Below, piece by piece: positions 1 to 64,000 of a stretch of DNA of 64,000 bases. A model generated the notes under the pieces. It worked only from the letters and a program-made list of their open reading frames with translations, had not been told where the DNA came from and did not search any database. The stretch's first letter is position 1. Every line of letters starts with the position of its first letter. The translations under genes and the position numbers were made by a program. Source of the stretch: Acidobacteriota bacterium (GTDB taxonomy: Bacteria; Acidobacteriota; Terriglobia; Bryobacterales; Bryobacteraceae); contig JAPKYX010000018.1 in NCBI GenBank assembly GCA_026394075.1, positions 1 to 64,000 of the forward strand, written 5' to 3'.

Positions 1-2816
1 CCGCGCGGGTCCGTCCCATTCAGAGCCGTGAACGGCGCCCCGGCCTGGAAGGTGAGGAAGCCGCTGACCTGCCAGCCACCGGTCAAGCGGCCCAACAGGC
101 CGGACTGGCCGCGGCGGAAGGGAAGCTCAAAGACGCCGTTGGTGGTGAAGCGGTGGGGCCGGTCATAAGTGGAGCGGCCCCGGTCCAGGTTGCGATTGGT
201 GGGGTCCTGCGGGAAGGCAATCTCACCGCGCGCCGACGGGTTGAAGACCTCGCTGGCGCCATCGATGAAGCTGCTCCAGGTGTAGTGCGTCGCAAAGGAG
301 AAGTTGCGCGAGAGCCGCTTTTCGAGGCTGGTTTGCAGAGAGTGATACGCGGAGGACGTGCAGTTGCAGCGTTCGCGGATGACGCCGCGGCTGGTGTCCA
401 CGCGACGGCCGTTCTGTTCCAGCACCGGCGCATTGCCATCGATCGATTGGAACAGGCCGGTGCCTTTGGTGCCGACATAGCCCATGCTGGCCGCATAGCC
501 GCCGCCGAGTTCGCGCTGGAACTGCAGCGAGACTTGCTCGGACAGTGGCGCGCGGAAGTCCGCTGAGGTGATGGTGCGGATCAGTAGATTGGGGTTTGAC
601 AGCGGCGGCACCTGGCCGTTGCGAATATTGTTGATCGCGTTAAACGCATTGGGGCGGACTGACCCGGGAAGCGATGGGTCCACTGGGATGTCGTAAGCGA
701 AGACAAACGGGAACGAGCTGCCGATGTTGAGCGGGATGTTGAGGTACATCGTGTCGTAGGTGCGGGAGTAGCCGCCGCGCAGCACCAGTTTGCCATCGCC
801 GGTGAGCCAGCCCAGCATGCCGGGCGCTTGGCCGAAACGGTAGTTGAAGCCGAACCGTGGGGCCCAGTTGTTCAGGTCGCGCTTGGGGACGGGGCCATAG
901 GCGTAGGCCGGGTTGTTGTTGTTCAGCGCCAGCACCTTCTGGTTCTGGTCCGCCAAATTCTGGAACGGATTGCCCGGTGCCTCGTAGCGGATGCCGTAGG
1001 TGATGGTGAAGTTGGGCCGGATGCGCCATTCGTCCTGCACAAAGAAGAAGAAGTCGTAGTAGCGATACCGGAGGGTGGCCAGAGCACCCGGCAACAGAGC
1101 GTTGATCTGCGCCGCCGTGGCGCGGTCATCGGCGAGAGCTTGCAGGTTGGCATACTCCAGGCGGCCGCGCAGTTGGGGAAGAAAGCTGCCGAACTGTTCC
1201 TGGCGGCGGAAGTCGAACCCAAACTTGGCCGAATGCGAGCCGCGGATGACGGAGAGCGAATCCTGGATCTGGTAGCCGTTCACGACGGTGGATTGCGGGT
1301 AGTTGGCCGCCAGGCCAATGCCGGTGCGCGCGGTGCTGGCGTTGAACTGGCGCAGGCCTAAGTCGGGGATTTCGATGGAAGGAATGCGTTCCGCCACGGC
1401 CGGATTTTCGGCATTGGCCGAACTGACAAAGCGGTTGTAGGAGGCGCGGAATTCGTTCAGGGTGGTTGGCCGCAGCGTGCTGGTGAAAGTGGCGATCACT
1501 GAGCGGGAGCCCAGTGGCGTGACGGCCGTCAGTCCCGCGGGCGTGGCCTGGCCTTGCCCGCTGGCAGTCGAATCATCCACCATGTAGCGGCCCATCAGGC
1601 TGTGCTTCTGGTTGAACCGGTGATCCACACGGCCGGAATACTGCCAGTCATCGAACTTACCTGCGGCGGCGCCCGTGATGTTGCCCAGGGGCACGATGAT
1701 GGTGCGCCCATCGGCCGTCACCGTCCGGGATTGACCGTTGGCGGCACCGGCTGGCAGATTATCCAGCAGCGCGCGCACTGCGGGACGGCCGGCGGCAATA
1801 GATTCCAGCGCGCGCCGGCCCTCTTCAGTGGGAGCTCCGTTGATGGTGGACCCGGAACCGAGGACCCGCGTGGTCCAGCGCTGGACGGAGCCAAAGAAGA
1901 ACGTCTTGTCCTTGATCACCGGGCCGCCGAAGGTGCCGCCATACTGATGTTCAATGCGGAAAGGTGCGGCCGTGAAGCCAGCCGCTTTGTCCAGGTTGCT
2001 GCGCGCGTTCAGCTTGTTGCCGTTGTAGAACCAGAAGCCCGAACCATGGAACTGGTTGGTGCCGCCTTTGGTGACGATGTTCACCACTGAACCCGCCGCC
2101 CGGCCAAACTCCGGCAGAAACTGGTTGGTGATGATGCGGACTTCGCCGATAATGTCGGGATTGTTGAGACCTTGCAGCAGGCCGCCGGTGGAGCCGTAGT
2201 AGCTATCCTGGCCGTCGATCAGAAAGGCGTTGGAGCGCAACCGGTTGCCGTTGGCCGAAAATGACGTGGACGTGCTCTCCGTGCCCTGATTGCCCTGTGC
2301 GCCGAAGCCGTTGTTGCCGGAGCTGATGACGCTGATGCCGGGCACCGACGCCGCTAGATTCAAGATGTTGCGGTTGGTGGAGAGCGGCAGTTCCGAGACG
2401 CGCTTGGCATCGAAGTTGGTGGAGATCTCCGCGTTGGTGGTGTTGATGATGGGCGATTCCGCCACCACCGTCACGGCATCGCGCACGGCGGCCACTTGTA
2501 GCTTCACCGGCAGTTCGGCACGTTGGTTCAAGGCCAGTTGAACAGCTGGGCGGACGTACTTGGCAAAGCCTTCTTTCTCCACGGTTACTTCGAACGTCCC
2601 GATGGGCAACTGGAGCGCGCGAAACTGGCCGTCGTCGACGGTGGTGAGCTCCTGCCGGATGTTGGTTTCCAGTTGACGGACAGTGACCTTGGCACCTCCG
2701 ACGGGTGCGCCGGAGGCGTCCATCACGCGCCCCAGAATCTCACCCGTGGTGCCTTGCGAGAACGCCGGAAGGGCCGCGAGCAACAGCGCGACCGGTACAG
2801 TTGCAAACCTGATCAT
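1..2816 (-). CDS. TonB-dependent receptor, Oar-like, with carboxypeptidase-regulatory domain (3' end outside window)
   Basis: Reading the minus strand from ATG at 2816 gives at least 938 residues without a stop, running off the left edge. The N-terminus (MIRFATVPVALLLAALPAFSQ) is a clear Sec signal peptide. It is followed by a beta-sandwich carboxypeptidase-regulatory-like domain (about 22-110, motif GEILGRVMDASGAPVGGAKV), a TonB plug region (about 125-240) and a long Asn/Tyr/Arg-rich outer-membrane barrel. Such Oar/CarboxypepD_reg transporters are expanded in Solibacter-type Acidobacteria and are thought to import oligosaccharides or other large substrates. The substrate cannot be told from sequence. 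A purine-rich AAGGGG sits 7-12 bases before the ATG. No partner gene (SusD, TonB) is nearby. Confidence 0.9.
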   Translation of the reverse strand, partial: MIRFATVPVALLLAALPAFSQGTTGEILGRVMDASGAPVGGAKVTVRQLETNIRQELTTVDDGQFRALQLPIGTFEVTVEKEGFAKYVRPAVQLALNQRAELPVKLQVAAVRDAVTVVAESPIINTTNAEISTNFDAKRVSELPLSTNRNILNLAASVPGISVISSGNNGFGAQGNQGTESTSTSFSANGNRLRSNAFLIDGQDSYYGSTGGLLQGLNNPDIIGEVRIITNQFLPEFGRAAGSVVNIVTKGGTNQFHGSGFWFYNGNKLNARSNLDKAAGFTAAPFRIEHQYGGTFGGPVIKDKTFFFGSVQRWTTRVLGSGSTINGAPTEEGRRALESIAAGRPAVRALLDNLPAGAANGQSRTVTADGRTIIVPLGNITGAAAGKFDDWQYSGRVDHRFNQKHSLMGRYMVDDSTASGQGQATPAGLTAVTPLGSRSVIATFTSTLRPTTLNEFRASYNRFVSSANAENPAVAERIPSIEIPDLGLRQFNASTARTGIGLAANYPQSTVVNGYQIQDSLSVIRGSHSAKFGFDFRRQEQFGSFLPQLRGRLEYANLQALADDRATAAQINALLPGALATLRYRYYDFFFFVQDEWRIRPNFTITYGIRYEAPGNPFQNLADQNQKVLALNNNNPAYAYGPVPKRDLNNWAPRFGFNYRFGQAPGMLGWLTGDGKLVLRGGYSRTYDTMYLNIPLNIGSSFPFVFAYDIPVDPSLPGSVRPNAFNAINNIRNGQVPPLSNPNLLIRTITSADFRAPLSEQVSLQFQRELGGGYAASMGYVGTKGTGLFQSIDGNAPVLEQNGRRVDTSRGVIRERCNCTSSAYHSLQTSLEKRLSRNFSFATHYTWSSFIDGASEVFNPSARGEIAFPQDPTNRNLDRGRSTYDRPHRFTTNGVFELPFRRGQSGLLGRLTGGWQVSGFLTFQAGAPFTALNGTDPR

Positions 2817-2992
2817 GAGACAACCCCTTTAGGCACGGATGTACTGCGGGCCTTAGTGTTAGTTGGTAACTCAGTGCTGTGATACCGCCACAATGGTTTG
2901 TGGCCGGGCGCGGATGGACTGGGGGGAATCGGCTATTGGAGGGGCGAATCGTGAGCTTCTGATCGCCAGGCTTGGCGTAGCTGCGGCGTGGG

Positions 2993-3577
<585 letters not shown>

Positions 3578-3715
3578 AGCTTGATTGCGCCCGCTCAGGT
3601 GGGGGCTCCTGGGCGTTTCCGTCACTGTACCAAGTCAGGAGGCGGCAGAACGGACGGGGGCAGGGATGGTGGCCACTTTCCCTTGAACCCCCGGCCGTCG
3701 TACAATCGGCGACGA

Positions 3716-4612
3716 ATGGCAAACCTGGGATTTCTTGGATTGGGCATCATGGGCTACCCGATGGCCCGGCACTTGTTGGAAGCGGGACACCGTGTGGCCT
3801 TGTGGTCGCATACCGGCTCCAAGGCGGTGGAATTGGCGGCGAAGGGCGACGGCATTGCTTGCGCCACCCCCGCCGAAGTGGGCGCTCACGCCGACTGCAT
3901 TTTCCTCTGCGTTGGCGACACCGCCATGTCGGAACAGGTGATCCTGGGGCCGAACGGAATCATTGAGGGTGCGAAGCCCGGAACCGTCATCGTTGATGCC
4001 TCCACCGTGTCCCCTTCGGCCAGCCGGGCGGTCTCGGCGGCGGTGGCGGCCAAAGGATTCCATTTTCTGGATGCGCCCTGCACCGGCTCCAAACCCGGCG
4101 CCGAGGGCGGCCGGCTGACCTTTATGGTCGGCGGCGACAAAGAAGTGTTTGAGCGCGTGAAGCCTTTCTTTGAACCGATGGGCAAGAATCTCTACTATTG
4201 CGGCGGCTCAGGGTTAGGCCTGCAAGCCAAACTGACGCAAAACCTGATTCTTTCTAACATCATGCAGGCGTTCAACGAAGGCCTGGTATTGGCCACCAAG
4301 GGCGGCGTGCAGCCGGAATTGATGCTGGAGATACTGGAAAATTCGGCCGCCAAGAGCGGTTTGGTCGCCTTCAAGGCCCCCTACATCTTCCGCCGCGACT
4401 TCTCCACCAATTTTTCCGTAAAGTGGATGCACAAGGACATCGGGCTGATGCTGGACAGTGGAAAAGAGCTGGATGTGCCCCTTCCGCTCACCTCCCTCAC
4501 CCAGCAAATGTTCCGCGCGGCAATCGCCAAAGGCTATGGCGACGACGATATCTGTAGCACGATCAAGGTTTTAGAGGAGATTGTCGGCGTTGAGGTGAAG
4601 GGCACCACGTAA
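3716..4612 (+). CDS. NAD(P)-dependent oxidoreductase, 3-hydroxyisobutyrate dehydrogenase family
   Basis: A 298-residue beta-hydroxyacid dehydrogenase. The N-terminal Rossmann fold begins with GFLGLGIMGYPMA (GxGxxG). The substrate-binding signature DAPCTGSKPGAEGGRLT aligns with the family's D-A-P-V-S-G-G-x-x-G-A segment. The catalytic lysine lies in the GLGLQAKLTQNL helix, with the N-x-x-x-x motif after it. The C-terminal all-alpha domain is complete and the length is normal. ATG 3716 directly precedes the fold, so the longer reading frame upstream is disregarded. Members oxidise 3-hydroxyisobutyrate, tartronate semialdehyde, succinic semialdehyde and similar compounds, and the exact substrate is not evident. 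It is divergent from the TMEM175 gene and followed by the long dxr leader. Confidence 0.88.
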   Translation: MANLGFLGLGIMGYPMARHLLEAGHRVALWSHTGSKAVELAAKGDGIACATPAEVGAHADCIFLCVGDTAMSEQVILGPNGIIEGAKPGTVIVDASTVSPSASRAVSAAVAAKGFHFLDAPCTGSKPGAEGGRLTFMVGGDKEVFERVKPFFEPMGKNLYYCGGSGLGLQAKLTQNLILSNIMQAFNEGLVLATKGGVQPELMLEILENSAAKSGLVAFKAPYIFRRDFSTNFSVKWMHKDIGLMLDSGKELDVPLPLTSLTQQMFRAAIAKGYGDDDICSTIKVLEEIVGVEVKGTT

Positions 4613-4640
4613 AGCTTACAAAAATCTGAAAAGATTTCTC

Positions 4641-4669
4641 TTGCAATTCCAAATTCCATATCCTATTAT
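4641..4669 (+). promoter_or_regulatory. Sigma-70-type promoter for the dxr leader
   Basis: TTGCAA (4641-4646), a 17-base spacer and TATTAT (4664-4669) form a near-consensus housekeeping promoter, in a locally AT-rich patch of an otherwise GC-rich window. The expected start is about 4676. An inverted repeat ATTCCAA (4646-4652) / TTGGAAT (4669-4675) brackets the spacer and -10 and could be an operator. These elements are seen in the sequence. Activity is inferred. Confidence 0.55.
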
Positions 4670-4675
4670 TGGAAT

Positions 4676-4936
4676 CAAGCCGGGGAGGCAACTCCCACCA
4701 AAGCGAGACTAACCTCATAAGACCCCTGAAGCAAACCTTCCCGGCGCCCCTCGGGGTTTGGGTCTTGAACGAACGAGGTTAACTCCTCTGACGAACTTCT
4801 TACCGGTCCAATTCAGCTAACGTGGTACCGCGATAGGCGTGGTTCCGTGTGTGACTCCATCTCTGACGTCTCTCTCGTGGCCTGGCTGGGCCCGACGAAC
4901 CACAAACTCCGCGATACTGGTCTAAAGAGACACTGA
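4676..4936 (+). ncRNA. Structured 5' leader or small RNA upstream of dxr
   Basis: This stretch has no convincing ORF but dense pairing. GGGAG (4683-4687) and CTCCC (4692-4696) close a GCAA tetraloop. TAACCTC (4710-4716) pairs with GAGGTTA (4775-4781), AAGACCC (4719-4725) with GGGTCTT (4760-4766), and AAACC (4733-4737) with GGTTT (4755-4759), making one long interrupted hairpin with a 2x8 internal loop and a 7-base bulge. Next come two related 11-mers, GTGGTACCGCG (4822-4832) and GTGGTTCCGTG (4839-4849). The second is complementary over 7 bases to GAACCAC (4897-4903). The first equals the core of the T-box antiterminator sequence, but no complete T-box stem I is evident. It may be a cis-acting riboregulator of dxr or an independent small RNA. 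The class is unknown. Confidence 0.5.
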
Positions 4937-6121
4937 ATGACGCAATTGACGATTCTTGGGTCCACTGGGTCCATTGGCCGCAGCACGCTGGATGTCGTGC
5001 GCCAGTGGCCGGACCGTTACCGTATCTTTGCCCTGGTGGCCGGCCACAATATTGACCAGCTGGCAGCGCAAGTAGAAGAATTTAAACCACAAGTGGTGGT
5101 GACCGCCGACGAGACCGGGCGCGATGCGCTGGCGGCCAAGCTTTCGGGTTCCGCGCACAAACCGGAGTTGCTGTTTGGGCCGGAGGCGCGCGTGCAAGCG
5201 TCCATCGCCCCGGAAGTCGGCTTTCTCATGTCGGCGATTGTCGGCGTGGCGGGTCTGGAAGCCACCTATGCGGCCATCAAGCGCGGACTGCCCATCGGCT
5301 TAGCGAACAAAGAAGTGCTGGTGGCCAGCGGCGAACTGGTGATGGCGGCGGTCAAGGCCGCCGGCACGGAGCTGCTACCCGTCGATAGCGAGCATAACGG
5401 CGCCCACCAGTGCCTGCGCGCCGGACGGCGCAATGAAGTGACCAAGCTGATCCTGACCGCTTCCGGCGGCCCGTTCCGCAAGACTCCGGCTGCGGATTTG
5501 GCGACCGTGACGCCGGAGCAGGCGCTGAACCACCCCACCTGGAAGATGGGCCAGCGGATCACGATTGACTCTGCCACGCTGATGAATAAGGGCTTTGAGG
5601 TGATTGAAGCCTGCTGGCTGTTCGATTTTCCGGCCGAGGAAGTGGAAGTGGTGGTGCACCCGCAATCGAGCATCCACGCCATGGTGGAGTACAACGACGG
5701 CAGCGTGATTGCGCAGATTTCGGCCACCGACATGCGGATGCCGATCCAGTACGCACTCACCTACCCGGAGCGCGCGACGGCCCCGGTGCCGCGCATGGAC
5801 TGGCAACAGGCTCGCCAATGGGAATTCTATCCGCCCGATTTCGAGAAGTTCCCGTTGCTGGGGCTGGCCTACCAGGCGGTCCGGCAGGGCGGATCCGCCG
5901 GCTGCACCTTGAATGCCGCCGATGAGATTGCGGTGGAAGCATTTTTGCAGGGCCAGATCCCCTTCCCCGGCATCTGGGAAACAGTGGCGGAAACTTTGTC
6001 GCGCGTGCCCGTATCGAACCCGCGCAGCGTGGCCGAAGTACTGGAAGTGGACCGCCGCAGCCGCGAGATCGCGCGGACGCTGGTGGCGAAACGCGCAACC
6101 GGAGCCGTCCGCCGCGCGTAG
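4937..6121 (+). CDS. dxr: 1-deoxy-D-xylulose 5-phosphate reductoisomerase
   Basis: Second enzyme of the MEP isoprenoid pathway. It converts DXP to 2-C-methyl-D-erythritol 4-phosphate with NADPH and a divalent metal. The 394-residue length is typical. The NADPH motif GSTGSIG is at 8-14. The metal ligands lie in VDSEHN (Asp150, Glu152, same numbering as E. coli), the flexible-loop NHPTWKMG carries the active-site Trp, and DSATLMNKG follows. The segment after DSEHN reads G-A-H-Q-C-L, where most family members have A-I-(F/H)-Q-(C/S)-L. This is a two-residue variation beside the metal site. It is followed after 56 bases by rseP, the same pairing seen loosely in E. coli, and preceded by a long structured leader that may control it. 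Confidence 0.96.
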   Translation: MTQLTILGSTGSIGRSTLDVVRQWPDRYRIFALVAGHNIDQLAAQVEEFKPQVVVTADETGRDALAAKLSGSAHKPELLFGPEARVQASIAPEVGFLMSAIVGVAGLEATYAAIKRGLPIGLANKEVLVASGELVMAAVKAAGTELLPVDSEHNGAHQCLRAGRRNEVTKLILTASGGPFRKTPAADLATVTPEQALNHPTWKMGQRITIDSATLMNKGFEVIEACWLFDFPAEEVEVVVHPQSSIHAMVEYNDGSVIAQISATDMRMPIQYALTYPERATAPVPRMDWQQARQWEFYPPDFEKFPLLGLAYQAVRQGGSAGCTLNAADEIAVEAFLQGQIPFPGIWETVAETLSRVPVSNPRSVAEVLEVDRRSREIARTLVAKRATGAVRRA

Positions 6122-6177
6122 AATTAAAGAGATAGACTGGCGCACCCCTGAAGTGAGCCCGCCGTCAAAGGAGAGTC

Positions 6178-7518
6178 ATGGAGTTCATACAGAACGTTGG
6201 CGCGCTGTTGGTGCTGATCGGGATCATGATTCTGATCCACGAACTGGGCCACTACTGGGCGGCGATCTACTTTGGCGTCCGCGTCGAAGCGTTCAGCTTT
6301 GGGTTCGGCCCGCGCATCTTCGGTTTCAAGAAGGGCGATACGGATTTCCGGTTCTCGCTGATTCCCTTTGGCGGCTATGTGAAGATGACCGGGCAATCGG
6401 ACACGGGCGAGGCGTTTGAGGCTTCCGCCGACGAAGGCTCCTTCATGAACAAGCCGCGCTGGCAGCGGCTGATTATCGCCTTTGCCGGTCCGGCGATGAA
6501 CATCATTTTGGCCGTTGGTCTGGTGACGGGCATCTTCATGGTGCGCTATCCCAAGATGCTGTCCGTGGACGGACCCGCCGTCATCGGGCACATCGCTCCG
6601 GACTCACCGGCGGCAAAGGCCGGGCTGCAAGAAGGGGACCGCATCGTTCGCCTGGAAGATAGCGCCAACCCCACCTGGGAAGATGTCGCCATGCGTGAAG
6701 CCGGAGCCGTGGATATTCCGCTGCCCGTGATCGTCGAACGCAAGGCGGACCAAGGCCCGCAAACCGAACGCTATGTACTGACTCCCAAGCTGGATGCCAA
6801 GACCGGCCTCGGCTACCTGGGCTGGTCGGAGCAGAATGAGACGCTGGTGGCGTCGGTGTCGCCCGGTATGGGCGCCGAAAAGGCGGGTCTGCAGAAGGGC
6901 GATGTCATCATCGCCGTCAATGGCGTGCCGTTGCACTCCACTATGAAGTTGCATGAACTGGTGCGCGCCTCCGCCGGCAAGCCCCTGGATGTGGCGTACG
7001 CCCGCGCCGGGGAACGGAGCAAGGTGGCGGTGACGCCCACGTTCTCGAAAGACGATACGCCGGAAGGCCGCTGGATGATCGGCGTCCGCCTGGAGCCTCG
7101 CTATGTGATTACGCAGCTCTCCTTCCCGGATGCGCTGGCCGAATCGGTGAAGCAGAACACCAAGAGCGCCGGGCTGATCTTCGGCTTCGTGCGCGGCATC
7201 GTGGAGCAACGCATGTCGCCCAAATCGCTGGAAGGCCCGATCCGCATCGGCCAACTCTCGGGCGAAGCGGCGCGCGAGGGGATCATCCCCTACATCAGCC
7301 TGATGGCGATGGTCAGCCTGAACTTGGCCATCTTCAACCTGCTGCCGATTCCGATTTTGGATGGCGGCATGATCCTGATGCTGCTGATTGAGATGCTGAT
7401 GCAGCGCGACCTGAGCCTGCGCGTCAAAGAGACCGTGCTGAAGTTCGGCTTCGTCTTCTTGATGGCGCTGGTGGTGTTTGTTCTCTACAACGACATCACC
7501 AAAACCATCGGCGGCTAG
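6178..7518 (+). CDS. rseP: RIP metalloprotease RseP (site-2 protease)
   Basis: A 446-residue intramembrane zinc protease. HELGH near residue 20 in the first transmembrane helix supplies the zinc ligands, and NLLPIPILDGG near the C-terminus supplies the third ligand (LDG motif). Two PDZ domains lie between (about 120-200 and 210-290), flanked by membrane helices, as in E. coli RseP. The family cuts anti-sigma factors and remnant signal peptides in the inner membrane. AAGGAG stands 5-10 bases before ATG 6178, which fixes the start. It is probably co-transcribed with dxr. No anti-sigma/sigma pair is visible nearby, so its substrate is unknown. Confidence 0.95.
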   Translation: MEFIQNVGALLVLIGIMILIHELGHYWAAIYFGVRVEAFSFGFGPRIFGFKKGDTDFRFSLIPFGGYVKMTGQSDTGEAFEASADEGSFMNKPRWQRLIIAFAGPAMNIILAVGLVTGIFMVRYPKMLSVDGPAVIGHIAPDSPAAKAGLQEGDRIVRLEDSANPTWEDVAMREAGAVDIPLPVIVERKADQGPQTERYVLTPKLDAKTGLGYLGWSEQNETLVASVSPGMGAEKAGLQKGDVIIAVNGVPLHSTMKLHELVRASAGKPLDVAYARAGERSKVAVTPTFSKDDTPEGRWMIGVRLEPRYVITQLSFPDALAESVKQNTKSAGLIFGFVRGIVEQRMSPKSLEGPIRIGQLSGEAAREGIIPYISLMAMVSLNLAIFNLLPIPILDGGMILMLLIEMLMQRDLSLRVKETVLKFGFVFLMALVVFVLYNDITKTIGG

Positions 7519-8222
7519 CGCTGCGGCGCTTGCGGGCGAACGATTTCCGAGACTGTCTCGAACTGGCAACCCCGCTCCAGCAGTTGCGGGATGAGGCGGC
7601 GGACAGCTTCGATCGTGTTCGCTATGTTGGGCTTCTCAGCCAGGCCCCGGCCATCGTGTAGGCAAACGATCAAGCCGCTGGCGGGCTTGGCCAGCACCAG
7701 ATCCGCAATAGCCGACCCGGAAAGACTAGTCCAATCGCGGCCGATCACGCCCCACATCACGTTGGTCAGGCGATGCCGCGCCAGCGCCGGCCGCAGGCCA
7801 AACCAGCGCACCCCAAAGGGAGCACGAAACCACCGGACGGGCGCGTAAGCACTCAGGGTCTCCTGCGCGCGGTCCACCTCATCGCGGATAAAGGTTCCGC
7901 TCTTCAGCCATAGCGCCGGGTGCGTATCGGTGTGGTTGCCGATCTCGTGGCGTTGGGCCACCTGGCGAGCGATCTCCGGTAGGCGCCGCGCATGGTGACC
8001 CACTTGAAAGAAGGTGGCCGGCACGTTGTACTGCTCCAGCAGCCGCAACAGTTCCGGCGTCGATTCGCTGGGGCCATCGTCAAAGGTCAACGCCACCGAC
8101 CGCCTGCCGGGATGCCCACGCCAAATGTTCGGGCTGAACACAGCGGAGCGCGGGTGCCGAGTAGCCAGCGATCCAGCGACCGCCGCGGCGGCTCCGGCGG
8201 CCAAGGTGGGAAGTAGAATCAT
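7515..8222 (-). CDS. Polysaccharide deacetylase family protein (NodB homology domain), membrane anchored
   Basis: A 235-residue protein with an N-terminal hydrophobic segment (about 2-20: LLPTLAAGAAAAVAGSLA) followed by a NodB domain. TFDDGPSE (about 46-53) carries the catalytic base and metal Asp, and HTDTHP carries the two metal-binding His. FRAPFG and a final LHDG (motif 5, His) are also present, so the CE4 active site looks complete. Members remove N- or O-acetyl groups from chitooligosaccharide, peptidoglycan or exopolysaccharide. The substrate here is not evident. It is convergent with rseP and overlaps its stop by 4 bases. Confidence 0.88.
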   Translation of the reverse strand: MILLPTLAAGAAAAVAGSLATRHPRSAVFSPNIWRGHPGRRSVALTFDDGPSESTPELLRLLEQYNVPATFFQVGHHARRLPEIARQVAQRHEIGNHTDTHPALWLKSGTFIRDEVDRAQETLSAYAPVRWFRAPFGVRWFGLRPALARHRLTNVMWGVIGRDWTSLSGSAIADLVLAKPASGLIVCLHDGRGLAEKPNIANTIEAVRRLIPQLLERGCQFETVSEIVRPQAPQR

Positions 8223-8283
8223 TCAGCGCGCTTCGCCCGCCAGTATAGCGGGCCACGCCGTCGCTTTTGAATACCCTGAAGCG

Positions 8284-8688
8284 ATGAGGCAAAGGCAGTT
8301 GCTGACCTTCGACGGTGCCGTCCAGCGGGATCCGGCCATTGATCGGTGGATGAGTGCACAGGCCGTTGAGTTAGGAGCCATCGCCCGGCATTGGTTTGAA
8401 GTGATGCGGACCTGTGGGGATGAAGTCCAGGAACTGCTCCATGATGGCTGCCCGGTGGCCTGCCTGGGAGATGTGCCCTTCGCTTACGTGAATGTCTTCA
8501 CCGCGCATGTGAACGTCGGGTTCTTTCAGGGAGCCGAACTGCCGGACCCGGCGGGCTTGTTGCAAGGCGCGGGCAAGTCCATGCGCCACGTGAAGCTAAG
8601 GCCCGGAGCCCCGCACCATGAGGCGGCGCTGTACCAGCTGATCGATTTGGCCTACGCCAACGTTAAATCGCGGCTGGAAAATGAGTAG
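8284..8688 (+). CDS. DUF1801 domain-containing protein
   Basis: A 134-residue cytoplasmic protein. The stretch around PVACLGDVPFAYVNVFTAH and VGFFQGAELPDP is the core of DUF1801, whose fold resembles iron-chaperone/YdhG-type proteins. The C-terminus (GKSMRHVKL followed by a helix) is also typical. I chose ATG 8284 because it begins the domain. The open frame extends upstream to 8014 only as antisense of the deacetylase. The biochemical role of this family is not established. It is divergent from the deacetylase, with only 61 bases between the starts. Confidence 0.78.
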   Translation: MRQRQLLTFDGAVQRDPAIDRWMSAQAVELGAIARHWFEVMRTCGDEVQELLHDGCPVACLGDVPFAYVNVFTAHVNVGFFQGAELPDPAGLLQGAGKSMRHVKLRPGAPHHEAALYQLIDLAYANVKSRLENE

Positions 8689-8735
8689 CTAAGGAAATCT
8701 ACGGACTGAAGGGAGCGAAAGCAGAGAGAGGGGAA

Positions 8736-8812
<77 letters not shown>

Positions 8813-8908
8813 CAACTTCTCAATAATACCACTGGAGGTAGAGCGGATGCCAATCAACCCCCTGGCCTTGGCAAAGGTTTCCCGATCCGGTGATGAGGAT
8901 CCCGGAGG

Positions 8909-10780
8909 GTGCGCCAGAATGGAGGTATCCAGTCTGCGCATCCAGCATTGCTCGAGAAAGTCTCCCAGCTGCCCACGCAGCCGGGCGTGTACCTGTACAA
9001 GGACGGGGCGGGCGATGTCATCTATGTCGGCAAAGCGAAGAGCTTGCGCGCGCGGGTGCGCAGCTATTTCAACGACGACAAGCTGGGCGACACCAAGACC
9101 TCCACGCTGGTGGCCACCGCCCGGGACCTGGAGTACATCCTGGTCGACAACGAGAAGGAAGCGCTGGCGCTTGAAAACAACCTCATCAAGCAGCACAAGC
9201 CGCGCTTCAACATTCTGCTGCGCGACGACAAGACCTACCCCTACATCAAGCTGACGGCCGAGAAGTACCCGCGCGTCTACGTCACGCGGCGGCTGCGCAA
9301 AGACGGCGCGACGTACTTCGGCCCCTACTTCCCGGGCAACCTGGCGCACCGTCTGGTGCACTTCATCCACCGCCACTTCAAGGTGCCCTCCTGCAAAGTG
9401 GATTTCAGCCGGACCCACAAAAACCCCTGCCTCCAGTTCCACATCCACCGCTGCCTGGGGCCTTGCGTCGAAGGGCTGACGACGGATGCGATTTACGCGC
9501 AGCATGTTCGCGACGTGCGCCTGTTCCTGGAAGGGCGACACAAGGACCTGTCGCGTGAATTGCGGTGGCGCATGCAGGAGGCGTCCGAGGATCTGCGGTT
9601 TGAGGAAGCGGCCAACCTGCGCGACCTAGTCACCACCGTCGAGGAGATCGAAGAGAAGCAGAAGATGGCGGCGGCCGAAGGCGATGACACCGACATCCTG
9701 GCCTACTACGCCGAGCCGCCGCTGGGAGCCGTCAACCTGTTCCACCTCCGGCGCGGACGCATCGTCGATCGGCGCGAGTTCTTCTGGGAGGACCTGCCCA
9801 CCGAAGATGGCATCTTCTCGCCGGCGGAACTGTTCTCCTCGCTGCTGTTGCAGCTCTATCTCGACCAGAACTACGTGCCCGGCATCATCCACGTGCCTGT
9901 CGAGTTCGAGGATCGCGAAGTGATGGAAGAGCTGCTGTCAGAAAAGCGCGGCCGCAAGGTGGAGATCCACACGCCGCAGCGCGGCCCCAAGAAGCAGATG
10001 ATGGCGCTGGCCGAAACCAACGCCCAGCACAGCTTCGCGCAACGCTTCCGGGTGCTGAAGCCAAGCTCCAAGCAGATCTCGGAGGCGATGGCCGATGCGC
10101 TGAACCTGGCCGATCCGCCCAAGCGCATCGAGTGCTTCGACATCTCCCACATCCAAGGCACCGACAAAGTGGCCAGCATGGTGGTGTGGGAGGACGGCAA
10201 GATGAACAAATCCGCCTACCGGAAGTTCATCATCAAGACGGTGGAGGGCAACAACGACTTTGCCTCCATGCACGAAGTGGTCACGCGCCGCTACTCGCGC
10301 CTGAAAGAAGAAGGCCTCCCCTTCCCGGGCTTGGTGCTGATCGACGGCGGCCTGGGTCAGCTGCACGCGGCGGCCGATGCTCTCGAAGCGATTGGTGTGA
10401 TCAACCAGCCGCTAGCCTCGATCGCCAAGCGCGAAGAGATCATCTACGTGCTGGGGCAGGAAGACGAACCGGTGATGCTGGACCGCTTTTCGCCCGTGCT
10501 GCACCTGGTACAAATGGTCCGCGACGAAGCCCACCGCTTCGCCGTCACCTTCCACCGCAGCCGCCGCAACACCTCACGCATGACCTCCGAGCTAGCCGAG
10601 ATCCCGGGCGTGGGCCCGAAGACCATCCAGAAGTTACTTTCCGAGTTCGGCTCACTAGAACGCGTGCGGCAAGCGGATGAAGGTGCTCTGGTGAAGGTGC
10701 TGGGGGCAGTCGCGGCGCGGAAGGTCCGGCAGGCGCTGGGGACGCCGGGCGTCGAAGGGGACCGGTCGACGGAAAGCTAG
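8909..10780 (+). CDS. uvrC: Excinuclease ABC subunit C
   Basis: Dual-incision endonuclease of nucleotide excision repair, about 623 residues. The GIY-YIG nuclease (3' incision) lies around 20-100 (PGVYLYKDGAGDVIYVGKAKSLRARV). A UVR motif that binds UvrB lies around 210-245 (FEEAANLRDLV). The RNase H-like 5' nuclease contains CFDISHIQG and LVLIDGGLGQL. Tandem helix-hairpin-helix motifs end the protein (ELAEIPGVGPKTIQKLL). The start is uncertain: GTG 8909 has CGGAGG immediately before it with too little spacing, and TTG 8948 lies nearer the conserved region but 22 bases after a GGAGG. It is divergent from tRNA-Arg. No other uvr genes are in the window. Confidence 0.96.
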   Translation: MRQNGGIQSAHPALLEKVSQLPTQPGVYLYKDGAGDVIYVGKAKSLRARVRSYFNDDKLGDTKTSTLVATARDLEYILVDNEKEALALENNLIKQHKPRFNILLRDDKTYPYIKLTAEKYPRVYVTRRLRKDGATYFGPYFPGNLAHRLVHFIHRHFKVPSCKVDFSRTHKNPCLQFHIHRCLGPCVEGLTTDAIYAQHVRDVRLFLEGRHKDLSRELRWRMQEASEDLRFEEAANLRDLVTTVEEIEEKQKMAAAEGDDTDILAYYAEPPLGAVNLFHLRRGRIVDRREFFWEDLPTEDGIFSPAELFSSLLLQLYLDQNYVPGIIHVPVEFEDREVMEELLSEKRGRKVEIHTPQRGPKKQMMALAETNAQHSFAQRFRVLKPSSKQISEAMADALNLADPPKRIECFDISHIQGTDKVASMVVWEDGKMNKSAYRKFIIKTVEGNNDFASMHEVVTRRYSRLKEEGLPFPGLVLIDGGLGQLHAAADALEAIGVINQPLASIAKREEIIYVLGQEDEPVMLDRFSPVLHLVQMVRDEAHRFAVTFHRSRRNTSRMTSELAEIPGVGPKTIQKLLSEFGSLERVRQADEGALVKVLGAVAARKVRQALGTPGVEGDRSTES

Positions 10781-10790
10781 CGGCGGCAGC

Positions 10791-11180
10791 TCACCCCTTG
10801 AACCGCTCGTCAATCTCCACCTGATAGCCCGTAACCAGTTTGTTGGTCTCATTGGCCATGCCGACCACCGCCATCAGTTCGCCGAACATTTCGGGCGTCA
10901 TCCCGGCTTTGCGGGCGGCGGCGGAGTGGGAGGCGATGCAGTAGTTGCACTGGTTGGTGGTGGAGACGGCGACGTAGATCAGCTCCTTGGTCAGCGGGTC
11001 CAGCGCGCCGGGGGCCATGATCTGCTTGATCGATTCCCAGGTGCGTTTGAGCGTCGCCGGGTCATTGGCGAGGGCCTTCCAAAAATTGTTGAGGTAGTCG
11101 GTTTGGCGGGTCTGCATGATGTCGTCAAACACTGCCTTCACGGCGGGTGAGGCGTCGGCGTAGTCGATCAGTTGGGGCAT
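10791..11180 (-). CDS. Carboxymuconolactone decarboxylase family protein (AhpD-like)
   Basis: A 129-residue all-alpha protein. NQCNYCIASHSAAARKAG contains the CxxC-x3-H redox motif of AhpD-like alkylhydroperoxidases within the CMD domain (about 25-115). The intact Cys pair favours a peroxidase or thiol-redox role over decarboxylase chemistry. It is convergent with uvrC (10 bases between ends) and divergent from the mutase gene, with 37 bases between starts, so the two promoters must be compressed or overlapping. The substrate is unknown. Confidence 0.85.
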   Translation of the reverse strand: MPQLIDYADASPAVKAVFDDIMQTRQTDYLNNFWKALANDPATLKRTWESIKQIMAPGALDPLTKELIYVAVSTTNQCNYCIASHSAAARKAGMTPEMFGELMAVVGMANETNKLVTGYQVEIDERFKG

Positions 11181-11217
11181 CTCCTCACATTACACTCCAG
11201 ACGTTACACTCAAGAGC

Positions 11218-12798
11218 GTGAGCAAGCTGGCCGCAGCCCGCACCTACGAAACACTCTCCGGCATTCCTGTCGAGGCGGCGTACGCGGATCACCTGCAGAC
11301 AACGGGCGCCCCGGGGCAGTTCCCCTACACGCGTGGCATCCACGAAACCATGTACCGCGGCCGCTTGTGGACCATGCGGCAGTTCTCCGGGTTTGCGACG
11401 CCGGAGGAGACCAATGCGCGCTATCGGTACCTGCTGAGCCAGGGGCAGACTGGGCTTTCGGTGGCTTTTGATTTGCCGACGCTGATGGGTCTCGATAGCG
11501 ATCATCCGCACTCGTTGGGCGAGGTGGGCAAGTGTGGCGTGGCGGTGTCGTCGCTCGAAGACATGGAGACGCTGTTCGCCGGCATTCCGCTGGCTGAGGT
11601 CTCGGTTTCGATGACGATCAACTCCCCGGCGCCGGTGATCTGGGCCATGTATGCGGTGGCGGCGGAGCGGCAAGGGGCGGACGTCGCGGCGCTCTCCGGG
11701 ACACTGCAGAACGACATCCTGAAGGAGTACATCGCCCAGAAGGAGTACATCTATCCGCCCGCGCCTTCGCTGCGGTTGGCGGTGGATGTCATCGAGTACA
11801 CGGCGCGCCATGCGCCGCGCTACAACCCGGTCTCGATCTCGGGCTATCACATCCGCGAAGCGGGCTCGAATGCCGTGCAGGAGCTGGCGTTCACGCTGCG
11901 GGATGGCATTGAGTATGTCGAGCAGATGCTGAAGCGCGCCGTGCCCGTAGACAGCTTTGCTCCACGGCTGAGCTTCTTTTGGAACGCGCACAACGACTTT
12001 TTTGAAGAGATCGCCAAGTTCCGCGCCGCCCGGCGCCTGTGGGCGCACATCATGCGGGATCGCTTTGGGGCTCGCGATGAGCGTAGCTGCAAGCTCCGCT
12101 GCCACGCGCAGACGGCGGGTTGTACGCTCACGTGGCAGCAGCCGGAGAACAACCTGGTCCGCACGGCGGTGCAGGCGATGGCGGCGGTGATCGGCGGTAC
12201 GCAGTCGCTGCACACGAACTCGCTGGATGAAGCCTACGCCTTGCCCAGCGAGCAAGCGGCGACGCTGGCGCTACGCACGCAGCAGGTGATCGCCCACGAA
12301 TCCGGCATCACCGAATATCCTGACCCGTTTGGCGGCAGCCACTTTGTCGAGCAACTCACCGACGAGATCGAGCGGCGCGCCCAGGTCTACATCGCCAAGA
12401 TCGATGAACTGGGCGGCATGCTGCCCGCGATCGAGCTGGGCTACCCGCAAGCCGAAATCGCCCAGGCCAGCTACGACTATCAGCGGCTGATTGAATCAAA
12501 GCGCCTGCTGATCGCCGGCGTGAATGCCTTCACAGTCGAGAATGAGCATCCGCCGGAGTTGCTCCAAATCAGCGGCGAGGCGACCGAGCGCCAGTGCACG
12601 AAGCTGGCCAGTCTGCGGCAGCGGCGTGACAGCGCGGCGGTGGAGCGCACGCTCGAACGATTGCGAGAAGCTTGCCGGGGCACGGAGAACACGATGCCAC
12701 ACATTCTGGCCGCCGTCCGCGCCTACGCCACGACCGGCGAGATCTGCGCTGCCATCGGCGATGTATTCGGCGGCTGGACCGAGACGAGCGTCCTGTAA
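11218..12798 (+). CDS. B12-dependent acyl-CoA mutase large subunit, isobutyryl-CoA-mutase-like
   Basis: A 526-residue TIM-barrel subunit of the methylmalonyl-CoA mutase superfamily (TMYRGRLWTMRQFSGF, GLSVAFDLPTLMGLDSD, QNDILKEY, SISGYHIREAG, HTNSLDEA). It lacks the C-terminal B12-binding domain, so it needs a separate small subunit, not present here. Automated naming would be methylmalonyl-CoA mutase. However, the substrate-contacting Tyr89 and Arg207 of Propionibacterium MCM are replaced by Phe56 and Gln174, 118 residues apart in both. Phe and Gln are the residues of isobutyryl-CoA mutase (IcmA), which interconverts isobutyryl- and n-butyryl-CoA. 2-Hydroxyisobutyryl-CoA mutase has Ile/Gln. 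I infer an ICM-like role. The start is GTG 11218. Confidence 0.88.
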   Translation: MSKLAAARTYETLSGIPVEAAYADHLQTTGAPGQFPYTRGIHETMYRGRLWTMRQFSGFATPEETNARYRYLLSQGQTGLSVAFDLPTLMGLDSDHPHSLGEVGKCGVAVSSLEDMETLFAGIPLAEVSVSMTINSPAPVIWAMYAVAAERQGADVAALSGTLQNDILKEYIAQKEYIYPPAPSLRLAVDVIEYTARHAPRYNPVSISGYHIREAGSNAVQELAFTLRDGIEYVEQMLKRAVPVDSFAPRLSFFWNAHNDFFEEIAKFRAARRLWAHIMRDRFGARDERSCKLRCHAQTAGCTLTWQQPENNLVRTAVQAMAAVIGGTQSLHTNSLDEAYALPSEQAATLALRTQQVIAHESGITEYPDPFGGSHFVEQLTDEIERRAQVYIAKIDELGGMLPAIELGYPQAEIAQASYDYQRLIESKRLLIAGVNAFTVENEHPPELLQISGEATERQCTKLASLRQRRDSAAVERTLERLREACRGTENTMPHILAAVRAYATTGEICAAIGDVFGGWTETSVL

Positions 12799-12805
12799 AG
12801 GCCGC

Positions 12806-13824
12806 TTAGCGGACCTGCACCAGCTCCTCAGATGTCATCCGCTTCAACTGCCCACAGGCGGCATAGATGTCCAGCCCCCGAGGCTTGCGCAGGAAGCACG
12901 GCATGGCTTGCCGCACGATCTCCTGGAAGCTGGCGACGCGTTCCGGCGCGGGGGTCATGAAGGGGATGCCGGGGCCGGGGTTGAGGGCGATCAGGTTCAC
13001 CTTGGCGTTCAAGTTTGCCAGCAACTTCACGACGCGCCGGGCGTCGGCATCGGTATCGTTGACGCCGTTGAGCAGCACGTACTCGAAGGTCAGCTTCTCC
13101 CAAGCCCGCAGTGGATAATCGCGGCAGGTGGCGATCAGGTCTTTCAAGTGCCACTTGCGTGTGATCGGCATTAGCTGTTGCCGCTGCTCTTCGTTTGAGG
13201 CATTTAACGAGATGGCCAGCTTAGGCCGGATCTCGGCTGCGCCCAGTTCTTCAATGCGCGGGATGATGCCGGACGTTGAGACCGTGATGCGCCGCTCCGA
13301 CATGCCGATGCCCGCGGGGTCGACCAGCAACCGCGTAGCCTTCAGGACGTTCGCGAGATTCAGCAGCGGCTCGCCTTGCCCCATCATGACGACATTCAAG
13401 ACCCGGTCCCGAGGGTCGAGGCCATGCGCGGCAGCGACGTGGAGCACTTGCCCCACAATCTCACCCGCCGTCAGGTTGCGTTCCAGGCCCATCAGCGCTG
13501 TGAGGCAGAATTTGCAATCCACCGGGCAGCCCACCTGACGGTTTCCACCGTCTTGCTGTCGCTCAACTTCAGCAGGTAGCGGACGGTGCCGTCGGTGGAT
13601 TGATACTGATGGTCGACCGATGGCAGGCCGAGCTCAAGCGATTCGCGGAGCTGCTTGGGCAGCGTCGTGATCCGCTTGACATCCACTTCATGCTGGCGAT
13701 AGACGGCATCGTAAATCTGGCGCGCGCGGAAAGCGGGCACACCGAGGGCTGTGGCGATTTCGGGGGCGTCGAGACCGAGAAGACTCTGCAAACTTCTATT
13801 GTCGCAAGTCCGCAATCTCTTCAA
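12806..13824 (-). pseudogene. rlmN: 23S rRNA (adenine-C2)-methyltransferase RlmN, disrupted by an internal deletion/frameshift
   Basis: Two minus-strand pieces together make a radical-SAM RlmN. Codons from 13824 give the N-terminal part up to DSKTVETV. In another frame, from about 13537, [17 protein letters not shown] onward gives the CxxxCxxC cluster, the radical-SAM barrel ([13 protein letters not shown]) and the C-terminal catalytic Cys (DIYAACGQL). In intact RlmN the two are joined by about 14 residues ending in TLCVSS-Q. Here ACC-GT is fused directly to CAG-GTG-GGC-TGC near 13538-13540, so roughly 43 bases (3n+1) are missing and the frame is lost. The first piece reads on to a stop at 13492. 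The start is uncertain: TTG 13824 overlaps the upstream gene by 29 bases, while TTG 13791 would not overlap. Confidence 0.85.
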
Positions 13825-14602
13825 TCACGCTCTGCCCGCGGGAGCGGTCGCCGTTGGTCCACTGCCAGTATTCGTGCAGGCGCACGCGGCCATCGGGCAG
13901 CAGTTCCGGAGCGGACCAGCATTCTCCGGTGCGGAACTCGCCCGCTTCATTCAAGTGCTGGTAGCGCATGTCGATCGAACTGGTCGGATCTACCTTGGCC
14001 AGCAGTGTGCCGAAGCGCACGCTACCGCCGGAATAGGTGGCCCACACGGTGTCGCCCTCGTGGCGATAGTCGAACGTGGTGGCTCCGGTGACGTCGCCGT
14101 TGGCGGTGTTGGCGGCACTCGTAAAGCGGCGGCCGCCGTATTGAACGGGCGTAGCGGGTGGCGGCGGAAAGCGCTTCTTGAAGGTGAAGGCCAGCGGGGA
14201 CTCGCCCCAGCCGTCCAGAAGATCCAGCCGCCGGCGCGCGTCGGCGGGGGTCGGCTGCGTCCCCGCAGGCACCCACCATAGCGCGACCGCCCGGCTCTCC
14301 ATGGTGTCGAACCATTCCTTGCGCTGGCGGAGCACCTCCGTGTGCGCACTACGGTAGGCGAACGCTTCCAGCGCCTCCACTGACTCCCAGACCGACATGT
14401 TCACCAGCACGTCGTCGCCAAAGGGCCGCATCGACGTCGCGTCGCCTTCTGCGGATTGGAGCCGCCAGACAAAACCGGGGCTCGATTCGGCCAGCGCGTT
14501 GACGGGGTCCAGTTGATCGACAAAGCTCTGCATGCGCGGGTCGTCGAGCGGATAACGCATGCGCGCGATGTTGATCTGGGCTAGATGGAAGGTGCGGGGC
14601 AT
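13796..14602 (-). CDS. DUF3291 protein fused to an 'N-acetylglutamate synthase-like' beta domain
   Basis: A 268-residue two-domain protein. The N-terminal half (FHLAQINIARMRYPLDDPRM, PGFVWRLQ, FGDDVLVNMSVWES) is DUF3291, a dimeric alpha-beta-barrel relative of antibiotic-biosynthesis monooxygenases. The C-terminal 110 residues (YGGRRFTSAANTANGDV, VWATYSGGSVRFGTLLAKV, RVRLHEYWQW) match small stand-alone proteins often labelled n-acetylglutamate synthase, a name I regard as unreliable. The start is ATG 14602, because AAGGAG lies 7 bases before it. Twenty more upstream codons are open but lack such a signal. It is followed by the damaged rlmN. The function is unknown. Confidence 0.8.
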   Translation of the reverse strand: MPRTFHLAQINIARMRYPLDDPRMQSFVDQLDPVNALAESSPGFVWRLQSAEGDATSMRPFGDDVLVNMSVWESVEALEAFAYRSAHTEVLRQRKEWFDTMESRAVALWWVPAGTQPTPADARRRLDLLDGWGESPLAFTFKKRFPPPPATPVQYGGRRFTSAANTANGDVTGATTFDYRHEGDTVWATYSGGSVRFGTLLAKVDPTSSIDMRYQHLNEAGEFRTGECWSAPELLPDGRVRLHEYWQWTNGDRSRGQSVIEEIADLRQ

Positions 14603-14613
14603 GCAAACACTCC

Positions 14614-15111
14614 TTAGTGGCACCCGAGACAAGTGAATTTGCGCCCGTGGCAAACCTGGCATTCCTGCTTTTCAAGCTTGAGCTTCGCCAAGCCCGCCGA
14701 ATGCTTGTCGAGAAAGTCCGGCGTGTGATGCACGGGCTTCAGCGCGCTGGCCGGTTGCGTGTGGCAGAAGCTGCAGGAGAACGGCGCGTCGATCTTGGAA
14801 TGGCAGACCAGGCAATCGCCCATCAGCGGCAAACCCGCGCGGCGCTGGTCCTCTTTCATGCCCGTATGGCAGGCCTCGCACTGGCTGCCCGGCAGGTGGC
14901 CTTCCGGCCGCAGGTGGGTGCCGCGTTCACGGGCCAACTTCAGGATCGGGCCCAGATCTCCCAGCTTCAAATGCGTCGAGTGATTGAACTTGGCGGTGAT
15001 CTTCGCCGCCGTCGCCTTCGCGGGGGAGGCGGGAGGCGCAGCGGCGGGCTGCGCGAACAAGGCCGCGCAACCCAGCACCAGCAAAACTAACCCTTGTAAG
15101 AGATGCGCCAC
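14614..15111 (-). CDS. Periplasmic multihaem cytochrome c (five CxxCH)
   Basis: A 165-residue exported protein. A signal peptide covers about the first 21 residues (up to LFAQPA), followed by an Ala/Pro linker and five CxxCH haem-attachment motifs: CEACH, CLVCH, CSFCH, CQVCH and the C-terminal CLGCH. Extra His residues (FNHSTHLKL, KPVHHTP, DKHSAG) could be distal ligands, as in class III / cytochrome c7-like proteins. GTG 15111 overlaps the end of the upstream dehydrogenase-like gene by 25 bases, so the two are translationally coupled and probably work together. The inferred role is periplasmic electron transfer, possibly accepting electrons from that neighbour. Confidence 0.85.
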   Translation of the reverse strand: MAHLLQGLVLLVLGCAALFAQPAAAPPASPAKATAAKITAKFNHSTHLKLGDLGPILKLARERGTHLRPEGHLPGSQCEACHTGMKEDQRRAGLPLMGDCLVCHSKIDAPFSCSFCHTQPASALKPVHHTPDFLDKHSAGLAKLKLEKQECQVCHGRKFTCLGCH

Positions 15112-16268
15112 ACCTTGTTCCCACCATCGTCAGAGATCAGCAAGGAGCCATCGGCCAGCTGGTGCACCGCCACCGGGCGGCCCCATACCTCGCGCTTGTC
15201 GGGTGCCAGCATCCAGCCCGACAGAAATTCACGCTGCGGGCCAGCGATTTTGCCGTTCTTCATGGGCACAAAGGCCACCGAGTAGCCAATGCGCTGGGAG
15301 CGGTTCCAGCTGCCGTGCAGGGCCAGGAACGCGCCGCCCTGATACTCGACCGGGAATGATTTGCCAGTGTAGATGGTCCAGTCGATGACGGCGACGTGCG
15401 CGCCCAGCACATGGTCCGGCACGATCGTCTTCTTGACGAGCTCCGGCTGTTCGCCCTTGCGGCGCGGGTCTTCATTGGGGCCGATGTAGCTGAACGGCCA
15501 GCCGTAGAAGCCGCCTTTCTTGATCGACGTAAAGTAGTCCGGCACCAGGTCATCGCCTAGGCCATCACGTTCCTGGATCGCCGCCCACAGTTCGCCAGTG
15601 GCGGGGTGGAAGTGGATCGACGTGGGGTTGCGCGTGCCCGCAGCAAAGATCTCGACACCCGTTCCGTCGGCATTCATCACCATGATGGCCGCGCGTTCCT
15701 TCGGCTCCCCAGCATCGACATTGGACCGCGAGCCGATGCCCAGGTAGAGCTTGTCGCCCTTGGGATCAAAGGCGATGGTGCGCGTCCAGTGGCCGGCGCC
15801 GAAGTCCTTCATCGAATAGATTTCCTGGCCGGGCCCGGCGGTGAGGGTCTTTGAATCGTAGGGGTAACGCTTCAGCGAGGTTGTCTCGGCGACGTAGAGC
15901 ATGCCTTTTTGAATGGCCAAGCCGAAGGGCCGGTCCAGATTGCCGAGCAGCTTCTTCTTCGTCTTGTCCTTGTTGATGATGTAGACGCTGCCGTTGTTGG
16001 TGGAGTCGCTGATCAGCAATTCCCCGGAAGGGCCGGTCATCATGTAGCGTGGACGCTCAAAGCCGGTGGCGAACTCCTCAATCTGGAACCCCTTGGGCAG
16101 CGCCAACTGCGCCCCATTCGGCCGGTCCACCACCTGGGGCCGGTTGTTGGCCGAGGGCGTTTGGAAGGGAGCCGGAAGCTTTGGCGGATTGGTGGAAGCA
16201 ACTTGCAGGGCCAGTAATCCGCCAGCAAAGGCGAATACGGCCATCGCGGCGATGGTGGGGGTGCGCAT
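15087..16268 (-). CDS. Sorbosone dehydrogenase-like six-bladed beta-propeller protein (possible PQQ enzyme)
   Basis: A 393-residue exported protein with a signal peptide (about 1-22) and a propeller of the soluble glucose/sorbosone dehydrogenase type: FATGFERPRYMMTGPSGELL, FGLAIQKGMLYVAET, WTRTIAFDPKGDKLYLGIGS, GTRNPTSIHFHPATGELW, GGFYGWPFSYIG, FLALHGSWNRSQRIGY, WGRPVAVHQLADGSLLISDD. The GSxS and G(T)RNP segments are hallmarks of the family, whose characterised members oxidise sugars with PQQ. PQQ binding is not proven by sequence. It overlaps and precedes a pentahaem cytochrome, a plausible electron acceptor. It is divergent from the RsbQ-like gene across a 221-base gap. Confidence 0.85.
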   Translation of the reverse strand: MRTPTIAAMAVFAFAGGLLALQVASTNPPKLPAPFQTPSANNRPQVVDRPNGAQLALPKGFQIEEFATGFERPRYMMTGPSGELLISDSTNNGSVYIINKDKTKKKLLGNLDRPFGLAIQKGMLYVAETTSLKRYPYDSKTLTAGPGQEIYSMKDFGAGHWTRTIAFDPKGDKLYLGIGSRSNVDAGEPKERAAIMVMNADGTGVEIFAAGTRNPTSIHFHPATGELWAAIQERDGLGDDLVPDYFTSIKKGGFYGWPFSYIGPNEDPRRKGEQPELVKKTIVPDHVLGAHVAVIDWTIYTGKSFPVEYQGGAFLALHGSWNRSQRIGYSVAFVPMKNGKIAGPQREFLSGWMLAPDKREVWGRPVAVHQLADGSLLISDDGGNKVWRISYKG

Positions 16269-16489
16269 AAGGGATTGTTACTAGTCTAGCGAGCGCCGGG
16301 CGGCGTTTGGACCCCGGAGTATGCACCCCCGCGAGCGGCCAACTGACCATCCGCCTGGCCGACACCGAAACGTTTTGTATATTTTGCTCTTCACGCACGT
16401 CTACCCTAAAGGAAGATCGCCGCCGATATGCCCTCCAGGTAGTCTGTGTGGCGAGCGCGCAGCCTCTGCCGATAAGGAGTTTCACACGC

Positions 16490-17296
16490 ATGTTGGCTGC
16501 CCAAAGAAACAACGTGACCCTGAGCGGCCAGGGCCGGACAACGATCATCTTTGCCCATGGCTATGGTTGCGACCAACACATGTGGCGGCTAGTGGCCCCG
16601 GCCTTCGAAGAACAGTTCCGGGTGTTGTTGTTTGACTACACCGGTTGCGGCCGGTCCGACCTTTCTCAATACGACCCTGTCCGCTATGGGGCACTCGAAG
16701 GCTATGCCCAGGATGTATTGGACATCGCGGCCGAACTGGACCTCCGTCAGGCCGTTTTCGTCGGACACTCCGTCAGTGCGATCATCGGCATTTTGGCGGC
16801 CAACCGCCAGCCGGAACGGTTTGGGCATCTCATCTTGATCGGACCGTCGCCCTGCTATCTCAATGATGACGCTTATCACGGCGGGTTCACGCGGCTGCAG
16901 TTGGAGGATCTGCTGGATGTGCTGGACAGCAATCACTTGGGCTGGTCCGGGAGCATGGCGCCGGTGATTATGGGCAATCCGGACCGGCCTGAATTGAGCG
17001 AAGAACTGGCCGCAAGTTTCTGCCGGATGCGGCCCGATATCGCCAGCCGTTTTGCCCGCGTCACGTTTCTCTCCGACTGCCGGGATGAGCTCCCCCGGGT
17101 GGCCTTGCCGACCTTGATTCTTCAGTGCTCTCAGGATGCGATCGCCTCCGAAGTGGTGGGAAGATATGTTCATCGCATGATCCCAGGCAGCCAGATGGTG
17201 CAGTTGGCGGCGACAGGACACTGCCCAAACTTGAGTGCGCCGGAAGAGACGATAGTGGCCATTCAGCGTTACCTGGAAACCCATGTCACCACTTGA
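16490..17296 (+). CDS. RsbQ-like alpha/beta hydrolase (KAI2/D14-related sensor hydrolase)
   Basis: A 268-residue alpha/beta hydrolase closely resembling Bacillus RsbQ and the plant receptors KAI2/D14: IIFAHGYGCDQHMWRLVAP, VLLFDYTGCGRSDLSQYD, nucleophile elbow GHSVSAIIG (Ser), Asp in QCSQDAIAS, His in ATGHCPNLSAP. RsbQ partners a PAS-domain phosphatase (RsbP) and is thought to supply it with a small hydrophobic ligand. Here the next gene overlaps by 14 bases and encodes a PAS histidine kinase, so an analogous sensor pair is likely. ATG 16490 is preceded by AAGGAG at about 10 bases. Earlier codons in the frame have no homology. Confidence 0.88.
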   Translation: MLAAQRNNVTLSGQGRTTIIFAHGYGCDQHMWRLVAPAFEEQFRVLLFDYTGCGRSDLSQYDPVRYGALEGYAQDVLDIAAELDLRQAVFVGHSVSAIIGILAANRQPERFGHLILIGPSPCYLNDDAYHGGFTRLQLEDLLDVLDSNHLGWSGSMAPVIMGNPDRPELSEELAASFCRMRPDIASRFARVTFLSDCRDELPRVALPTLILQCSQDAIASEVVGRYVHRMIPGSQMVQLAATGHCPNLSAPEETIVAIQRYLETHVTT

Positions 17297-18560
17297 AGCA
17301 CTGGCCGCGGGTGTCTCGACCTGGGAGGATGACCAGGATGCGTTTGAGGACGCACCGTTCGGCTATCTCTACGCGAATCCTCAAGGCCGGATCCTTCGCG
17401 CGAATGTCAAACTGCATCGGTGGTTAGGCGAACAACCGGGTGCACTCACCAGTAGTTGCTTTGCGGATCTGCTGTCACCCGGCGGGCGCATCTTTGCCGA
17501 AACGCACCTCTGGCCCTTGCTGAGACTAAATGGTTACTTCCACGAGGTGGCCTTGGAATTGATGCCGGGTGAGGGGCCAACTCTACCCGTATTTGTTTCA
17601 GCCGTCGCCGTGCGCGACGCGAGCGGCCGGGCGATCTTTTGCCGGATCGCCTTCACCCGCGGCCTTCACCGGCGGATCTTTGAACGCGAGCTGCTAGCGG
17701 CTAAACAGCAGGCTGAAGCCATCGCCATCGATCTCCGCCAGCGCCACCAGGAACTGGCCGCCCTACATCAGCAACTGGCAGCGGAGAAGCTCCGGCTGCT
17801 GGAGCTGCACCAGGAGAAGAACCGGCTGCTGGGTATGGCCGCGCACGACTTGCGGGGGCCGTTGGGGGCGATCGGAACGCTGGCCGAACTGGTGATGGAT
17901 GACTCAACCAGCACGCTCTCGGCGGAGTCGCAGGAGTTTCTGAGCCTGGCCCGGCAATCCAGCGAACAGATGCTCCGTCTGGTCAATGACCTTTTGGATG
18001 TGGCCAAGATCGAAAGCGGGATTGTCCGGCTGAACCGCCAATCGACCCATCTGCCGGAGCTGGTAGAGACTGCACTTCCGATGCTGCGTTCACTGGCGCA
18101 GGGCAAGGGCATCCCGGTGCACTTCCAGACACTGGGGCCGATGCCGGTGGTCAACATCGATCGCGGAAAGGTTTTGCAGGTGCTGAACAACCTGTTGACG
18201 AATGCGATCAAGTTCTCCTACCCGGGCTCACCCGTGGAGCTGACCCTCAGAGCCACCAGCGCCGATGTGGTGATGGCGGTGCGCGACCGGGGCCAAGGCA
18301 TACCCCAGAGCGAGATCGGGAAGCTGTTTCGACCGTTCCAGACAACCAGTGTTCGCGGCACGGCGAACGAGCCTTCCCACGGCCTGGGCTTGGCCATTGT
18401 CAAGAAGATGGTGTTGGAACACGGCGGCCGGATCGAGGTGGAAAGCGAGGTCGGCCGGGGATCCGTGTTCACTGTCACCCTGCCGCTCGCCGGGTCGTCG
18501 GATAGCCGGACCCCCGCTGAATCTCCGAACGCTGCTCCTTCGACGACCGTGGCGGTCTGA
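17283..18560 (+). CDS. PAS-domain sensor histidine kinase coupled to RsbQ-like hydrolase
   Basis: A 425-residue soluble kinase with no membrane helix. The PAS domain (about 20-125: FEDAPFGYLYANPQGRIL, FADLLSPGGRIFAETHLWPLL) is of the RsbP type. A coiled linker (about 135-185), a HisKA domain with the phospho-acceptor His in MAAHDLRGPLGAI and HATPase_c with LNNLLTNAIKF, VRDRGQGIP and HGLGLAIVKKM follow. It starts 14 bases inside the RsbQ-like gene, which indicates coupled expression. In Bacillus the equivalent PAS domain is on a PP2C phosphatase, so here the output has been changed to phosphotransfer. No response regulator is adjacent, so its partner is unknown. The PAS ligand, probably delivered or generated by the hydrolase, is unknown. 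Confidence 0.9.
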   Translation: MSPLEALAAGVSTWEDDQDAFEDAPFGYLYANPQGRILRANVKLHRWLGEQPGALTSSCFADLLSPGGRIFAETHLWPLLRLNGYFHEVALELMPGEGPTLPVFVSAVAVRDASGRAIFCRIAFTRGLHRRIFERELLAAKQQAEAIAIDLRQRHQELAALHQQLAAEKLRLLELHQEKNRLLGMAAHDLRGPLGAIGTLAELVMDDSTSTLSAESQEFLSLARQSSEQMLRLVNDLLDVAKIESGIVRLNRQSTHLPELVETALPMLRSLAQGKGIPVHFQTLGPMPVVNIDRGKVLQVLNNLLTNAIKFSYPGSPVELTLRATSADVVMAVRDRGQGIPQSEIGKLFRPFQTTSVRGTANEPSHGLGLAIVKKMVLEHGGRIEVESEVGRGSVFTVTLPLAGSSDSRTPAESPNAAPSTTVAV

Positions 18561-18585
18561 CTCTGACCGCTCACCAGGGGAAGCG

Positions 18586-18786
18586 CTAGCGGTCAGGTGG
18601 CGGATCCTCCGGCGTCGGGACAAATCCCTCACACCGACGGACCGGAAGCCGGGGATACTTCGGGTACCGAGGCTCCTGTTTCGAAAGCTGGCACATGGTG
18701 AACTGAGAGCCCTTGTCGGAAACGATCACCTTGCTATGGACGCATTCCGGGCAAAGCCCAGCGGACGTGAGGGTTCGGCTCCACAT
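18586..18786 (-). CDS. Small conserved Cys-containing protein, translationally coupled
   Basis: A 66-residue protein. The core CPECVHSKVIVSDKGSQF followed by MCQLSK and PKYPRLPVRRCEGF holds four Cys (CxxC plus two), suggesting a small zinc- or iron-binding fold. I recognise the pattern (C..C.....S..GS.F..C.LS..D/EPR.PKYP..PV..C.G) as a short protein recurring in Acidobacteria, with no assigned function. ATG 18786 overlaps the stop of the BNR-repeat gene as TGATG, the usual arrangement for reinitiation, and this decides the start over longer options. The first Cys pair follows about ten variable residues. Confidence 0.72.
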   Translation of the reverse strand: MWSRTLTSAGLCPECVHSKVIVSDKGSQFTMCQLSKQEPRYPKYPRLPVRRCEGFVPTPEDPPPDR

Positions 18787-19862
18787 CAATGATGGGCCAC
18801 CGACACGGAGTAGACCGGCGGCAGATACTCGCCCAACACCGCCCATTGGTCACCCGCATCCCGGGTATAAAACACTGTGCCGCCGGTAGTGCCAAAGTAG
18901 ATGCCCGCGGCGTCATGATCATCCGAGGCCATCGCCTCACGCTGGACCAGGACATGGGCGTTCTGTTGAGGCAGGCCGTTGGTCAGCAGGGTCCAATTGC
19001 GGCCGCCATCGCGGCTGCGGGCGACGCGCAGCTTCCCTTCCGGGACATAGCGGGCTTCCGGACCTTGAATCGGAATCGTGAACAGCGTCTCGGGCTCTCC
19101 GGCTGGGACAGCCAGGCAGAAACCAAAGCGCGACGGCAATCCGGCCGAAATATCCACCCATTCCTTATCGTCGATTCCAGCGCGATAGACACCACAATGA
19201 TTCTGCTGGTAGAGCGCGCCCGGAGTCCGGGGATGGGCCAGCAGTTTGTGGACGCATTGGCCCACTTCAGGAAACTTGTCCGGGTTGAAGTCCGCCAGGA
19301 CGTTGCCGTTGAAGGGGGTCCAGGTCTGGCCGTGATCAAATGTGCGGAACGCACCGGCGGCGGAGATCCCCACCATCACGCGGCCCAGTCCGAGCGGTTG
19401 GATGGAATGGACCATCAGCCCACCCGCGCCGGCCATCCACTTGTCGCGCGTCGCGTGTTGGGTCAGGCCTTCCACTACCTGCCAGTTGGCGCCATTGTCT
19501 TCGCTACGGAACAGAACAGCCGGTTCGGCACCCATATAGACCACGCCGGGCTCATCTGCCGCGCCGGGAGCGATATGCCAGATGCGGCCCAGCTTCTTGT
19601 CGGGTAGCTTCGCCTCCGCCACGCCCGCTTCCGACTGCGCCCAGGTCTCGCCGCCATCAGTAGAGGCATAGATATGCGACCCGAACCAGGCGTTACCCAC
19701 GGCCGCATAGAGACGCTTGGGGTCTCGCGGGTCCTGCGCGACGTGGTGCACCTCCTCGCCTGGGAAGAAGGGGCCAGCCTGCACCCAGCTTCGGCGATCC
19801 ACGCTACGAAAAACAAAAGCACCCTTCCGGGTGCCGATCCAAATGTGCGTTGCGGCGGACAT
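18786..19862 (-). CDS. BNR/Asp-box repeat (WD40/YVTN/sialidase-type) propeller protein
   Basis: About 358 residues of beta-propeller. It begins THIWIGTRKGAFVFRS and carries repeated Asp-box motifs (S-x-D-x-G-x-x-W): STDGGETWAQ, SEDNGANWQV, TFDHGQTWTPF, SRDGGRNWTLL, TRDAGDQWAVL. There is no signal peptide, so it is probably cytoplasmic. Such proteins resemble exo-alpha-sialidase or photosystem-stability-factor propellers, but glycosidase residues are not evident and the function is unknown. ATG 19862 is preferred because the fold begins there. ATG 19901 would add 13 residues without a ribosome-binding site. It is coupled to the small Cys protein downstream through a TGATG overlap. Confidence 0.82.
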   Translation of the reverse strand: MSAATHIWIGTRKGAFVFRSVDRRSWVQAGPFFPGEEVHHVAQDPRDPKRLYAAVGNAWFGSHIYASTDGGETWAQSEAGVAEAKLPDKKLGRIWHIAPGAADEPGVVYMGAEPAVLFRSEDNGANWQVVEGLTQHATRDKWMAGAGGLMVHSIQPLGLGRVMVGISAAGAFRTFDHGQTWTPFNGNVLADFNPDKFPEVGQCVHKLLAHPRTPGALYQQNHCGVYRAGIDDKEWVDISAGLPSRFGFCLAVPAGEPETLFTIPIQGPEARYVPEGKLRVARSRDGGRNWTLLTNGLPQQNAHVLVQREAMASDDHDAAGIYFGTTGGTVFYTRDAGDQWAVLGEYLPPVYSVSVAHH

Positions 19863-20100
19863 ACCGGACCCAGAATATCGGGCTCCACTCAGGATGTCCA
19901 ACTAGTCAATGCTTGGCTTCTTCGTGAAGTAGATGGCGAAGCAGAGTAACGCGGGCCCCACCATCCTTGCACCGTGATGCACCGCAATGTCCCTTGTGAC
20001 TTCGGGGACTTCGCCTCAACATCGATGGCAGAGGGACTCCGGCACATCACTGGGAAGACCAGGTTGATCATCCGTTAGGAACCTCGAAAGAAGGACGCAT

Positions 20101-20796
20101 ATGAGATACATCTGCACGCTCTGCGCGCTGGCCGTATCCGCCAGCGCCTCGCAGGTTGTCGACATCAACCTACAGAACCACTTCAACGACCCAGGGTTGC
20201 CCTCCGGCCATGGGTGGACATACTTTGGCAACAATGGCGAAGGCGTCTATTCACACCCGGGTACCTGGCTGCAACTCTACGACATCGGTTCCGATGCCCA
20301 GGCGGGCTACCATTTCGACAAGGACCTGGATCGCCGCGACTCCTGGTACCTTCAGACCGAGTTCATTCTCTACGGCTCAGAAGGACCGTGGGGCTTTTCT
20401 TTTGGGCTGAACAATTCGCAGTTCACGGCGGATTTCGGAATCACCTATGGCTCCATCGCGGTGAGCGGCTACGGCGACTACAGCTATCCGTGGCGGGGAA
20501 CCATCCCGCATCGGTTGCTGGCCCAAGGCGACAAGACCGGCTGGGATCTACAAGTGAATGGCCAGCAGATCTTCAATAGCCGCTGGTACGGCGGCACCGG
20601 CTACATGGCCCCCACGGATCCGACGCCACGCAAATATGGGTCCATCTACTTTGGCGACACAACTGGCAACCAGGACGCCTACTGGCAGATCGACTACCTG
20701 TTCTATCACAGCCAGCTTGACACTCCCGAGCCGGCCTGGATGGGCGCGGCTGGATTGGTGTTGCTCGCAGTTGGCCACTTCGGCCGCAAGCGCTAG
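20101..20796 (+). CDS. PEP-CTERM sorting-domain protein (paralogue 1)
   Basis: A 231-residue exported protein. It has a short signal peptide (MRYICTLCALAVSASA), a beta-rich central domain rich in Trp, Tyr and Gly, and a C-terminal PEP-CTERM tripartite signal: TPEPAWM, a hydrophobic helix (GAAGLVLLAVGHF) and terminal RKR. Such tails are cut by exosortase and are linked with exopolysaccharide export. No exosortase gene is in the window. It is clearly paralogous to the protein starting at 21442 (shared NNSQFT.D, YPWRG, YGS..FGD.....DAYWQ.DY and an almost identical tail). The central domain is not a family I can name. It may be a concanavalin-like sandwich. Confidence 0.82.
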   Translation: MRYICTLCALAVSASASQVVDINLQNHFNDPGLPSGHGWTYFGNNGEGVYSHPGTWLQLYDIGSDAQAGYHFDKDLDRRDSWYLQTEFILYGSEGPWGFSFGLNNSQFTADFGITYGSIAVSGYGDYSYPWRGTIPHRLLAQGDKTGWDLQVNGQQIFNSRWYGGTGYMAPTDPTPRKYGSIYFGDTTGNQDAYWQIDYLFYHSQLDTPEPAWMGAAGLVLLAVGHFGRKR

Positions 20797-20913
20797 AGCA
20801 GGCCACCCGGCAATCGTAAGTGGCGTGGGGCGGCATCGGCGTGCCGCCCCACAACTGTCTTGGTCTGACGCCGGAGGCGCACTTCTGGGCCTTCTCCGCA
20901 GCCTGCTCATGCA

Positions 20914-21219
20914 CTAAGGTGACTGCAGAATGTGCACCGCGAGAGCGATGGCCAGCGCGGACGTCACCACGACAAACAAGATCCGATCCGTCGTGAAGAG
21001 CTGGCTGTTACTACGGAGAGGTTCCGGACCCTGCTGCCGCGACTGCATCCAAGCATCGAGCTCCGTTCTCCACGCGAACACTGATGCGTGTCCGGTGTGC
21101 AGCAGGCGATGGATGGGCAGCCCTTCCTGATGCTCCCACCGCTGCACGGTCTTGATGTCCCGGTCCAGATAGCCGGCAATCTGCTTCCAGGATTCGAGTT
21201 TCTCAGCGTTCACGGTCAT
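20914..21219 (-). CDS. HTH-domain protein with C-terminal membrane anchor
   Basis: A 101-residue protein. Residues about 7-60 (LESWKQIAGYLDRDIKTVQRWE, EGLPIHRLLH, VFAWRTELDAWM) form the MerR/excisionase-like HTH that in Solibacter-type genomes usually fronts long TPR or TolB-propeller proteins. Here it is followed only by a linker and one membrane helix (ILFVVVTSALAIALAVHIL), so it is a stand-alone, membrane-anchored version or a truncated remnant. AGGAG and AGAGG precede ATG 21219, and a longer frame to 21318 lacks such a signal. It sits on the opposite strand between two PEP-CTERM paralogues. A regulatory link to them is possible but unproven. Confidence 0.78.
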   Translation of the reverse strand: MTVNAEKLESWKQIAGYLDRDIKTVQRWEHQEGLPIHRLLHTGHASVFAWRTELDAWMQSRQQGPEPLRSNSQLFTTDRILFVVVTSALAIALAVHILQSP

Positions 21220-21441
21220 ACTTGGACCTCTTTCTCCTAGGTTAACGCCGGGGACGTGAGAGAACAATAGCTTCGGCGGCATGGGGTAACCCTGAATGCC
21301 CCTAAGTTTCCCTTCCATAGACGTCGCCGAGAGCCCAAGATCAAGTCAAGAAGTGATCCGGCCAAGCCTGCAAAAGCTAGGGTCCGCCAGATCACCGGTC
21401 GCCGAGCTCCACGAGTTTGGCGGCAAGAAAGCGTGGCTCAC

Positions 21442-22116
21442 ATGACACTAAGATATACAGTATTCGCATTAGCGCTTTCCGCTGGGGCGACACAAGTGTT
21501 TTCGATTGACGAACACTTCACGAGTGGATACCTGCCTCCGGCGGGTTGGTACTACGATGGTTCGATTCCCCGATCAGACGCGTTCTGGACCTGTTGCAGT
21601 GTCCTGAACGTCAACACGATGGGAACGAATGGCTACGCCTACTTTGGCCGGGACGACGACTTAGCCCTGCGGGACAGGTGGCAGTTGCAAACCATGATCC
21701 AGATTCTTGCCGAAGAGGGCGGCCCCTGGGCCACTTTCTTTCAGATCAATAATTCACAGTTCACGGTGGACGTCAGCATTCACCCTGGCTACGTTGAAGT
21801 AGCCGGCCTCGGAAACTACGCCTTTCCGTGGCGGGGCCCAATCTGGCACACCTACTTTGCCACCGGAGACAAATCTGGATGGAAGATGTACGTCAATGGC
21901 GACTTGGTCTACAACGGTGGCTACCGCACTCCGTACAACCCAACGCCTCGGCCCTATGGCTCTTTGGCCTTTGGGGATGGTAACGGCGGAGCGGATGCCT
22001 ACTGGCAGATGGACTACTTCCGCTACAGCAGCGAACTCGACAGCCCCGAACCGGCCTGGATGGGCGCGGCGGGTCTGGTGCTGATCGCAGCGGGCTACTT
22101 CGGCCGCAAGCGCTAG
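21442..22116 (+). CDS. PEP-CTERM sorting-domain protein (paralogue 2)
   Basis: A 224-residue exported protein. The signal peptide (TLRYTVFALALSAGATQVFS) is followed by a Trp/Tyr-rich beta domain and the tail SPEPAWMGAAGLVLIAAGYF-GRKR, a standard PEP-CTERM signal. The central domain aligns throughout with paralogue 1 at 20101-20796, but with a different N-terminal third, including a CC pair (FWTCCSV). ATG 21442 is chosen as giving the compact signal peptide. GTG 21433 three codons earlier is equally possible, and neither has a strong ribosome-binding site. The pair suggests a local duplication interrupted by, or built around, the HTH gene. Confidence 0.8.
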   Translation: MTLRYTVFALALSAGATQVFSIDEHFTSGYLPPAGWYYDGSIPRSDAFWTCCSVLNVNTMGTNGYAYFGRDDDLALRDRWQLQTMIQILAEEGGPWATFFQINNSQFTVDVSIHPGYVEVAGLGNYAFPWRGPIWHTYFATGDKSGWKMYVNGDLVYNGGYRTPYNPTPRPYGSLAFGDGNGGADAYWQMDYFRYSSELDSPEPAWMGAAGLVLIAAGYFGRKR

Positions 22117-22199
22117 TGCCGTCGCAGCTCAACATCGAAAGCATAGTGGGCGACCTTCCCCGGGCCGCCCCACCACTGTCTCCAAAAACCTATCCGCAG

Positions 22200-23612
22200 C
22201 TACCCGATGGTATGCAGCTTCATCATGTTGGTGGTGCCCCGGCGGCCGATCGGCTGGCCGGAGGTGAAGGCGATCTGGTCGCCGGCGTTGACCAAACCGG
22301 CGCTCTTCAGCCGCTGCTCCATCTGCTCGATCATCTGATCGGTGGAGAGCGCTTCGGCTTCGATCAATGGCGTCACTCCGTACACCACCGACATCTGCCG
22401 GGCGGTGTTCTCAGACGGCGTGAAGACAAACAAGGGCACCGGCGGGCGGTTGCGGGAGACCAGCCGTGCCGTTGAGCCGCTGGCCGAAAACACCACGATC
22501 GCCGCCGCCCGCGAATAGGCCGCCGCCCGGAAGGCGGCGTCGGCAATGATCTCGGCGATGGAGGGGTCGTCGCCCATTTCGTAGGGCTGGAAACCGCGCG
22601 CCCGGAGGCTGGCCTCGGTCTCCGCCGCGATCTTGTCCATCATCCGCGCCGCTTCCACCGGAAACTTGCCCGCGGCCGTTTCGCCCGAGAGCATCACGGC
22701 GTCGGTGCCGTCGTAGATGGCATTGGCGACGTCGGAAACTTCGGCCCGCGTGGGCGTCGAATTCTGGATCATCGATTCAAGCATCTGCGTCGCGGTGATC
22801 ACAAACTTGCCCGCCGCGCGGGCTTTGCGGATGATGCTCTTCTGGATGAACGGCACCTTTTCGAGCGCCATCTCGATGCCCAGGTCGCCGCGCGCCACCA
22901 TCAGTCCGTCAGACTCCTTGATGATGGCGTCCAGGTTCTGCCAAGCTTCCGGTTTCTCGATCTTGGCGACCACCGGCACCTTGGCGTCTTTCTCTTCCAG
23001 CAGAAACTTCAGCCGCAGGACGTCGTTCGCCGTCCGGACAAAAGATAGCGCCACAAAGTCGACGCCCAGGGCCAAGCCGAACGCCAGATCGGAGCTGTCC
23101 TTGCGGGTAAGCGACGGTGCGGAAACCTTGACGCCGGGCAGATTAATGCCCTTGCGGTCCCCAATATCGCCGCCGGAGATCACCTTGCACTTCACCGCCG
23201 TGCCATTGTTCGCCAGCGCCCGCAGCTCGGCGGCACCGTCGTTGAGCAGAATGCGATCGCCTACGCGCACGTCGGCCGCAAAGTCGGCATAGGTGGTAGA
23301 GGCCTGCTCCTGCGTTCCGGTGACGGCCTCGGTGGTGATGGTGAACTCCTGCCCGGTTTGGAGCGTCAACCGGCCGGTTTCAAAAGTACCCAGGCGGATC
23401 TTGGGCCCCTGGAGGTCCAGCAGAATGCCCGCGTGGACGCCCAGTTCGCTGGCCGTGGCCCGCACAATACGGACCCGCTCCGCCAGTGCCTCCTGTGTCC
23501 CATGAGACGCGTTGAGCCGGAAAACGTCCACTCCCGCCTCCAACAGACTCCTCACCACACCGGGCGAATCAGTGGACGGACCAAGAGTAGCGACAATTTT
23601 GGTATTTGGCAT
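22200..23612 (-). CDS. pyk: Pyruvate kinase
   Basis: The last glycolytic step, phosphoenolpyruvate + ADP to pyruvate + ATP. At 470 residues it is a full-length enzyme. It starts with TKIVATLGPSTDSP and FRLNASHG. The catalytic barrel contains AKIEKPEAWQNLDAI, the signature DGLMVARGDLGIE and the SGETAAGKFPVEAA segment, interrupted by the small B domain (about 70-165). The C-terminal allosteric domain is present to the end (SGQPIGRRGTTNMMKLHTIG). It is divergent from uppP with a 75-base gap. The start ATG 23612 is unambiguous. Confidence 0.97.
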   Translation of the reverse strand: MPNTKIVATLGPSTDSPGVVRSLLEAGVDVFRLNASHGTQEALAERVRIVRATASELGVHAGILLDLQGPKIRLGTFETGRLTLQTGQEFTITTEAVTGTQEQASTTYADFAADVRVGDRILLNDGAAELRALANNGTAVKCKVISGGDIGDRKGINLPGVKVSAPSLTRKDSSDLAFGLALGVDFVALSFVRTANDVLRLKFLLEEKDAKVPVVAKIEKPEAWQNLDAIIKESDGLMVARGDLGIEMALEKVPFIQKSIIRKARAAGKFVITATQMLESMIQNSTPTRAEVSDVANAIYDGTDAVMLSGETAAGKFPVEAARMMDKIAAETEASLRARGFQPYEMGDDPSIAEIIADAAFRAAAYSRAAAIVVFSASGSTARLVSRNRPPVPLFVFTPSENTARQMSVVYGVTPLIEAEALSTDQMIEQMEQRLKSAGLVNAGDQIAFTSGQPIGRRGTTNMMKLHTIG

Positions 23613-23687
23613 GAATATCCTTCGAATCGATCCTCTGGCCCAAGCGTGCGGAGATCAGGCCCCTACCTGCTAGGATGGCATTTCCCC

Positions 23688-24506
23688 ATGCCGCTTTACC
23701 AAGTCATCGTTCTGTCTATCGTCCAAGGCATCACGGAACTGTTGCCCATCTCCAGTTCCGGCCACCTGTTCCTCACCTCCTGGCTGCTGGGTTGGCAGGA
23801 TGAAGGGCTGGCGTTTGATATCGCGCTACATCTGGGGACGCTGTTTGCCGTGATCGTGTACTTTTTCCGTGACTGGCTGCAGGTGATCGCCCAAGGTTTT
23901 GGTGTCAGCTTTGGCACCGACGAGCACCTGAAGCAGAATCCGCGTCTGCTGTGGATGCTGGCCGCGGCGTCGCTGCCGATCGGACTGCTGGGGCTGAAGT
24001 TCAAAGACGCGGCCGAAACGTCGCTGCGGTCTCCCTGGGTGATCGGGACCATGCTGATCGTGGTGGGCTTGCTGATGTGGCTGGGCGAGAAGATGGGCAG
24101 CCGGGCCAAGAACATGGGGCAGGTGACGTGGCTGGACGCCATGCTGATCGGCATCGGCCAGTCGCTGGCAATCATCCCTGGCACCTCCCGCAGCGGCATC
24201 ACCATGACGACAGCCTTGTTCCGCAACCTGGACCGCGCGGCGGCCGCCCGTTTTAGCTTCCTGCTCTCGACGCCGGCGGTGGCCGCGGCGGGGCTGAAGG
24301 CCGTGTACGACGCGGTGAAGACCGAAGGCGCTTCGGCGCTGCTCACCCAGGAGCTGTTTATTGGCATTGTCTTAAGCGGCGTCACCGGCTGGGCTGTGAT
24401 TGCCTTCCTGATGCGCTACCTGCAGCGTTCCAGCTTGCAGCTGTTTATCTGGTACCGCATTGGATTTGGTATTCTAGTGATCGCCCTGGCTGTTTTCCGC
24501 GCTTAG
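23688..24506 (+). CDS. uppP: Undecaprenyl-diphosphatase (BacA/UppP)
   Basis: A 272-residue polytopic inner-membrane phosphatase that recycles undecaprenyl pyrophosphate to the lipid carrier of cell-wall synthesis and gives bacitracin tolerance. Both catalytic motifs are present: QGITELLPISSSGHLFL at the N-terminus and IIPGTSRSGITM in the second half, with about eight membrane helices. ATG 23688 begins directly before the first helix. The frame extends upstream but without homology. It ends 3 bases before ftsK starts, so the two are probably co-transcribed. Confidence 0.95.
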   Translation: MPLYQVIVLSIVQGITELLPISSSGHLFLTSWLLGWQDEGLAFDIALHLGTLFAVIVYFFRDWLQVIAQGFGVSFGTDEHLKQNPRLLWMLAAASLPIGLLGLKFKDAAETSLRSPWVIGTMLIVVGLLMWLGEKMGSRAKNMGQVTWLDAMLIGIGQSLAIIPGTSRSGITMTTALFRNLDRAAAARFSFLLSTPAVAAAGLKAVYDAVKTEGASALLTQELFIGIVLSGVTGWAVIAFLMRYLQRSSLQLFIWYRIGFGILVIALAVFRA

Positions 24507-24509
24507 CGG

Positions 24510-26975
24510 ATGAAATTTTTAGGCCCCACACGTCACCCTCGGCTCAACGAGGTGATGGCGCTCGTCTTCTTGTTTGCGAGCGTCGCCCTGATGTTGAGCT
24601 TGATCTCTTACCGGCCGGAGGATCCCTCCCTCAACACGGCCACCGGTCCATTCCGGCCCCTGAATCTGCTGGGCTACGTCGGTAGCTACCTCAGCGACAT
24701 GCTGTTCCAGGTGTTCGGCCTCACTTCGTTTGTGATGCCCGGGCTGATTGTGCTGCTCGCCTGGCAGTGGATGCAATCCCGCGAGATCGAATCGCCGGGC
24801 GTGAAGGTGGCGGGTGGGGCGATGTTCCTGCTGGGCATCGCGACGGCGCTGTCGCTGTCACCCAGCCTGCGCGCCTTCGGCGGGACGATTCCGGCCGGGG
24901 GGTTGATTGGACTCCTGCTGGCCGATGGCCTGGTGGCCCTGATGAACTTCACCGGAGCGGCCTTGTTCACGGCGGCCTGCCTGCTGGTGTCGCTGTACCT
25001 GATCTCCACCTTCTCGATGGCCGTGCTGGCGCGGTGGCTGGTGCGTCCGCGTGCGGCGCTGGCCAGCCTGATGGCTTGGATCAGTTCCTGGCGGCTGCCC
25101 AAGATCCGCTTCCCCAAGCGGAACCGTCCGGACGAGCTGGAGGGCTTGCCCTCCGCCGTGCGCGCCCCGATCGAAGTGGATGAGACGCCGGCCATCGTCA
25201 AGCGGTCCCGCCGTTCGCCGCGGGTACTGGACGAAGCTCCCCTGGTGCTGGAGGCCGCGCCTCCGTTTGAACCGACCAATAGCCACGAGCCGGGCTATGC
25301 CGGGACGCAACAGTTTGACTCCCAATACCGCGACACGCAATACGCGGGAACCCAGTCCGCGCCGGCAGCACCGCCTGAGCCAAACATCTTTGAGGAAGAG
25401 ATTCCCATCCGTACGCTGGCGGAACTGGAACCGGACACCGATTCGCCTATCCCGGCAGCGCCCGTGGCGGCCCGCAAAGAAGCGAAGTTGAAAAGCTTCT
25501 GGAAGCTGCCCCCCACCGAACTGCTGAATCCGCCCGATGAGCGGAACGCTTTCGACACGGCGGAATTGAAAGAAACCGCCGTCCGCATCAAAGCCAAGTT
25601 TGAAGAGTTCAACGTCCTGGGCTCCGTGGTGCAGATCAACCCCGGTCCCGTGGTGACGACGTTTGAGTTTAAGCCCGAAGCGGGCATCAAGTACTCGAAG
25701 ATCACCACGCTGACGGAAGACCTCTGCCTGGGCCTGCAAGCCGAATCGATCCTGATTGAGCGCATTCCAGGCAAACCGACCGTCGGCATCGAGGTACCGA
25801 ATTCGCGCCGCGAAGTGATCAGCTTGCGGCAGGTGCTGGAGAGCGAAGAGTTCCAGGCCGCCTCCTCGCGCCTGGTGATGCCGCTGGGCAAGGATGTCAG
25901 CGGACGGATTAAGGTGTCGTCGCTGGAAACCATGCCTCACCTGCTGGTGGCTGGCTCGACCGGCTCCGGCAAGAGCGTGATGTTGAACTCGATGATCATG
26001 GCGATCCTCTACAAGTCGACGCCCGAGGAAGTACGGATGATCATGATCGACCCCAAGCGCGTCGAACTGGGCATCTACGACAACATCCCGCACCTGCTGA
26101 CGCCGGTGATCACGGACCCCAAGAAGGCCACCAACGCGCTCCGCAACGCGGTGCTCGAAATGGAGCGCCGGCTGAAGCTGATGGCGGCGCTGGGCGTGCG
26201 CAATATCGACGGCTACAACAAAAAAGTCCGGCAACTGGCCGCCGAACCGCGCAGCCTGTTCACGGACGAAGTGGACCCGACGGCCCAGGAAGACCTGCGG
26301 CCGCTGCCCTACATCCTGATCCTGATCGATGAGTTGGCCGACCTGATGATGCTGGAACGGGCCAACGTCGAAGAGAGCGTTGCTCGTCTGGCCCAGATGG
26401 CCCGCGCCGTCGGCATGCACCTGGTGCTCGCCACTCAGCGGCCCAGCGTCGACGTCATCACGGGCTTGATCAAAGCCAACTTCCCCGCCCGCATGAGCTT
26501 CCGCGTAGCCACCCGCGTGGATAGCCGCACGGTGCTCGATGTGATGGGTGCCGAGCATCTGCTGGGCAAGGGCGACATGCTGTTCCTGCCGCCCGGCTCC
26601 TCACGCCTGGTCCGTATGCACGGAGCGTTTGTCACCGAGGCTGAGATCAACGAAGTAGTCGAGTTCTGGAAGCGGCAGGCCGCGCCGGAATACGACCAGA
26701 CCTTCCTGTTGGCGCCTCCCGGCGAAGATGCCGAGGGCAACGAGGAGTTCGAGGAAGGCGACGAAGACCCGATTTACGCCGACGCCGTCCGGGTGGTGCT
26801 GGAGATGGGCAAGGCGTCCACCTCCACGCTGCAGCGCCGTCTGCGCCTGGGCTACGGCCGTGCGGCTCGCATTCTGGACCGGATGCACCGCGAAGGCATC
26901 ATCGGGCCGCCGGATGGCAGCCGCCCGCGCGAGGTGCTGCGCGCGCCCGATTGGTACAACCAGCCGGTGGGTTGA
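24510..26975 (+). CDS. ftsK: DNA translocase FtsK/SpoIIIE
   Basis: A septal DNA pump of 821 residues that clears chromosome DNA during division and activates XerCD at dif. It has N-terminal membrane helices (within about 13-175), a low-complexity linker (about 200-320) and the RecA-like motor with Walker A GSTGSGKS (about 482-489) and Walker B LILIDELADLMM (about 601-612). A C-terminal gamma winged helix that reads KOPS follows (about 755-815: ADAVRVVLEMGKASTSTLQR). The linker is short compared with E. coli FtsK and similar to SpoIIIE-type proteins. It lies 3 bases after uppP. Confidence 0.96.
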   Translation: MKFLGPTRHPRLNEVMALVFLFASVALMLSLISYRPEDPSLNTATGPFRPLNLLGYVGSYLSDMLFQVFGLTSFVMPGLIVLLAWQWMQSREIESPGVKVAGGAMFLLGIATALSLSPSLRAFGGTIPAGGLIGLLLADGLVALMNFTGAALFTAACLLVSLYLISTFSMAVLARWLVRPRAALASLMAWISSWRLPKIRFPKRNRPDELEGLPSAVRAPIEVDETPAIVKRSRRSPRVLDEAPLVLEAAPPFEPTNSHEPGYAGTQQFDSQYRDTQYAGTQSAPAAPPEPNIFEEEIPIRTLAELEPDTDSPIPAAPVAARKEAKLKSFWKLPPTELLNPPDERNAFDTAELKETAVRIKAKFEEFNVLGSVVQINPGPVVTTFEFKPEAGIKYSKITTLTEDLCLGLQAESILIERIPGKPTVGIEVPNSRREVISLRQVLESEEFQAASSRLVMPLGKDVSGRIKVSSLETMPHLLVAGSTGSGKSVMLNSMIMAILYKSTPEEVRMIMIDPKRVELGIYDNIPHLLTPVITDPKKATNALRNAVLEMERRLKLMAALGVRNIDGYNKKVRQLAAEPRSLFTDEVDPTAQEDLRPLPYILILIDELADLMMLERANVEESVARLAQMARAVGMHLVLATQRPSVDVITGLIKANFPARMSFRVATRVDSRTVLDVMGAEHLLGKGDMLFLPPGSSRLVRMHGAFVTEAEINEVVEFWKRQAAPEYDQTFLLAPPGEDAEGNEEFEEGDEDPIYADAVRVVLEMGKASTSTLQRRLRLGYGRAARILDRMHREGIIGPPDGSRPREVLRAPDWYNQPVG

Positions 26976-27010
26976 TCTTTTAGCCCCAGGCTCACGCATG
27001 GGGCTGGTCG

Positions 27011-27490
27011 TCACGCCGGAAGGCGGACAATCTCCGGCTGGCAGGTGACGGGAAAATTCACTGAGTTCGCGATAAAGCAGTACTCGTGCGCTTGCTGGTG
27101 CAGGGAACGGGCCGCGGCTTCATCCGAGGCTGCCGAGATGACCACCCGCGGCCGCAGTTCGACCACGGTAAACCGGCCCCGTCCATCAGGGTCGGTGACC
27201 ATCTCTCCCGTCGCCCTATCTTCGTACTCAACGACGACGATGCCGTTGACCGCGCAAAAATGGAGGTACCACAGCATGTGGCAGGCCGAGAGCGACGCCA
27301 CTAGCAACGTCTCCGGATCATAGCGGGCCGGATCGCCACGGAAGGCGGGCACCGATGAGCCTGGCAGCTCCGGGCGGCCCTCCGAGACGAACACATGGTC
27401 CCGCGAGTAGGCGGTGTAGCTTGACGTGCCGGTGCCCAGGTTGCCGGTCCACCGGTTGGTGATGGCGAAATGGTGCTGGTGGGCCGCCAT
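27011..27490 (-). CDS. OsmC family protein (organic hydroperoxide resistance type)
   Basis: A 159-residue OsmC/Ohr-fold protein. The two redox Cys are in SLSACHMLWYLHFCA (first Cys, after the conserved S-x-S-A-C) and HEYCFIANSV (second Cys). An Arg/Glu-containing N-terminal beta domain with DPARYDPETLL precedes them. Members reduce organic hydroperoxides using thiols such as lipoylated proteins. It lies four bases from the sugar isomerase upstream on the same strand, so the two may share a transcript. It is convergent with ftsK. Confidence 0.87.
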   Translation of the reverse strand: MAAHQHHFAITNRWTGNLGTGTSSYTAYSRDHVFVSEGRPELPGSSVPAFRGDPARYDPETLLVASLSACHMLWYLHFCAVNGIVVVEYEDRATGEMVTDPDGRGRFTVVELRPRVVISAASDEAAARSLHQQAHEYCFIANSVNFPVTCQPEIVRLPA

Positions 27491-27493
27491 CGC

Positions 27494-28372
27494 TTAGGCG
27501 ACGCGGTCGAGGAAGCGCTTGGCGGCGGCGATGCCTTCAAACTCGTTCAGGCGCGTGCCTTCGTACTCGATCCCCACCCAACCGGTGTAGCCGGACTTCT
27601 TGACGATGGCCATCAAGCGGTCCAGATCCCAGTTGGGGTCCTTGCCATCGGCACCAAAATCGAGGCACTTGAAGCTGCAACCCTTGGCAAAGGGCATCAG
27701 TTTCTCCACCGCGGCGTAACGGTCGATCTCCTTGGGGAAGTTGCCGAAGTCGGGAAGAGTGCCGAAGTTGGGGCGGTTCACCATCTTGATCAGCGGCAGG
27801 ACGACGTCAGGATTGGAAGAAACGCCCCCGTGATTTTCGATGATCACGTTGATTTTGGAGCCTTGGGCATACTCCGTGAGCTTGTTGAAGCTCTCCGAAC
27901 AGCGCTTCTGGAATTCGGCGATCTCTCCCGGGGTGACCGGCGCCTTGTCCGGGTACATGTTGGTCCGGATCGCCGAGCAGCCCAGTTCCGCCGCGTAGTC
28001 CACCCACTTGAAATGATTGGCCGCCGCCTGGAGCCGCAGTTTTTGGTCGGAATGGCCCATCAGGCCTTCGTCATCACACATGATCAACACGCCGGAAACG
28101 CCGGCCGTCTGCATGTTCTTTTTCAATCGCGCGACATAACCGGCGGTGGGTGACTGCCATAGAGTATTCACAAACTCCAGACCCTCAATCCCGAAATGCT
28201 CCCGCGCAATGCGAGGGAAATCGAGATTGGTGATCATCCGGCTCTGAATCGCCTTGTGAAGCGACCATTGGGCCAGCGACGTGCGGAACCACTTGCTGGT
28301 CTGGGCAGGCAGAGGGAGCGCGGCGGCGGCAGGCAGGGCCGCGGCGGCTTGAAGAAAACGGCGCCGGTTCAT
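27494..28372 (-). CDS. Sugar phosphate isomerase/epimerase with Tat signal (xylose isomerase-like TIM barrel)
   Basis: About 292 residues. The N-terminus MNRRRFLQAAAALPAAAALP is a twin-arginine (Tat) signal, so the enzyme is exported folded. The AP-endonuclease-2/xylose-isomerase-like TIM barrel follows (GIEGLEFVNTLW, VLIMCDDEG, INVIIENHGG, TLPDFGNFP, GWVGIEYEG). The metal-binding Glu/Asp/His of the family appear conserved (IIENHGG, IEYEG). ATG 28372 gives the cleanest Tat signal. ATG 28381 adds three residues. Exported members in Acidobacteria and Planctomycetes have unproven substrates, presumably keto-sugars or inositols. A second Tat-type member lies at 32395. Confidence 0.87.
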   Translation of the reverse strand: MNRRRFLQAAAALPAAAALPLPAQTSKWFRTSLAQWSLHKAIQSRMITNLDFPRIAREHFGIEGLEFVNTLWQSPTAGYVARLKKNMQTAGVSGVLIMCDDEGLMGHSDQKLRLQAAANHFKWVDYAAELGCSAIRTNMYPDKAPVTPGEIAEFQKRCSESFNKLTEYAQGSKINVIIENHGGVSSNPDVVLPLIKMVNRPNFGTLPDFGNFPKEIDRYAAVEKLMPFAKGCSFKCLDFGADGKDPNWDLDRLMAIVKKSGYTGWVGIEYEGTRLNEFEGIAAAKRFLDRVA

Positions 28373-28427
28373 GAAAACCATGATAATTCAGCAACCATGA
28401 AACCCCGGCAGCCATCTAGCTAAGAGC

Positions 28428-29096
28428 ATGATCTCCCTTGCGTTAATGACGGCCGTATTGTGCCAGAATCCTCCTGCTGCGCCGACGGCGGATCCGGCCA
28501 AGCCGGCTGCCGACGCGGTGGCCGGCACGCAGGTAACCTACCTGTTTGGCTCCGTCCTACCCAAAGACGTCGCCTGGACGCCCTTGACCAACGAGCAGCG
28601 GCTGAAGCTCTATTTTCGCCAGACGTGGCTGAATCCCGGAGCGTTATTCCGCGCCGCGGGCTCCGCCGCCGGTGACCAGGCCAGCAATCGTCCCCGCGAA
28701 TGGGGGCAAGGCGGCCAAGCGTATGCGCAGCGGGTCGGCAGCCGTTTTGCTGTGTTCACTTTACAGGACACCATCCAGTCCAGCCTGGCGGCCGCAATGA
28801 AGTATGACGTCCGCTATCTGCGGTGTAAATGTAACGGGTTTGGTCCGCGCTTCGCCTATGCCTTCAAGCAGAGTTTCGTGACTAAGAACCAGGAAGGCAA
28901 GTGGCGGCTGAATGTTCCCCAATGGGCTGGAGCGGCCGCTGGTGCCGCGATTGGCGTCTACGGCTGGTATCCTGACAGTGCCCGTAATCACAATGAAGTT
29001 CTCCGGGCGGGCTTCACTTCGTTGGTCTTCCCGATGGCCTTTAACGCGCTGATCGAGTTTGGGCCTGAGCTAAAACGTGTCTTCAAACGTAAGTAA
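28428..29096 (+). CDS. Exported acidobacterial protein of unknown function (paralogue A)
   Basis: A 222-residue protein with a short hydrophobic leader (MISLALMTAVLCQ) and an Ala/Pro-rich linker, then a domain that I cannot assign to a named family. Features are WTPLTNEQRLKLYFRQTWLNP, REWGQGGQAYAQRVGSRFAVF, YDVRYLRCKCNGF and a Gly/Ala-rich hydrophobic stretch (AGAAAGAAIGVYGWYP). The protein starting at 29077 shares the same order of motifs, so the two are tandem paralogues whose frames overlap by 20 bases. The export signal suggests an envelope location. The role is unknown. Confidence 0.75.
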   Translation: MISLALMTAVLCQNPPAAPTADPAKPAADAVAGTQVTYLFGSVLPKDVAWTPLTNEQRLKLYFRQTWLNPGALFRAAGSAAGDQASNRPREWGQGGQAYAQRVGSRFAVFTLQDTIQSSLAAAMKYDVRYLRCKCNGFGPRFAYAFKQSFVTKNQEGKWRLNVPQWAGAAAGAAIGVYGWYPDSARNHNEVLRAGFTSLVFPMAFNALIEFGPELKRVFKRK

Positions 29097-29838
29097 ACTA
29101 GCGGCCTTGTTTGCCGCATTCACCCTGCCGCTGCTGGCGCAAGACCAACCGGCGGGTTTGCCCGTCCCCACGTCCCCGCCCGCCACAACTGAGCCCGTCG
29201 AGAAATCGCAAGTCTCCCAGACAGAAATGCAGCCGATGTTCGGCGCGCAACTGCCGGCGACGGCGAGTTGGAAGCCCCTCACCACCGGTGAGCGCTGGAA
29301 GATTTTCTACGAGCAGGGCTTTGTCCCGCCGGTCACGGTTGTGCGGCCACTTATTCCCACTGTGCTTACGTTTGCCTCGCACAGCCCGGAACGGTGGGGG
29401 CGCACGTGGGGTGGACTGGGACACCGGTTTGCCGCCAATTGGGTGGGCACCGTTGTGGGCGACTTTACGGAGACTGCCGGGGCCGCCATGCTGCACCACG
29501 AGACGCGATACATTGCCTGTCATCAGTGCAAGTCGGTCAAGGCCCGAATGTGGAACTCGCTGCGGCAAGTGGTCCAAACCTATGACGGCAATGGCAAGTG
29601 GGTGTTTGCCGGGCCGCGCGTCGTATCGAGCTATGCCAGCGCCGCCGTCACCGTCTACGGACTCTACCCGCAAGAGCCGCATCAATTGCGAAGCTTCCTG
29701 GCGTTCGGAACGTCACAGTTCTACTATTCGGCCATTGGTGATGTGTCGCGTGAGTTTCTGCCGGATCTGCTACGCCTCATCCGCCGGAAGAAGAACCGTA
29801 CCTCGCTCGCTCCACCGCCCCCACTGCCGGGCAAGTAG
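29077..29838 (+). CDS. Exported acidobacterial protein of unknown function (paralogue B)
   Basis: A 253-residue protein starting at GTG 29077, inside the end of paralogue A. The signal peptide runs to about residue 22 (LPLLAQ). It shares with paralogue A the pattern W-x-PLT-x-x-(E/Q)R, a WG-x-x-x-x-GLGHRFA-type segment, an (H)ETRYIACHQC/YDVRYLRCKC motif with CxxC or CxC, and a YGLYP/YGWYP turn before a C-terminal basic tail (RRKK). The shared Cys pairs may bind a metal or form a disulfide. Translational coupling suggests a hetero-complex, but this is inference. Confidence 0.75.
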   Translation: MSSNVSKLAALFAAFTLPLLAQDQPAGLPVPTSPPATTEPVEKSQVSQTEMQPMFGAQLPATASWKPLTTGERWKIFYEQGFVPPVTVVRPLIPTVLTFASHSPERWGRTWGGLGHRFAANWVGTVVGDFTETAGAAMLHHETRYIACHQCKSVKARMWNSLRQVVQTYDGNGKWVFAGPRVVSSYASAAVTVYGLYPQEPHQLRSFLAFGTSQFYYSAIGDVSREFLPDLLRLIRRKKNRTSLAPPPPLPGK

Positions 29839-29852
29839 GTTTTAATCAAAGA

Positions 29853-30572
29853 GTGAAAACCGTACTCGTCACCGGTGCCAGCAAGGGCATTGGCAAAGGA
29901 ATCGCACTGGAGTTTGCCCGCCGTGGCTATCGTGTTTTCGTCAACTACAATTCCGACCGCCCGGGTGCCGAAGCCGTCGCTGCGGAGACGGGCGGCACCG
30001 CGGTGCAAGCCAACGTCGGCGTCTCAGACGACGTGCGCCGGATGTTTGATACGACCGGCCCCGTGGATGTACTGGTGAACAATGCCGGCGTGCAGACCTG
30101 GAAGCCCCTGCTGGAACTCACTGAGCCGGAATGGGACCGCGTGATCGACACCAACCTGAAGGGCTGCTTTTTATGCACGCAAGCCGCGGCCAAGTTACTG
30201 GTGGCCGAAGGCCGCCCCGGCGCGATCGTGAACATCGGCTCCGGCTGCAACAAGGTGGCGTTCCCGAACCTGGTCGACTACACCGCCTCCAAGGGTGGCA
30301 TTGAGCAGTTCACCAAAGTGGCCGAACTGGGCCAGTACAACATCCGCGTCAACTGCGTCGCGCCAGGAGCGGTGGAGATTGAGCGGACCAAGAATGAAGC
30401 CGGAGACTATGGCGCTACTTGGGCCGCGCTGACACCCTTGAAGCGCGTCGGCCTGCCCGCCGATGTAGCGCAAGCCGTGGCCTGGCTCTCGGGTGAAGAA
30501 TCAGCCTTCGTCACCGGGCAGACCATCTGGGTAGACGGCGGCCTGTTCTCGAAACCCGCATGGCCCTACTGA
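29853..30572 (+). CDS. SDR family oxidoreductase
   Basis: A 239-residue classical short-chain dehydrogenase/reductase. It has the cofactor motif TGASKGIGKGIA (about 7-18), the NNAG motif in VLVNNAGVQTW, the catalytic Ser region NIGSGCNKVAF with active-site Tyr and Lys in DYTASKGG, the VNCVAPGAVE motif, and the C-terminal FVTGQTIWVDGG. It is NAD(P)(H)-dependent, with unknown substrate. The segment after the catalytic Lys (TKVAELGQYNIRVN) is about two residues shorter than usual. It starts at GTG 29853, 14 bases after paralogue B. Confidence 0.9.
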   Translation: MKTVLVTGASKGIGKGIALEFARRGYRVFVNYNSDRPGAEAVAAETGGTAVQANVGVSDDVRRMFDTTGPVDVLVNNAGVQTWKPLLELTEPEWDRVIDTNLKGCFLCTQAAAKLLVAEGRPGAIVNIGSGCNKVAFPNLVDYTASKGGIEQFTKVAELGQYNIRVNCVAPGAVEIERTKNEAGDYGATWAALTPLKRVGLPADVAQAVAWLSGEESAFVTGQTIWVDGGLFSKPAWPY

Positions 30573-30606
30573 CTTCCAGCCGCCATCCCGGCTCTGCGGG
30601 CCCCCG

Positions 30607-31515
30607 ATGAGCGACCCCGCCGCCCCAGCTGTTTTGACGGCGGCTGCGGGCCAGCGTCTAGACCAGTTTGTCTCCGCCGCGCTGCCCGAGTACAGCCGCA
30701 GCCGCATCCAGGAATGGATCAAGGCCGGGCGCGTGTTGGTGGATGGCGTGGCGCGTAAGGCCTCGCACGAACTGCGGGGCGGCGAACAGATCGCCGTGCA
30801 ACCCGTGCAGTTGACCCCGCTGCACGCCACCGCCGAAGAGATCCCGCTGACGGTGCTGTATGAAGATGCCGCTGTGGTGGTGATCGACAAGCCAGCGGGG
30901 ATGGTGGTGCACGCGGGCGCCGGAGTATCCACCGGGACGCTCACCAACGCCCTGCTCCACCGCTTCGAAACGCTCTCGACGGCCGGGGGCGATGAGCGGC
31001 CTGGGATTGTCCACCGCCTGGACAAGGACACCAGCGGCGTCATCGTCATCGCCAAGACCGATCCCGCGCACCAGTCCTTGGCGCACCAGTTCGCCGAACG
31101 CGAAGTGGAAAAGATCTATCTGGCCCTCGTCGAAGGCCGCATGGAGACCGATTCCGGCACCATCTCAAAACCCATCGCCCGCGACCCGCACCACCGGACC
31201 CGCATGACGGCGCGCGTCGCCACCGGACGTACCGCACTCACCATGTGGAAGGTCCGGCAGCGGTTTGACCACCATTCCTTTCTCGAAGTGAAGATCGGCA
31301 CGGGCCGGACCCACCAGATCCGGGTGCATTTGGCTTCGATCAGGCATCCGGTGACGGGCGACACGCTGTATGGCGCCAAGCCGGCACCGGCACTGGGGGA
31401 ACGCTTCTTCCTGCATGCCCACCGGCTGACGTTTGTGTCACCCGCCTCAGGCGAGCGGGTGACGGTGGAATCACCGCTGGCACCAGAGCTGCTCCGGTAC
31501 TTGGAAACCGTCTAA
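30607..31515 (+). CDS. RluA-family pseudouridine synthase (RluD-like)
   Basis: A 302-residue enzyme that isomerises uridine to pseudouridine in 23S rRNA. An S4 RNA-binding domain (about 14-65: RLDQFVSAALPEYSRSRIQEWI) precedes the catalytic domain, with the catalytic Asp in GIVHRLDKDTSGVIVIAKT. The arrangement fits RluD (positions 1911/1915/1917), but RluC cannot be excluded. The conserved GRTHQIRVHLA motif near the C-terminus is present. It follows the SDR by 34 bases on the same strand. Confidence 0.92.
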   Translation: MSDPAAPAVLTAAAGQRLDQFVSAALPEYSRSRIQEWIKAGRVLVDGVARKASHELRGGEQIAVQPVQLTPLHATAEEIPLTVLYEDAAVVVIDKPAGMVVHAGAGVSTGTLTNALLHRFETLSTAGGDERPGIVHRLDKDTSGVIVIAKTDPAHQSLAHQFAEREVEKIYLALVEGRMETDSGTISKPIARDPHHRTRMTARVATGRTALTMWKVRQRFDHHSFLEVKIGTGRTHQIRVHLASIRHPVTGDTLYGAKPAPALGERFFLHAHRLTFVSPASGERVTVESPLAPELLRYLETV

Positions 31516-31516
31516 G

Positions 31517-32284
31517 CTACCGGACCGGCGAGAACGGCAGCGGGCGAAGGAAGCAGCTGGTGATGTTCGACACAATCTCGCCATCCGCAAATCCTGGCTG
31601 CGCGCGCAGCTTCAACCATTCCGGGTGAGCAATAAACTTGTCCCAGTTCGCCTCCCGCGCGGCGAAGCTCTCATAGGCCAGCATGTAGACCAGGCATGGC
31701 TGGTTGGGCCCGGCAATCATTTCGCCGAAGAACACCGGCTCCAGACCGGTCTTACGGAAGATGGCGATCTCGCCGTCGTTGAACATGCCGATCTTGCGGA
31801 TCAGCGTTTGCGGGTCATTCGACTGGTAGGTGCGCAGTTCAAACACGCGCGCTTTCGCCGCCGCCTGCACCACCAGATCCGGCACGCCCTTGAAGGCCCG
31901 CAACAGTTGAGTCTCCATGCGGGTGAACAGCAAACCCTTGTCGACCGTGGCACCAGCCCAGGCCGCCACATACGCCGGATCCGCCTCCAGCTTGGCCAGG
32001 CCTTGCTCATAGGCGGCCAGCGACGGCCAGCTCCGAACCGCCAGCACGTAGGGCGCATTCACGGCCAGGTTGGCGGCGAAATAGGCGGAGGCGGTGGCAC
32101 CAGCGCGTTGCGAAGCAGGGGCGTCGGCGGACTTCAGGAAGTCATTCAGGCGGCCGGACATGTTGTCCTTGGTGTTGCGCAGGTAGAAATAGCGCAACTC
32201 GAGGATCGCCAGTTTGGCCGGAGCCTGGGCGGCCGCAGGCAAGGCGGCCATAGCCGGAAGAGCAAGAGCAGTTCGACGCTTCAT
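31517..32284 (-). CDS. NIPSNAP family protein (tandem, exported)
   Basis: A 255-residue protein with a Tat-like or Sec signal (KRRTALALPAMAALPAAAQ) and two NIPSNAP ferredoxin-like domains. The first is around 27-130 (LELRYFYLRNTKDNMSGRL), the second around 145-250 (FELRTYQSNDPQTL, VYMLAYESFAAREANWDKF). Members in Acidobacteria and Planctomycetes are abundant exported proteins of unknown function, structurally like dimeric alpha-beta-barrel monooxygenases. The stop is 1 base from the convergent rluA-like gene. Confidence 0.87.
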   Translation of the reverse strand: MKRRTALALPAMAALPAAAQAPAKLAILELRYFYLRNTKDNMSGRLNDFLKSADAPASQRAGATASAYFAANLAVNAPYVLAVRSWPSLAAYEQGLAKLEADPAYVAAWAGATVDKGLLFTRMETQLLRAFKGVPDLVVQAAAKARVFELRTYQSNDPQTLIRKIGMFNDGEIAIFRKTGLEPVFFGEMIAGPNQPCLVYMLAYESFAAREANWDKFIAHPEWLKLRAQPGFADGEIVSNITSCFLRPLPFSPVR

Positions 32285-32394
32285 CGTCCGCGATTATAGC
32301 GAGGTAGCCAGCGTCACGCCGCTGCCTTGTCCCGCGTGGCATGGCGGGCCCGATCTGCTTTTCGCGATATGCTTTTCCGAAGAGGTTATTCCCG

Positions 32395-33246
32395 ATGCTT
32401 TCACGCCGTTCCCTGTTGGCCACCGCGGCCGCCATGCCCTTGGCCCTTACCGCCAAGCCCAAGCCCCGCCTGCGCCCCGCGCTTTGCGCTTACTCCTTCC
32501 GCAATGAGCTGCAAAAGGGCACCCTGAAGTACGAAGACCTGATCCGCATTGCCGCCGAGCAGGACCTGGATGGCGTGGACCTGACGGTCTACTGGTTCCC
32601 CAACACCGAAGACAGCTTCCTGCTGCCGCTGAAGCGCGCCGCCTTCAAGAGCGGGATCGAGATCTATTCCATCTCCATCCGCACCGTGCTCACCAAGCCG
32701 GCCGGGCCGGAGCGCGATGCCGCCGCGGCGGAGCTTCGCAAGTGGATCGACGTCGCGGCCAAGCTCGGCGCAGGCCACATCCGCGTCTTCGGCGGCGCGG
32801 TTCCGGCTGGTTCAACCGAAGACGATGCGGCCAACTGGGTGGCGGAGATGCTAGGTCCCGCCGGCGAATATGCCGGAAAGCACGGCGTCATTCTGGGCCT
32901 CGAAAATCACGGCGGCGTCACCGACAAGGCCGACAACATCGTCAAGATCGTCAAGAAGGTCGATAGCCCGTGGGTGGGCGTCAACCTGGACACGGCGAAT
33001 TTCAAGACCCGCATCTACCAGCAGATCGAACAGATCGCCCCCTACGCCGTCAACGTGCAGGTGAAGGCGATGGTGAAGGACGAAGCCGGTCCGGCCCCCT
33101 CTGATTGGGATCGTGTCGCAAAGATGCTGACCGCCAACAACTACCGCGGCTATCTGGCGCTGGAGTACGAAGAGAAGGAACCGGCGCTGGAAGCCACGCC
33201 CGCGCTGTTCAAGAAACTCCGCGAAACCTGCGCCCGGCATTCTTAA
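32395..33246 (+). CDS. Sugar phosphate isomerase/epimerase with Tat signal (second copy type)
   Basis: A 283-residue exported TIM-barrel enzyme. Signal MLSRRSLLATAAAMPLAL carries the twin Arg. The xylose-isomerase-like barrel shows ALCAYSFRNEL, DGVDLTVYWFP, AGHIRVFGG, GVILGLENHGGVT, VGVNLDTANF, NVQVKAMV and YLALEYEEKEP, with the metal-ligand Glu, Asp and His. It is only distantly similar to the gene at 27494-28372, so this is the same family rather than a recent duplicate. ATG 32395 is preceded by GAGG. Transcription should end at the strong hairpin 33263-33301 just downstream. Confidence 0.88.
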   Translation: MLSRRSLLATAAAMPLALTAKPKPRLRPALCAYSFRNELQKGTLKYEDLIRIAAEQDLDGVDLTVYWFPNTEDSFLLPLKRAAFKSGIEIYSISIRTVLTKPAGPERDAAAAELRKWIDVAAKLGAGHIRVFGGAVPAGSTEDDAANWVAEMLGPAGEYAGKHGVILGLENHGGVTDKADNIVKIVKKVDSPWVGVNLDTANFKTRIYQQIEQIAPYAVNVQVKAMVKDEAGPAPSDWDRVAKMLTANNYRGYLALEYEEKEPALEATPALFKKLRETCARHS

Positions 33247-33262
33247 GTGTTGGCGTGATGAA

Positions 33263-33310
33263 GGGATCCGTTAAGTGCCGCCTCGGTGTTTAACGGATCC
33301 CACAGTTTTT
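33263..33310 (+). terminator. Rho-independent terminator
   Basis: GGGATCCGTTAA (33263-33274) pairs perfectly with TTAACGGATCCC (33290-33301) around a 15-base loop, followed by a T-run at 33305-33310. It lies 17 bases after the isomerase stop and 25 bases before the stop of the convergent hydrolase. The T-run is only on the plus-strand side. Confidence 0.88.
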
Positions 33311-33334
33311 TGATGGCACCGCCTGTGCCCTGGG

Positions 33335-34207
33335 TCAGGCTGCGCCCGGCGTGGAAGTAGCTGCTTTGGCCGCACCTGCGGCCAGAAAGCGCAGCAGTTC
33401 CTGATTCACTGTGTCCGCGTGCGTCCAAGTGATGCAGTGCGGGCCATCTTCCACCACCACCAGCTCAGCATTCTTTATCAGCTTCGCGGTACGTAGCCCG
33501 GAGGCGGCCAACGGCACGATGCGGTCCGCGTCTCCGTGGATGACTAGGGTCGGAATGTCGATGCTGGCCAAGTCCTGGCGGAAGTCTTCGAGCCAGGTCG
33601 CGACGCAGGCCAGCGTGGCCGTGGCGGACGCTCCAGCAGCGATGTTGAAGCTCGCTTGAATTGCCTGGGCGCTGACGCGCTTCCCGAGCAACAGGTCCGT
33701 ATTGTAGAAGTTGTCGAAGAAGCCCCCGAAGAAGCCGTACCGGTCGGCGGCGATGGCCTGCTGAATTCCTTCAAAAACGCTGCCGTCAACACCCTCGGGA
33801 TTATCGGCGGTCTTCAGCAGGAAGGGCGGTACCGCGCTCATAAAGATGGCCTGGCTAACATTCTTCGACCCGTACTTACCCAGATAGCGGGCCACCTCGC
33901 CGCCCCCCATCGAGAACCCGGCCAGGGCAAAGTCGCTCAGATCAAGATGGGTGACCAGTTGGTGTAAGTCGCGGGCGAAGGTGTCGTAATTGTAGCCAGT
34001 GGTGGGTTGGCTGGACCGGCCAAAGCCGCGGCGATCATAGGTGATCACGCGATAGCCCGCGCCCAGAAGCGCCGTCACCTGCTTTTCCCAGGACGCGCCG
34101 CTGAGCGGAAAACCGTGAATCAAAACAACCGGTTTACCCGAGCCGTGATCCTCATAGTAGAGGTCAACGTTGCTCGAGTTTTCTTTGTCGACAGTCACGA
34201 AAGGCAT
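33335..34207 (-). CDS. Alpha/beta hydrolase (non-haem haloperoxidase/arylesterase type)
   Basis: A 290-residue hydrolase. The catalytic triad is visible as Ser in LAGFSMGGGEVARY, Asp in VIHGDADRIVP and His in EDGPHCITWTH. The HGFPLSGASWE oxyanion-hole region and YDRRGFGRSSQP are typical of the bacterial perhydrolase/C-C hydrolase group called chloroperoxidase or arylesterase. The C-terminal Ala-rich extension (AAGAAKAATSTPGAA) is unusual. There is no signal peptide. The substrate is unknown. Confidence 0.88.
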   Translation of the reverse strand: MPFVTVDKENSSNVDLYYEDHGSGKPVVLIHGFPLSGASWEKQVTALLGAGYRVITYDRRGFGRSSQPTTGYNYDTFARDLHQLVTHLDLSDFALAGFSMGGGEVARYLGKYGSKNVSQAIFMSAVPPFLLKTADNPEGVDGSVFEGIQQAIAADRYGFFGGFFDNFYNTDLLLGKRVSAQAIQASFNIAAGASATATLACVATWLEDFRQDLASIDIPTLVIHGDADRIVPLAASGLRTAKLIKNAELVVVEDGPHCITWTHADTVNQELLRFLAAGAAKAATSTPGAA

Positions 34208-34244
34208 AAGGTGGGCTCCTGCCTTCGAGTGTAGAACGAAACGT

Positions 34245-35198
34245 TTACTTTCTCCGGAAGTAAATTAGCCGGTTCGGGGCGGAGCCGTTGATCAGCTCAC
34301 CTTGATCGTTGAGGGCCACTGAATGCTGCCCAGTCGATTCCAACTGCCAGTTGATCTGGCCTGTCCGGTGGTCAATCGACATCAGCCAGCCGGGCGATGT
34401 ATTCGGAGCGTTGCGGGGTTGGGTGCCAATGAACAAATTGCCCCGGTGGAAGGTGATCGAGAACGTCTTGCCGAGCTCCGTCCATTCACCCAGATACTTG
34501 CCATTCAAGTCGAACCGCTGGAGGCGGCCGTTCTCGCGATCCGCCACGTAGAGCACACCCTGCGGGTCCACGGTGATGCCGTGCGGCGTGTCGAACTCTC
34601 CTGGACCCGTGCCGTGCTTTCCCCATTCGCGCAACCGCTCGCCTGCGGCAGAGTATTCGAGAATGCGCGCGTTGCCGTAGCCATCCGCAATGTAGAGATG
34701 GCCGTTGGGAGCAAAGGCGATGTCGGCCGTTCCGACAAACTTCGTACCCGCCTTCACCGGCTGCCCACCCACCGAGATGGATTGCAGAAGCTTCCCATCG
34801 GGTGAGAACTTGTAGATCTTTGAGCTCGCCGCATCCACGGTCCAGACATTGCCTTGTGGGTCAAGGCGAATGCTGTGCGGGATCTGGAACATACCCGCGC
34901 CCCAACTGCGCAGCACGCGGCCGGTTTCATCGACAGCGATCACCGGGTCGGCCACCAGTCCGCGCTGCAACAGGTAGATGGTTGGCTTGGGGCCAGGCGA
35001 AACGGCCACCGACGACATCATGCCCACCTCCCAGCCCGGCTTGGGCGGCTGTAAGGCCAGTTCCGTCCGCTTGAGATTCGATCGCGGCGCCGCTGCAATC
35101 GCTTGACGCAGTTTCGCCGTCTGCGCGTCCAGCTTAGGGTCCGGCAGCGTTTGCGCCATCACCATCCAACTCACGCTTGCCAGCAGCCAATAACGCAT
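34245..35198 (-). CDS. NHL-repeat propeller protein, exported
   Basis: A 317-residue protein with a signal peptide (MRYWLLASVSWMVMAQT) and an NHL beta-propeller similar to peptidyl-alpha-hydroxyglycine lyase: FQIPHSIRLDPQGNVWTVD, VGTADIAFAPNGHLYIADG, GTGPGEFDTPHGITVDPQGV, LYVADRENGRLQRFDLNGKY. ATG 35198 is the start because AAGGAG stands 7 bases upstream of it. ATG 35213 lacks a signal. Enzymatic activity is uncertain. Many such proteins only scaffold. It is separated from the ROK gene by 23 bases on the same strand. Confidence 0.86.
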   Translation of the reverse strand: MRYWLLASVSWMVMAQTLPDPKLDAQTAKLRQAIAAAPRSNLKRTELALQPPKPGWEVGMMSSVAVSPGPKPTIYLLQRGLVADPVIAVDETGRVLRSWGAGMFQIPHSIRLDPQGNVWTVDAASSKIYKFSPDGKLLQSISVGGQPVKAGTKFVGTADIAFAPNGHLYIADGYGNARILEYSAAGERLREWGKHGTGPGEFDTPHGITVDPQGVLYVADRENGRLQRFDLNGKYLGEWTELGKTFSITFHRGNLFIGTQPRNAPNTSPGWLMSIDHRTGQINWQLESTGQHSVALNDQGELINGSAPNRLIYFRRK

Positions 35199-35221
35199 CG
35201 CGAACTCCTTCATCCCGCGCC

Positions 35222-36175
35222 CTACACCTGTCCACTGCGGGCCGCCAGCGCAAGGCCACCCATTACGCCTGCCCGGTCACCCAAGGCGGACTGCTCGATT
35301 CTGACACCATCGGCGGGAAACATGCCCACCCGCCGCACCACCTGCTGGCGGACCGGCTGCAACAGTACCTCGCCCATTTGCGCCATGCCGCCACCCAACA
35401 CCACCAGTTCCGGATGCAGCAGGCTGACAATGTTGGCGATCGCAATGCCCAGATACCCGGCCACCCGTTCAATCGCCTCCATCACCGCCGCATCCCCGGC
35501 GAGCGCCGCGGCTGCCATCTGCTGGGGAGTGATTCGAGAAGCCTCGCCTTCAACCAACTGATGGAGCTGCGGCGCCAAGCCGGAGCGCATCAGGCGCACG
35601 CCTTCGCCACTCAAGGCTGGGGCGCTAGCCACGGTTTCAAGACACCCGCGATTACCGCAGCCGCACAGCAGGCCGTCGGAGATGATGGTCTGGTGGCCGA
35701 CCTCGCCCGCCGCGCCCCACGGGCCCAACCGCAGCTGGCCTTCGACCACGATGCCTCCACCGACACCGGTGCCGAGCGTAAAAAAGACCATCGTGCCGAA
35801 CTTGCGCAGCCAATCCTCACGCCCGCCGAACGTCAGCTCACCCAGCGTGGCCAGGCGCGCATCATTCAGCAGGTAGACCGGGGCTTGCAACTGCGCGCGC
35901 AGGATCTGCGCCACCGGAACATCACGCCACTGCGTCGGCATGTTGGGCAGAAACTGCGAGATACCTGCTTCACGGTCGACGCGTCCGGGCAGCCCCATGC
36001 CCACGGCCTCGACGCGCGGGGCCATTTCGCGGATCAGCCGCGCGATCCGGTCCAGTACCGCTGACGGGCCTTCATGCGAGTGCGTGGGCACGCTCCGCTC
36101 CGCCACGATATGGCCTTCCGCGTCGCCAATGGCGCACGCGATGTTGGTTCCGCCGAGATCGATGCCTGCGTACAT
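35222..36175 (-). CDS. ROK family sugar kinase (glucokinase-like)
   Basis: A 317-residue ROK protein without the N-terminal HTH of ROK repressors, so probably a kinase. The ATP-binding motif GIDLGGTNIACAIGD is at the start. The catalytic Asp is in LLNDARLA and the phosphate loop in LGTGVGGGIV. The ROK signature GEVGHQTI continues into the zinc motif CGCGNRGCLET. Substrates in the family are glucose, N-acetylglucosamine, fructose or mannose. It is divergent from the GlcG-like gene with only 26 bases between starts. Confidence 0.9.
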   Translation of the reverse strand: MYAGIDLGGTNIACAIGDAEGHIVAERSVPTHSHEGPSAVLDRIARLIREMAPRVEAVGMGLPGRVDREAGISQFLPNMPTQWRDVPVAQILRAQLQAPVYLLNDARLATLGELTFGGREDWLRKFGTMVFFTLGTGVGGGIVVEGQLRLGPWGAAGEVGHQTIISDGLLCGCGNRGCLETVASAPALSGEGVRLMRSGLAPQLHQLVEGEASRITPQQMAAAALAGDAAVMEAIERVAGYLGIAIANIVSLLHPELVVLGGGMAQMGEVLLQPVRQQVVRRVGMFPADGVRIEQSALGDRAGVMGGLALAARSGQV

Positions 36176-36201
36176 CCTGGGGGCAGTGTACTATTGCCTT
36201 C

Positions 36202-36684
36202 ATGAAAATTGCTTCCGCACTTTCCGTTTGCGCGGCTTTGCTGTTCGCCGCCACCCACGTCAGCGCCGCTGATCTGGGCACCAAGAAATCGATGACACTG
36301 GCCGCCGCCAAGAAGATCGCCGCCGCCGCCGAGGCCGAAGCGGCAAAGAACAAATGGACCATGGTGATCGCCGTGCTCGACGATGGCGCGAATCTGGTTT
36401 ATCTCGAAAAGATGGACGACACGCAGATCGGCTCCATTGACGTGGCCGTAGCGAAGGCCGCCAGCGCCATCAAGTTCAAGCGCAACACGAAGGTGTTTGA
36501 AGATGCCCTGGCCGGCGGCCGGCAGGCGATCCTGAAACTGCCCGGCGCGATCCCCGTTGAAGGCGGCGTGGTGTTCATGGACGGCAACCGCGTCATCGGC
36601 GCCGTCGGCATCAGCGGAGCCACCAGCGCGCAGGATGGCGTCGTGGCCGCGGCAGCGGAAGCTGAGTTCAAGAAGCTGCAATAG
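36202..36684 (+). CDS. GlcG/HbpS family haem-binding protein, exported
   Basis: A 160-residue protein with a signal peptide (about 1-23, ending THVSAA) and a single GlcG/HbpS domain: MTLAAAKKIAAAAEAEAAKN, MVIAVLDDGANLVYLEKMD, AVAKAASAIKFKRNTKVFED, GVVFMDGNRVIGAVGISGATSAQDG. HbpS of Streptomyces binds haem and senses oxidative stress, and GlcG is an uncharacterised part of glycolate operons. No glycolate genes are here. The role is unassigned. Confidence 0.87.
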   Translation: MKIASALSVCAALLFAATHVSAADLGTKKSMTLAAAKKIAAAAEAEAAKNKWTMVIAVLDDGANLVYLEKMDDTQIGSIDVAVAKAASAIKFKRNTKVFEDALAGGRQAILKLPGAIPVEGGVVFMDGNRVIGAVGISGATSAQDGVVAAAAEAEFKKLQ

Positions 36685-36731
36685 CAACACCTAAAAGCGC
36701 GGCGGGCGGGATCGGTTAGCATGACCTCATC

Positions 36732-37220
36732 ATGTCCACCGATCTCGCTCAGCTTTGGGAAGAACACACGCGCGATGAGTTCATCACGCGCGACACGGAA
36801 TCCACGCTCGACACCATGGTGGAGGACGCCTACGTCAACCACATCCCCGTCATGACCGGCGGCCAGGGCCGCGAAGCGCTGCGGCGCTTCTATTCGACGG
36901 ACTTCATCCCCTGCATGCCGCCCGACACGGCACTCACTCCGGTCTCCCGCACCATCGGCCAGGATCAACTGGTGGACGAGATCATCTTCTCCTTCACCCA
37001 CACCCAGGAGATGCCCTGGATGCTGCCCGGCATCCCGCCCACCGGCCGCAAAGTCGAGATCCCGCTCGTCGTCATCGTCCACTTCCGCGACGGCAAGCTG
37101 GCGCATGAGCACATCTACTGGGATCAAGCCTCCGTGCTGGTGCAGATCGGTTTGTTAGATGCGGCAACTCTGCCGGTGTATGGCGTGGAGACGGCGCGGA
37201 AGGTGCGGGGCGAGGGGTAG
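36732..37220 (+). CDS. SnoaL-like/NTF2-fold protein
   Basis: A 162-residue cytoplasmic protein with an NTF2-like alpha+beta barrel. It shows LWEEHTRDEFITRDTESTLDTM, DAYVNHIPVMTGG, EIIFSFTHTQEMPWMLPG, GRKVEIPLVVIVHFRDGKLA and HEHIYWDQASVLVQIGLLD. The last segment is typical of ester-cyclase/SnoaL-type proteins that are sometimes fused to dienelactone hydrolases. The function is unknown. It follows the GlcG-like gene by 47 bases. Confidence 0.8.
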   Translation: MSTDLAQLWEEHTRDEFITRDTESTLDTMVEDAYVNHIPVMTGGQGREALRRFYSTDFIPCMPPDTALTPVSRTIGQDQLVDEIIFSFTHTQEMPWMLPGIPPTGRKVEIPLVVIVHFRDGKLAHEHIYWDQASVLVQIGLLDAATLPVYGVETARKVRGEG

Positions 37221-37230
37221 ATCCAACCGG

Positions 37231-37428
37231 TCAATCCGAACGATCTCTCGGACGCGATGCCGGGCGAGTAACTAACCAGAAGATTGGCATGAGGATGACG
37301 GAGTAGAAGAGACCACGCACTAGCGCGACCAAGAACTGCCCAAGAGATGGATCCCGCCAATTCAGTGCCCACAAGGCTTGGACTAAGTCAATCACGACAA
37401 AAAGCATGAAGAGCTGACCGGCCCGCAT
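37231..37428 (-). CDS. Small two-helix membrane protein (hypothetical)
   Basis: A 65-residue candidate reading MRAGQLFMLFVVIDLVQALW and onward, with two hydrophobic helices (about 6-22 and 35-57) and a basic, Arg-rich C-terminus (RPASRPRDRSD). The positive-outside helices pattern and codon choice look protein-like. Without it, the 264 bases between flanking genes would be empty. No family is recognised. ATG 37428 is chosen over ATG 37446. It is convergent with the SnoaL-like gene, 10 bases apart. Confidence 0.5.
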   Translation of the reverse strand: MRAGQLFMLFVVIDLVQALWALNWRDPSLGQFLVALVRGLFYSVILMPIFWLVTRPASRPRDRSD

Positions 37429-37484
37429 CGGCACAATTATATGCACAGAGGCACAATGACCTGTAGCGATGCTAAACTCCGCCC

Positions 37485-38156
37485 ATGGCGTTAGCGGACG
37501 TAATGGCAGAGCTGGAATCGCTCGGGACCGAGCAGAATCGCAAGACGTACTCGCGACATGGTGGCGGCGCGAACATCTTCGGCGTCAGCTTCGCCCACCT
37601 GGGCAAGATCGCCAAGCGTTTGAAGAAGGACACGCCACTCGCGGAACAGCTGTGGGCAACGGGCAACTTTGACGCGCGCAATCTGGCCACCCTGATCGCG
37701 GACCCAGCCGACATCAGCCAGAAGACCGTGGAGGCCTGGGCCAAAAGCGTCAACAACCGCAGCCACGGAGATCTGGTGGCCGCTCACGTCTCCTCCAAAG
37801 CGCCCTTCGCGCAACAACTAATGGAGAAGTGGCGCGCGGCCAAGTCTGATCACACGCGCCAGCAGGGCTGGGATTTGGTGGCGATTCTGGCGATGCAACA
37901 GAAGCTCACCGACGAGCAGATGACCGCAGCACTGGCCGAGATTGAACGCGACATCGACACCGCCCCCAACTGGACCCGCCACGCCATGAACGGCGCACTG
38001 ATCTCGATCGGCATCGCCAGTGACCAGCATCACGCCCAGGTTCTCCAGATCGCCGCCCGCATCGGTAAAGTGGAAGTAGACCACGGCAGTACGGATTGCA
38101 AGACGCCCGATGCGGTGGCCTACATTGCGAAGGCGCGCGCGAGGAAAAAGGCATGA
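37485..38156 (+). CDS. DNA alkylation repair protein, AlkD-like HEAT-repeat family
   Basis: A 223-residue all-helical protein. FGVSFAHLGKIAKRL, ATGNFDARNLATLIADP, NNRSHGDLVAAHV, QQGWDLVAIL and NWTRHAMNGALISIG match the HEAT-like repeats of the AlkC/AlkD superfamily, DNA glycosylases for alkylated bases. The catalytic Asp/Trp pattern of AlkD could not be confirmed, and several family members lack glycosylase activity. Its stop overlaps the start of the DUF1549 gene as ATGA, an odd pairing for a repair protein. Confidence 0.8.
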   Translation: MALADVMAELESLGTEQNRKTYSRHGGGANIFGVSFAHLGKIAKRLKKDTPLAEQLWATGNFDARNLATLIADPADISQKTVEAWAKSVNNRSHGDLVAAHVSSKAPFAQQLMEKWRAAKSDHTRQQGWDLVAILAMQQKLTDEQMTAALAEIERDIDTAPNWTRHAMNGALISIGIASDQHHAQVLQIAARIGKVEVDHGSTDCKTPDAVAYIAKARARKKA

Positions 38157-40477
38157 AGAGAATCGCCATTGCGGCTGTGTTGATGACCCTGGCGGCGGTC
38201 GCGCAGAAGCGGCCGTTCTGGGCGTTCCAGGCCGTCATCAAGCCAGCAGTACCCGGCAACGCCCCGCACGCCATTGATGCGTTCGTCAGGGCGAAGTTGG
38301 AGGGCAAGGGCCTGGCGCCCGCCCCCCGCGCCGACCATCGCACGCTGATCCGCCGCCTTTATTTCGACCTGACCGGCTTACCGCCACGCACCGAAGATCT
38401 CGCGCAGAGCTACGAAGCAACCGTGGAGAAGCTGCTCGCATCGCCCGCATACGGCGAACGCTGGGGACGCCACTGGCTGGACGTGGTCCGCTTTGGTGAA
38501 ACCGACGGCGGCGAACATAACTACGAGCGGCCCCACGCTTGGCGCTATCGCGATTACGTGATCCAAAGCTTCAACGCCGACAAGCCCTACAACCAGTTCA
38601 TCAAGGAACAGATCGCGGGTGACATTCTGGCGCCACAGGATCCGAACATGGTGGCGGCGACAGGTTTCCTGGTCTCCGGCCCCTGGGATCAAGTACAGGC
38701 CGAGATCAACAAAGACAAGGCCATGGCCATGACGCAGCGCATGGATGAACTGGATGACATGGTGACCACCACCTTCCACACCTTCCAGGCCCTCACCGTC
38801 AACTGCGCCCGCTGCCACGATCACAAATTTGATCCGATTCCGGCGAAGGATTATTACCAACTGACCGCCGTCTTCGCGGGCGTCGGCTTCGGCAACCGGG
38901 CCGTCGTTTCACCGGAAGCGAAAGCCACCTATGATGCGCGCATCGCTCCGGTGAAGAAACAGCTGGACGAATTGAAGACGAAGCTGACCGACCTCGAAGA
39001 GCCGGCCCGCATTAAGCTGCTGGAGCCCAAGTTCCGTGCCTTCGACATCGCCCGGCAGAATGAGCCGCAACGGCTCCCGGTGAACGCGTACTACAACCAC
39101 AACCGCTTCACGCCCGTGGCCGCGAAGAAGTTCCGGCTGGTGATCAACGGGCAGCTGGGCAAGGCGGCGCCGAAGCTCCGCTGGTTCCGCGCGGGTACGT
39201 TCCGGTTGGCGGACTGGGTGGGCACCGCGCTCGCCACGCCCACTGCACCGCAGATCATCACGTTCGGCAATTCGGTACTGAAAGAGATCGAATGGGCGGG
39301 CTCGGTCGGCGTCTATGAATTGCAGGCTACTGATGATGAGGTGACCTGGCGCACCATCTGCTCCTCACTGGACCATGTGGGCAAAGTGGAGCTCACCATG
39401 CCGTCATTGACGGAAGCGGAGATCGACGCCAATGTGGATCGCGCCGCGCGGCATGCACTACTCGACCAGCGCAAGAAGCTGGAAGCGGAACTGGCCGCCA
39501 TCCCGGCACCGCCCCTGGTCTACGCTGCTCGGCCACGGCCGGAGGTCGACAAGAGCTACCTGCTCGATCGGGGCAGCGTCACCAAGCCGATCGCCGAAGT
39601 GAAGCCGGCGGCTTTGAGCGCGGTAAGCCAGCTGCCGCCCGCGCTCCACGACGGCAGCGATGGCGACCGCCGCGTGGCGCTGGCCAATTGGATTGCCGAC
39701 GCGCGCAATCCGCTGACGGCGCGCGTGATCGTCAACCGCGTCTGGTATCACCATTTCGGCACCGGTCTGGTGAACACCCCCAGCGACTTTGGCGTCATGG
39801 GCGACCGGCCTTCACACGCGGAACTGCTGGACTGGCTGGCGGCCGAATTCGTCGAACATGGCTGGTCCATCAAGTGGCTGCACCGCCAGATCCTTTCATC
39901 AGAAACATACCGGCAGTCTTCGATGCTGAGTGAGAAAGCCTTCGCCGTCGATGCGGGCAACCGGTTGCTGTGGCGCATGCCGCTGAAGCGCATGGATGCC
40001 GAAACGCTGCGCGATTCCGTGCTATTCGCCTCCGGCAAGCTGAATCTCACGGCACGTGGCGGCCCCAGCTTTCTGCTGCAGAACAAGGGCGATTCAGGAT
40101 CTTACATCTACAAAGCGCTCGACAATGATGGCCCGGAAGTGTGGCGCCGCACGGTTTACCGCTTTGTCGTGCGAGGCGGCGAGCGGCTGATGATCGACAA
40201 CTTTGACTGCCCGGACCCGGCCGTAGCGACGCCGCAGCGCAACACCTCGAACACTGCCGTCCAGGCGCTGACGTTGATGAACAATGAGTTTGTGGTGCGC
40301 CAGGCCGGCCTGCTGGCCGAGCGGGCGGGCAACGTCGAAACGCTCTATCAACTGCTGTTCCAGCGCCAACCGTTGCCGCGCGAGCGGGAACTGGCGGCGC
40401 AGTTTCTGAAAACCGAATCACTGGCGGCCTATGCCCGTGTGTTGATCAATTCCAACGAGTTCGTTTATGTTCCCTAA
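38153..40477 (+). CDS. DUF1549/DUF1553 protein (planctomycete-type cytochrome domain family)
   Basis: A 774-residue exported protein with a signal peptide (MKRIAIAAVLMTLAAVAQ). DUF1549 spans about 35-250 (FDLTGLPPRTEDL, YGERWGRHWLDVVRFGET) and ends in the single haem motif CARCHDHKFDPIPAKDYY. The middle region (about 320-430) has the feel of a galactose-binding/discoidin-like module. DUF1553 fills about 510-760 (RVALANWIADARNPLTARVIVNRVW, GLVNTPSDFGVMGDRPSH, NTAVQALTLMNNEFV). These proteins pair with DUF1501 partners, as here. The pair is proposed to act in polysaccharide breakdown, but the function is unproven. The start is ATG 38153, overlapping the alkD-like stop. Confidence 0.92.
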   Translation: MKRIAIAAVLMTLAAVAQKRPFWAFQAVIKPAVPGNAPHAIDAFVRAKLEGKGLAPAPRADHRTLIRRLYFDLTGLPPRTEDLAQSYEATVEKLLASPAYGERWGRHWLDVVRFGETDGGEHNYERPHAWRYRDYVIQSFNADKPYNQFIKEQIAGDILAPQDPNMVAATGFLVSGPWDQVQAEINKDKAMAMTQRMDELDDMVTTTFHTFQALTVNCARCHDHKFDPIPAKDYYQLTAVFAGVGFGNRAVVSPEAKATYDARIAPVKKQLDELKTKLTDLEEPARIKLLEPKFRAFDIARQNEPQRLPVNAYYNHNRFTPVAAKKFRLVINGQLGKAAPKLRWFRAGTFRLADWVGTALATPTAPQIITFGNSVLKEIEWAGSVGVYELQATDDEVTWRTICSSLDHVGKVELTMPSLTEAEIDANVDRAARHALLDQRKKLEAELAAIPAPPLVYAARPRPEVDKSYLLDRGSVTKPIAEVKPAALSAVSQLPPALHDGSDGDRRVALANWIADARNPLTARVIVNRVWYHHFGTGLVNTPSDFGVMGDRPSHAELLDWLAAEFVEHGWSIKWLHRQILSSETYRQSSMLSEKAFAVDAGNRLLWRMPLKRMDAETLRDSVLFASGKLNLTARGGPSFLLQNKGDSGSYIYKALDNDGPEVWRRTVYRFVVRGGERLMIDNFDCPDPAVATPQRNTSNTAVQALTLMNNEFVVRQAGLLAERAGNVETLYQLLFQRQPLPRERELAAQFLKTESLAAYARVLINSNEFVYVP

Positions 40478-41864
40478 GACTTCGCGTCGTGAACTTTTGT
40501 GGCAGTTCGGTGGTGGTGCCGCCGGTTTGGCGATGGCGCAAATGGAAGCGCTGGCGGCCACGCGGCAAGCGGGCACGCACTTTGCGCCGAAGGCCAAGAA
40601 CATCATCATGGTCTTCCTGCCGGGCGGCCTGTCGCACATCGATTCGTTCGACTACAAGCCCAGCTTGGCCAAATACCATGGCCTGGAAACCAAGGGCGAG
40701 AACACGATCACGCCGTTCTTTGGGAAGCCGGGGCGGGTGATGAAGTCCCCCTGGGAGTTTAAGCCGCGCGGGCAATCGGGCAAGTACATCTCAGACCTGC
40801 TGCCGAATCTTGCCAACTGCGCAGATGACCTGACGTTTCTGCATTCGATGGTGGCCCGTTCCAATGCCCACGGCCCGGCGCTGTTCCAGATGTCCACCGG
40901 GTTCATCTTCCAGGGCTTCCCCTCCATTGGCTCCTGGGTCAGCTATGGCCTCGGCAGCGAGAACGAGAATCTGCCGTCCTTCGTCGTGCTGCCCGACAAG
41001 CGCGGCCTGCCTCCGTGCGGCGTCGCGAATTGGGGCAATGGCTTTCTGCCCGCGGCGCATCAGGGGGTGATCTTTGGCGACATGTCGAAGCCGATCGCTG
41101 ATCTGCGCCCGCCAGAGGCCGTGAAGGCGAGCACGCAGGCCGCGTCCTACGACCTGCTGAGCCAGTTGAACGAAGAGCACCTGAAAGCCAACCCCGGCGA
41201 AGACGCGCTGGTGGCCCGCATCAAGGCCTATGAGCTGGCCGCGCGCATGCAGGTGAGCGCGCCGTCGGTGACGGACATCTCGGGCGAAAGCGAAGCCACC
41301 AAGAAGATGTACGGCCTGGACGACCCGGCCACGCGCGACTTCGGCTACAACTGCCTGCTGGCGCGCCGCCTAGTGGAGAAAGGCGTGCGCTGCATCCAGC
41401 TCTACAACGGCGGCCACTTTGGCGAGCCACGAGTGAACTGGGACGCCCACGAAGATATCCGCGCCAACCATTCCAAGAACGGCCGCATCCTCGATCAGCC
41501 GCTGGCCGCATTGCTCAAAGACCTGAAGCAGCGCGGCATGTTGAAGGACACTCTCGTCGTCTTCACCACCGAATTCGGCCGCCTGCCCATCTCGGAAGGC
41601 ATCGGCGAAGGCGGCCGGGACCACAACCCCGAAGGCTTCACCTCGTTCCTGTGCGGCGCGGGCGTCAAACCCGGGACCAGCTTTGGATCGACCGATGAAC
41701 TGGGCTACAAGGCCGCCGACAACCCGGTGACCGTCTACGATCTGCACGCCACGATCCTGCACCTGATGGGCCTGGACCACACCCGGCTCACCTACTACTA
41801 CAACGGCATCAATCGCCGGCTGACTGACGTGCACGGGCACGTGTTGAAAGAGGTACTCGCATGA
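40467..41864 (+). CDS. DUF1501 domain-containing protein (Tat-exported, sulfatase-like fold)
   Basis: A 465-residue protein. The N-terminus SRRELLWQFGGGAAGLAMAQ is a Tat signal. The DUF1501 domain, related to alkaline-phosphatase/sulfatase folds, shows NIIMVFLPGGLSHIDSFDYKP, LPNLANCADDLTFLHSM, GFPSIGSWVSYGLG, GVRCIQLYNGGHF, DTLVVFTTEFGRLPIS and GRDHNPEGFTSFLCGAGVK. Metal ligands appear retained (D in HIDSFD, H in RDHNP). It overlaps the DUF1549 gene by 11 bases and the next small gene by 4. The obligate pairing suggests one functional unit. Confidence 0.93.
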   Translation: MFPKTSRRELLWQFGGGAAGLAMAQMEALAATRQAGTHFAPKAKNIIMVFLPGGLSHIDSFDYKPSLAKYHGLETKGENTITPFFGKPGRVMKSPWEFKPRGQSGKYISDLLPNLANCADDLTFLHSMVARSNAHGPALFQMSTGFIFQGFPSIGSWVSYGLGSENENLPSFVVLPDKRGLPPCGVANWGNGFLPAAHQGVIFGDMSKPIADLRPPEAVKASTQAASYDLLSQLNEEHLKANPGEDALVARIKAYELAARMQVSAPSVTDISGESEATKKMYGLDDPATRDFGYNCLLARRLVEKGVRCIQLYNGGHFGEPRVNWDAHEDIRANHSKNGRILDQPLAALLKDLKQRGMLKDTLVVFTTEFGRLPISEGIGEGGRDHNPEGFTSFLCGAGVKPGTSFGSTDELGYKAADNPVTVYDLHATILHLMGLDHTRLTYYYNGINRRLTDVHGHVLKEVLA

Positions 41865-42136
41865 CCGCCCCCTTCCCCGCCGCCCATATCCTCCTGTTCG
41901 CCGCTGGTACGGCGCTCTGGTTCCGGCCGGAGCTGCTGTGCAACCGGTTGGCGGATTTCGAGGCCGGGCTGAACCATATCGGACATCTGCTTAGGCATCG
42001 CCACCCCTCACTGCTTCCGAGAAACACGGAGGCGTGGCGCTCTGCAGGCGCGGTTCGATTTGTGCAGGGCTGTGGGCTGGTGCTGGCGGTGAGTTCGCTA
42101 CTGCAGTTGCTGATGATGCTGGATTTCGCGCGCTAG
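41861..42136 (+). CDS. Small membrane protein of unknown function
   Basis: A 91-residue protein starting at an ATGA overlap with the DUF1501 stop. It has a hydrophobic N-terminus (AAHILLFAAGTALWF), a central polar His/Arg-rich part (HIGHLLRHRHPSLLPR) and a C-terminal helix (GLVLAVSSLLQLLMML), so two membrane spans with a short loop are likely. No family is recognised. The coupling to the DUF1549/DUF1501 pair is the main reason to believe it is expressed. Confidence 0.65.
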   Translation: MTAPFPAAHILLFAAGTALWFRPELLCNRLADFEAGLNHIGHLLRHRHPSLLPRNTEAWRSAGAVRFVQGCGLVLAVSSLLQLLMMLDFAR

Positions 42137-42163
42137 CAAACGGGGCGTCCGGTACCCGATAGA

Positions 42164-43636
42164 ATGACCTCTATGTCCGGCCACGCCCTCACTCGACGCG
42201 CTCTGTTGCCTGCGCTCGCTGCTCCCTTTGTGCACACCGTCAGCAAGGCCCAGACGCGCAAGCGGCCCAACGTTCTTTACATCATGTCGGATGATCATGC
42301 GGCGCATGCCATCAGTGCCTATGGCAGCAAGATCAACCAGACCCCCAACATTGACCGCTTGGCCCAGGGCGGCGCGCGGCTGACCAACTGCTTTGTCACG
42401 AACTCCATCTGCACGCCCAGCCGGGCGGTGATTCTCACGGGCCAGTACAGCCATCTGAATGGCGTCAAGACCCTGAACGACAAGATCGACCCGGCCCGCA
42501 ACACGGTGGCCAAGATGCTGCAAGGCGATGGCTACCAGACGGCGATGATCGGCAAGTGGCACCTGGTGACCAATCCGGCGGGCTTTGACTACTGGAACAT
42601 TCTGCCCGGGCAAGGCCTCTACCAGAACCCTGAGCTAATCGAGATGGGCAAGCGGACCAAGCACCAGGGCTATGCCACCGACCTGATCACGGACTTTTCG
42701 CTGGACTGGCTGAAGAAGCGGGACCAGAATAAGCCGTTCTTTTTGATGTGCCACCACAAGGCGCCGCACCGGGAATGGTCCCCCGCGGCACGGCATGCGA
42801 AGTTGTTTGAGAACGTCACCATCCCCGAGCCTGACAACCTGTTTGATGACTACCGCGGCCGCAGTGGCGCGGCGGAGCGGTCCCGGATGCGCGTCGGCGA
42901 GGACATGACCAAGACCGACCTGAAAATAGACCCGCCCCCGGGCCTCACTGGCATGGCGCTGCGCAAGTGGGGCTATCAGGTCTATATGAAGGACTATCTG
43001 CGGTGCGTAACGGCAGTGGATGAAAACGTCGGGCGCATGCTGGACTATCTGGACGCGGAGAAGCTGGCTGACGACACGATTGTTGTTTACACGTCAGATC
43101 AGGGTTTCTTCCTCGGCGATCATGGTTGGTTCGACAAACGCTTCATGTATGAGGAGAGCATCCGCATGCCTTTCCTGATGCGCTATCCGCGCGGTATCAA
43201 GCCGGGCACGGTGAACCGCGACATGACGCTCAATCTGGACTTCGCGCAGACGTTCCTCGACTACGCCCAAGTGAAGGCGGATACAGGGATGCAAGGCCGC
43301 AGCTTCCGGGCGAATCTGGAAGGACACACGCCGCGTGATTGGCGCACTGAGATGTACTATCGCTACTGGATGCACCTGGGCGGCGGACATGATGTGACAG
43401 CCCACTATGGCATTCGCACGGAGCGCTACAAGTTGATCTACTTCTACGGCAAGGCGCTGGGCTCAGCGGGAGCCGTCGACAAAGACACACAGCCCGAATG
43501 GGAGCTTTACGACCTGCAGAAGGACCCGCGAGAGATGCGCAACGTCTACAGCGACGCATCCTATTCAAAGGTGGCGGCCGATCTGAAGGTGCGCTTGGCC
43601 CGGCTCCAGAGCAGCTACCAAGACACTCCCGCCTAG
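42164..43636 (+). CDS. Type I sulfatase, exported
   Basis: A 490-residue arylsulfatase-family enzyme with a Tat-like signal (LTRRALLPALAAPFVHTVSKA). The core CTPSR (Cys about 83, in SICTPSRAVILTG) is the site of formylglycine conversion, and the second signature TAMIGKWHL follows. Metal ligands lie in NVLYIMSDDHAAH and TSDQGFFLGDHG. This is the N-/heparan-type (S1) layout. The substrate is probably a sulfated glycan but cannot be named. No anaerobic or aerobic formylglycine-generating enzyme is in the window. It follows the DUF1501 group by about 28 bases. ATG 42164 or 42173 may be the start. Confidence 0.92.
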   Translation: MTSMSGHALTRRALLPALAAPFVHTVSKAQTRKRPNVLYIMSDDHAAHAISAYGSKINQTPNIDRLAQGGARLTNCFVTNSICTPSRAVILTGQYSHLNGVKTLNDKIDPARNTVAKMLQGDGYQTAMIGKWHLVTNPAGFDYWNILPGQGLYQNPELIEMGKRTKHQGYATDLITDFSLDWLKKRDQNKPFFLMCHHKAPHREWSPAARHAKLFENVTIPEPDNLFDDYRGRSGAAERSRMRVGEDMTKTDLKIDPPPGLTGMALRKWGYQVYMKDYLRCVTAVDENVGRMLDYLDAEKLADDTIVVYTSDQGFFLGDHGWFDKRFMYEESIRMPFLMRYPRGIKPGTVNRDMTLNLDFAQTFLDYAQVKADTGMQGRSFRANLEGHTPRDWRTEMYYRYWMHLGGGHDVTAHYGIRTERYKLIYFYGKALGSAGAVDKDTQPEWELYDLQKDPREMRNVYSDASYSKVAADLKVRLARLQSSYQDTPA

Positions 43637-43745
43637 CCGCTTCCCACGCTGAAGTATCGGAGGGGAGTGATTTTTCTTGTAAATGCCTTGAGTGGGGCAT
43701 ACTCTAGTAGCACGTGTAGTTGTGCTGAAACGACTTGCGGTTACG

Positions 43746-45524
43746 ATGTGGGAGCGCCTGGCGATGGGCTGGCTTAGGGCCTTGTCCGCGCTGGACCCAA
43801 GGTTGCGCTTGCAGATAGAGCAGGATTTGGCGCGCCGGGCACTGCCGGGGGCGATGGTCTACTTCCTGGTAATGGTCATTGTGGGGTGGGCTACACCTAT
43901 AGCCACGCAGTACCCCCGGCTGAGCGTTGCCGCGGGTGCAGTTACGCTGGGCTGCGGGCTGGTGCGCTTGACCTGCTCGATCCGCATCCTGCGGTACAGC
44001 GGCGGCGATGTCACATCGTTTGTCCTCTGGTTCCGCCTTTCCACTGGGCTCGTCTTTGGTTTTTGGGGCTTGCTTCAGGCGTTCATGACGCTTCATCAGC
44101 CAGATGCAGCGGCGCACCTGATGTTGTTGGTCAGCAGTGCCGCGTTGGCGGCGGGGGCTTGCACGTCTCTCGCGCCAGACCCACTATTGGCTCGCGTCTG
44201 CATCACACTGATTAGCTGGCCCATCGCAGCGGGTTTCTTCTTGCGGGGCGATTCGGTGGGCCTCGGGATGGGGGTGATGATTGTCATCTATTACCTGTTC
44301 TTGTTGGCTCAATCGCAGCAGAATATCGACTCTTACTGGGGTGCCTTACGGATGGAGGAATCGGAGGCTGCACTGGTGGCGGCCGAAGGCCGGGCCAGGG
44401 GCAAGGCGGAGTTACTGGCGCAGATGAGCCATGAGATCCGCACGCCACTCCATGGGGTAGTGGGCACGCTGGATTTGTTGAATGGCACGACGCTGACGGA
44501 GCGCCAACGCGAGTACGCGCAGATGGCCCGGGCCGCCTCGCTGTCGCTGCTGGATGTGCTGAACTCGATTCTCGATTTTTCCAAATCCGAGGCCGGCAAA
44601 ATGAAGCTGGAGGCGGTGGAGTTCCCGCTCCGGACACGGCTGGAAGCGGCGCTGGGTCCGCTCCGCCTGGCAGCCCGGGCCAAGGGTCTGTAGTTCGCCA
44701 TCAGTTGGGATCCGCAACTGCACACCCACTATGTGGGCGACCCTTTGCGGTTGGCCCAAGTGCTGACCAATCTGGCCAGCAATGCCATCAAGTTCACTCG
44801 CTCGGGCGTGGTAGGTATCCGGGCGCAGATCAGTGAACGGCAAACGGATTCGGACCTGGTTACCTTTACGGTAAGAGATACGGGCGTCGGCATCCCCGAA
44901 GACGCGCAGGCACGCTTGTTTGAGCCGTTTGAGCAAGCCGGCAGCAGCACATCCCGTCAGCACGGCGGCAGTGGCTTGGGCCTGGCCATCTGCAAACAGT
45001 TGGTCGAACTGATGGGCGGCCAGTTGAGCTTGGCCAGCGTTGTCGGCAAAGGGTCGAGTTTCTCTTTCAGCGTTGTCCTACCCATCGCCACCGGTGGGCC
45101 GGTAGCGGAGGAGTTGCGGCGCCCACCCGCCGTCCAGGCAGGAGTGCGTGTGTTGGTGGCTGAGGACAACGCCGTGAACCGGAAAGTAGTAGTCGCGCTC
45201 TTGGAGCGGATGGGACATCAGGTGGACGCCGTCACCAACGGCGAAGAAGCCGTCAACGCCGCCGCGACGGGCGGCTATGCCTTGGTGCTGATGGATTGCC
45301 AAATGCCCGTGCTGGACGGGCTGGCGGCGGCGGAACAGATTCGGGCCGCCGGAGTGGACATACCCATCATTGCGCTGACCGCCTCCACCGCCGAAGAAGA
45401 TCGGGCGCGCGCCCTGGCGGCGGGAATGGATGACTATCTGGCCAAGCCCTACAGCGCGGACCAGCTGGCTAACCTATTGGCCGGCATCACCAGCCGCCGA
45501 TCCTCCGCGCAAACGGAAGGCTGA
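43746..45524 (+). pseudogene. Hybrid sensor histidine kinase interrupted by an in-frame TAG
   Basis: The first part (43746-44690) has about six membrane helices, then HisKA with the phospho-acceptor in MSHEIRTPLHGVVG and FSKSEAGKMKLE. After ...AARAKGL a TAG (44691-44693) ends translation. The same frame continues as FAISWDPQLHTHYVGDPLRLAQVL, with LASNAIKFTRSG, RDTGVGIP, GSGLGLAICKQL (HATPase_c) and a receiver domain (VLVAEDNAVNRK, LVLMDCQMPVLDG, ALTAS, YLAKPY). Related kinases have a charged residue at the TAG position (GL-E-F), so a single G-to-T change from GAG would explain it. Start alternatives are 43692, 43746 and 43764; the last has GGGAG at 8 bases. It is split by a nonsense mutation, a sequencing error, or read through. 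Confidence 0.85.
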
Positions 45525-45545
45525 CAGCCGGACCTTCTACCTGCG

Positions 45546-46193
45546 CTAGGCGCGGGCGGCCTTGACGGCGGCAAGGTATTGCTTGGCGCGCTCCACAAAT
45601 ACTTCGTAGGTGCCCGCCTTGATGGTGGCGGCGTCCACCAGTTCGCTGCCCACACCAGCCGCACAGGCCCCGGCCTTCAGAAAGTCGCCAATGGTATCCA
45701 GATTGACGCCACCCGTGGGAGCCATCTCCACCTGCGGCAGCGGGCCCTTCAGCGCCTTGATGTACTTGGCGCCGCCCATGTTGCCGCACGGGAACACCTT
45801 CACCACATCGGCCCCGGCTTCCCAGGCCGTCAGTACTTCGGTGGGCGTCAGCGCACCGGGCATGATCGCCTTGTCGTAACGGTGGGCCATCTCAATGGTG
45901 GACACCCGCAGGGCTGGCGTGACAAAGAACTCGGCTCCGGAGAGCATCGAGATACGGGCCGTCTCCGGATCAAGCACCGTGCCTGCTCCCAGTATGATCT
46001 TGTCGCCAAACTTGGCCGCCACGGCTTCCAGCGCGCGCAGGGCGCCGGGTACGGTCATCGTGATCTCGGCGCACGGAATGCCGCCTTCAACAATGGCCTC
46101 GACGCTGCGAACGGCCGCCTCCGCCGAGTTCACCCGGACAATCGGCACAATCCCAATCTCCGCAATTCGGCGGACCAGCTCTGAACGTTTCAT
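45546..46193 (-). CDS. eda: 2-dehydro-3-deoxyphosphogluconate (KDPG) aldolase family protein
   Basis: A 215-residue class I aldolase: IVPIVRVNSAEAAVRSVEAI (catalytic Glu/Arg region), LGAGTVLDPE, FFVTPALR, the Schiff-base Lys in ADVVKVFPCGNMGGAKYI, and APTGGVNLDTIGDFLKAG. It cleaves KDPG to pyruvate and glyceraldehyde 3-phosphate in the Entner-Doudoroff pathway. Some members act on KDPGal or 4-hydroxy-2-oxoglutarate. ATG 46193 has GGAGG directly upstream and matches the family start. 69 further upstream codons are open but unrelated. No edd gene is nearby. Confidence 0.9.
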   Translation of the reverse strand: MKRSELVRRIAEIGIVPIVRVNSAEAAVRSVEAIVEGGIPCAEITMTVPGALRALEAVAAKFGDKIILGAGTVLDPETARISMLSGAEFFVTPALRVSTIEMAHRYDKAIMPGALTPTEVLTAWEAGADVVKVFPCGNMGGAKYIKALKGPLPQVEMAPTGGVNLDTIGDFLKAGACAAGVGSELVDAATIKAGTYEVFVERAKQYLAAVKAARA

Positions 46194-46302
46194 CCCCTCC
46201 AGTCTATGCCGGAGCGACGCTGGAAGGAAATCCTCTTTCGGGGTTCGCTCGTACGGCCCGCTCAATGGCGAATAGTGGGGGCGGCCTCCAGCGTGGGGGA
46301 CT

Positions 46303-46830
46303 TTAGTCTCGAACAGCCGGAACCGGGTGCCGGGTCTTGGTCTCGGCGATCGCGGTCGGAACGGAGGCTTGTCCGCGCCGCCAGTCTTCCAGTAGGGCAA
46401 TCAACTGCCCCAGCCGTTCCGGCCCCATATGACCGCCCAGCCCGGCGAGAAATTGCGCCAGCGGAACGTCGATGCCCGACAGCAGCGTCAGGCCGGTGAC
46501 TGAAATGGCCACCAAGACAACGCGCCGGTCCTTGTTGGAACGTTTGCGCACCACCCAGCCGCGGCGCTCCAGCCGGTCCATCAAACGCGTCACGTCAGGG
46601 TCGTGATTCACCATCCGGGAACTCACTTCCGAGCACTTCAATCCCGCTTCGCCCGCTCCACGCAGGATTCGCAAGACGTTGTATTGCGTATAGGTTAGGT
46701 CAAACTGCCGGAGGAACTCGCCCAGGCGGGTGTTGTTGACTTCAAATGTCCGGGCGAGATTGAGCAGCGCCTCCTCTTCCAGCGAACGGAACGGGCGATT
46801 CTGTTTGATCTCTTGGGCGAGCAGGCTCAC
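46303..46830 (-). CDS. MarR family transcriptional regulator
   Basis: About 175 residues. The winged helix is clear: LTYTQYNVLRILRGAGEAGLKCSEVSSRM, DPDVTRLMDRLERRGWVVRKRSNKDRRVVLVAIS (recognition helix and wing). The conserved D-R-R of the wing is present. The start is not certain. GTG 46830 is the most upstream start that leaves the divergent promoter region free; the frame continues to 47064 across the tetR start. Divergent to the TetR-led efflux operon, 121 bases away, it could co-regulate it. The C-terminal tail is longer than usual. Confidence 0.85.
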   Translation of the reverse strand: MSLLAQEIKQNRPFRSLEEEALLNLARTFEVNNTRLGEFLRQFDLTYTQYNVLRILRGAGEAGLKCSEVSSRMVNHDPDVTRLMDRLERRGWVVRKRSNKDRRVVLVAISVTGLTLLSGIDVPLAQFLAGLGGHMGPERLGQLIALLEDWRRGQASVPTAIAETKTRHPVPAVRD

Positions 46831-46910
46831 CGGGAGAGCGTACCAGAAATGCGACTGCAATGCAGCGTTAAGAATGCTTAAGTGACGCCATCCCTGCCTT
46901 AAACGTTTGC

Positions 46911-46951
46911 TTGACACTTTAATCAATCGAACGTACAATTCAAACGAACGT
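46911..46951 (+). promoter_or_regulatory. Promoter and putative operator of the TetR-efflux operon
   Basis: TTGACA (46911-46916), a 17-base spacer and TACAAT (46934-46939) form a near-perfect sigma-70 promoter. The predicted start, about 46946, leaves only 5-6 bases before ATG 46952, so the regulator's mRNA would be almost leaderless. CGAACGTA occurs twice (46928-46935 and 46945-46952), one copy overlapping the -10 and the other the start site. These are plausible TetR or MarR operators. TTCA(46939-46942)...TGAA(46951-46956 region) adds weak symmetry. Confidence 0.65.
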
Positions 46952-47569
46952 ATGAAAGAGGCCTCCGCCAAGGACCGCATTCTCGACTCAGCCGAGCTGC
47001 TGCTGGCCGAACGCGGGCTTGATGCAACCTCTTTGCGCGACATCACGTCGTCCGCCAGCGTCAACCTGGCGGCGGTGAACTATCATTTCCGGTCCAAGGA
47101 CGAGCTGATCCTGGCCGTCTTTACGCGGCTGGTGGAGCCGATGACGGCACGCCGGCTGGCGCTGTTGGACGCGCTTCCCGGGGATGCGCCGCTGGAGGAT
47201 GTCCTGACCTGCCTTTTCCGGCCCGCGCTAGAGATGGCCAAGCACAAGGCACTCGTTGCCCGGATGTATGTTGAGCGCCCGGATCTGTTTCAACGCATCT
47301 TCGAAACCCATCTGCGGCCAAGTGCGCACCGCTTTGCGGCGGCCTTCAGCCAGCGGCTACCGGGCCTCGGCGCCACGGAACTGGGGTGGCGGATGCACTT
47401 CCTGGTGGGTCTGATGATTCACACCTTAGCCGCCGAACCGATTCTGCGCGCGATCTCCGGTGATCCCGCACCGCTGGAGAACATGGATGCCGTGCTGGCC
47501 AAACTGGTGGCTTTCGGTGCCGGGGGTTTGCGCGCGCAGCCCACCCTAGGGGAGGAACCTTATGCCTAG
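46952..47569 (+). CDS. TetR/AcrR family regulator of the efflux operon
   Basis: A 205-residue protein. The HTH covers about 8-55: AKDRILDSAELLLAERGLDATSLRDITSSASVNLAAVNYHFRSKDELI, which is nearly consensus TetR. The C-terminal ligand domain (MARMYVERPDLFQRIFETHLRPSAHRF...) resembles the CecR/CerR (DUF1956) group that controls YbhGFSR-type ABC efflux pumps, matching the genes that follow. It is expected to repress its own promoter, through the CGAACGTA repeats, until a drug or metabolite binds. Its stop overlaps the tolC-like start by 8 bases, so regulator and pump share one mRNA. Confidence 0.9.
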   Translation: MKEASAKDRILDSAELLLAERGLDATSLRDITSSASVNLAAVNYHFRSKDELILAVFTRLVEPMTARRLALLDALPGDAPLEDVLTCLFRPALEMAKHKALVARMYVERPDLFQRIFETHLRPSAHRFAAAFSQRLPGLGATELGWRMHFLVGLMIHTLAAEPILRAISGDPAPLENMDAVLAKLVAFGAGGLRAQPTLGEEPYA

Positions 47570-48881
47570 ACGGATTCTTCGTGCCGTGATGGGGCTGTTG
47601 GCGCTGGCTGCCGGCGCCCGGGCACTCACGGGCCAGGAAGTGCTGGAGCTATCGCTGAAGCAGGCCGTGGAGCTGGCCCTGGCTCCGGATGGTGCCACCC
47701 GGACCCAACTAGCACGGGAGGCCGTGGATGCCGCGATGGCCCGCCAGCGGCAAAGCCTGGCCGCCTTGCTGCCGAATGTCGATGGCACCATGGCCTATGC
47801 CGACCAGACGCGCAACCTCCGCACGTTTGGCCTGAACTTTTCCATTCCCGGCGTGGGCGCGCTGCCCTCGCTGGCAGGGCCTTTCAGTGTGTACGACTTG
47901 CGGGCCACCGTCACCCAAAGTGTGTTCGATCTATCGGCCATCAAGCGCTACCAGGCCGGCCGCCGCGGGGCTGATCAGGCCCGTGCCGAAGTGGACGCCG
48001 CCGCCGCCCAGACCATTGAGCGGGTGGCACGGGCCTACTTGGCCGCGCTGGCCGCCCAGGCCAATGTCGAATCCGCTGAAGCCAACGTCGACCTTTCCGA
48101 GGCCATCGTGAAGCTGACCCGTTCGCAGAAGAACGCCGGCACCGGCACCGGCATCGAGGTCACCCGCGCCCAGGTCCAGCTGGCCAATGAACAGCAACGC
48201 CTGCTGGTGGCCCGCAATGAACTCGCACGCGCCCAGTTGCGGCTGCTGCGGGAGGCGGGCATCCCCATGCGGGACAAGATCCGGCTCACCGACAAGCTGG
48301 CTTATCAGATGGTTGATCTCACCACGGCGCCCGCTCCGGACCGCGCTGACCTCAAGGCCCAGCAGGCCCGCGAGACGGCCGTCCGGGCCAGCTATGAAGC
48401 GGTGAAATGGGAACGGCTGCCGACGGTGGTAGCCTCCGGCGACTATGGCACCACGGGCCCTTCCGTGAACAATTCCATCCCCACCCGCTCCGTTGGTGTG
48501 GCGCTGCGGCTGCCGGTGTTTGATGGGGGCCGGCGTGACGCCCGCCGGGTCGAAACGGGCGCGGCGTTGCGGGCGGAACAGATCCGCACGCGTGATCTAC
48601 AGCAGCAGATCCAACTGGAGCTGCGGCTGGCCGTGGATGGCGTACGGGCAGCGGATAGCCAGCTGAAGGCCGCTGAACAAGGCGCTCAACTGGCGCAGAC
48701 GGAAGTGGAGCAGGCCCGGCGCCGCTATGAGGCCGGTGTCAGCAACTCACTGGAGTTAACCGATGCCCAGACGCGTCTGGTACGCGCCCGGGACAACTAT
48801 CTGGCGGCGCTGTTCAGCCACAACGCGGCGCGGCTTGACTACACGGCGGCCTTGGGCACAATCTCCCGGACCATCCGGTAA
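47562..48881 (+). CDS. TolC family outer-membrane efflux protein
   Basis: A 439-residue exported protein with a signal peptide (about 1-23, ending AGARALTG). Two long repeats of coiled-coil helices follow: Q-A-V-E-L-A-L near the start, RVARAYLAALAAQANVESAEANVDLSEAI, GTGTGIEVTRAQVQLANEQQRL, then a second set with YEAGVSNSLELTDAQTRLVRARDNYLAALF. These are the hallmark TolC pattern forming the trimeric outer-membrane tunnel. GGAGG lies 6-10 bases before ATG 47562. It is the second gene of the operon; the HlyD-like and ABC genes follow. Confidence 0.92.
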   Translation: MPRRILRAVMGLLALAAGARALTGQEVLELSLKQAVELALAPDGATRTQLAREAVDAAMARQRQSLAALLPNVDGTMAYADQTRNLRTFGLNFSIPGVGALPSLAGPFSVYDLRATVTQSVFDLSAIKRYQAGRRGADQARAEVDAAAAQTIERVARAYLAALAAQANVESAEANVDLSEAIVKLTRSQKNAGTGTGIEVTRAQVQLANEQQRLLVARNELARAQLRLLREAGIPMRDKIRLTDKLAYQMVDLTTAPAPDRADLKAQQARETAVRASYEAVKWERLPTVVASGDYGTTGPSVNNSIPTRSVGVALRLPVFDGGRRDARRVETGAALRAEQIRTRDLQQQIQLELRLAVDGVRAADSQLKAAEQGAQLAQTEVEQARRRYEAGVSNSLELTDAQTRLVRARDNYLAALFSHNAARLDYTAALGTISRTIR

Positions 48882-48893
48882 GGACAACTTTTC

Positions 48894-50069
48894 ATGAAAC
48901 GCGTGCTTCCTCTCGTGATCCTGGCCGCTGCGTTGGGTGGCGGCTTCTACTGGTGGTGGACCACCCAGGCGGGTGACCCCAACCGCATTCTGCTGTCCGG
49001 CAATCTGGAGCTGAAGCAGTACGAGATCAGCTTCAAGACAGCCGGGCGGCTGGTGGAGCTGACGGTCGATGAAGGCGGGGCGGTCCGGAAAGGTGCGCTG
49101 CTGGCGCGGCTGGACCCGCAGCAGGTGACCCAAACCCGAGACCGGGAGCAGGCCGCCGTGCGCGTGGCCGAAACCCAACTGGCCCAAACCGGGATTGTGG
49201 TGGAGTATCAGCGGGCGGCCAGCGAATCGGAGATCGCGCTGCGGCAGGCCGAACTGGCGCAGGCTCAGGCGGTGTTGCGGCAGCTGGAGTCGGGCAGCCG
49301 CCCGCAGGAAAAGCGCGCCTCGCAAGCCGCGGTGGAGGATCTGCGCGCGCAGTTCAAGATGGCGTCAGCCGATTGGGACCGCGCCGAAAAGCTCTACCGG
49401 AGCGACGACATTTCGACCGCGCAGTATGAACAATGGCGCACCCGGAAAGAGTCACTCAGCGCCACGCTACGCCAGGCCGAGCAGCGCCTCGCAATCGTCG
49501 AGGAAGGGCCACGGAAGGAAGAACTGGAGGCCGCCCGGGCCAGCGTTGCCCGCTCGTCGGCGGCACTGCGGCTGGCGGAAGCGTCGCGTTTCGTAGTCCG
49601 TCAGCGAGAGCAGGAAGCCGCCACGCGGCGCGCCGAAATGGAACGCGCCCGCCTAAACGCCCAGGTCTTTGAAACCCAGTTGGCCGACACACAGGTATTT
49701 GCTCCGGCCGACGGCGTCGTGATGGTGAAGAGCACGGAGGTGGGCGATGTGGTCGCGGCCGGGACCAGCCTGCTCTCGATTGGGGACCTGGACCATCCCT
49801 GGCTGCGGGGCTACGTCAGCGAAACCCAGTTGGGCCGCGTCAAGCTGGGGCAGCGCGTCAAGATCACCACCGATTCCTACCCGGGAAAGGTGTACGAGGG
49901 CCGCGTCTCGTTCATCGCGGCGGAAGCGGAGTTCACCCCCAAGCAGATCCAGACCAAAGAAGAGCGGGTGAAGCTGGTCTACCGCATCAAGGTGGATGTC
50001 AACAACGCCGCGCGCGAATTGAAGTCCAACATGCCGGTCGATGCCGAGATCATGACGGACGAAAAGTAG
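48894..50069 (+). CDS. HlyD family periplasmic adaptor (membrane fusion protein)
   Basis: A 391-residue adaptor anchored by one N-terminal helix (VLPLVILAAALGGGFYWWW). The lipoyl halves are GRLVELTVDEGGAVRKGALLARLD and FAPADGVVMVKSTEVGDVVAAGTSLLSIGD. Between them lies an unusually long helical hairpin (about 70-255) of Gln/Glu/Arg-rich heptads, as in YbhG and other adaptors of ABC-type tripartite pumps. The beta-barrel (GYVSETQLGRVKLGQRVKI) ends the protein. It connects the inner-membrane ABC transporter with the TolC channel encoded on either side. Confidence 0.92.
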   Translation: MKRVLPLVILAAALGGGFYWWWTTQAGDPNRILLSGNLELKQYEISFKTAGRLVELTVDEGGAVRKGALLARLDPQQVTQTRDREQAAVRVAETQLAQTGIVVEYQRAASESEIALRQAELAQAQAVLRQLESGSRPQEKRASQAAVEDLRAQFKMASADWDRAEKLYRSDDISTAQYEQWRTRKESLSATLRQAEQRLAIVEEGPRKEELEAARASVARSSAALRLAEASRFVVRQREQEAATRRAEMERARLNAQVFETQLADTQVFAPADGVVMVKSTEVGDVVAAGTSLLSIGDLDHPWLRGYVSETQLGRVKLGQRVKITTDSYPGKVYEGRVSFIAAEAEFTPKQIQTKEERVKLVYRIKVDVNNAARELKSNMPVDAEIMTDEK

Positions 50070-50078
50070 CCGCCCGCC

Positions 50079-50816
50079 ATGACACCTTGCCCCGCCATCG
50101 AACTCCGGAACGTCACCCGCCGCTTTGAGTCCGTGACGGCGGTGGACCGGCTGACTCTTTCGGTGGCGGCCGGCGAAGTGTTCGGCCTAGTGGGCCCGGA
50201 TGGTGCCGGCAAGACCACCACGCTCCGCATGCTGTGTGGCCTGATGGACCCCACCGAAGGCCAGGTCCTGGTGGAAGGCGACGAGGTGGGCACGCATCTG
50301 GATCAGGTGAAGGACAAGATCGGCTACATGGCGCAGCGGTTCGGGCTCTACACGGATCTGACGGTGGAGGAGAACATGATCTTCTACTCCGACCTGTTCG
50401 GCGTCACCGGCAGCGATCGGGACTCGCTGATGGTCCGGCTGCTGGCGATGACCCGGATGGCTCCGTTCCGCTCGCGGCCCGCGGGCAAGTTGTCCGGCGG
50501 CATGAAGCAGAAGCTGGCGTTGATGTGCACGCTGTTGCATCATCCCCGGATTCTGTTTCTGGATGAACCCACCAACGGCGTCGATCCGCTGTCGCGCCGG
50601 GACTTCTGGGTGATCCTTGATGAGTTGGTGGCCCAGGGGCTGACGCTGATGGTCTCCACCGCCTACCTGGATGAAGCGGAGCGCTGCCACCGCGTCGGGC
50701 TGCTGCACCATGGCCGCTTGATCCATTGCGATACACCGGCGGCCTTGAAGCAGCTTTACGGCGCGGCCACGCTGGAGGCGGCCTTTGTCGCGGCGATCGA
50801 AAGGCAGCCGGTATGA
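50079..50816 (+). CDS. ABC transporter ATP-binding protein (first)
   Basis: A 245-residue nucleotide-binding domain: Walker A GPDGAGKTT (normally GPNGAGKTT/S, here Asp in place of Asn), Q-loop YMAQRFGLYTDLTVEENM, signature LSGGMKQKLALM, Walker B ILFLDEPTNGVDP and an H-loop region where the usual TH reads STAYLDEAER. Loss of the H-loop His suggests a degenerate ATPase site that pairs with the second, canonical subunit. The gene overlaps the next as ATGA, so equal amounts of the two ATPases are expected. Confidence 0.9.
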   Translation: MTPCPAIELRNVTRRFESVTAVDRLTLSVAAGEVFGLVGPDGAGKTTTLRMLCGLMDPTEGQVLVEGDEVGTHLDQVKDKIGYMAQRFGLYTDLTVEENMIFYSDLFGVTGSDRDSLMVRLLAMTRMAPFRSRPAGKLSGGMKQKLALMCTLLHHPRILFLDEPTNGVDPLSRRDFWVILDELVAQGLTLMVSTAYLDEAERCHRVGLLHHGRLIHCDTPAALKQLYGAATLEAAFVAAIERQPV

Positions 50817-51586
50817 GCGGCAACGCCGTGGTGATCGAACATCTGACCAAGCGATTTGGCGATTTCGTCGCGGTCGACGACGTCAACCTCACCGTCCAGC
50901 GGGGCGAGATCTTCGGATTCCTAGGCCCCAACGGCGCGGGCAAGTCCACCACCATCCGCGTGCTGTGCGGCCTGCTGGCACCCACTTCGGGACGGGCTAC
51001 CGTGCTCGACTACGACGTCGCCACCCAGCCGGAGCTGGTGAAGCAATCGATCGGCTACATGTCGCAGAAGTTCTCGCTCTACGACGATCTGACGGTGGAA
51101 GAGAACATCGACTTCTTCTCGGGCATCTATGGCGTCGCGCCGGGCAAGCGGGAGGAGCGCAAAGCCTATGCCCTCAAAATGGCTCGCATCGAGGATCGCC
51201 GTCACGACATGACCCGCCTGCTCTCCGGCGGCTACAAACAGCGTCTGGCACTGGGCTGTGCCATCTTGCATGAGCCCTCAATTGTGTTTCTCGATGAACC
51301 CACCTCCGGCGTTGACCCCATCGCCCGCCGCAGCTTCTGGGAGTTGATCCATCAGATGGCCGCCGAGGGCAAGACCGTGTTCGTCACCACGCACTACATG
51401 GATGAGGCCGAATACTGCCACCGCGTCTCGCTGATGTATGGCGGCAAGATGGTGGCACTGGGCACCCCGACGGACCTGAAGAGCGCGCTCGCCGCACGCC
51501 AGCCGGAGCTGATTTCTCCCACCATGGCGGATGTCTTTATCGAGACGATTGAGGCCATCGAAACGACTGAGGCGGCCCGAGCATGA
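50813..51586 (+). CDS. ABC transporter ATP-binding protein (second)
   Basis: A 257-residue nucleotide-binding domain with all canonical motifs: Walker A GPNGAGKSTT, Q-loop YMSQKFSLYDDLTVEENI, signature LSGGYKQRLALG, Walker B IVFLDEPTSGVDP and H-loop VTTHYMDEAEY. It is thus the catalytically complete partner of the preceding ATPase; in E. coli YbhF the two are fused in one protein. ATG 50813 overlaps the previous stop; earlier in-frame codons are only shadow. The C-terminal SPTMADVFIETIEA helix is typical of drug-export ATPases. Confidence 0.92.
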   Translation: MSGNAVVIEHLTKRFGDFVAVDDVNLTVQRGEIFGFLGPNGAGKSTTIRVLCGLLAPTSGRATVLDYDVATQPELVKQSIGYMSQKFSLYDDLTVEENIDFFSGIYGVAPGKREERKAYALKMARIEDRRHDMTRLLSGGYKQRLALGCAILHEPSIVFLDEPTSGVDPIARRSFWELIHQMAAEGKTVFVTTHYMDEAEYCHRVSLMYGGKMVALGTPTDLKSALAARQPELISPTMADVFIETIEAIETTEAARA

Positions 51587-52716
51587 ACCTCCGCCGTTAC
51601 CGCGCCATCGCCCGCAAGGAGTTTCTGCACATCACGCGGGACCCGCGCAGCTTGAGCATCTCCTTGACGCTGCCGCTAGTGATCCTGCTGTTGTTTGGCT
51701 ACGCGTTGTCGCTGGATGTCAACCGCATCCTCACCATCGTGGACGACCGGGACCGATCGCCCGAAAGCCGTGCGTTGATCGAGCGCTTCTCCAGCTCCGG
51801 GTACTTTCAAGTGACCGGCCAGGTCTCCGATACGCGAGAGATCAATGCCCAGATCGATGGCGGGCAGGCCATGGTGGCCATCGTGGTGCCGGCGAGCTTC
51901 TCGAAGCACATCGCCCAGGGGCAGTCAGCGGACGTGCAGTTGCTGGTGGACGGCAGTGACTCCAACACGGCGGCGATTGCCCGCGGTTATGCGGAGAACA
52001 TCGTGCGGCAGTTTGCGCTGGAGCAGCGGGAACGGGCCCAGAACCTCCGCGGTCTGCCCAAGACCAAGCAGCCGGTGGACCTGCGCGCCCGCATCGTCTA
52101 CAACGACGATCTGCGGTCGCGCAACTATATCGTGCCCGGCTTGATCGCCGTCATTCTGATGATCATCGCGTCGATGTTGACCTCACTCACCGTGGCGCGA
52201 GAATGGGAGACCGGCACGATGGAGCAGTTGGTCTCCACACCCGTCCGCCCGGTGGAACTGCTACTGGGCAAGTTGACCGCCTTCTTTGCGGTGGGCATGG
52301 TGGACATGTTGATCTGCCTGGTGGCCGCCATCTTCGTCTTCAACGTGCCGTTGAAGGGCAGCGTGGTGGCGCTTTTCGCCATCAGTATGCTGTTCCTGTT
52401 TGGCGTGCTCTGCTGGGGCATCATGTTGTCAACGGTGGCCAAGAATCAGGCGATGGCGTACCAGATGGGCATGCTGACCAGCTTCCTTCCGGCGTTCCTG
52501 CTGTCCGGCTTTATCTACTCCACCGAGAACATGCCCCTGGTGATCCAGGGCATCTCCTATCTGGTGCCCGCGCGCTACTTCATCACCATCCTGAAGGGCA
52601 TCTTCCTGAAAGGCGTCTCGCTGCGGGTGATGTGGGTGGAGGTGTTGTTTCTGGCGCTCTATGCCCTGTTCGTCTTTGTCCGGACCATGCGCAAGATGCG
52701 CTTGAAGGTGGCCTAA
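51583..52716 (+). CDS. ABC-2 type permease (first, YbhS/YhhJ-like)
   Basis: A 377-residue membrane subunit. It has an N-terminal helix (SISLTLPLVILLLFGYALSLDV), a large periplasmic domain (about 45-175: FSKHIAQGQSADVQLLVDGSDSN) and five C-terminal helices with the ABC-2 signature REWETGTMEQLVSTPVRPVELLLGK and GFIYSTENMPLVIQGISYLVPARYF. It starts at an ATGA overlap with the ATPase gene. The two permeases are related but not identical, so the pump is a heterodimer like YbhS/YbhR, exporting a still unknown substrate. Confidence 0.92.
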   Translation: MNLRRYRAIARKEFLHITRDPRSLSISLTLPLVILLLFGYALSLDVNRILTIVDDRDRSPESRALIERFSSSGYFQVTGQVSDTREINAQIDGGQAMVAIVVPASFSKHIAQGQSADVQLLVDGSDSNTAAIARGYAENIVRQFALEQRERAQNLRGLPKTKQPVDLRARIVYNDDLRSRNYIVPGLIAVILMIIASMLTSLTVAREWETGTMEQLVSTPVRPVELLLGKLTAFFAVGMVDMLICLVAAIFVFNVPLKGSVVALFAISMLFLFGVLCWGIMLSTVAKNQAMAYQMGMLTSFLPAFLLSGFIYSTENMPLVIQGISYLVPARYFITILKGIFLKGVSLRVMWVEVLFLALYALFVFVRTMRKMRLKVA

Positions 52717-52718
52717 CT

Positions 52719-53867
52719 ATGTGGGATCGGCTTCGTCATATCATCCGCAAGGAGCTGCTGCAAGCACTGCGGGAACCGCGTATGCGGGTGATGCTCATCA
52801 TGCCGCCGGTGCTGCAGCTGTTGATCTTCGGCTACGCCGTAAACCTGGACGTGGAGCATTCGCGCGTGGCGTTCATTGATGGTGATCGCACGCCCGCCAG
52901 CCGGGAGTTGCGCGCGCGCTTCGCCGGGTCGCGCTACTTTGTGGTGGTCGATGCGGCAGCAGAATCGGACCCTGACCTGATGCTGGATCGCGGCGACGTA
53001 CAAGCCGTGGCGCGCATCCTGCCCGGCTTCGCGCGCGACCTGGCACGGGGGCAAACCGCCACCATGCAGATCCTGATTGACGGCACCAACTCGAATGCCG
53101 CGTCGCTGATTTCGTCGCAGGCGGCGGGAGTGGTGTCCACCTATTCAGCCGAATGGCTCGCCCGGTGGCAGCAGGACCGGCTGGTAGGCCGGGCAGTGCT
53201 GGAACCCTTGCGGGTGGTGATCCCGCGTGTCCGCTCTGCTGACCGCGTCTGGTTCAACCCGGACCTGCTGAGCCGCAACTACTTCATCCCCGGCGTCATC
53301 GCCAACATCCTGGTGTTGGTCACCATCATGGTCACCGCCATGGCCATCGTGCGCGAGAAGGAGATCGGCACGATGGAGCAGCTGATGGTGACACCCATCC
53401 AGCCCATCGAACTGATGCTGGGCAAGACATTGCCGTTCGCGCTGGTAGGCATGGTCAACCTGGTGATGGTGACCGGCGTGGCGCTGCTGTTGTTTAAAGT
53501 GCCCTTCCGCGGGAGCTTCCTGTTCCTGGCGGCTTCCACGGTGCTGTTCCTGATGACGACGCTGGGCGCGGGGCTGTTCATCTCCACGCTGGCGCAGACG
53601 CAGCAGCAGGCGATGTTGTCCACGTCGATGTTCTTCCAGCCGGCCTTCATGCTGAGTGGCTTCACGTTCCCCATCCGCAACATGCCGGAGATGGCGCAGT
53701 GGATCACCTATATCAACCCACTGCGCTACTACATGGAGATTGTCCGGGGAGTGTTTCTGAAAGGCAATGGCGCGGAGACGTACTGGCCGCAGATGCTGGC
53801 ATTGTTCACGATCGGAACGGTGATTTTGGCCGTCAGCGTGTTCCGCTTCAAGAAGCGGCTCGACTAG
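52719..53867 (+). CDS. ABC-2 type permease (second, YbhR-like)
   Basis: A 382-residue permease paralogous to the preceding one: first helix MLIMPPVLQLLIFGYAVNLDVE, extracytoplasmic domain (about 45-175: FARDLARGQTATMQILIDGTNSN), then REKEIGTMEQLMVTPIQPIELMLGK and SGFTFPIRNMPEMAQWITYINPLRYY. ATG 52719 lies 2 bases after the previous stop; the long frame further upstream is a shadow of the first permease. It is the last gene of the regulator-TolC-HlyD-ABC-ABC-permease-permease operon and ends 12 bases from a convergent gene. Confidence 0.92.
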   Translation: MWDRLRHIIRKELLQALREPRMRVMLIMPPVLQLLIFGYAVNLDVEHSRVAFIDGDRTPASRELRARFAGSRYFVVVDAAAESDPDLMLDRGDVQAVARILPGFARDLARGQTATMQILIDGTNSNAASLISSQAAGVVSTYSAEWLARWQQDRLVGRAVLEPLRVVIPRVRSADRVWFNPDLLSRNYFIPGVIANILVLVTIMVTAMAIVREKEIGTMEQLMVTPIQPIELMLGKTLPFALVGMVNLVMVTGVALLLFKVPFRGSFLFLAASTVLFLMTTLGAGLFISTLAQTQQQAMLSTSMFFQPAFMLSGFTFPIRNMPEMAQWITYINPLRYYMEIVRGVFLKGNGAETYWPQMLALFTIGTVILAVSVFRFKKRLD

Positions 53868-53879
53868 CAGGCCATCGCC

Positions 53880-55664
53880 CTAGACGACAGCGGTGGAGAA
53901 ACCACCGGCCAGGGTCAAGGAATGCCCTCGTTGGGCGGCCGCTTCGGCCAGATCGTGCCGCACCTGGGCGATCACGCTGTCCCAGTCGCCACGGCGCGGC
54001 TGGCGATAGAGCGTCATCGACGGATACCAGGGACTGTCCGGCCGGTCGAGCATCCAGCGCCAGTCCGGCGCATGCGGGATCAGCGCCCACACCGGGCATC
54101 CCAGCGAACCCGCCAAGTGCGCCACCGAGGTATCAACGCTAATCACCAGATCCATCTGGGAGATGGCCGCCGCCGTATCAGCAAAGCTGTGCAAGTGCTC
54201 CGCCAGCGAGATCATGCCCTCCGGCGCCACCACATCCGGTTGCAGGGTGAACCAGTGGACGCCCAGGTCCAGCAGCGGGCGGACGCTGTCCAGCGGAATG
54301 GAACGATGGTGATCGTTTTTGTGATTCGGATTACCCAGCCAGACCAGGCCAATCCGGGGACCGCTAAATGGCGTGAGCCGCGCTTCCCACTCCCGGCTGG
54401 CTTCCTCGGGTACCTCGACATAGGGAATCGGTGCCGGGATTGTCTCCAGTGTCGTGCCGAACAGCAGCGGCAGGCTCATGATCGGAATCTGTGCCTCGAT
54501 CAACGGCAGCTCTTCGCCAATCGCGAACACTTCCCCCACACCGGGCACGCTCTTCATCAGGGGCACCAGCGGAGCATGGCATTCCACCACGACAGAGGTG
54601 CCACGGGCCTCAGCCATGGCGGCATAGCGGATGAACTGCAGCGTGTCGCCCAAGCCTTGCTCGGCCCAAAGCAGCACGCGCCCGCCATTCAGGTCCTGGC
54701 CCGCCCAGCGGGGATGTTCGCCATGACGCCGGATGCTGCGCACCTGATCAAAGCGCCATTCAAAGCCGCGCCAACCGGCGGCCAGATCGCCCTGCAGCAG
54801 CCGGACCAGCCCCATGTTCCAGTTGGCCTCCGCATGGTGCGGATCAAAGGTCAGGGCGCGCTGGTAACTGGATACGGCGCCGTCCAGATCATTCAGTGCC
54901 AGCAACACATTGCCCAGATTGTTGTGCGCCTCACGATGATGCGGCCAGTCCGTCAACAAGCGGCGGTAGGTGTTGGCGGCGTCGTCCAGCCGGTCTTGCT
55001 GTTGCAGGGCCAGGCCCAGGTTGTAGCGCGCTTCGCCATAGTGCGGCGCGTAGCTCAACGCTCGCCGGTAGGAGGCCACGGCGCTATCGAGACGCCCACT
55101 GGCGTGTAGCAGGATGCCGAGATTGTTGTGCGCGTCCTTGTGCTTGGGAGAGAGCGCCAATGTGCGCTCATAGCAGCGCAAGCCGTCGGCCGGGCGGTTC
55201 AGCATCGTCAGCGTGACGCCCAGGTTGAACCAGGCCTCCGCATTGCTGGGCGCCAGCACCGTGCAGCGCTCGTAGTGATGCGCGGCTTCGTCCAGTTGGC
55301 CGCCGCGATGCAGCAGATTGCCCAGCCGCCAGAGAATGCCTGCGTCGTCGGGCTGTTGATCCAGCGCCTGACGATAGCACGCAATCGCGCCGGAAAGATT
55401 CTGTTGGTGTTCGAGAATGGCCCCCAGGTGGGAGCAGTAGATGGCCGTCGGGCCGCCCAGCCGGATGGCTTGGGCGATCAAGCTGCAGGCCTTGTCCGCG
55501 TGGCCGCTTTCAGCCGCAATCACACCCAGCAGGTCCAACGCATCGGGATCTTCCGGATGCTCAGCCAGAATGCGTGAGAGCACGCGTTCTGCTTGGCGCA
55601 GCCGGCCAGACCGGTGGTGGGCCACGGCGCGGTGAAAATTAGCGCGATGGGGTGAGGCAGTCAC
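53880..55664 (-). CDS. TPR-repeat protein with C-terminal glycosyltransferase-like domain
   Basis: A 594-residue soluble protein. The N-terminal half (about 5-290) consists of about eight TPR repeats (e.g. AWFNLGVTLTMLNRPADGLRCYERTLALSP, HKDAHNNLGILLHASGRLDSA). The C-terminal half (about 300-590) resembles GT9/heptosyltransferase-like domains: LLWAEQGLGDTLQFIRYA, GPRIGLVWLGNPNHKND, DLVISVDTSVAHLAGSLGCPVWALIPHAPDWRW. Such TPR-glycosyltransferases are common next to flagellin genes and are candidates for flagellin O-glycosylation. Here the gene lies just downstream of the giant flagellin on the same strand. GTG 55664 has AAGGAA at 6 bases. Confidence 0.88.
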   Translation of the reverse strand: MTASPHRANFHRAVAHHRSGRLRQAERVLSRILAEHPEDPDALDLLGVIAAESGHADKACSLIAQAIRLGGPTAIYCSHLGAILEHQQNLSGAIACYRQALDQQPDDAGILWRLGNLLHRGGQLDEAAHHYERCTVLAPSNAEAWFNLGVTLTMLNRPADGLRCYERTLALSPKHKDAHNNLGILLHASGRLDSAVASYRRALSYAPHYGEARYNLGLALQQQDRLDDAANTYRRLLTDWPHHREAHNNLGNVLLALNDLDGAVSSYQRALTFDPHHAEANWNMGLVRLLQGDLAAGWRGFEWRFDQVRSIRRHGEHPRWAGQDLNGGRVLLWAEQGLGDTLQFIRYAAMAEARGTSVVVECHAPLVPLMKSVPGVGEVFAIGEELPLIEAQIPIMSLPLLFGTTLETIPAPIPYVEVPEEASREWEARLTPFSGPRIGLVWLGNPNHKNDHHRSIPLDSVRPLLDLGVHWFTLQPDVVAPEGMISLAEHLHSFADTAAAISQMDLVISVDTSVAHLAGSLGCPVWALIPHAPDWRWMLDRPDSPWYPSMTLYRQPRRGDWDSVIAQVRHDLAEAAAQRGHSLTLAGGFSTAVV

Positions 55665-55915
55665 AAGGTTCCTTAACGCAGCATTCCAAGCGATTGGAAT
55701 TGCAGAAGTGTCGAGACAGGAGTCGAAACGCCCGCTCCGCTGATGCCCCTAGGCAGCAGGCGGTTGGCGTCACCGGTGAGTGGGATGGGATGAAGTGAGA
55801 AACAGCGATCCGCTGCCCGGCCTCAAGAGAGCACCCCAGCCCGGGCCGGAGGCAGGCGCGTAAACGCCCACCCCACGGCACCAGACCGGAGGAACCACTC
55901 AATTAGCCGCTGAGC
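55665..55915 (-). other. Intergenic region between flagellin and TPR-glycosyltransferase with strong hairpins
   Basis: These 251 bases contain no convincing ORF. After the flagellin stop the minus-strand transcript can fold GGCCGGAGGCA (55844-55854, plus-strand coordinates) against TGCCCGGCC (55814-55822). CAGCG (55803-55807) then pairs with CGCTG (55811-55815), followed by TTT. Together these may act as the flagellin terminator. Nearer the TPR gene, ATTCCAA (55683-55689) and TTGGAAT (55694-55700) form a perfect 7-bp stem with a four-base loop. I could not match the region to a known riboswitch class. Confidence 0.4.
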
Positions 55916-58900
55916 TTAGCCTCGGAGGAGGGCCAGCACAGCCTGCGGGGCGGAGTTGGCCTGCGCGAGGGCGGCAACGCCGGCCTGCGAGACAATCTGC
56001 GCCTTGGTCAGGTTGGCCGCTTCCGCCGCCAGATCGGCGTCACGAATGCGGGATTCCGATGCCGCCAGGTTGGTCAGCTGGGAGCTGGCCAGGTTGACGG
56101 CGAAGTTCAGCTGGTTCTGACCGCGACCGACGACGGCTTGGGCATTACCCAAGGCCGAAACGGCTGCCGATAGAGCGCTCACCGCGGATTCGGCAGCAGC
56201 CTGCGTGTCGATGGCGCTGTTGGAACCCGCGCCCACGACGGCCGACTTGTCGATGCCGCCCGAAGGCTGCGTGAAACCAGTGGCGCCCGGCGTGGAGCCG
56301 ACGCCCACTTCAAAGCCACCGCCGCTGCTGAGGAAGCGGATCTTCTCCGCGCCGCCCGTGTTTTCCTTGACGGCCACGATCTGCTTGAGCGTAGCGTTGT
56401 TGGATTGCTGGAGCGAATCGTTGATCGCCTTCACGGCGTCATCGATGGTGCGGCCATTGCGGGCGCCGTTGTCGTTGCGCAGCGTGACGCTCAAGCTCTG
56501 CTTGGTGCCAGAGGCGTCGCTGGCGGTGATGGTGACGGACTGGTCGTCGCCACCGAAGGCGAGGTCGGTGTAGGTGATGGCCGTGGTGGCGTTGGCGCCG
56601 GCGGCATTCACCGTCGCGCTGGTGGCGGAGGCTCCTTGGGACACTGTGCCCGTGAAGGTTGAACCCGCCTTGCCAAAGCCCAGGTCGGTATTGCCGTAGG
56701 TGGTGACGCGGAACGAGGTGTTGTTGTTGGAGGCCAACACCAGTTGATTGGAACCGTCGAAGGAGGCCTGGAGACCCGCGTTGCGTAGATCACTATCGGC
56801 GGCGATAGCCGTGTTGATCTGGTCGGCCACGTCCTGCCGGATGGCGGCAGCGGTGCTGCCAGCGCCCACCTGCCCGAGGGTCAGTCCGAGGTCGGAGAGG
56901 GTGACGCTGCCCGTCCCCGTGGAAACCACAACGGACGAATTGGCACCGGTGGTGTTGGACCGGAGACGGAGAGAGGAGTTGGCACCAGTGCCCACCACGT
57001 CCGCCGTGACGCCGATGTTGGCAGCAGTGATGTCGGCGGCGATGTCGCTGATGGTGTCGCCGGTCGTCAGGGTGACTGCGGCAGCAGCGGTTCCGTCCAC
57101 CACCAGGAAGAGGCTGGTGGTGGCCAGGGTGATGGCACCCGCACCCACGGCAGTTCCGGTGACTTGGCCACGGTCAGAAAGCTGAGTGACCGTGACGGAG
57201 TTGCCTGAGCTGGCCGCGCCATTCAGAGAGAACTGCAACGTACCCTGCTGAGAAGTGTTGGCTGCATCAAACGTTCCCGAGAACGAAGAACCGGCAGTGA
57301 TGGTGGTGTAGTCAAACGTGGCACCGCTACCCGCCTGGAAGGAGCCAAAGCCAAGCTTGTTCTGCGTGTCACCGGTCACCGAAACCTGGAAGCTCTCGCC
57401 GTTGGAGCCCTTGAAGACCAGGTTGTTGCCCGCCACCGCGGTGGATAGCGTGATGCCAGCCGCCAGCAGGGAGCTATTGTTGCTGACCTTGCTGACCAGG
57501 TCCGTGAGAACCGATGAAACAGTGCTGGTTCCGGCCGTGATCGCGTTGAGCGAAACATCCACCGGGCTGTCTAAACCGCCGCCCTGGAACCGGAAGGTGA
57601 TGTCACCCGCGGCCTGGAAGGTGTTGGTGGTGGACGTCGTGCCGGCGGTCAGGCCCAGCGCCGTGTAGGCGTTAGTGGCCGAGGTGTTCACCGTGACGGT
57701 GTCGCCAGAGTTGGTGGCCGTCAGCGTGATCCGGTTGTTGGATTCGACGGTGGCCGTCACCTTGTTGGCCAGAACGCCGACCGAGGCCGCAATCTGAGTG
57801 TTGATGTCGGCCGCGATCTGGGCCTTGGTGAGGTTAGTGCCGCCGGTGAGGGTGAGCGACGCCGTCTGCCCGCCGACAGTTAGGTTGATCAGGTCAGTTG
57901 AACCGGTGGTGATAGTAGCCGTGGCGCCGGTGTTAGTGGCGGTCAGGTTGGCACCGCCCGCCACCGCCCGGTTGCCCTGGACGCGGGCGTTGACATCGGC
58001 GCCGGTGGAGGCAGACGCGGCTGTGGTGGTGACCACAGCACCTGTGGTGTTCAAGCCCAGGCGCGAGGCTAGGGTGCCGTTGGTGATGGCCACCGAAGAC
58101 GTGGAACTGTTGCCTTTGGACTTGATGACAACCTGGTTGCCTTCCAGGTAGGCGGTCGCCGCGGCCGCAAAGTTGGTGTTGGCGTTCAACTGCGAGACGA
58201 TGGAACCCTTGGAGGTGGTGCCGCCCGCGAGGTTGTCAGTAAAGGACACAGCGATCGCCGAGCCGCCATCAATGGCGACACTTAGAGAAGTGGCACCGTT
58301 GGTGTTGACATTGACGCCGGTGTCGGAGCCCGTGGTGGAGGCATTGCGCTCGTACTTGCCCAACAAGGCATTGGCCGTGCGGTCGCCGGCTTCCACCTGG
58401 AAAGCCGTGGTGGAGGAGTTGAAGGCCAACTGCTGCTTGCCGGTGGAATCCGTGACAACGGAAGCCCGGATGCCGGCATTCTTCAAAGCGGTAGCCGATT
58501 GCGTACCGGCCGCACCGGCGGAGTCGATCGCGCTATTGATGTTGGCCACCAGGTCGGCCGTGCTGCCGACGGCATTGGTGTTGACATCAATGTTGACGCC
58601 CTGACCGGAGAAGCCCGGCCCACGCAGGGTGAAGCGGGTCTTGTTGGCGGAGGCGAGCGAGGCGCTGTTGGAGGCGTTGCCCAGAATCTGCGCCAGGCTG
58701 GTGGTGGAAGAACCGGTACCAATGTCGGTGCCGTCGACACCCTTCGCCTGCACGCCCTTCAGGCCCAGGCTCTTGGTGTCAACCGTGGAGGCGGACAGAT
58801 CAAGCGCCACGGCGCCGTTGCTGATCTGGGTGATGCCGCCGGAGGCCTTGCCGCCACCGATGAACACCGACAGCGACTTGGCGAACTCGCCAGACGTGTT

Positions 58901-59293
58901 CAGGCCGATGGCCTGCGCCTGACGGTCAATTTCACCGAGGACGCTCTGGAATTCGCTGTTCAGCACGGTGCGCGAACCGGTGAAGGTTCCCGAAGCGGAC
59001 TGGGTGGCCAGGGTACGGGCGCGGTCGAGCAGTTTCGAAATGTTGTTGATGCCGCCGTCGATGATCTGCAGCTGGCTGAGACCGTCGTTGGCGTTACGGA
59101 TACCTTGAGTCAACACCGCCTGGTCGGAACGGAACCCGTTGGCGATGGCCAAGCCCGCGGCGTCGTCGCCGGAGGCCGTGATGCGCAAGCCGCTGGTGAC
59201 GCGGCCAATGGTCTTTTGCTGGAAGTCGCTGTTGACGCGCAGATACTCTTGAGCCTGCAAGGCAGCGATGTTGGTGTTGGTGGAAAATGCCAC
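55916..59293 (-). CDS. fliC: Giant flagellin
   Basis: An 1125-residue flagellin, more than twice the usual 270-550. The conserved D0/D1 ends are intact: TNIAALQAQEYLRVNSDFQQ and TSGLRITASGDDAAGLAIAN, with NDGLSQLQIIDGGINNISKLLDRARTLA, at the N-terminus (about 1-140), and NQLNFAVNLASSQLTNLAASESRIRDADLAAEAANLTKAQI to QANSAPQAVLALLRG at the C-terminus (about 1040-1125). The roughly 900-residue variable region is rich in Thr, Ser, Ala, Asn and Gly and holds several flagellin hook-IN-like segments. Lys, Trp and Cys are scarce. GTG 59293 is the start with GGAGA at 8 bases. csrA and fliW lie upstream, and the leader has likely CsrA sites. Confidence 0.95.
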   Translation of the reverse strand: MAFSTNTNIAALQAQEYLRVNSDFQQKTIGRVTSGLRITASGDDAAGLAIANGFRSDQAVLTQGIRNANDGLSQLQIIDGGINNISKLLDRARTLATQSASGTFTGSRTVLNSEFQSVLGEIDRQAQAIGLNTSGEFAKSLSVFIGGGKASGGITQISNGAVALDLSASTVDTKSLGLKGVQAKGVDGTDIGTGSSTTSLAQILGNASNSASLASANKTRFTLRGPGFSGQGVNIDVNTNAVGSTADLVANINSAIDSAGAAGTQSATALKNAGIRASVVTDSTGKQQLAFNSSTTAFQVEAGDRTANALLGKYERNASTTGSDTGVNVNTNGATSLSVAIDGGSAIAVSFTDNLAGGTTSKGSIVSQLNANTNFAAAATAYLEGNQVVIKSKGNSSTSSVAITNGTLASRLGLNTTGAVVTTTAASASTGADVNARVQGNRAVAGGANLTATNTGATATITTGSTDLINLTVGGQTASLTLTGGTNLTKAQIAADINTQIAASVGVLANKVTATVESNNRITLTATNSGDTVTVNTSATNAYTALGLTAGTTSTTNTFQAAGDITFRFQGGGLDSPVDVSLNAITAGTSTVSSVLTDLVSKVSNNSSLLAAGITLSTAVAGNNLVFKGSNGESFQVSVTGDTQNKLGFGSFQAGSGATFDYTTITAGSSFSGTFDAANTSQQGTLQFSLNGAASSGNSVTVTQLSDRGQVTGTAVGAGAITLATTSLFLVVDGTAAAAVTLTTGDTISDIAADITAANIGVTADVVGTGANSSLRLRSNTTGANSSVVVSTGTGSVTLSDLGLTLGQVGAGSTAAAIRQDVADQINTAIAADSDLRNAGLQASFDGSNQLVLASNNNTSFRVTTYGNTDLGFGKAGSTFTGTVSQGASATSATVNAAGANATTAITYTDLAFGGDDQSVTITASDASGTKQSLSVTLRNDNGARNGRTIDDAVKAINDSLQQSNNATLKQIVAVKENTGGAEKIRFLSSGGGFEVGVGSTPGATGFTQPSGGIDKSAVVGAGSNSAIDTQAAAESAVSALSAAVSALGNAQAVVGRGQNQLNFAVNLASSQLTNLAASESRIRDADLAAEAANLTKAQIVSQAGVAALAQANSAPQAVLALLRG

Positions 59294-59300
59294 TGTTTTC

Positions 59301-59306
59301 TCTCCG
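59301..59306 (-). promoter_or_regulatory. Flagellin ribosome-binding site with CsrA-type GGA
   Basis: On the minus strand ACGGAGA precedes GTG 59293 by about 7 bases and decides this non-ATG start. The GGA core also fits a CsrA site overlapping the Shine-Dalgarno sequence, as at BS2 of the Bacillus hag leader. Confidence 0.6.
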
Positions 59307-59356
59307 TGAAGTGTAGGTTCCGCCCGGCGGCTGGGCCGTCTGACGTAAGGTCAAGG

Positions 59357-59372
59357 CGGGAATCCTTTCCCG
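59357..59372 (-). promoter_or_regulatory. Candidate CsrA-binding hairpin in flagellin leader
   Basis: The minus-strand RNA reads CGGGAA-AGGA-TTCCCG: a perfect 6-bp stem with an AGGA tetraloop, the structure CsrA prefers (GGA in a hairpin loop). It lies 64-79 bases before the flagellin start. Together with the GGA in the Shine-Dalgarno region, it resembles the two-site CsrA target of hag in Bacillus. The sequence is observed; binding is inferred. Confidence 0.6.
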
Positions 59373-59393
59373 TCAGTTCTGACCTCACGGGGC

Positions 59394-59402
59394 ATATCGG
59401 AA
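59394..59402 (-). promoter_or_regulatory. Possible sigma-28-type -10 element of the flagellin promoter
   Basis: The minus strand has TTCCGATAT, close to the -10 (GCCGATAT) of flagellar sigma-28 promoters. A convincing -35 (CTAAA-like) 15 bases upstream is not evident. If used, transcription would start near 59386, giving a leader of about 92 bases that includes both CsrA-type sites. Confidence 0.35.
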
Positions 59403-59485
59403 CCCAGCTACGGGGTGTGAGAGAAATTTTGAAATTTGCTTGACAGCGGTATGCGCCCCGGGGAATGGCCGCGTCAAGCCAAGGG

Positions 59486-59710
59486 TTAGCGCAGCCGTTC
59501 CAGCAAACCAGCCAACCCCGCGGGCACGGCATTGCGGGCCGCCGAACGGTTGGCCTGGGAGGTCTCGAAGATCTCCTTACGCAGGATCAGGACCTCTTTG
59601 GGGGCGCGAATCCCCAACTTCACCTGCGAGCCTTCAATCTCGAGTACCTCAACTTCGGTGTTCTCGCCCAACAGGAGACATTCGCCCGCGCGCCGCCGGA
59701 TCACCAGCAT
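59486..59710 (-). CDS. csrA: Carbon storage regulator (translational regulator CsrA)
   Basis: A 74-residue RNA-binding regulator. MLVIRRRAGECLLLGENTEVEVLEI, VKLGIRAPKEVLILRKEIF match the CsrA fold, and the RNA-contacting Arg44 (ILRKEI) is in place. The tail (QANRSAARNAVPAGLAGLLERLR) is a little longer than in E. coli, as often in FliW-dependent CsrA. ATG 59710 is the family start; the frame continues upstream through fliW. It follows fliW with a 1-base gap and is expected to repress translation of the flagellin encoded next, relieved when FliW binds it. Confidence 0.95.
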   Translation of the reverse strand: MLVIRRRAGECLLLGENTEVEVLEIEGSQVKLGIRAPKEVLILRKEIFETSQANRSAARNAVPAGLAGLLERLR

Positions 59711-59711
59711 C

Positions 59712-60143
59712 TTATGCCGCCCCCGGAAATAGCGGTTCAGCCGCCGAGTACACGGCATCATCGCGTACAGCCTGCACCGCGACACGATCCTGGCGGTGGA
59801 CCACAATGGGCCCCAGCAAGTTGGCGGTGGGCACCCCGGCATCGGGCATGCAGACGATCGCCAGGCTCAGCAGATCGCGCGCCATGTCGGTAACACCCAG
59901 AATGCGGCGGTATTCGTCGCTCAGCTTCAGCTGATAGCCGCGGTCGATCGTCTCCACCGGCAAGGTGACAAAGAATAGTCCCGGCGACGTTACGCTTTGG
60001 AGAAAGACGACGGGTTGCGACTGGGGCCGCTCGATGGCCACAAACGCCTTCTCGTATTCAAAGCCCGGCAGGCCTTGCGGGAAGTGAATGATGTCCGCGT
60101 CGGCGCAATCGATGGGCCCGAAGGAGTTGGTCTCGATCCTCAT
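59712..60143 (-). CDS. fliW: Flagellar assembly factor FliW
   Basis: A 143-residue protein: RIETNSFGPIDCADADIIHFPQGLPGFEYEKAFVAIE, PVVFLQSVTSPGLFFVTLP, LSLAIVCMPDAGVPTANLLGPIVVHRQDRVAVQAV. All are conserved FliW segments. FliW binds either flagellin or CsrA, and releases CsrA repression when flagellin is being exported. The order fliW-csrA-flagellin on one strand places the full three-part switch together. It is divergent from recA over 126 bases. Confidence 0.95.
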   Translation of the reverse strand: MRIETNSFGPIDCADADIIHFPQGLPGFEYEKAFVAIERPQSQPVVFLQSVTSPGLFFVTLPVETIDRGYQLKLSDEYRRILGVTDMARDLLSLAIVCMPDAGVPTANLLGPIVVHRQDRVAVQAVRDDAVYSAAEPLFPGAA

Positions 60144-60204
60144 GCAGCTAGAGTGCTATCGGCGGATCCGCCCAAACTCTTCAATTGCCGCAGCATCTAG
60201 AAAT

Positions 60205-60216
60205 AAACAAATGTTT
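60205..60216 (+). promoter_or_regulatory. Inverted repeat upstream of recA, possible LexA-type operator
   Basis: AAACA-AA-TGTTT lies 54 bases before the recA start, in an AT-rich patch. Its core AAC-N4-GTT resembles the centre of Gram-positive-type LexA boxes (GAAC-N4-GTTC). The LexA box of this lineage is not known to me, and no lexA is in the window. Confidence 0.35.
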
Positions 60217-60269
60217 TACGAGAATCTTTCCCAGCTCGCCACACTAGCGATCCATGGAGGATTCCGTGT

Positions 60270-61328
60270 ATGCCCATGACTGAGGATCGCCGGCGCCAGA
60301 TTCACCAGGCGCTGCTACAAATGGACAAGCAGTTCGGCAAAGGGGCGGTGCACCAGTTCGGCACCGGCACCGTAGTTCCCGTATCCGTCATCAGCTCCGG
60401 CTCAGTGTCGCTCGATGCGGCTCTCGGCGTGGGGGGCTTTCCGCGCGGCCGGGTGATCGAGATTTTCGGCCCGGAATCATCGGGCAAGACGACGCTGGCA
60501 CTTCATGTGGTGGCTGAGGCGCAGAAGGTGGGCGGGGCGGCGGCATTTATTGATGCCGAGCACGCGCTGGACCCCGACTACGCCAAGCGTCTGGGCGTGG
60601 AATTGGACGAACTGCTGATCTCGCAACCCGATTCCGGCGAACAAGCGCTGGAGATCGCCGCCACCATGGTGGCCACCGGCGCGATCGACGTGGTGGTGGT
60701 GGATTCGGTGGCGGCGCTGGTGCCCAAAGCCGAGCTGGAAGGCGAAATGGGAGATTCGCACATGGGCCTGCAAGCCCGGCTGATGTCGCAGGCGCTCCGC
60801 AAGCTGACCGGGGCGGTCTCGAAAACCAACTGCTGCCTCATCTTCATCAATCAGGTTCGGGAAAAGATCGGCGTCGTATTCGGCAACCCGGAAACCACTA
60901 CCGGCGGCCGGGCGCTGAAGTTCTATGCCTCAGTGCGCGCCGAAGTCCGCCGCACCGGGCCGATCAAGGATGGCGAAGCGGTCATCGGGAACCGGACCAA
61001 GGTGAAGCTGGTGAAGAACAAGGTAGCTGCTCCGTTCCGCGAAGCTGAGTTCGACATTCTCTACGGCGAAGGGATCTCGCGGGAGGGAGACCTGCTGGAC
61101 GTGGCCGTCCTGGAACAGCTGGTGGAGAAATCCGGCACCTGGTACAGCTACCGGGGCGAGCGGCTGGGCCAAGGCCGGGAGAACGCTCGCCAGTTCCTGA
61201 AAACAAACCCCTTGCAGCGCAATGCCCTCGACAAAGTGCTGCGGGAGCGGCTGGCGGCCAAACGGGCCGAACAATTGGAGCGCCTGCGGGCGATCCCGGA
61301 CGAACAATCCCAGGCCGCGCGAGCCTAG
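60270..61328 (+). CDS. recA: Recombinase RecA
   Basis: A 352-residue RecA. It has the N-terminal helix ([14 protein letters not shown]), Walker [10 protein letters not shown] (67-75), the L1 region around [23 protein letters not shown], the RecA signature with [16 protein letters not shown], Walker [11 protein letters not shown] and L2 ([26 protein letters not shown]). It forms filaments on single-stranded DNA for recombination and SOS induction. GGAGG at 9 bases supports ATG 60270. The C-terminal tail is basic and Arg/Gln/Ala-rich rather than the acidic tail of E. coli. Confidence 0.97.
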
Positions 61329-61377
61329 CCGTTCAGGTCCGGCATACTACACTACAGATACGGGCCGCCGCCGGGTG

Positions 61378-62757
61378 GTGCCGCGACTTTGGGCTTTGCC
61401 CACTGGTTTGAGGAGCGAATTTCTGTTCACCACCGCGGAGGCCCAGCCACCACTGCACTCGGCCCATTACAAGCTCTTGCGGGCCAAAATTGAAGGCCGT
61501 ACCGCGAAAGTAGGCGTGGTTGGCTTGGGCTACGTCGGCCTGCCGCTGGCCGTCGAGTATGCCAAGATCGGCTTCGAAGTCATTGGGATCGACCTGGCGG
61601 AGCGCAAGGTGGAGGCTATCAACCGGGGCGAGTCCTACATCCAGGACGTCCCTTCCGCGGAAGTAGCGGAATTGGTCCGTTCCGGAAAACTGCGCGCAAC
61701 CACCAGCTTTGCCGCCGTCGCCGGCCTGGACACGATCAACATCTGCGTCCCGACACCGCTACGCAAGACGAAAGACCCGGATATGAGCTTCATCGTCGCC
61801 TCCTGCGAGGCGATTGCGGAGCACTTCCATGCCGGCATGCTGGTCATCCTGGAATCCACCACCTACCCCGGCACCACCGACGAACTGGTGCGGCCGATCC
61901 TCGAAAAACCCGGCCTCCGCGTGGGGGAAGAGTTCTTTCTCTGTTTTTCACCGGAGCGGGTGGACCCGGGCAATCCGCAGTTCCACACCAAGAACATCCC
62001 CAAAGTAGTCGGCGGCACCACCCCGGCTTGTGGCGAGCTGGGGCAACTCTTTTATGCTCAAGCGCTCGACCATGTCGTGGGCGTCAGTTCGACGCAGGCC
62101 GCCGAAATGGCCAAGTTGCTCGAAAACACTTTCCGGATGATCAACATCGGGCTGGTGAATGAACTGGCCGTGATGTGTTCCCGCATGGGCATCGATGTCT
62201 GGGAAGTGATCGACGCCGCCGCCACGAAGCCCTTTGGTTTCATGCCGTTCTACCCAGGCCCGGGCCTGGGCGGGCACTGTATCCCGATCGATCCGTTCTA
62301 CCTCTCCTGGAAGTCCAAGCAGGCCGGCATTGAGGCGCGCTTTATCGAGTTGGCCGGCTATATCAACGGTCAGATGCCGCATTTTGTGGTGGACAAGATC
62401 CAGTGGGCGCTTAATGAGCAGTCGAAGCCGCTGAAGGGCTCCCATATCCACATCATGGGCGTTGCCTACAAACGGGATATTGACGACGTACGGGAGTCGC
62501 CCGCGCTGGACATCGTCCATCTGTTGATGCGAACCGGCGCCAGGATTACCTACGAGGATCCCTTTATCCCCACGTTGCAGCACGAGAACCTCCCCTTGGA
62601 GTCACAGCCAGGGCTCGCCCCAGCGGCCGATTGCGTGGTGATCGTCACCAATCACGAGAAGTTTGACTATCCACTTCTGGTCGAACAGTCCCAGTTGATC
62701 GTCGACACGCGCAATGCCTGCAAGGGATTGAAGTCGCCCAAGATCGTTCGGCTGTAG
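61378..62757 (+). CDS. Nucleotide sugar dehydrogenase (UDP-N-acetylmannosamine/UDP-GlcNAc 6-dehydrogenase type)
   Basis: About 459 residues. It oxidises a UDP-sugar at C6 to the uronic acid in two NAD+-dependent steps. The Rossmann fold GVVGLGYVGLPLAVEYAKIG, PTPLRKTKDPDMSFI, LESTTYPGTTDE, FSPERVDPGN and the catalytic Cys in GPGLGGHCIPIDPFYL are all seen; the P-T-P-L-R-K segment suits the WecC/WbpA (N-acetyl-sugar) group more than UDP-glucose dehydrogenase. The product would feed surface polysaccharide. The start is unclear: GTG 61375/61378, TTG 61408, or CTG 61423 after AGGAG. It follows recA on the same strand. Confidence 0.92.
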   Translation: MPRLWALPTGLRSEFLFTTAEAQPPLHSAHYKLLRAKIEGRTAKVGVVGLGYVGLPLAVEYAKIGFEVIGIDLAERKVEAINRGESYIQDVPSAEVAELVRSGKLRATTSFAAVAGLDTINICVPTPLRKTKDPDMSFIVASCEAIAEHFHAGMLVILESTTYPGTTDELVRPILEKPGLRVGEEFFLCFSPERVDPGNPQFHTKNIPKVVGGTTPACGELGQLFYAQALDHVVGVSSTQAAEMAKLLENTFRMINIGLVNELAVMCSRMGIDVWEVIDAAATKPFGFMPFYPGPGLGGHCIPIDPFYLSWKSKQAGIEARFIELAGYINGQMPHFVVDKIQWALNEQSKPLKGSHIHIMGVAYKRDIDDVRESPALDIVHLLMRTGARITYEDPFIPTLQHENLPLESQPGLAPAADCVVIVTNHEKFDYPLLVEQSQLIVDTRNACKGLKSPKIVRL

Positions 62758-62815
62758 CGCAAGTCCCCGTCGCCGCGCGATCCGCACCGGGCGGCCGCTG
62801 GTCCTAGAATGGACC

Positions 62816-63610
62816 ATGCGGCTACTCACTACCTGTCTGTTCGCTTCACTGCTTTCGGCCCAAACCTCGCGCGAGCTCAGTTCCATCAACTGGATGGAGT
62901 TTCGCGATCTGGTACCGAAGAAGATCGAAACCGTTCTTGTCCCGCTCGGCACTCTAGAAGCCCACGGCGTCACCGGCAACGGCACCGACATCACGGCCCC
63001 GGTCGCCATCTCCAAGGCGATGGCGGAACGGGTAAATGCGCTGGTGGCGCCAGTTGTCTCCTACGGCATCACGGGCCGCTTAGACGCCTTTGCCGGCGGG
63101 TTCACCATCAGCGATGAGGCCTACCGGGCTTATGTCGGCGATGTCCTGCGCGGGATGGCCCGCATCGGCTTCAAGAACATCATCCTCATCAACGGCCACG
63201 GCGGCCAAAGCGCGGTACTGGCGGATTTGGCGGAAAAGATCGGCCGCGAGAAAAGCGTTCGGATTCTTTCGATCGATTGGTGGAGCTACTGCTCCGACGT
63301 CACCTATCGCACTTTCAACGAGGACGGCGGACACGCCGGGTGGAACGAGACCGCCATGATCCAGGCCATCGACCGCGCCCAGGTCCGGCAGGATCTCTAC
63401 GACGATTCACTCGCCTTACCGCGCCAAACGGCAGGCACCTGGTCCGCCTACCCCTTCCCGGCGTCCATCATCCTGTACCAGCCCAAGCAGGGCTACGTGA
63501 AGTTCGACCAGGGGAAGGCGGATGCGTACTTTAAGGGTGTAGTGGACAAACTGGTGGATCTGACAAATTCAACGGTTAAGCTGTGGGATAAGGCTGGCAT
63601 CTTCAAATAG
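62816..63610 (+). CDS. Creatininase family protein, exported
   Basis: A 264-residue protein with a signal peptide (MRLLTTCLFASLLSAQT) and a creatininase/formamide-hydrolase fold. Metal ligands appear kept: Glu and His in PLGTLEAHGVTGNGTDI (Asp), His in INGHGGQ (usually NGHGGN) and GGHAGWNETA (usually HAGE-x-ETS). It presumably hydrolyses a cyclic amide or formamide in the periplasm. The N-to-Q change and the missing acidic residue after HAG make the activity uncertain. The start is ATG 62816. Confidence 0.86.
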   Translation: MRLLTTCLFASLLSAQTSRELSSINWMEFRDLVPKKIETVLVPLGTLEAHGVTGNGTDITAPVAISKAMAERVNALVAPVVSYGITGRLDAFAGGFTISDEAYRAYVGDVLRGMARIGFKNIILINGHGGQSAVLADLAEKIGREKSVRILSIDWWSYCSDVTYRTFNEDGGHAGWNETAMIQAIDRAQVRQDLYDDSLALPRQTAGTWSAYPFPASIILYQPKQGYVKFDQGKADAYFKGVVDKLVDLTNSTVKLWDKAGIFK

Positions 63611-63636
63611 AGTTCTGGCCAGCCGTCGAAAAACGA

Positions 63637-63672
63637 ACCGGCCCGCTTGCCCAAAAAGGCGAGCGGGCCGGT
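63637..63672 (-). terminator. Rho-independent terminator
   Basis: ACCGGCCCGCTTGCC (63637-63651) pairs with GGCGAGCGGGCCGGT (63658-63672) around CAAAAA, a 15-bp stem with one G-U pair. Reading minus strand, TTTTT follows directly, so it ends the minus-strand gene at 63695. It may also slow plus-strand transcription after the creatininase gene. Confidence 0.85.
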
Positions 63673-63694
63673 CAGATCAAACGGTGAGGATGAG

Positions 63695-64000
63695 CTAGTT
63701 GGACTGAGAGGCCAGAGTGCCAGCCGTCACGCCGACCGCACCCAGGACACCCACGACGATCCAGATTTTGGCCAAGCTCGACAGCCCAGCAACCGGGGCC
63801 TGAGGAGCCGGTGAGGGAGCAGGCATCGGAGCCGGTTCGTCGGTCAGACGATTCAGCCGGGCCACTTCGATCACTTGGGTGGAGCGGTCAGCGGACGCCT
63901 TCGGAGCACCCGTCACCTGGATCCGGCGACCGATCTCGCGGTCGAGGCCGTTACCATTCAATTCCACCTTCAAGCCAGAAACTTCATCGGGAAGCACATA
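63695..64000 (-). CDS. C-terminal part of a membrane-anchored protein of unknown function (5' end outside window)
   Basis: At least 101 residues, open to the right edge (the codon before GTG 63997 is TAT). The N-terminal part visible (LPDEVSGLKVELNGNGLDRE, RRIQVTGAPKAS, VIEVARLNRL) looks like a small beta domain, followed by a Pro/Ala-rich linker (PAPMPAPSPAPQAPVAG) and one transmembrane helix (KIWIVVGVLGAVGVTAG). The repeated phrase 'I-R-V-T-G...S-T-Q-V-I-E-V' type is recurrent in acidobacterial exported proteins with no known role. The full gene probably starts well beyond the window. Confidence 0.6.
   Translation of the reverse strand, partial: YVLPDEVSGLKVELNGNGLDREIGRRIQVTGAPKASADRSTQVIEVARLNRLTDEPAPMPAPSPAPQAPVAGLSSLAKIWIVVGVLGAVGVTAGTLASQSN

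Follow-up and report, generated by a model that had tools for sequence, protein, structure and literature searches.

A probable small non-coding RNA gene next to dxr in Bryobacterales (Acidobacteriota)

The locus

The window, that is, the whole 64,000-nt stretch of DNA analysed here, contains a 324-nt intergenic region between a gene for a 3-hydroxyisobutyrate dehydrogenase-like protein and dxr. An earlier note on this DNA had proposed that the region is a long structured leader and possibly a riboregulator of dxr. The genes and transcription signals at the locus are the following:

3722–4612, plus strand: 3-hydroxyisobutyrate dehydrogenase-like gene (Pfam PF03446 and PF14833)
4641–4669, plus strand: promoter of the putative small RNA (sRNA), with a −35 box TTGCAA, a 17-nt spacer and a −10 box TATTAT (promoter scan)
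4677–4749, plus strand: sRNA core, 73 nt as modelled (conservation, RNA model and fold)
4913–4918, plus strand: GATACT, a possible −10 box of dxr
4937–6121, plus strand: dxr (Pfam PF02670, PF08436 and PF13288), the next gene, which lies outside the RNA gene
6178–7518: gene for an M50-family protease, located 3' of dxr

The promoter, which had been pointed out in the earlier note, was confirmed as the one promoter found by a scan of positions 4500–5000, against a mean of 0.3 in shuffled sequences. Judging from the usual spacing, the first base of the RNA is expected at about position 4677, and the tail of the RNA gene reaches about 4766–4781. In none of its frames does the core (4677–4749) have an ATG, GTG or TTG codon. 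An RNA model, partly built from this same sequence, matched positions 4676–4749 with a score of 96.8 bits, and the RNA is present in a single copy in its own genome. The usual upstream neighbour is the dehydrogenase-like gene, found directly 5' of the RNA in 94 of 121 copies among the matches listed. In the window this gene is itself adjoined by a gene for a TMEM175-like potassium channel (PF06736; 2993–3625, minus strand).

Conservation and phylogenetic distribution

A DNA search with positions 4613–4936 gave matches in 48 of 61 genomes, including the source genome. Beyond the same genus, these matches covered mainly positions from about 20 to 150 of the query, which correspond to the promoter and the first 70–90 nt of the RNA, and we found no conservation in the stretch from there to dxr. 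The −10 box is present in 99 of 104 non-redundant loci and is accompanied by the −35 box in 89 of the 104.

In the order as a whole, which is Bryobacterales according to the record titles, a pattern search allowing up to three mismatches detected the RNA in 224 of 257 genomes (146 of 163 genomes of good quality). All 11 genomes of one genus, g37, were missed by this first pattern; a variant is present in eight of them, which brings the total for the order to 232 of 257 genomes. In a sample of the phylum there were matches in three of 396 genomes, all from the window's own family and including the source genome, and in none of the 393 others. A broader pattern applied to a sample of the class, which shares genomes with the phylum sample, matched 103 of the 115 genomes belonging to the order and none of 284 others (the split was counted from the individual rows). 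The claim on distribution is carried by these pattern searches, which would miss strongly diverged copies. A search of the phylum sample with the RNA model, in which only 12 candidates per genome were scored, likewise gave three of 396 genomes, all of the same family, with the source genome among them. Viral contigs yielded no exact matches. Among 80 record titles from the 119 listed loci, many give Bryobacterales, Bryobacteraceae or Candidatus Solibacter and others just Acidobacteria or Terriglobia. One record titled Acidimicrobiia (L096) carries the RNA and is possibly a mislabelled acidobacterial metagenome-assembled genome (MAG).

The RNA is usually single-copy across the order. Tandem copies were seen in two genomes, both of 9.5 Mb, one with three copies (L243, genome G629) and the other with two (L244, genome G622). 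These copies lie about 445–535 nt apart between the dehydrogenase gene and dxr, have a nearly identical core and are each preceded by a separate promoter.

Secondary structure

The structural elements of the RNA are listed below, with the evidence in parentheses:

4679–4688, plus strand: 5' strand of the terminal stem P1, GCCGGGGAGG (covariation in A1 and A2)
4683–4696, plus strand: competing 5' hairpin H1, GGGAG-GCAA-CTCCC, of the GNRA type (pairing counts)
4692–4716, plus strand: loop stretch 1, CTCCCACCAAAGCGAGACTAACCTC, nearly invariant, a proposed binding region (alignments A1 and A2)
4719–4733, plus strand: loop stretch 2, AAGACCCCTGAAGCA, nearly invariant, a proposed binding region (alignments A1 and A2)
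4736–4745, plus strand: 3' strand of P1, CCTTCCCGGC (covariation in A1 and A2)
4746–4757, plus strand: small hairpin H2, directly 3' of P1 (counts of CCC-loop-GGG and predicted fold)
4760–4766, plus strand: GGGTCTT in the tail, complementary to AAGACCC at 4719–4725 (motif counts)
4775–4781, plus strand: GAGGTTA, complementary to TAACCTC at 4710–4716, forming the outer helix of an alternative fold in this genome (fold of 4677–4781)

The structure was assessed in two alignments, A1 with 46 copies and A2 with 104 distinct sequences out of 179 copies; rows L069 and L158 of A2 (extra G) are shifted by a single column at their 5' ends and were kept in the counts. The earlier note had recommended an alignment of relatives and a check for covariation, and this brought out a stem that its author had missed: the 10-bp P1, in which GCCGGGGAGG pairs with CCUCCCCGGC, covaries. 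Over the 104 distinct copies of A2, P1 is paired in 99.5% of 936 cells, and four of the nine counted pairs have changed on both sides (25 cells). Not one of 500 shuffles reached the pairing, the both-side changes or the covariation score of P1, and controls with a slid partner gave at most 66.3% of paired cells. One measure of covariation, the number of further pair types, showed no excess over shuffles (7 against 7.5). P1 also includes 14 G-U cells, which would turn into A-C mismatches on the opposite strand; since they fit only the plus strand, we take the plus strand to be the RNA.

The loop enclosed by P1 consists of CUCCCACCAAAGCGAGACUAACCUC and AAGACCCCUGAAGCA, both nearly invariant, with a linker of variable length between them; about 40 positions of this loop hardly vary across genera in A2. 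The GNRA-capped hairpin of the earlier note, H1, can be read directly from the sequence and uses the same 5' strand as P1. Of its 518 cells, 98.8% are paired, and one of its five pairs has changed on both sides, as also happens in 296 of 500 shuffles. H2 was seen in 69 of the 104 non-redundant loci, with U-rich positions after it, and not in the other 35; in about eight of the 104 rows (for example L014, L017, L055 and L094) the pattern for the end of P1 fell inside or behind H2, which lowered the counts for H2 and for the tail.

The predicted fold of the 73-nt core had a z-score of −1.90, with seven of 200 shuffles folding as well. There was no excess stability over shuffles for positions 4677–4781 (z-score −0.33, 77 of 200 shuffles as good) or for the 285 nt from 4676 to 4960 (z-score +1.25, 181 of 200). 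Of the proposed long structured leader, then, the part up to about position 4750 holds, being conserved and containing a covarying stem, whereas the whole of 4676–4960 folds no better than shuffled sequence.

The tail, the 3' end and competing folds

Two 7-bp helices described in the earlier note, UAACCUC/GAGGUUA (4710–4716 with 4775–4781) and AAGACCC/GGGUCUU (4719–4725 with 4760–4766), are both present in the best fold of 4677–4781. The sequence GAGGTTA was found in three of 133 downstream stretches. The invariant AAGACC has its complement, GGTCTT, behind P1 in 27 of 104 loci; the 60 permutations of GGTCTT, itself included, occur in 1.00 loci on average, with 7 for the next best. The tail forms at least seven contiguous Watson-Crick pairs with the loop in 36% of the 104 loci, compared with 3% for shuffled tails and 28% for tails swapped between loci, and the native mean pairing was reached in none of 200 swaps. 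As far as sequence comparison goes, this suggests that the tail fits the loop in a lineage-specific manner, with relatedness not fully removed from the comparison; the loop is too uniform for the tail pairing to show covariation. The shuffles in the tail, duplex-energy and dxr-box tests preserve base composition only.

Folds predicted for 110 loci depend on where the RNA is taken to end. With an end 4 nt after P1, the probability of P1 falls below 0.9 in no locus. With a tail of 36 nt, the median advantage of P1 falls to 3.0 kcal/mol, 52 of the 110 loci are within 3 kcal/mol, and the probability of P1 is below 0.5 in 17 loci, including a value of 0.03 in the window. The best predicted fold without P1 includes H1 in 108 of the 110 loci. 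Two folds are predicted to compete, with P1 still favoured in most loci, and the alternative folds suggested in the earlier note are plausible.

Seven of eight genomes of genus g37 (L175–L180 and L032, the latter being the same place as L182) have a strong hairpin that begins no more than 10 nt from P1 and carries a run of T; it is missing from the eighth (L031, the same place as L181). Two of these putative terminators, when folded against shuffles, had z-scores of −4.53 and −6.88. A scan for consensus terminators picked up the L032 hairpin only in part and gave nothing for L175, so that the g37 terminators are identified by folding. The same kind of scan found no terminator in the window. 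In the window's family, the candidate for a terminator of the RNA's own is H2 with a short U-rich tail, which is present in part of the loci only.

Position relative to dxr

The position of dxr was recorded for 121 RNA copies in 119 loci among the matches listed. In 80 of them it follows in the same orientation at no more than 400 nt, in five it lies further downstream (one of them, in L055, being the first copy of a tandem pair), and in seven it is upstream and divergent; it was unseen despite at least 1 kb of sequence in 19 and could not be assessed in 10. In two genomes dxr is on the same contig as the RNA at a distance of 2.9 Mb (G040) or 0.53 Mb (G047), and in a locus from the same genus as the window (L054) the two are 3.6 kb apart. 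In loci without dxr the next open reading frames (ORFs) are varied and a number of them run in the opposite direction, according to crude ORF calls inspected by eye.

Of 75 non-redundant loci with adjacent dxr, 60 have an extended −10 box just before the gene, against 2.12 in shuffles, and dxr seems, from this motif, to be read from its own extended −10 promoter with a very short leader. In the rows printed, the box is about 16–43 nt from the start codon. The window has no match to this motif; the GATACT at 4913–4918, which is also found before dxr in L054, might serve as the −10 box there. A riboswitch or leader of dxr should be found in the dxr 5' leader wherever it is present, and this is not what we saw: the RNA is conserved independently of the downstream gene.

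Proposed function and candidate targets

We consider it probable, on the strength of sequence comparisons, that positions 4677 to about 4766–4781 constitute an autonomous small non-coding RNA gene, whose product would act in trans, probably by pairing of its loop with mRNAs. The promoter, P1, the C-rich stretches of the loop, the presence in most genomes of the order, the lack of a fixed downstream gene and the g37 terminator all support this reading, and the promoter, as expected of an autonomous sRNA, marks the 5' boundary of the conserved stretch. The RNA would be transcribed on its own, with P1 holding the loop open; the loop, parts of which (ACCUC, CUCCC and CCCC) resemble the anti-Shine-Dalgarno sequence, could then pair with several mRNAs at their start regions, thereby blocking or exposing them. 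H1 together with the pairing of tail and loop may represent an alternative, closed state, or a pseudoknot if P1 is kept. Which of the open and closed states is adopted might depend on where the 3' end lies. Hfq perhaps assists the pairing of loop and mRNA. The genome does encode Hfq (PF17209, 94.7 bits; G000:C96:9437-9622, an open frame of 141 codons), along with a second Hfq-like match whose score of 27.8 bits is just over the cut-off of 27 (G000:C213:5787-5948).

Searches for targets in the same genome yielded nothing convincing. The complement of loop stretch 1 had 10 non-self matches compared with 22 for the reversed pattern, which is no enrichment; that of loop stretch 2 had seven against four for the control, with one at a plausible start region. 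Duplex energies of the loop were calculated for the start regions of 170 predicted genes, located within about 254 kb of a genome of 5.77 Mb. The mean was no better than for shuffled loops, 17 of 30 being at least as good, and the difference between start regions and mid-gene positions was somewhat better, with two of 30 shuffled loops as good. The single candidate target, L218 (G000:C161:23368-23382, minus strand), contains TACTTCAGGGGGCTT, a near-complement of loop stretch 2; 28 nt separate the end of this sequence from the ATG downstream, where an ORF spanning at least 490 codons begins. By eye, the N-terminus of this ORF appears TonB-receptor-like.

A more elaborate scheme would make the RNA a two-state device used throughout the order. 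The G-rich 5' strand would choose between the far 3' strand, giving P1 and an open loop, and the nearby CUCCC, giving H1, and the tail would close the loop; the 3' end, a ligand or a protein would switch the RNA, which would serve as a general trans regulator of translation in Bryobacterales. We offer this scheme as a speculation that is unlikely to hold.

Alternative interpretations

One alternative is that the element acts in cis as a leader or riboswitch of dxr, with P1 and the loop as a sensor and the fold composed of H1 and the tail as a terminator or expression switch. It would account for the frequency with which dxr follows at no more than 400 nt in the same orientation, for the presence of alternative folds that shift with the length of the tail, and for the recurrence of tail-loop pairing. 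Nevertheless, we do not regard the RNA as a dxr leader, because its place beside dxr is not kept (many genomes have dxr divergent, distant or elsewhere, with varied and in a number of cases oppositely directed ORFs in its stead), because a separate promoter-like box precedes dxr itself, and because a terminator follows directly behind the RNA in seven of the eight g37 genomes. Where tandem copies precede one dxr, moreover, they have separate promoters. The riboregulator leader of the earlier note does not survive these observations, and a role in cis now looks quite improbable. Even less can be said for a T-box element acting on dxr, which was suggested by the 11-mer GTGGTACCGCG. There was no match to a T-box model up to an E-value of 5 in 4500–5100, so the doubt that the note itself had voiced was correct. 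Its two 11-mers (4822–4832 and 4839–4849) and the GAACCAC at 4897–4903 are indeed present, but they were found in just one of 159 distinct downstream stretches, that of the window itself; a role for their pairing is not supported, these elements being private to the window, and we treat the T-box as refuted.

The conservation of both a promoter and an inverted repeat could also indicate a DNA element, either a cluster of promoters or a protein-binding palindrome, in place of an RNA. That is very hard to reconcile with the covariation of the P1 pairs, with G-U pairs compatible with just one of the strands, with the near invariance of the loop between the repeats and with the orientation of promoter and terminator, both of which fit transcription of the plus strand; we give this reading little credence. 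A different possibility is an sRNA that sequesters a regulatory protein, as do CsrB or 6S, and does not act by base pairing. Seeds of base-pairing RNAs usually need fewer invariant positions than the roughly 40 that hardly vary across genera in this loop, and the complementary sites searched for showed no enrichment, both of which would favour protein binding. On the other hand, no known protein-recognition repeat is evident, and the loop looks largely unstructured in the predictions and C-rich, as in base-pairing RNAs. We view a protein-binding function as unlikely, although it deserves consideration, and retain a base-pairing sRNA that acts in trans as the preferred reading.

Relation to known RNAs

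A search of the whole window against Rfam 15 at the gathering score returned only a tRNA, and positions 4500–5100 gave a single, spurious match to another family up to an E-value of 5. This match, to the viral frameshift family eiav_FSE at 4682–4742, was rejected because its score of 23.1 bits is well short of the gathering score, 40. The corresponding loci of eight relatives gave nothing up to an E-value of 0.1. We found no description of this RNA in the literature searched, which is a weak result as subscription papers and supplements were outside its scope; a word search of the main text of two papers (PMC8632094 and PMC11109978) gave no match.

The RNA may represent a new family of small RNAs, unless it is the Solibacter-1 motif of Weinberg et al. 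2010. In a table row, this motif is listed for Solibacter usitatus only, as not cis-regulatory and uncertain as an RNA, and is given without an Rfam accession (PMC2864571). The present RNA was found in L109, a MAG whose title reads Candidatus Solibacter usitatus, and the two 9.5-Mb genomes with two or three tandem copies belong to the same family; as far as its table row shows, Solibacter-1 might be the same RNA. The table also names Acido-1 (RF01686) and Acido-Lenti-1 (RF01687) as candidate non-coding RNAs of Acidobacteria (PMC2864571). Both differ from the present RNA in having no match in the window, nor in the loci of the eight relatives up to an E-value of 0.1.

In a table of a review, only four distinct annotated small RNAs are listed for Acidobacteria (PMC9029176). 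The RNA described here is short, usually single-copy and present in most genomes of its order, which makes it an easy first target for work on sRNA biology in this phylum, and the stretch should not be annotated as a dxr leader or a T-box. The T-box (RF00230) comes to mind through one 11-mer of the window, which the earlier note likened to the antiterminator core; it is unlike the present element in that there is no covariance-model match and the 11-mer is not conserved.

Trans-acting base-pairing sRNAs with C-rich loops exist, for example RsaE/RoxS and Qrr. The present RNA resembles this type in being short, in having its own promoter and invariant, single-stranded C-rich stretches, in the tandem copies of some genomes and in the presence of Hfq in the host. 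It differs in having no credible match in Rfam 15, in having been seen in a single acidobacterial order only and in its long terminal stem with a competing hairpin.
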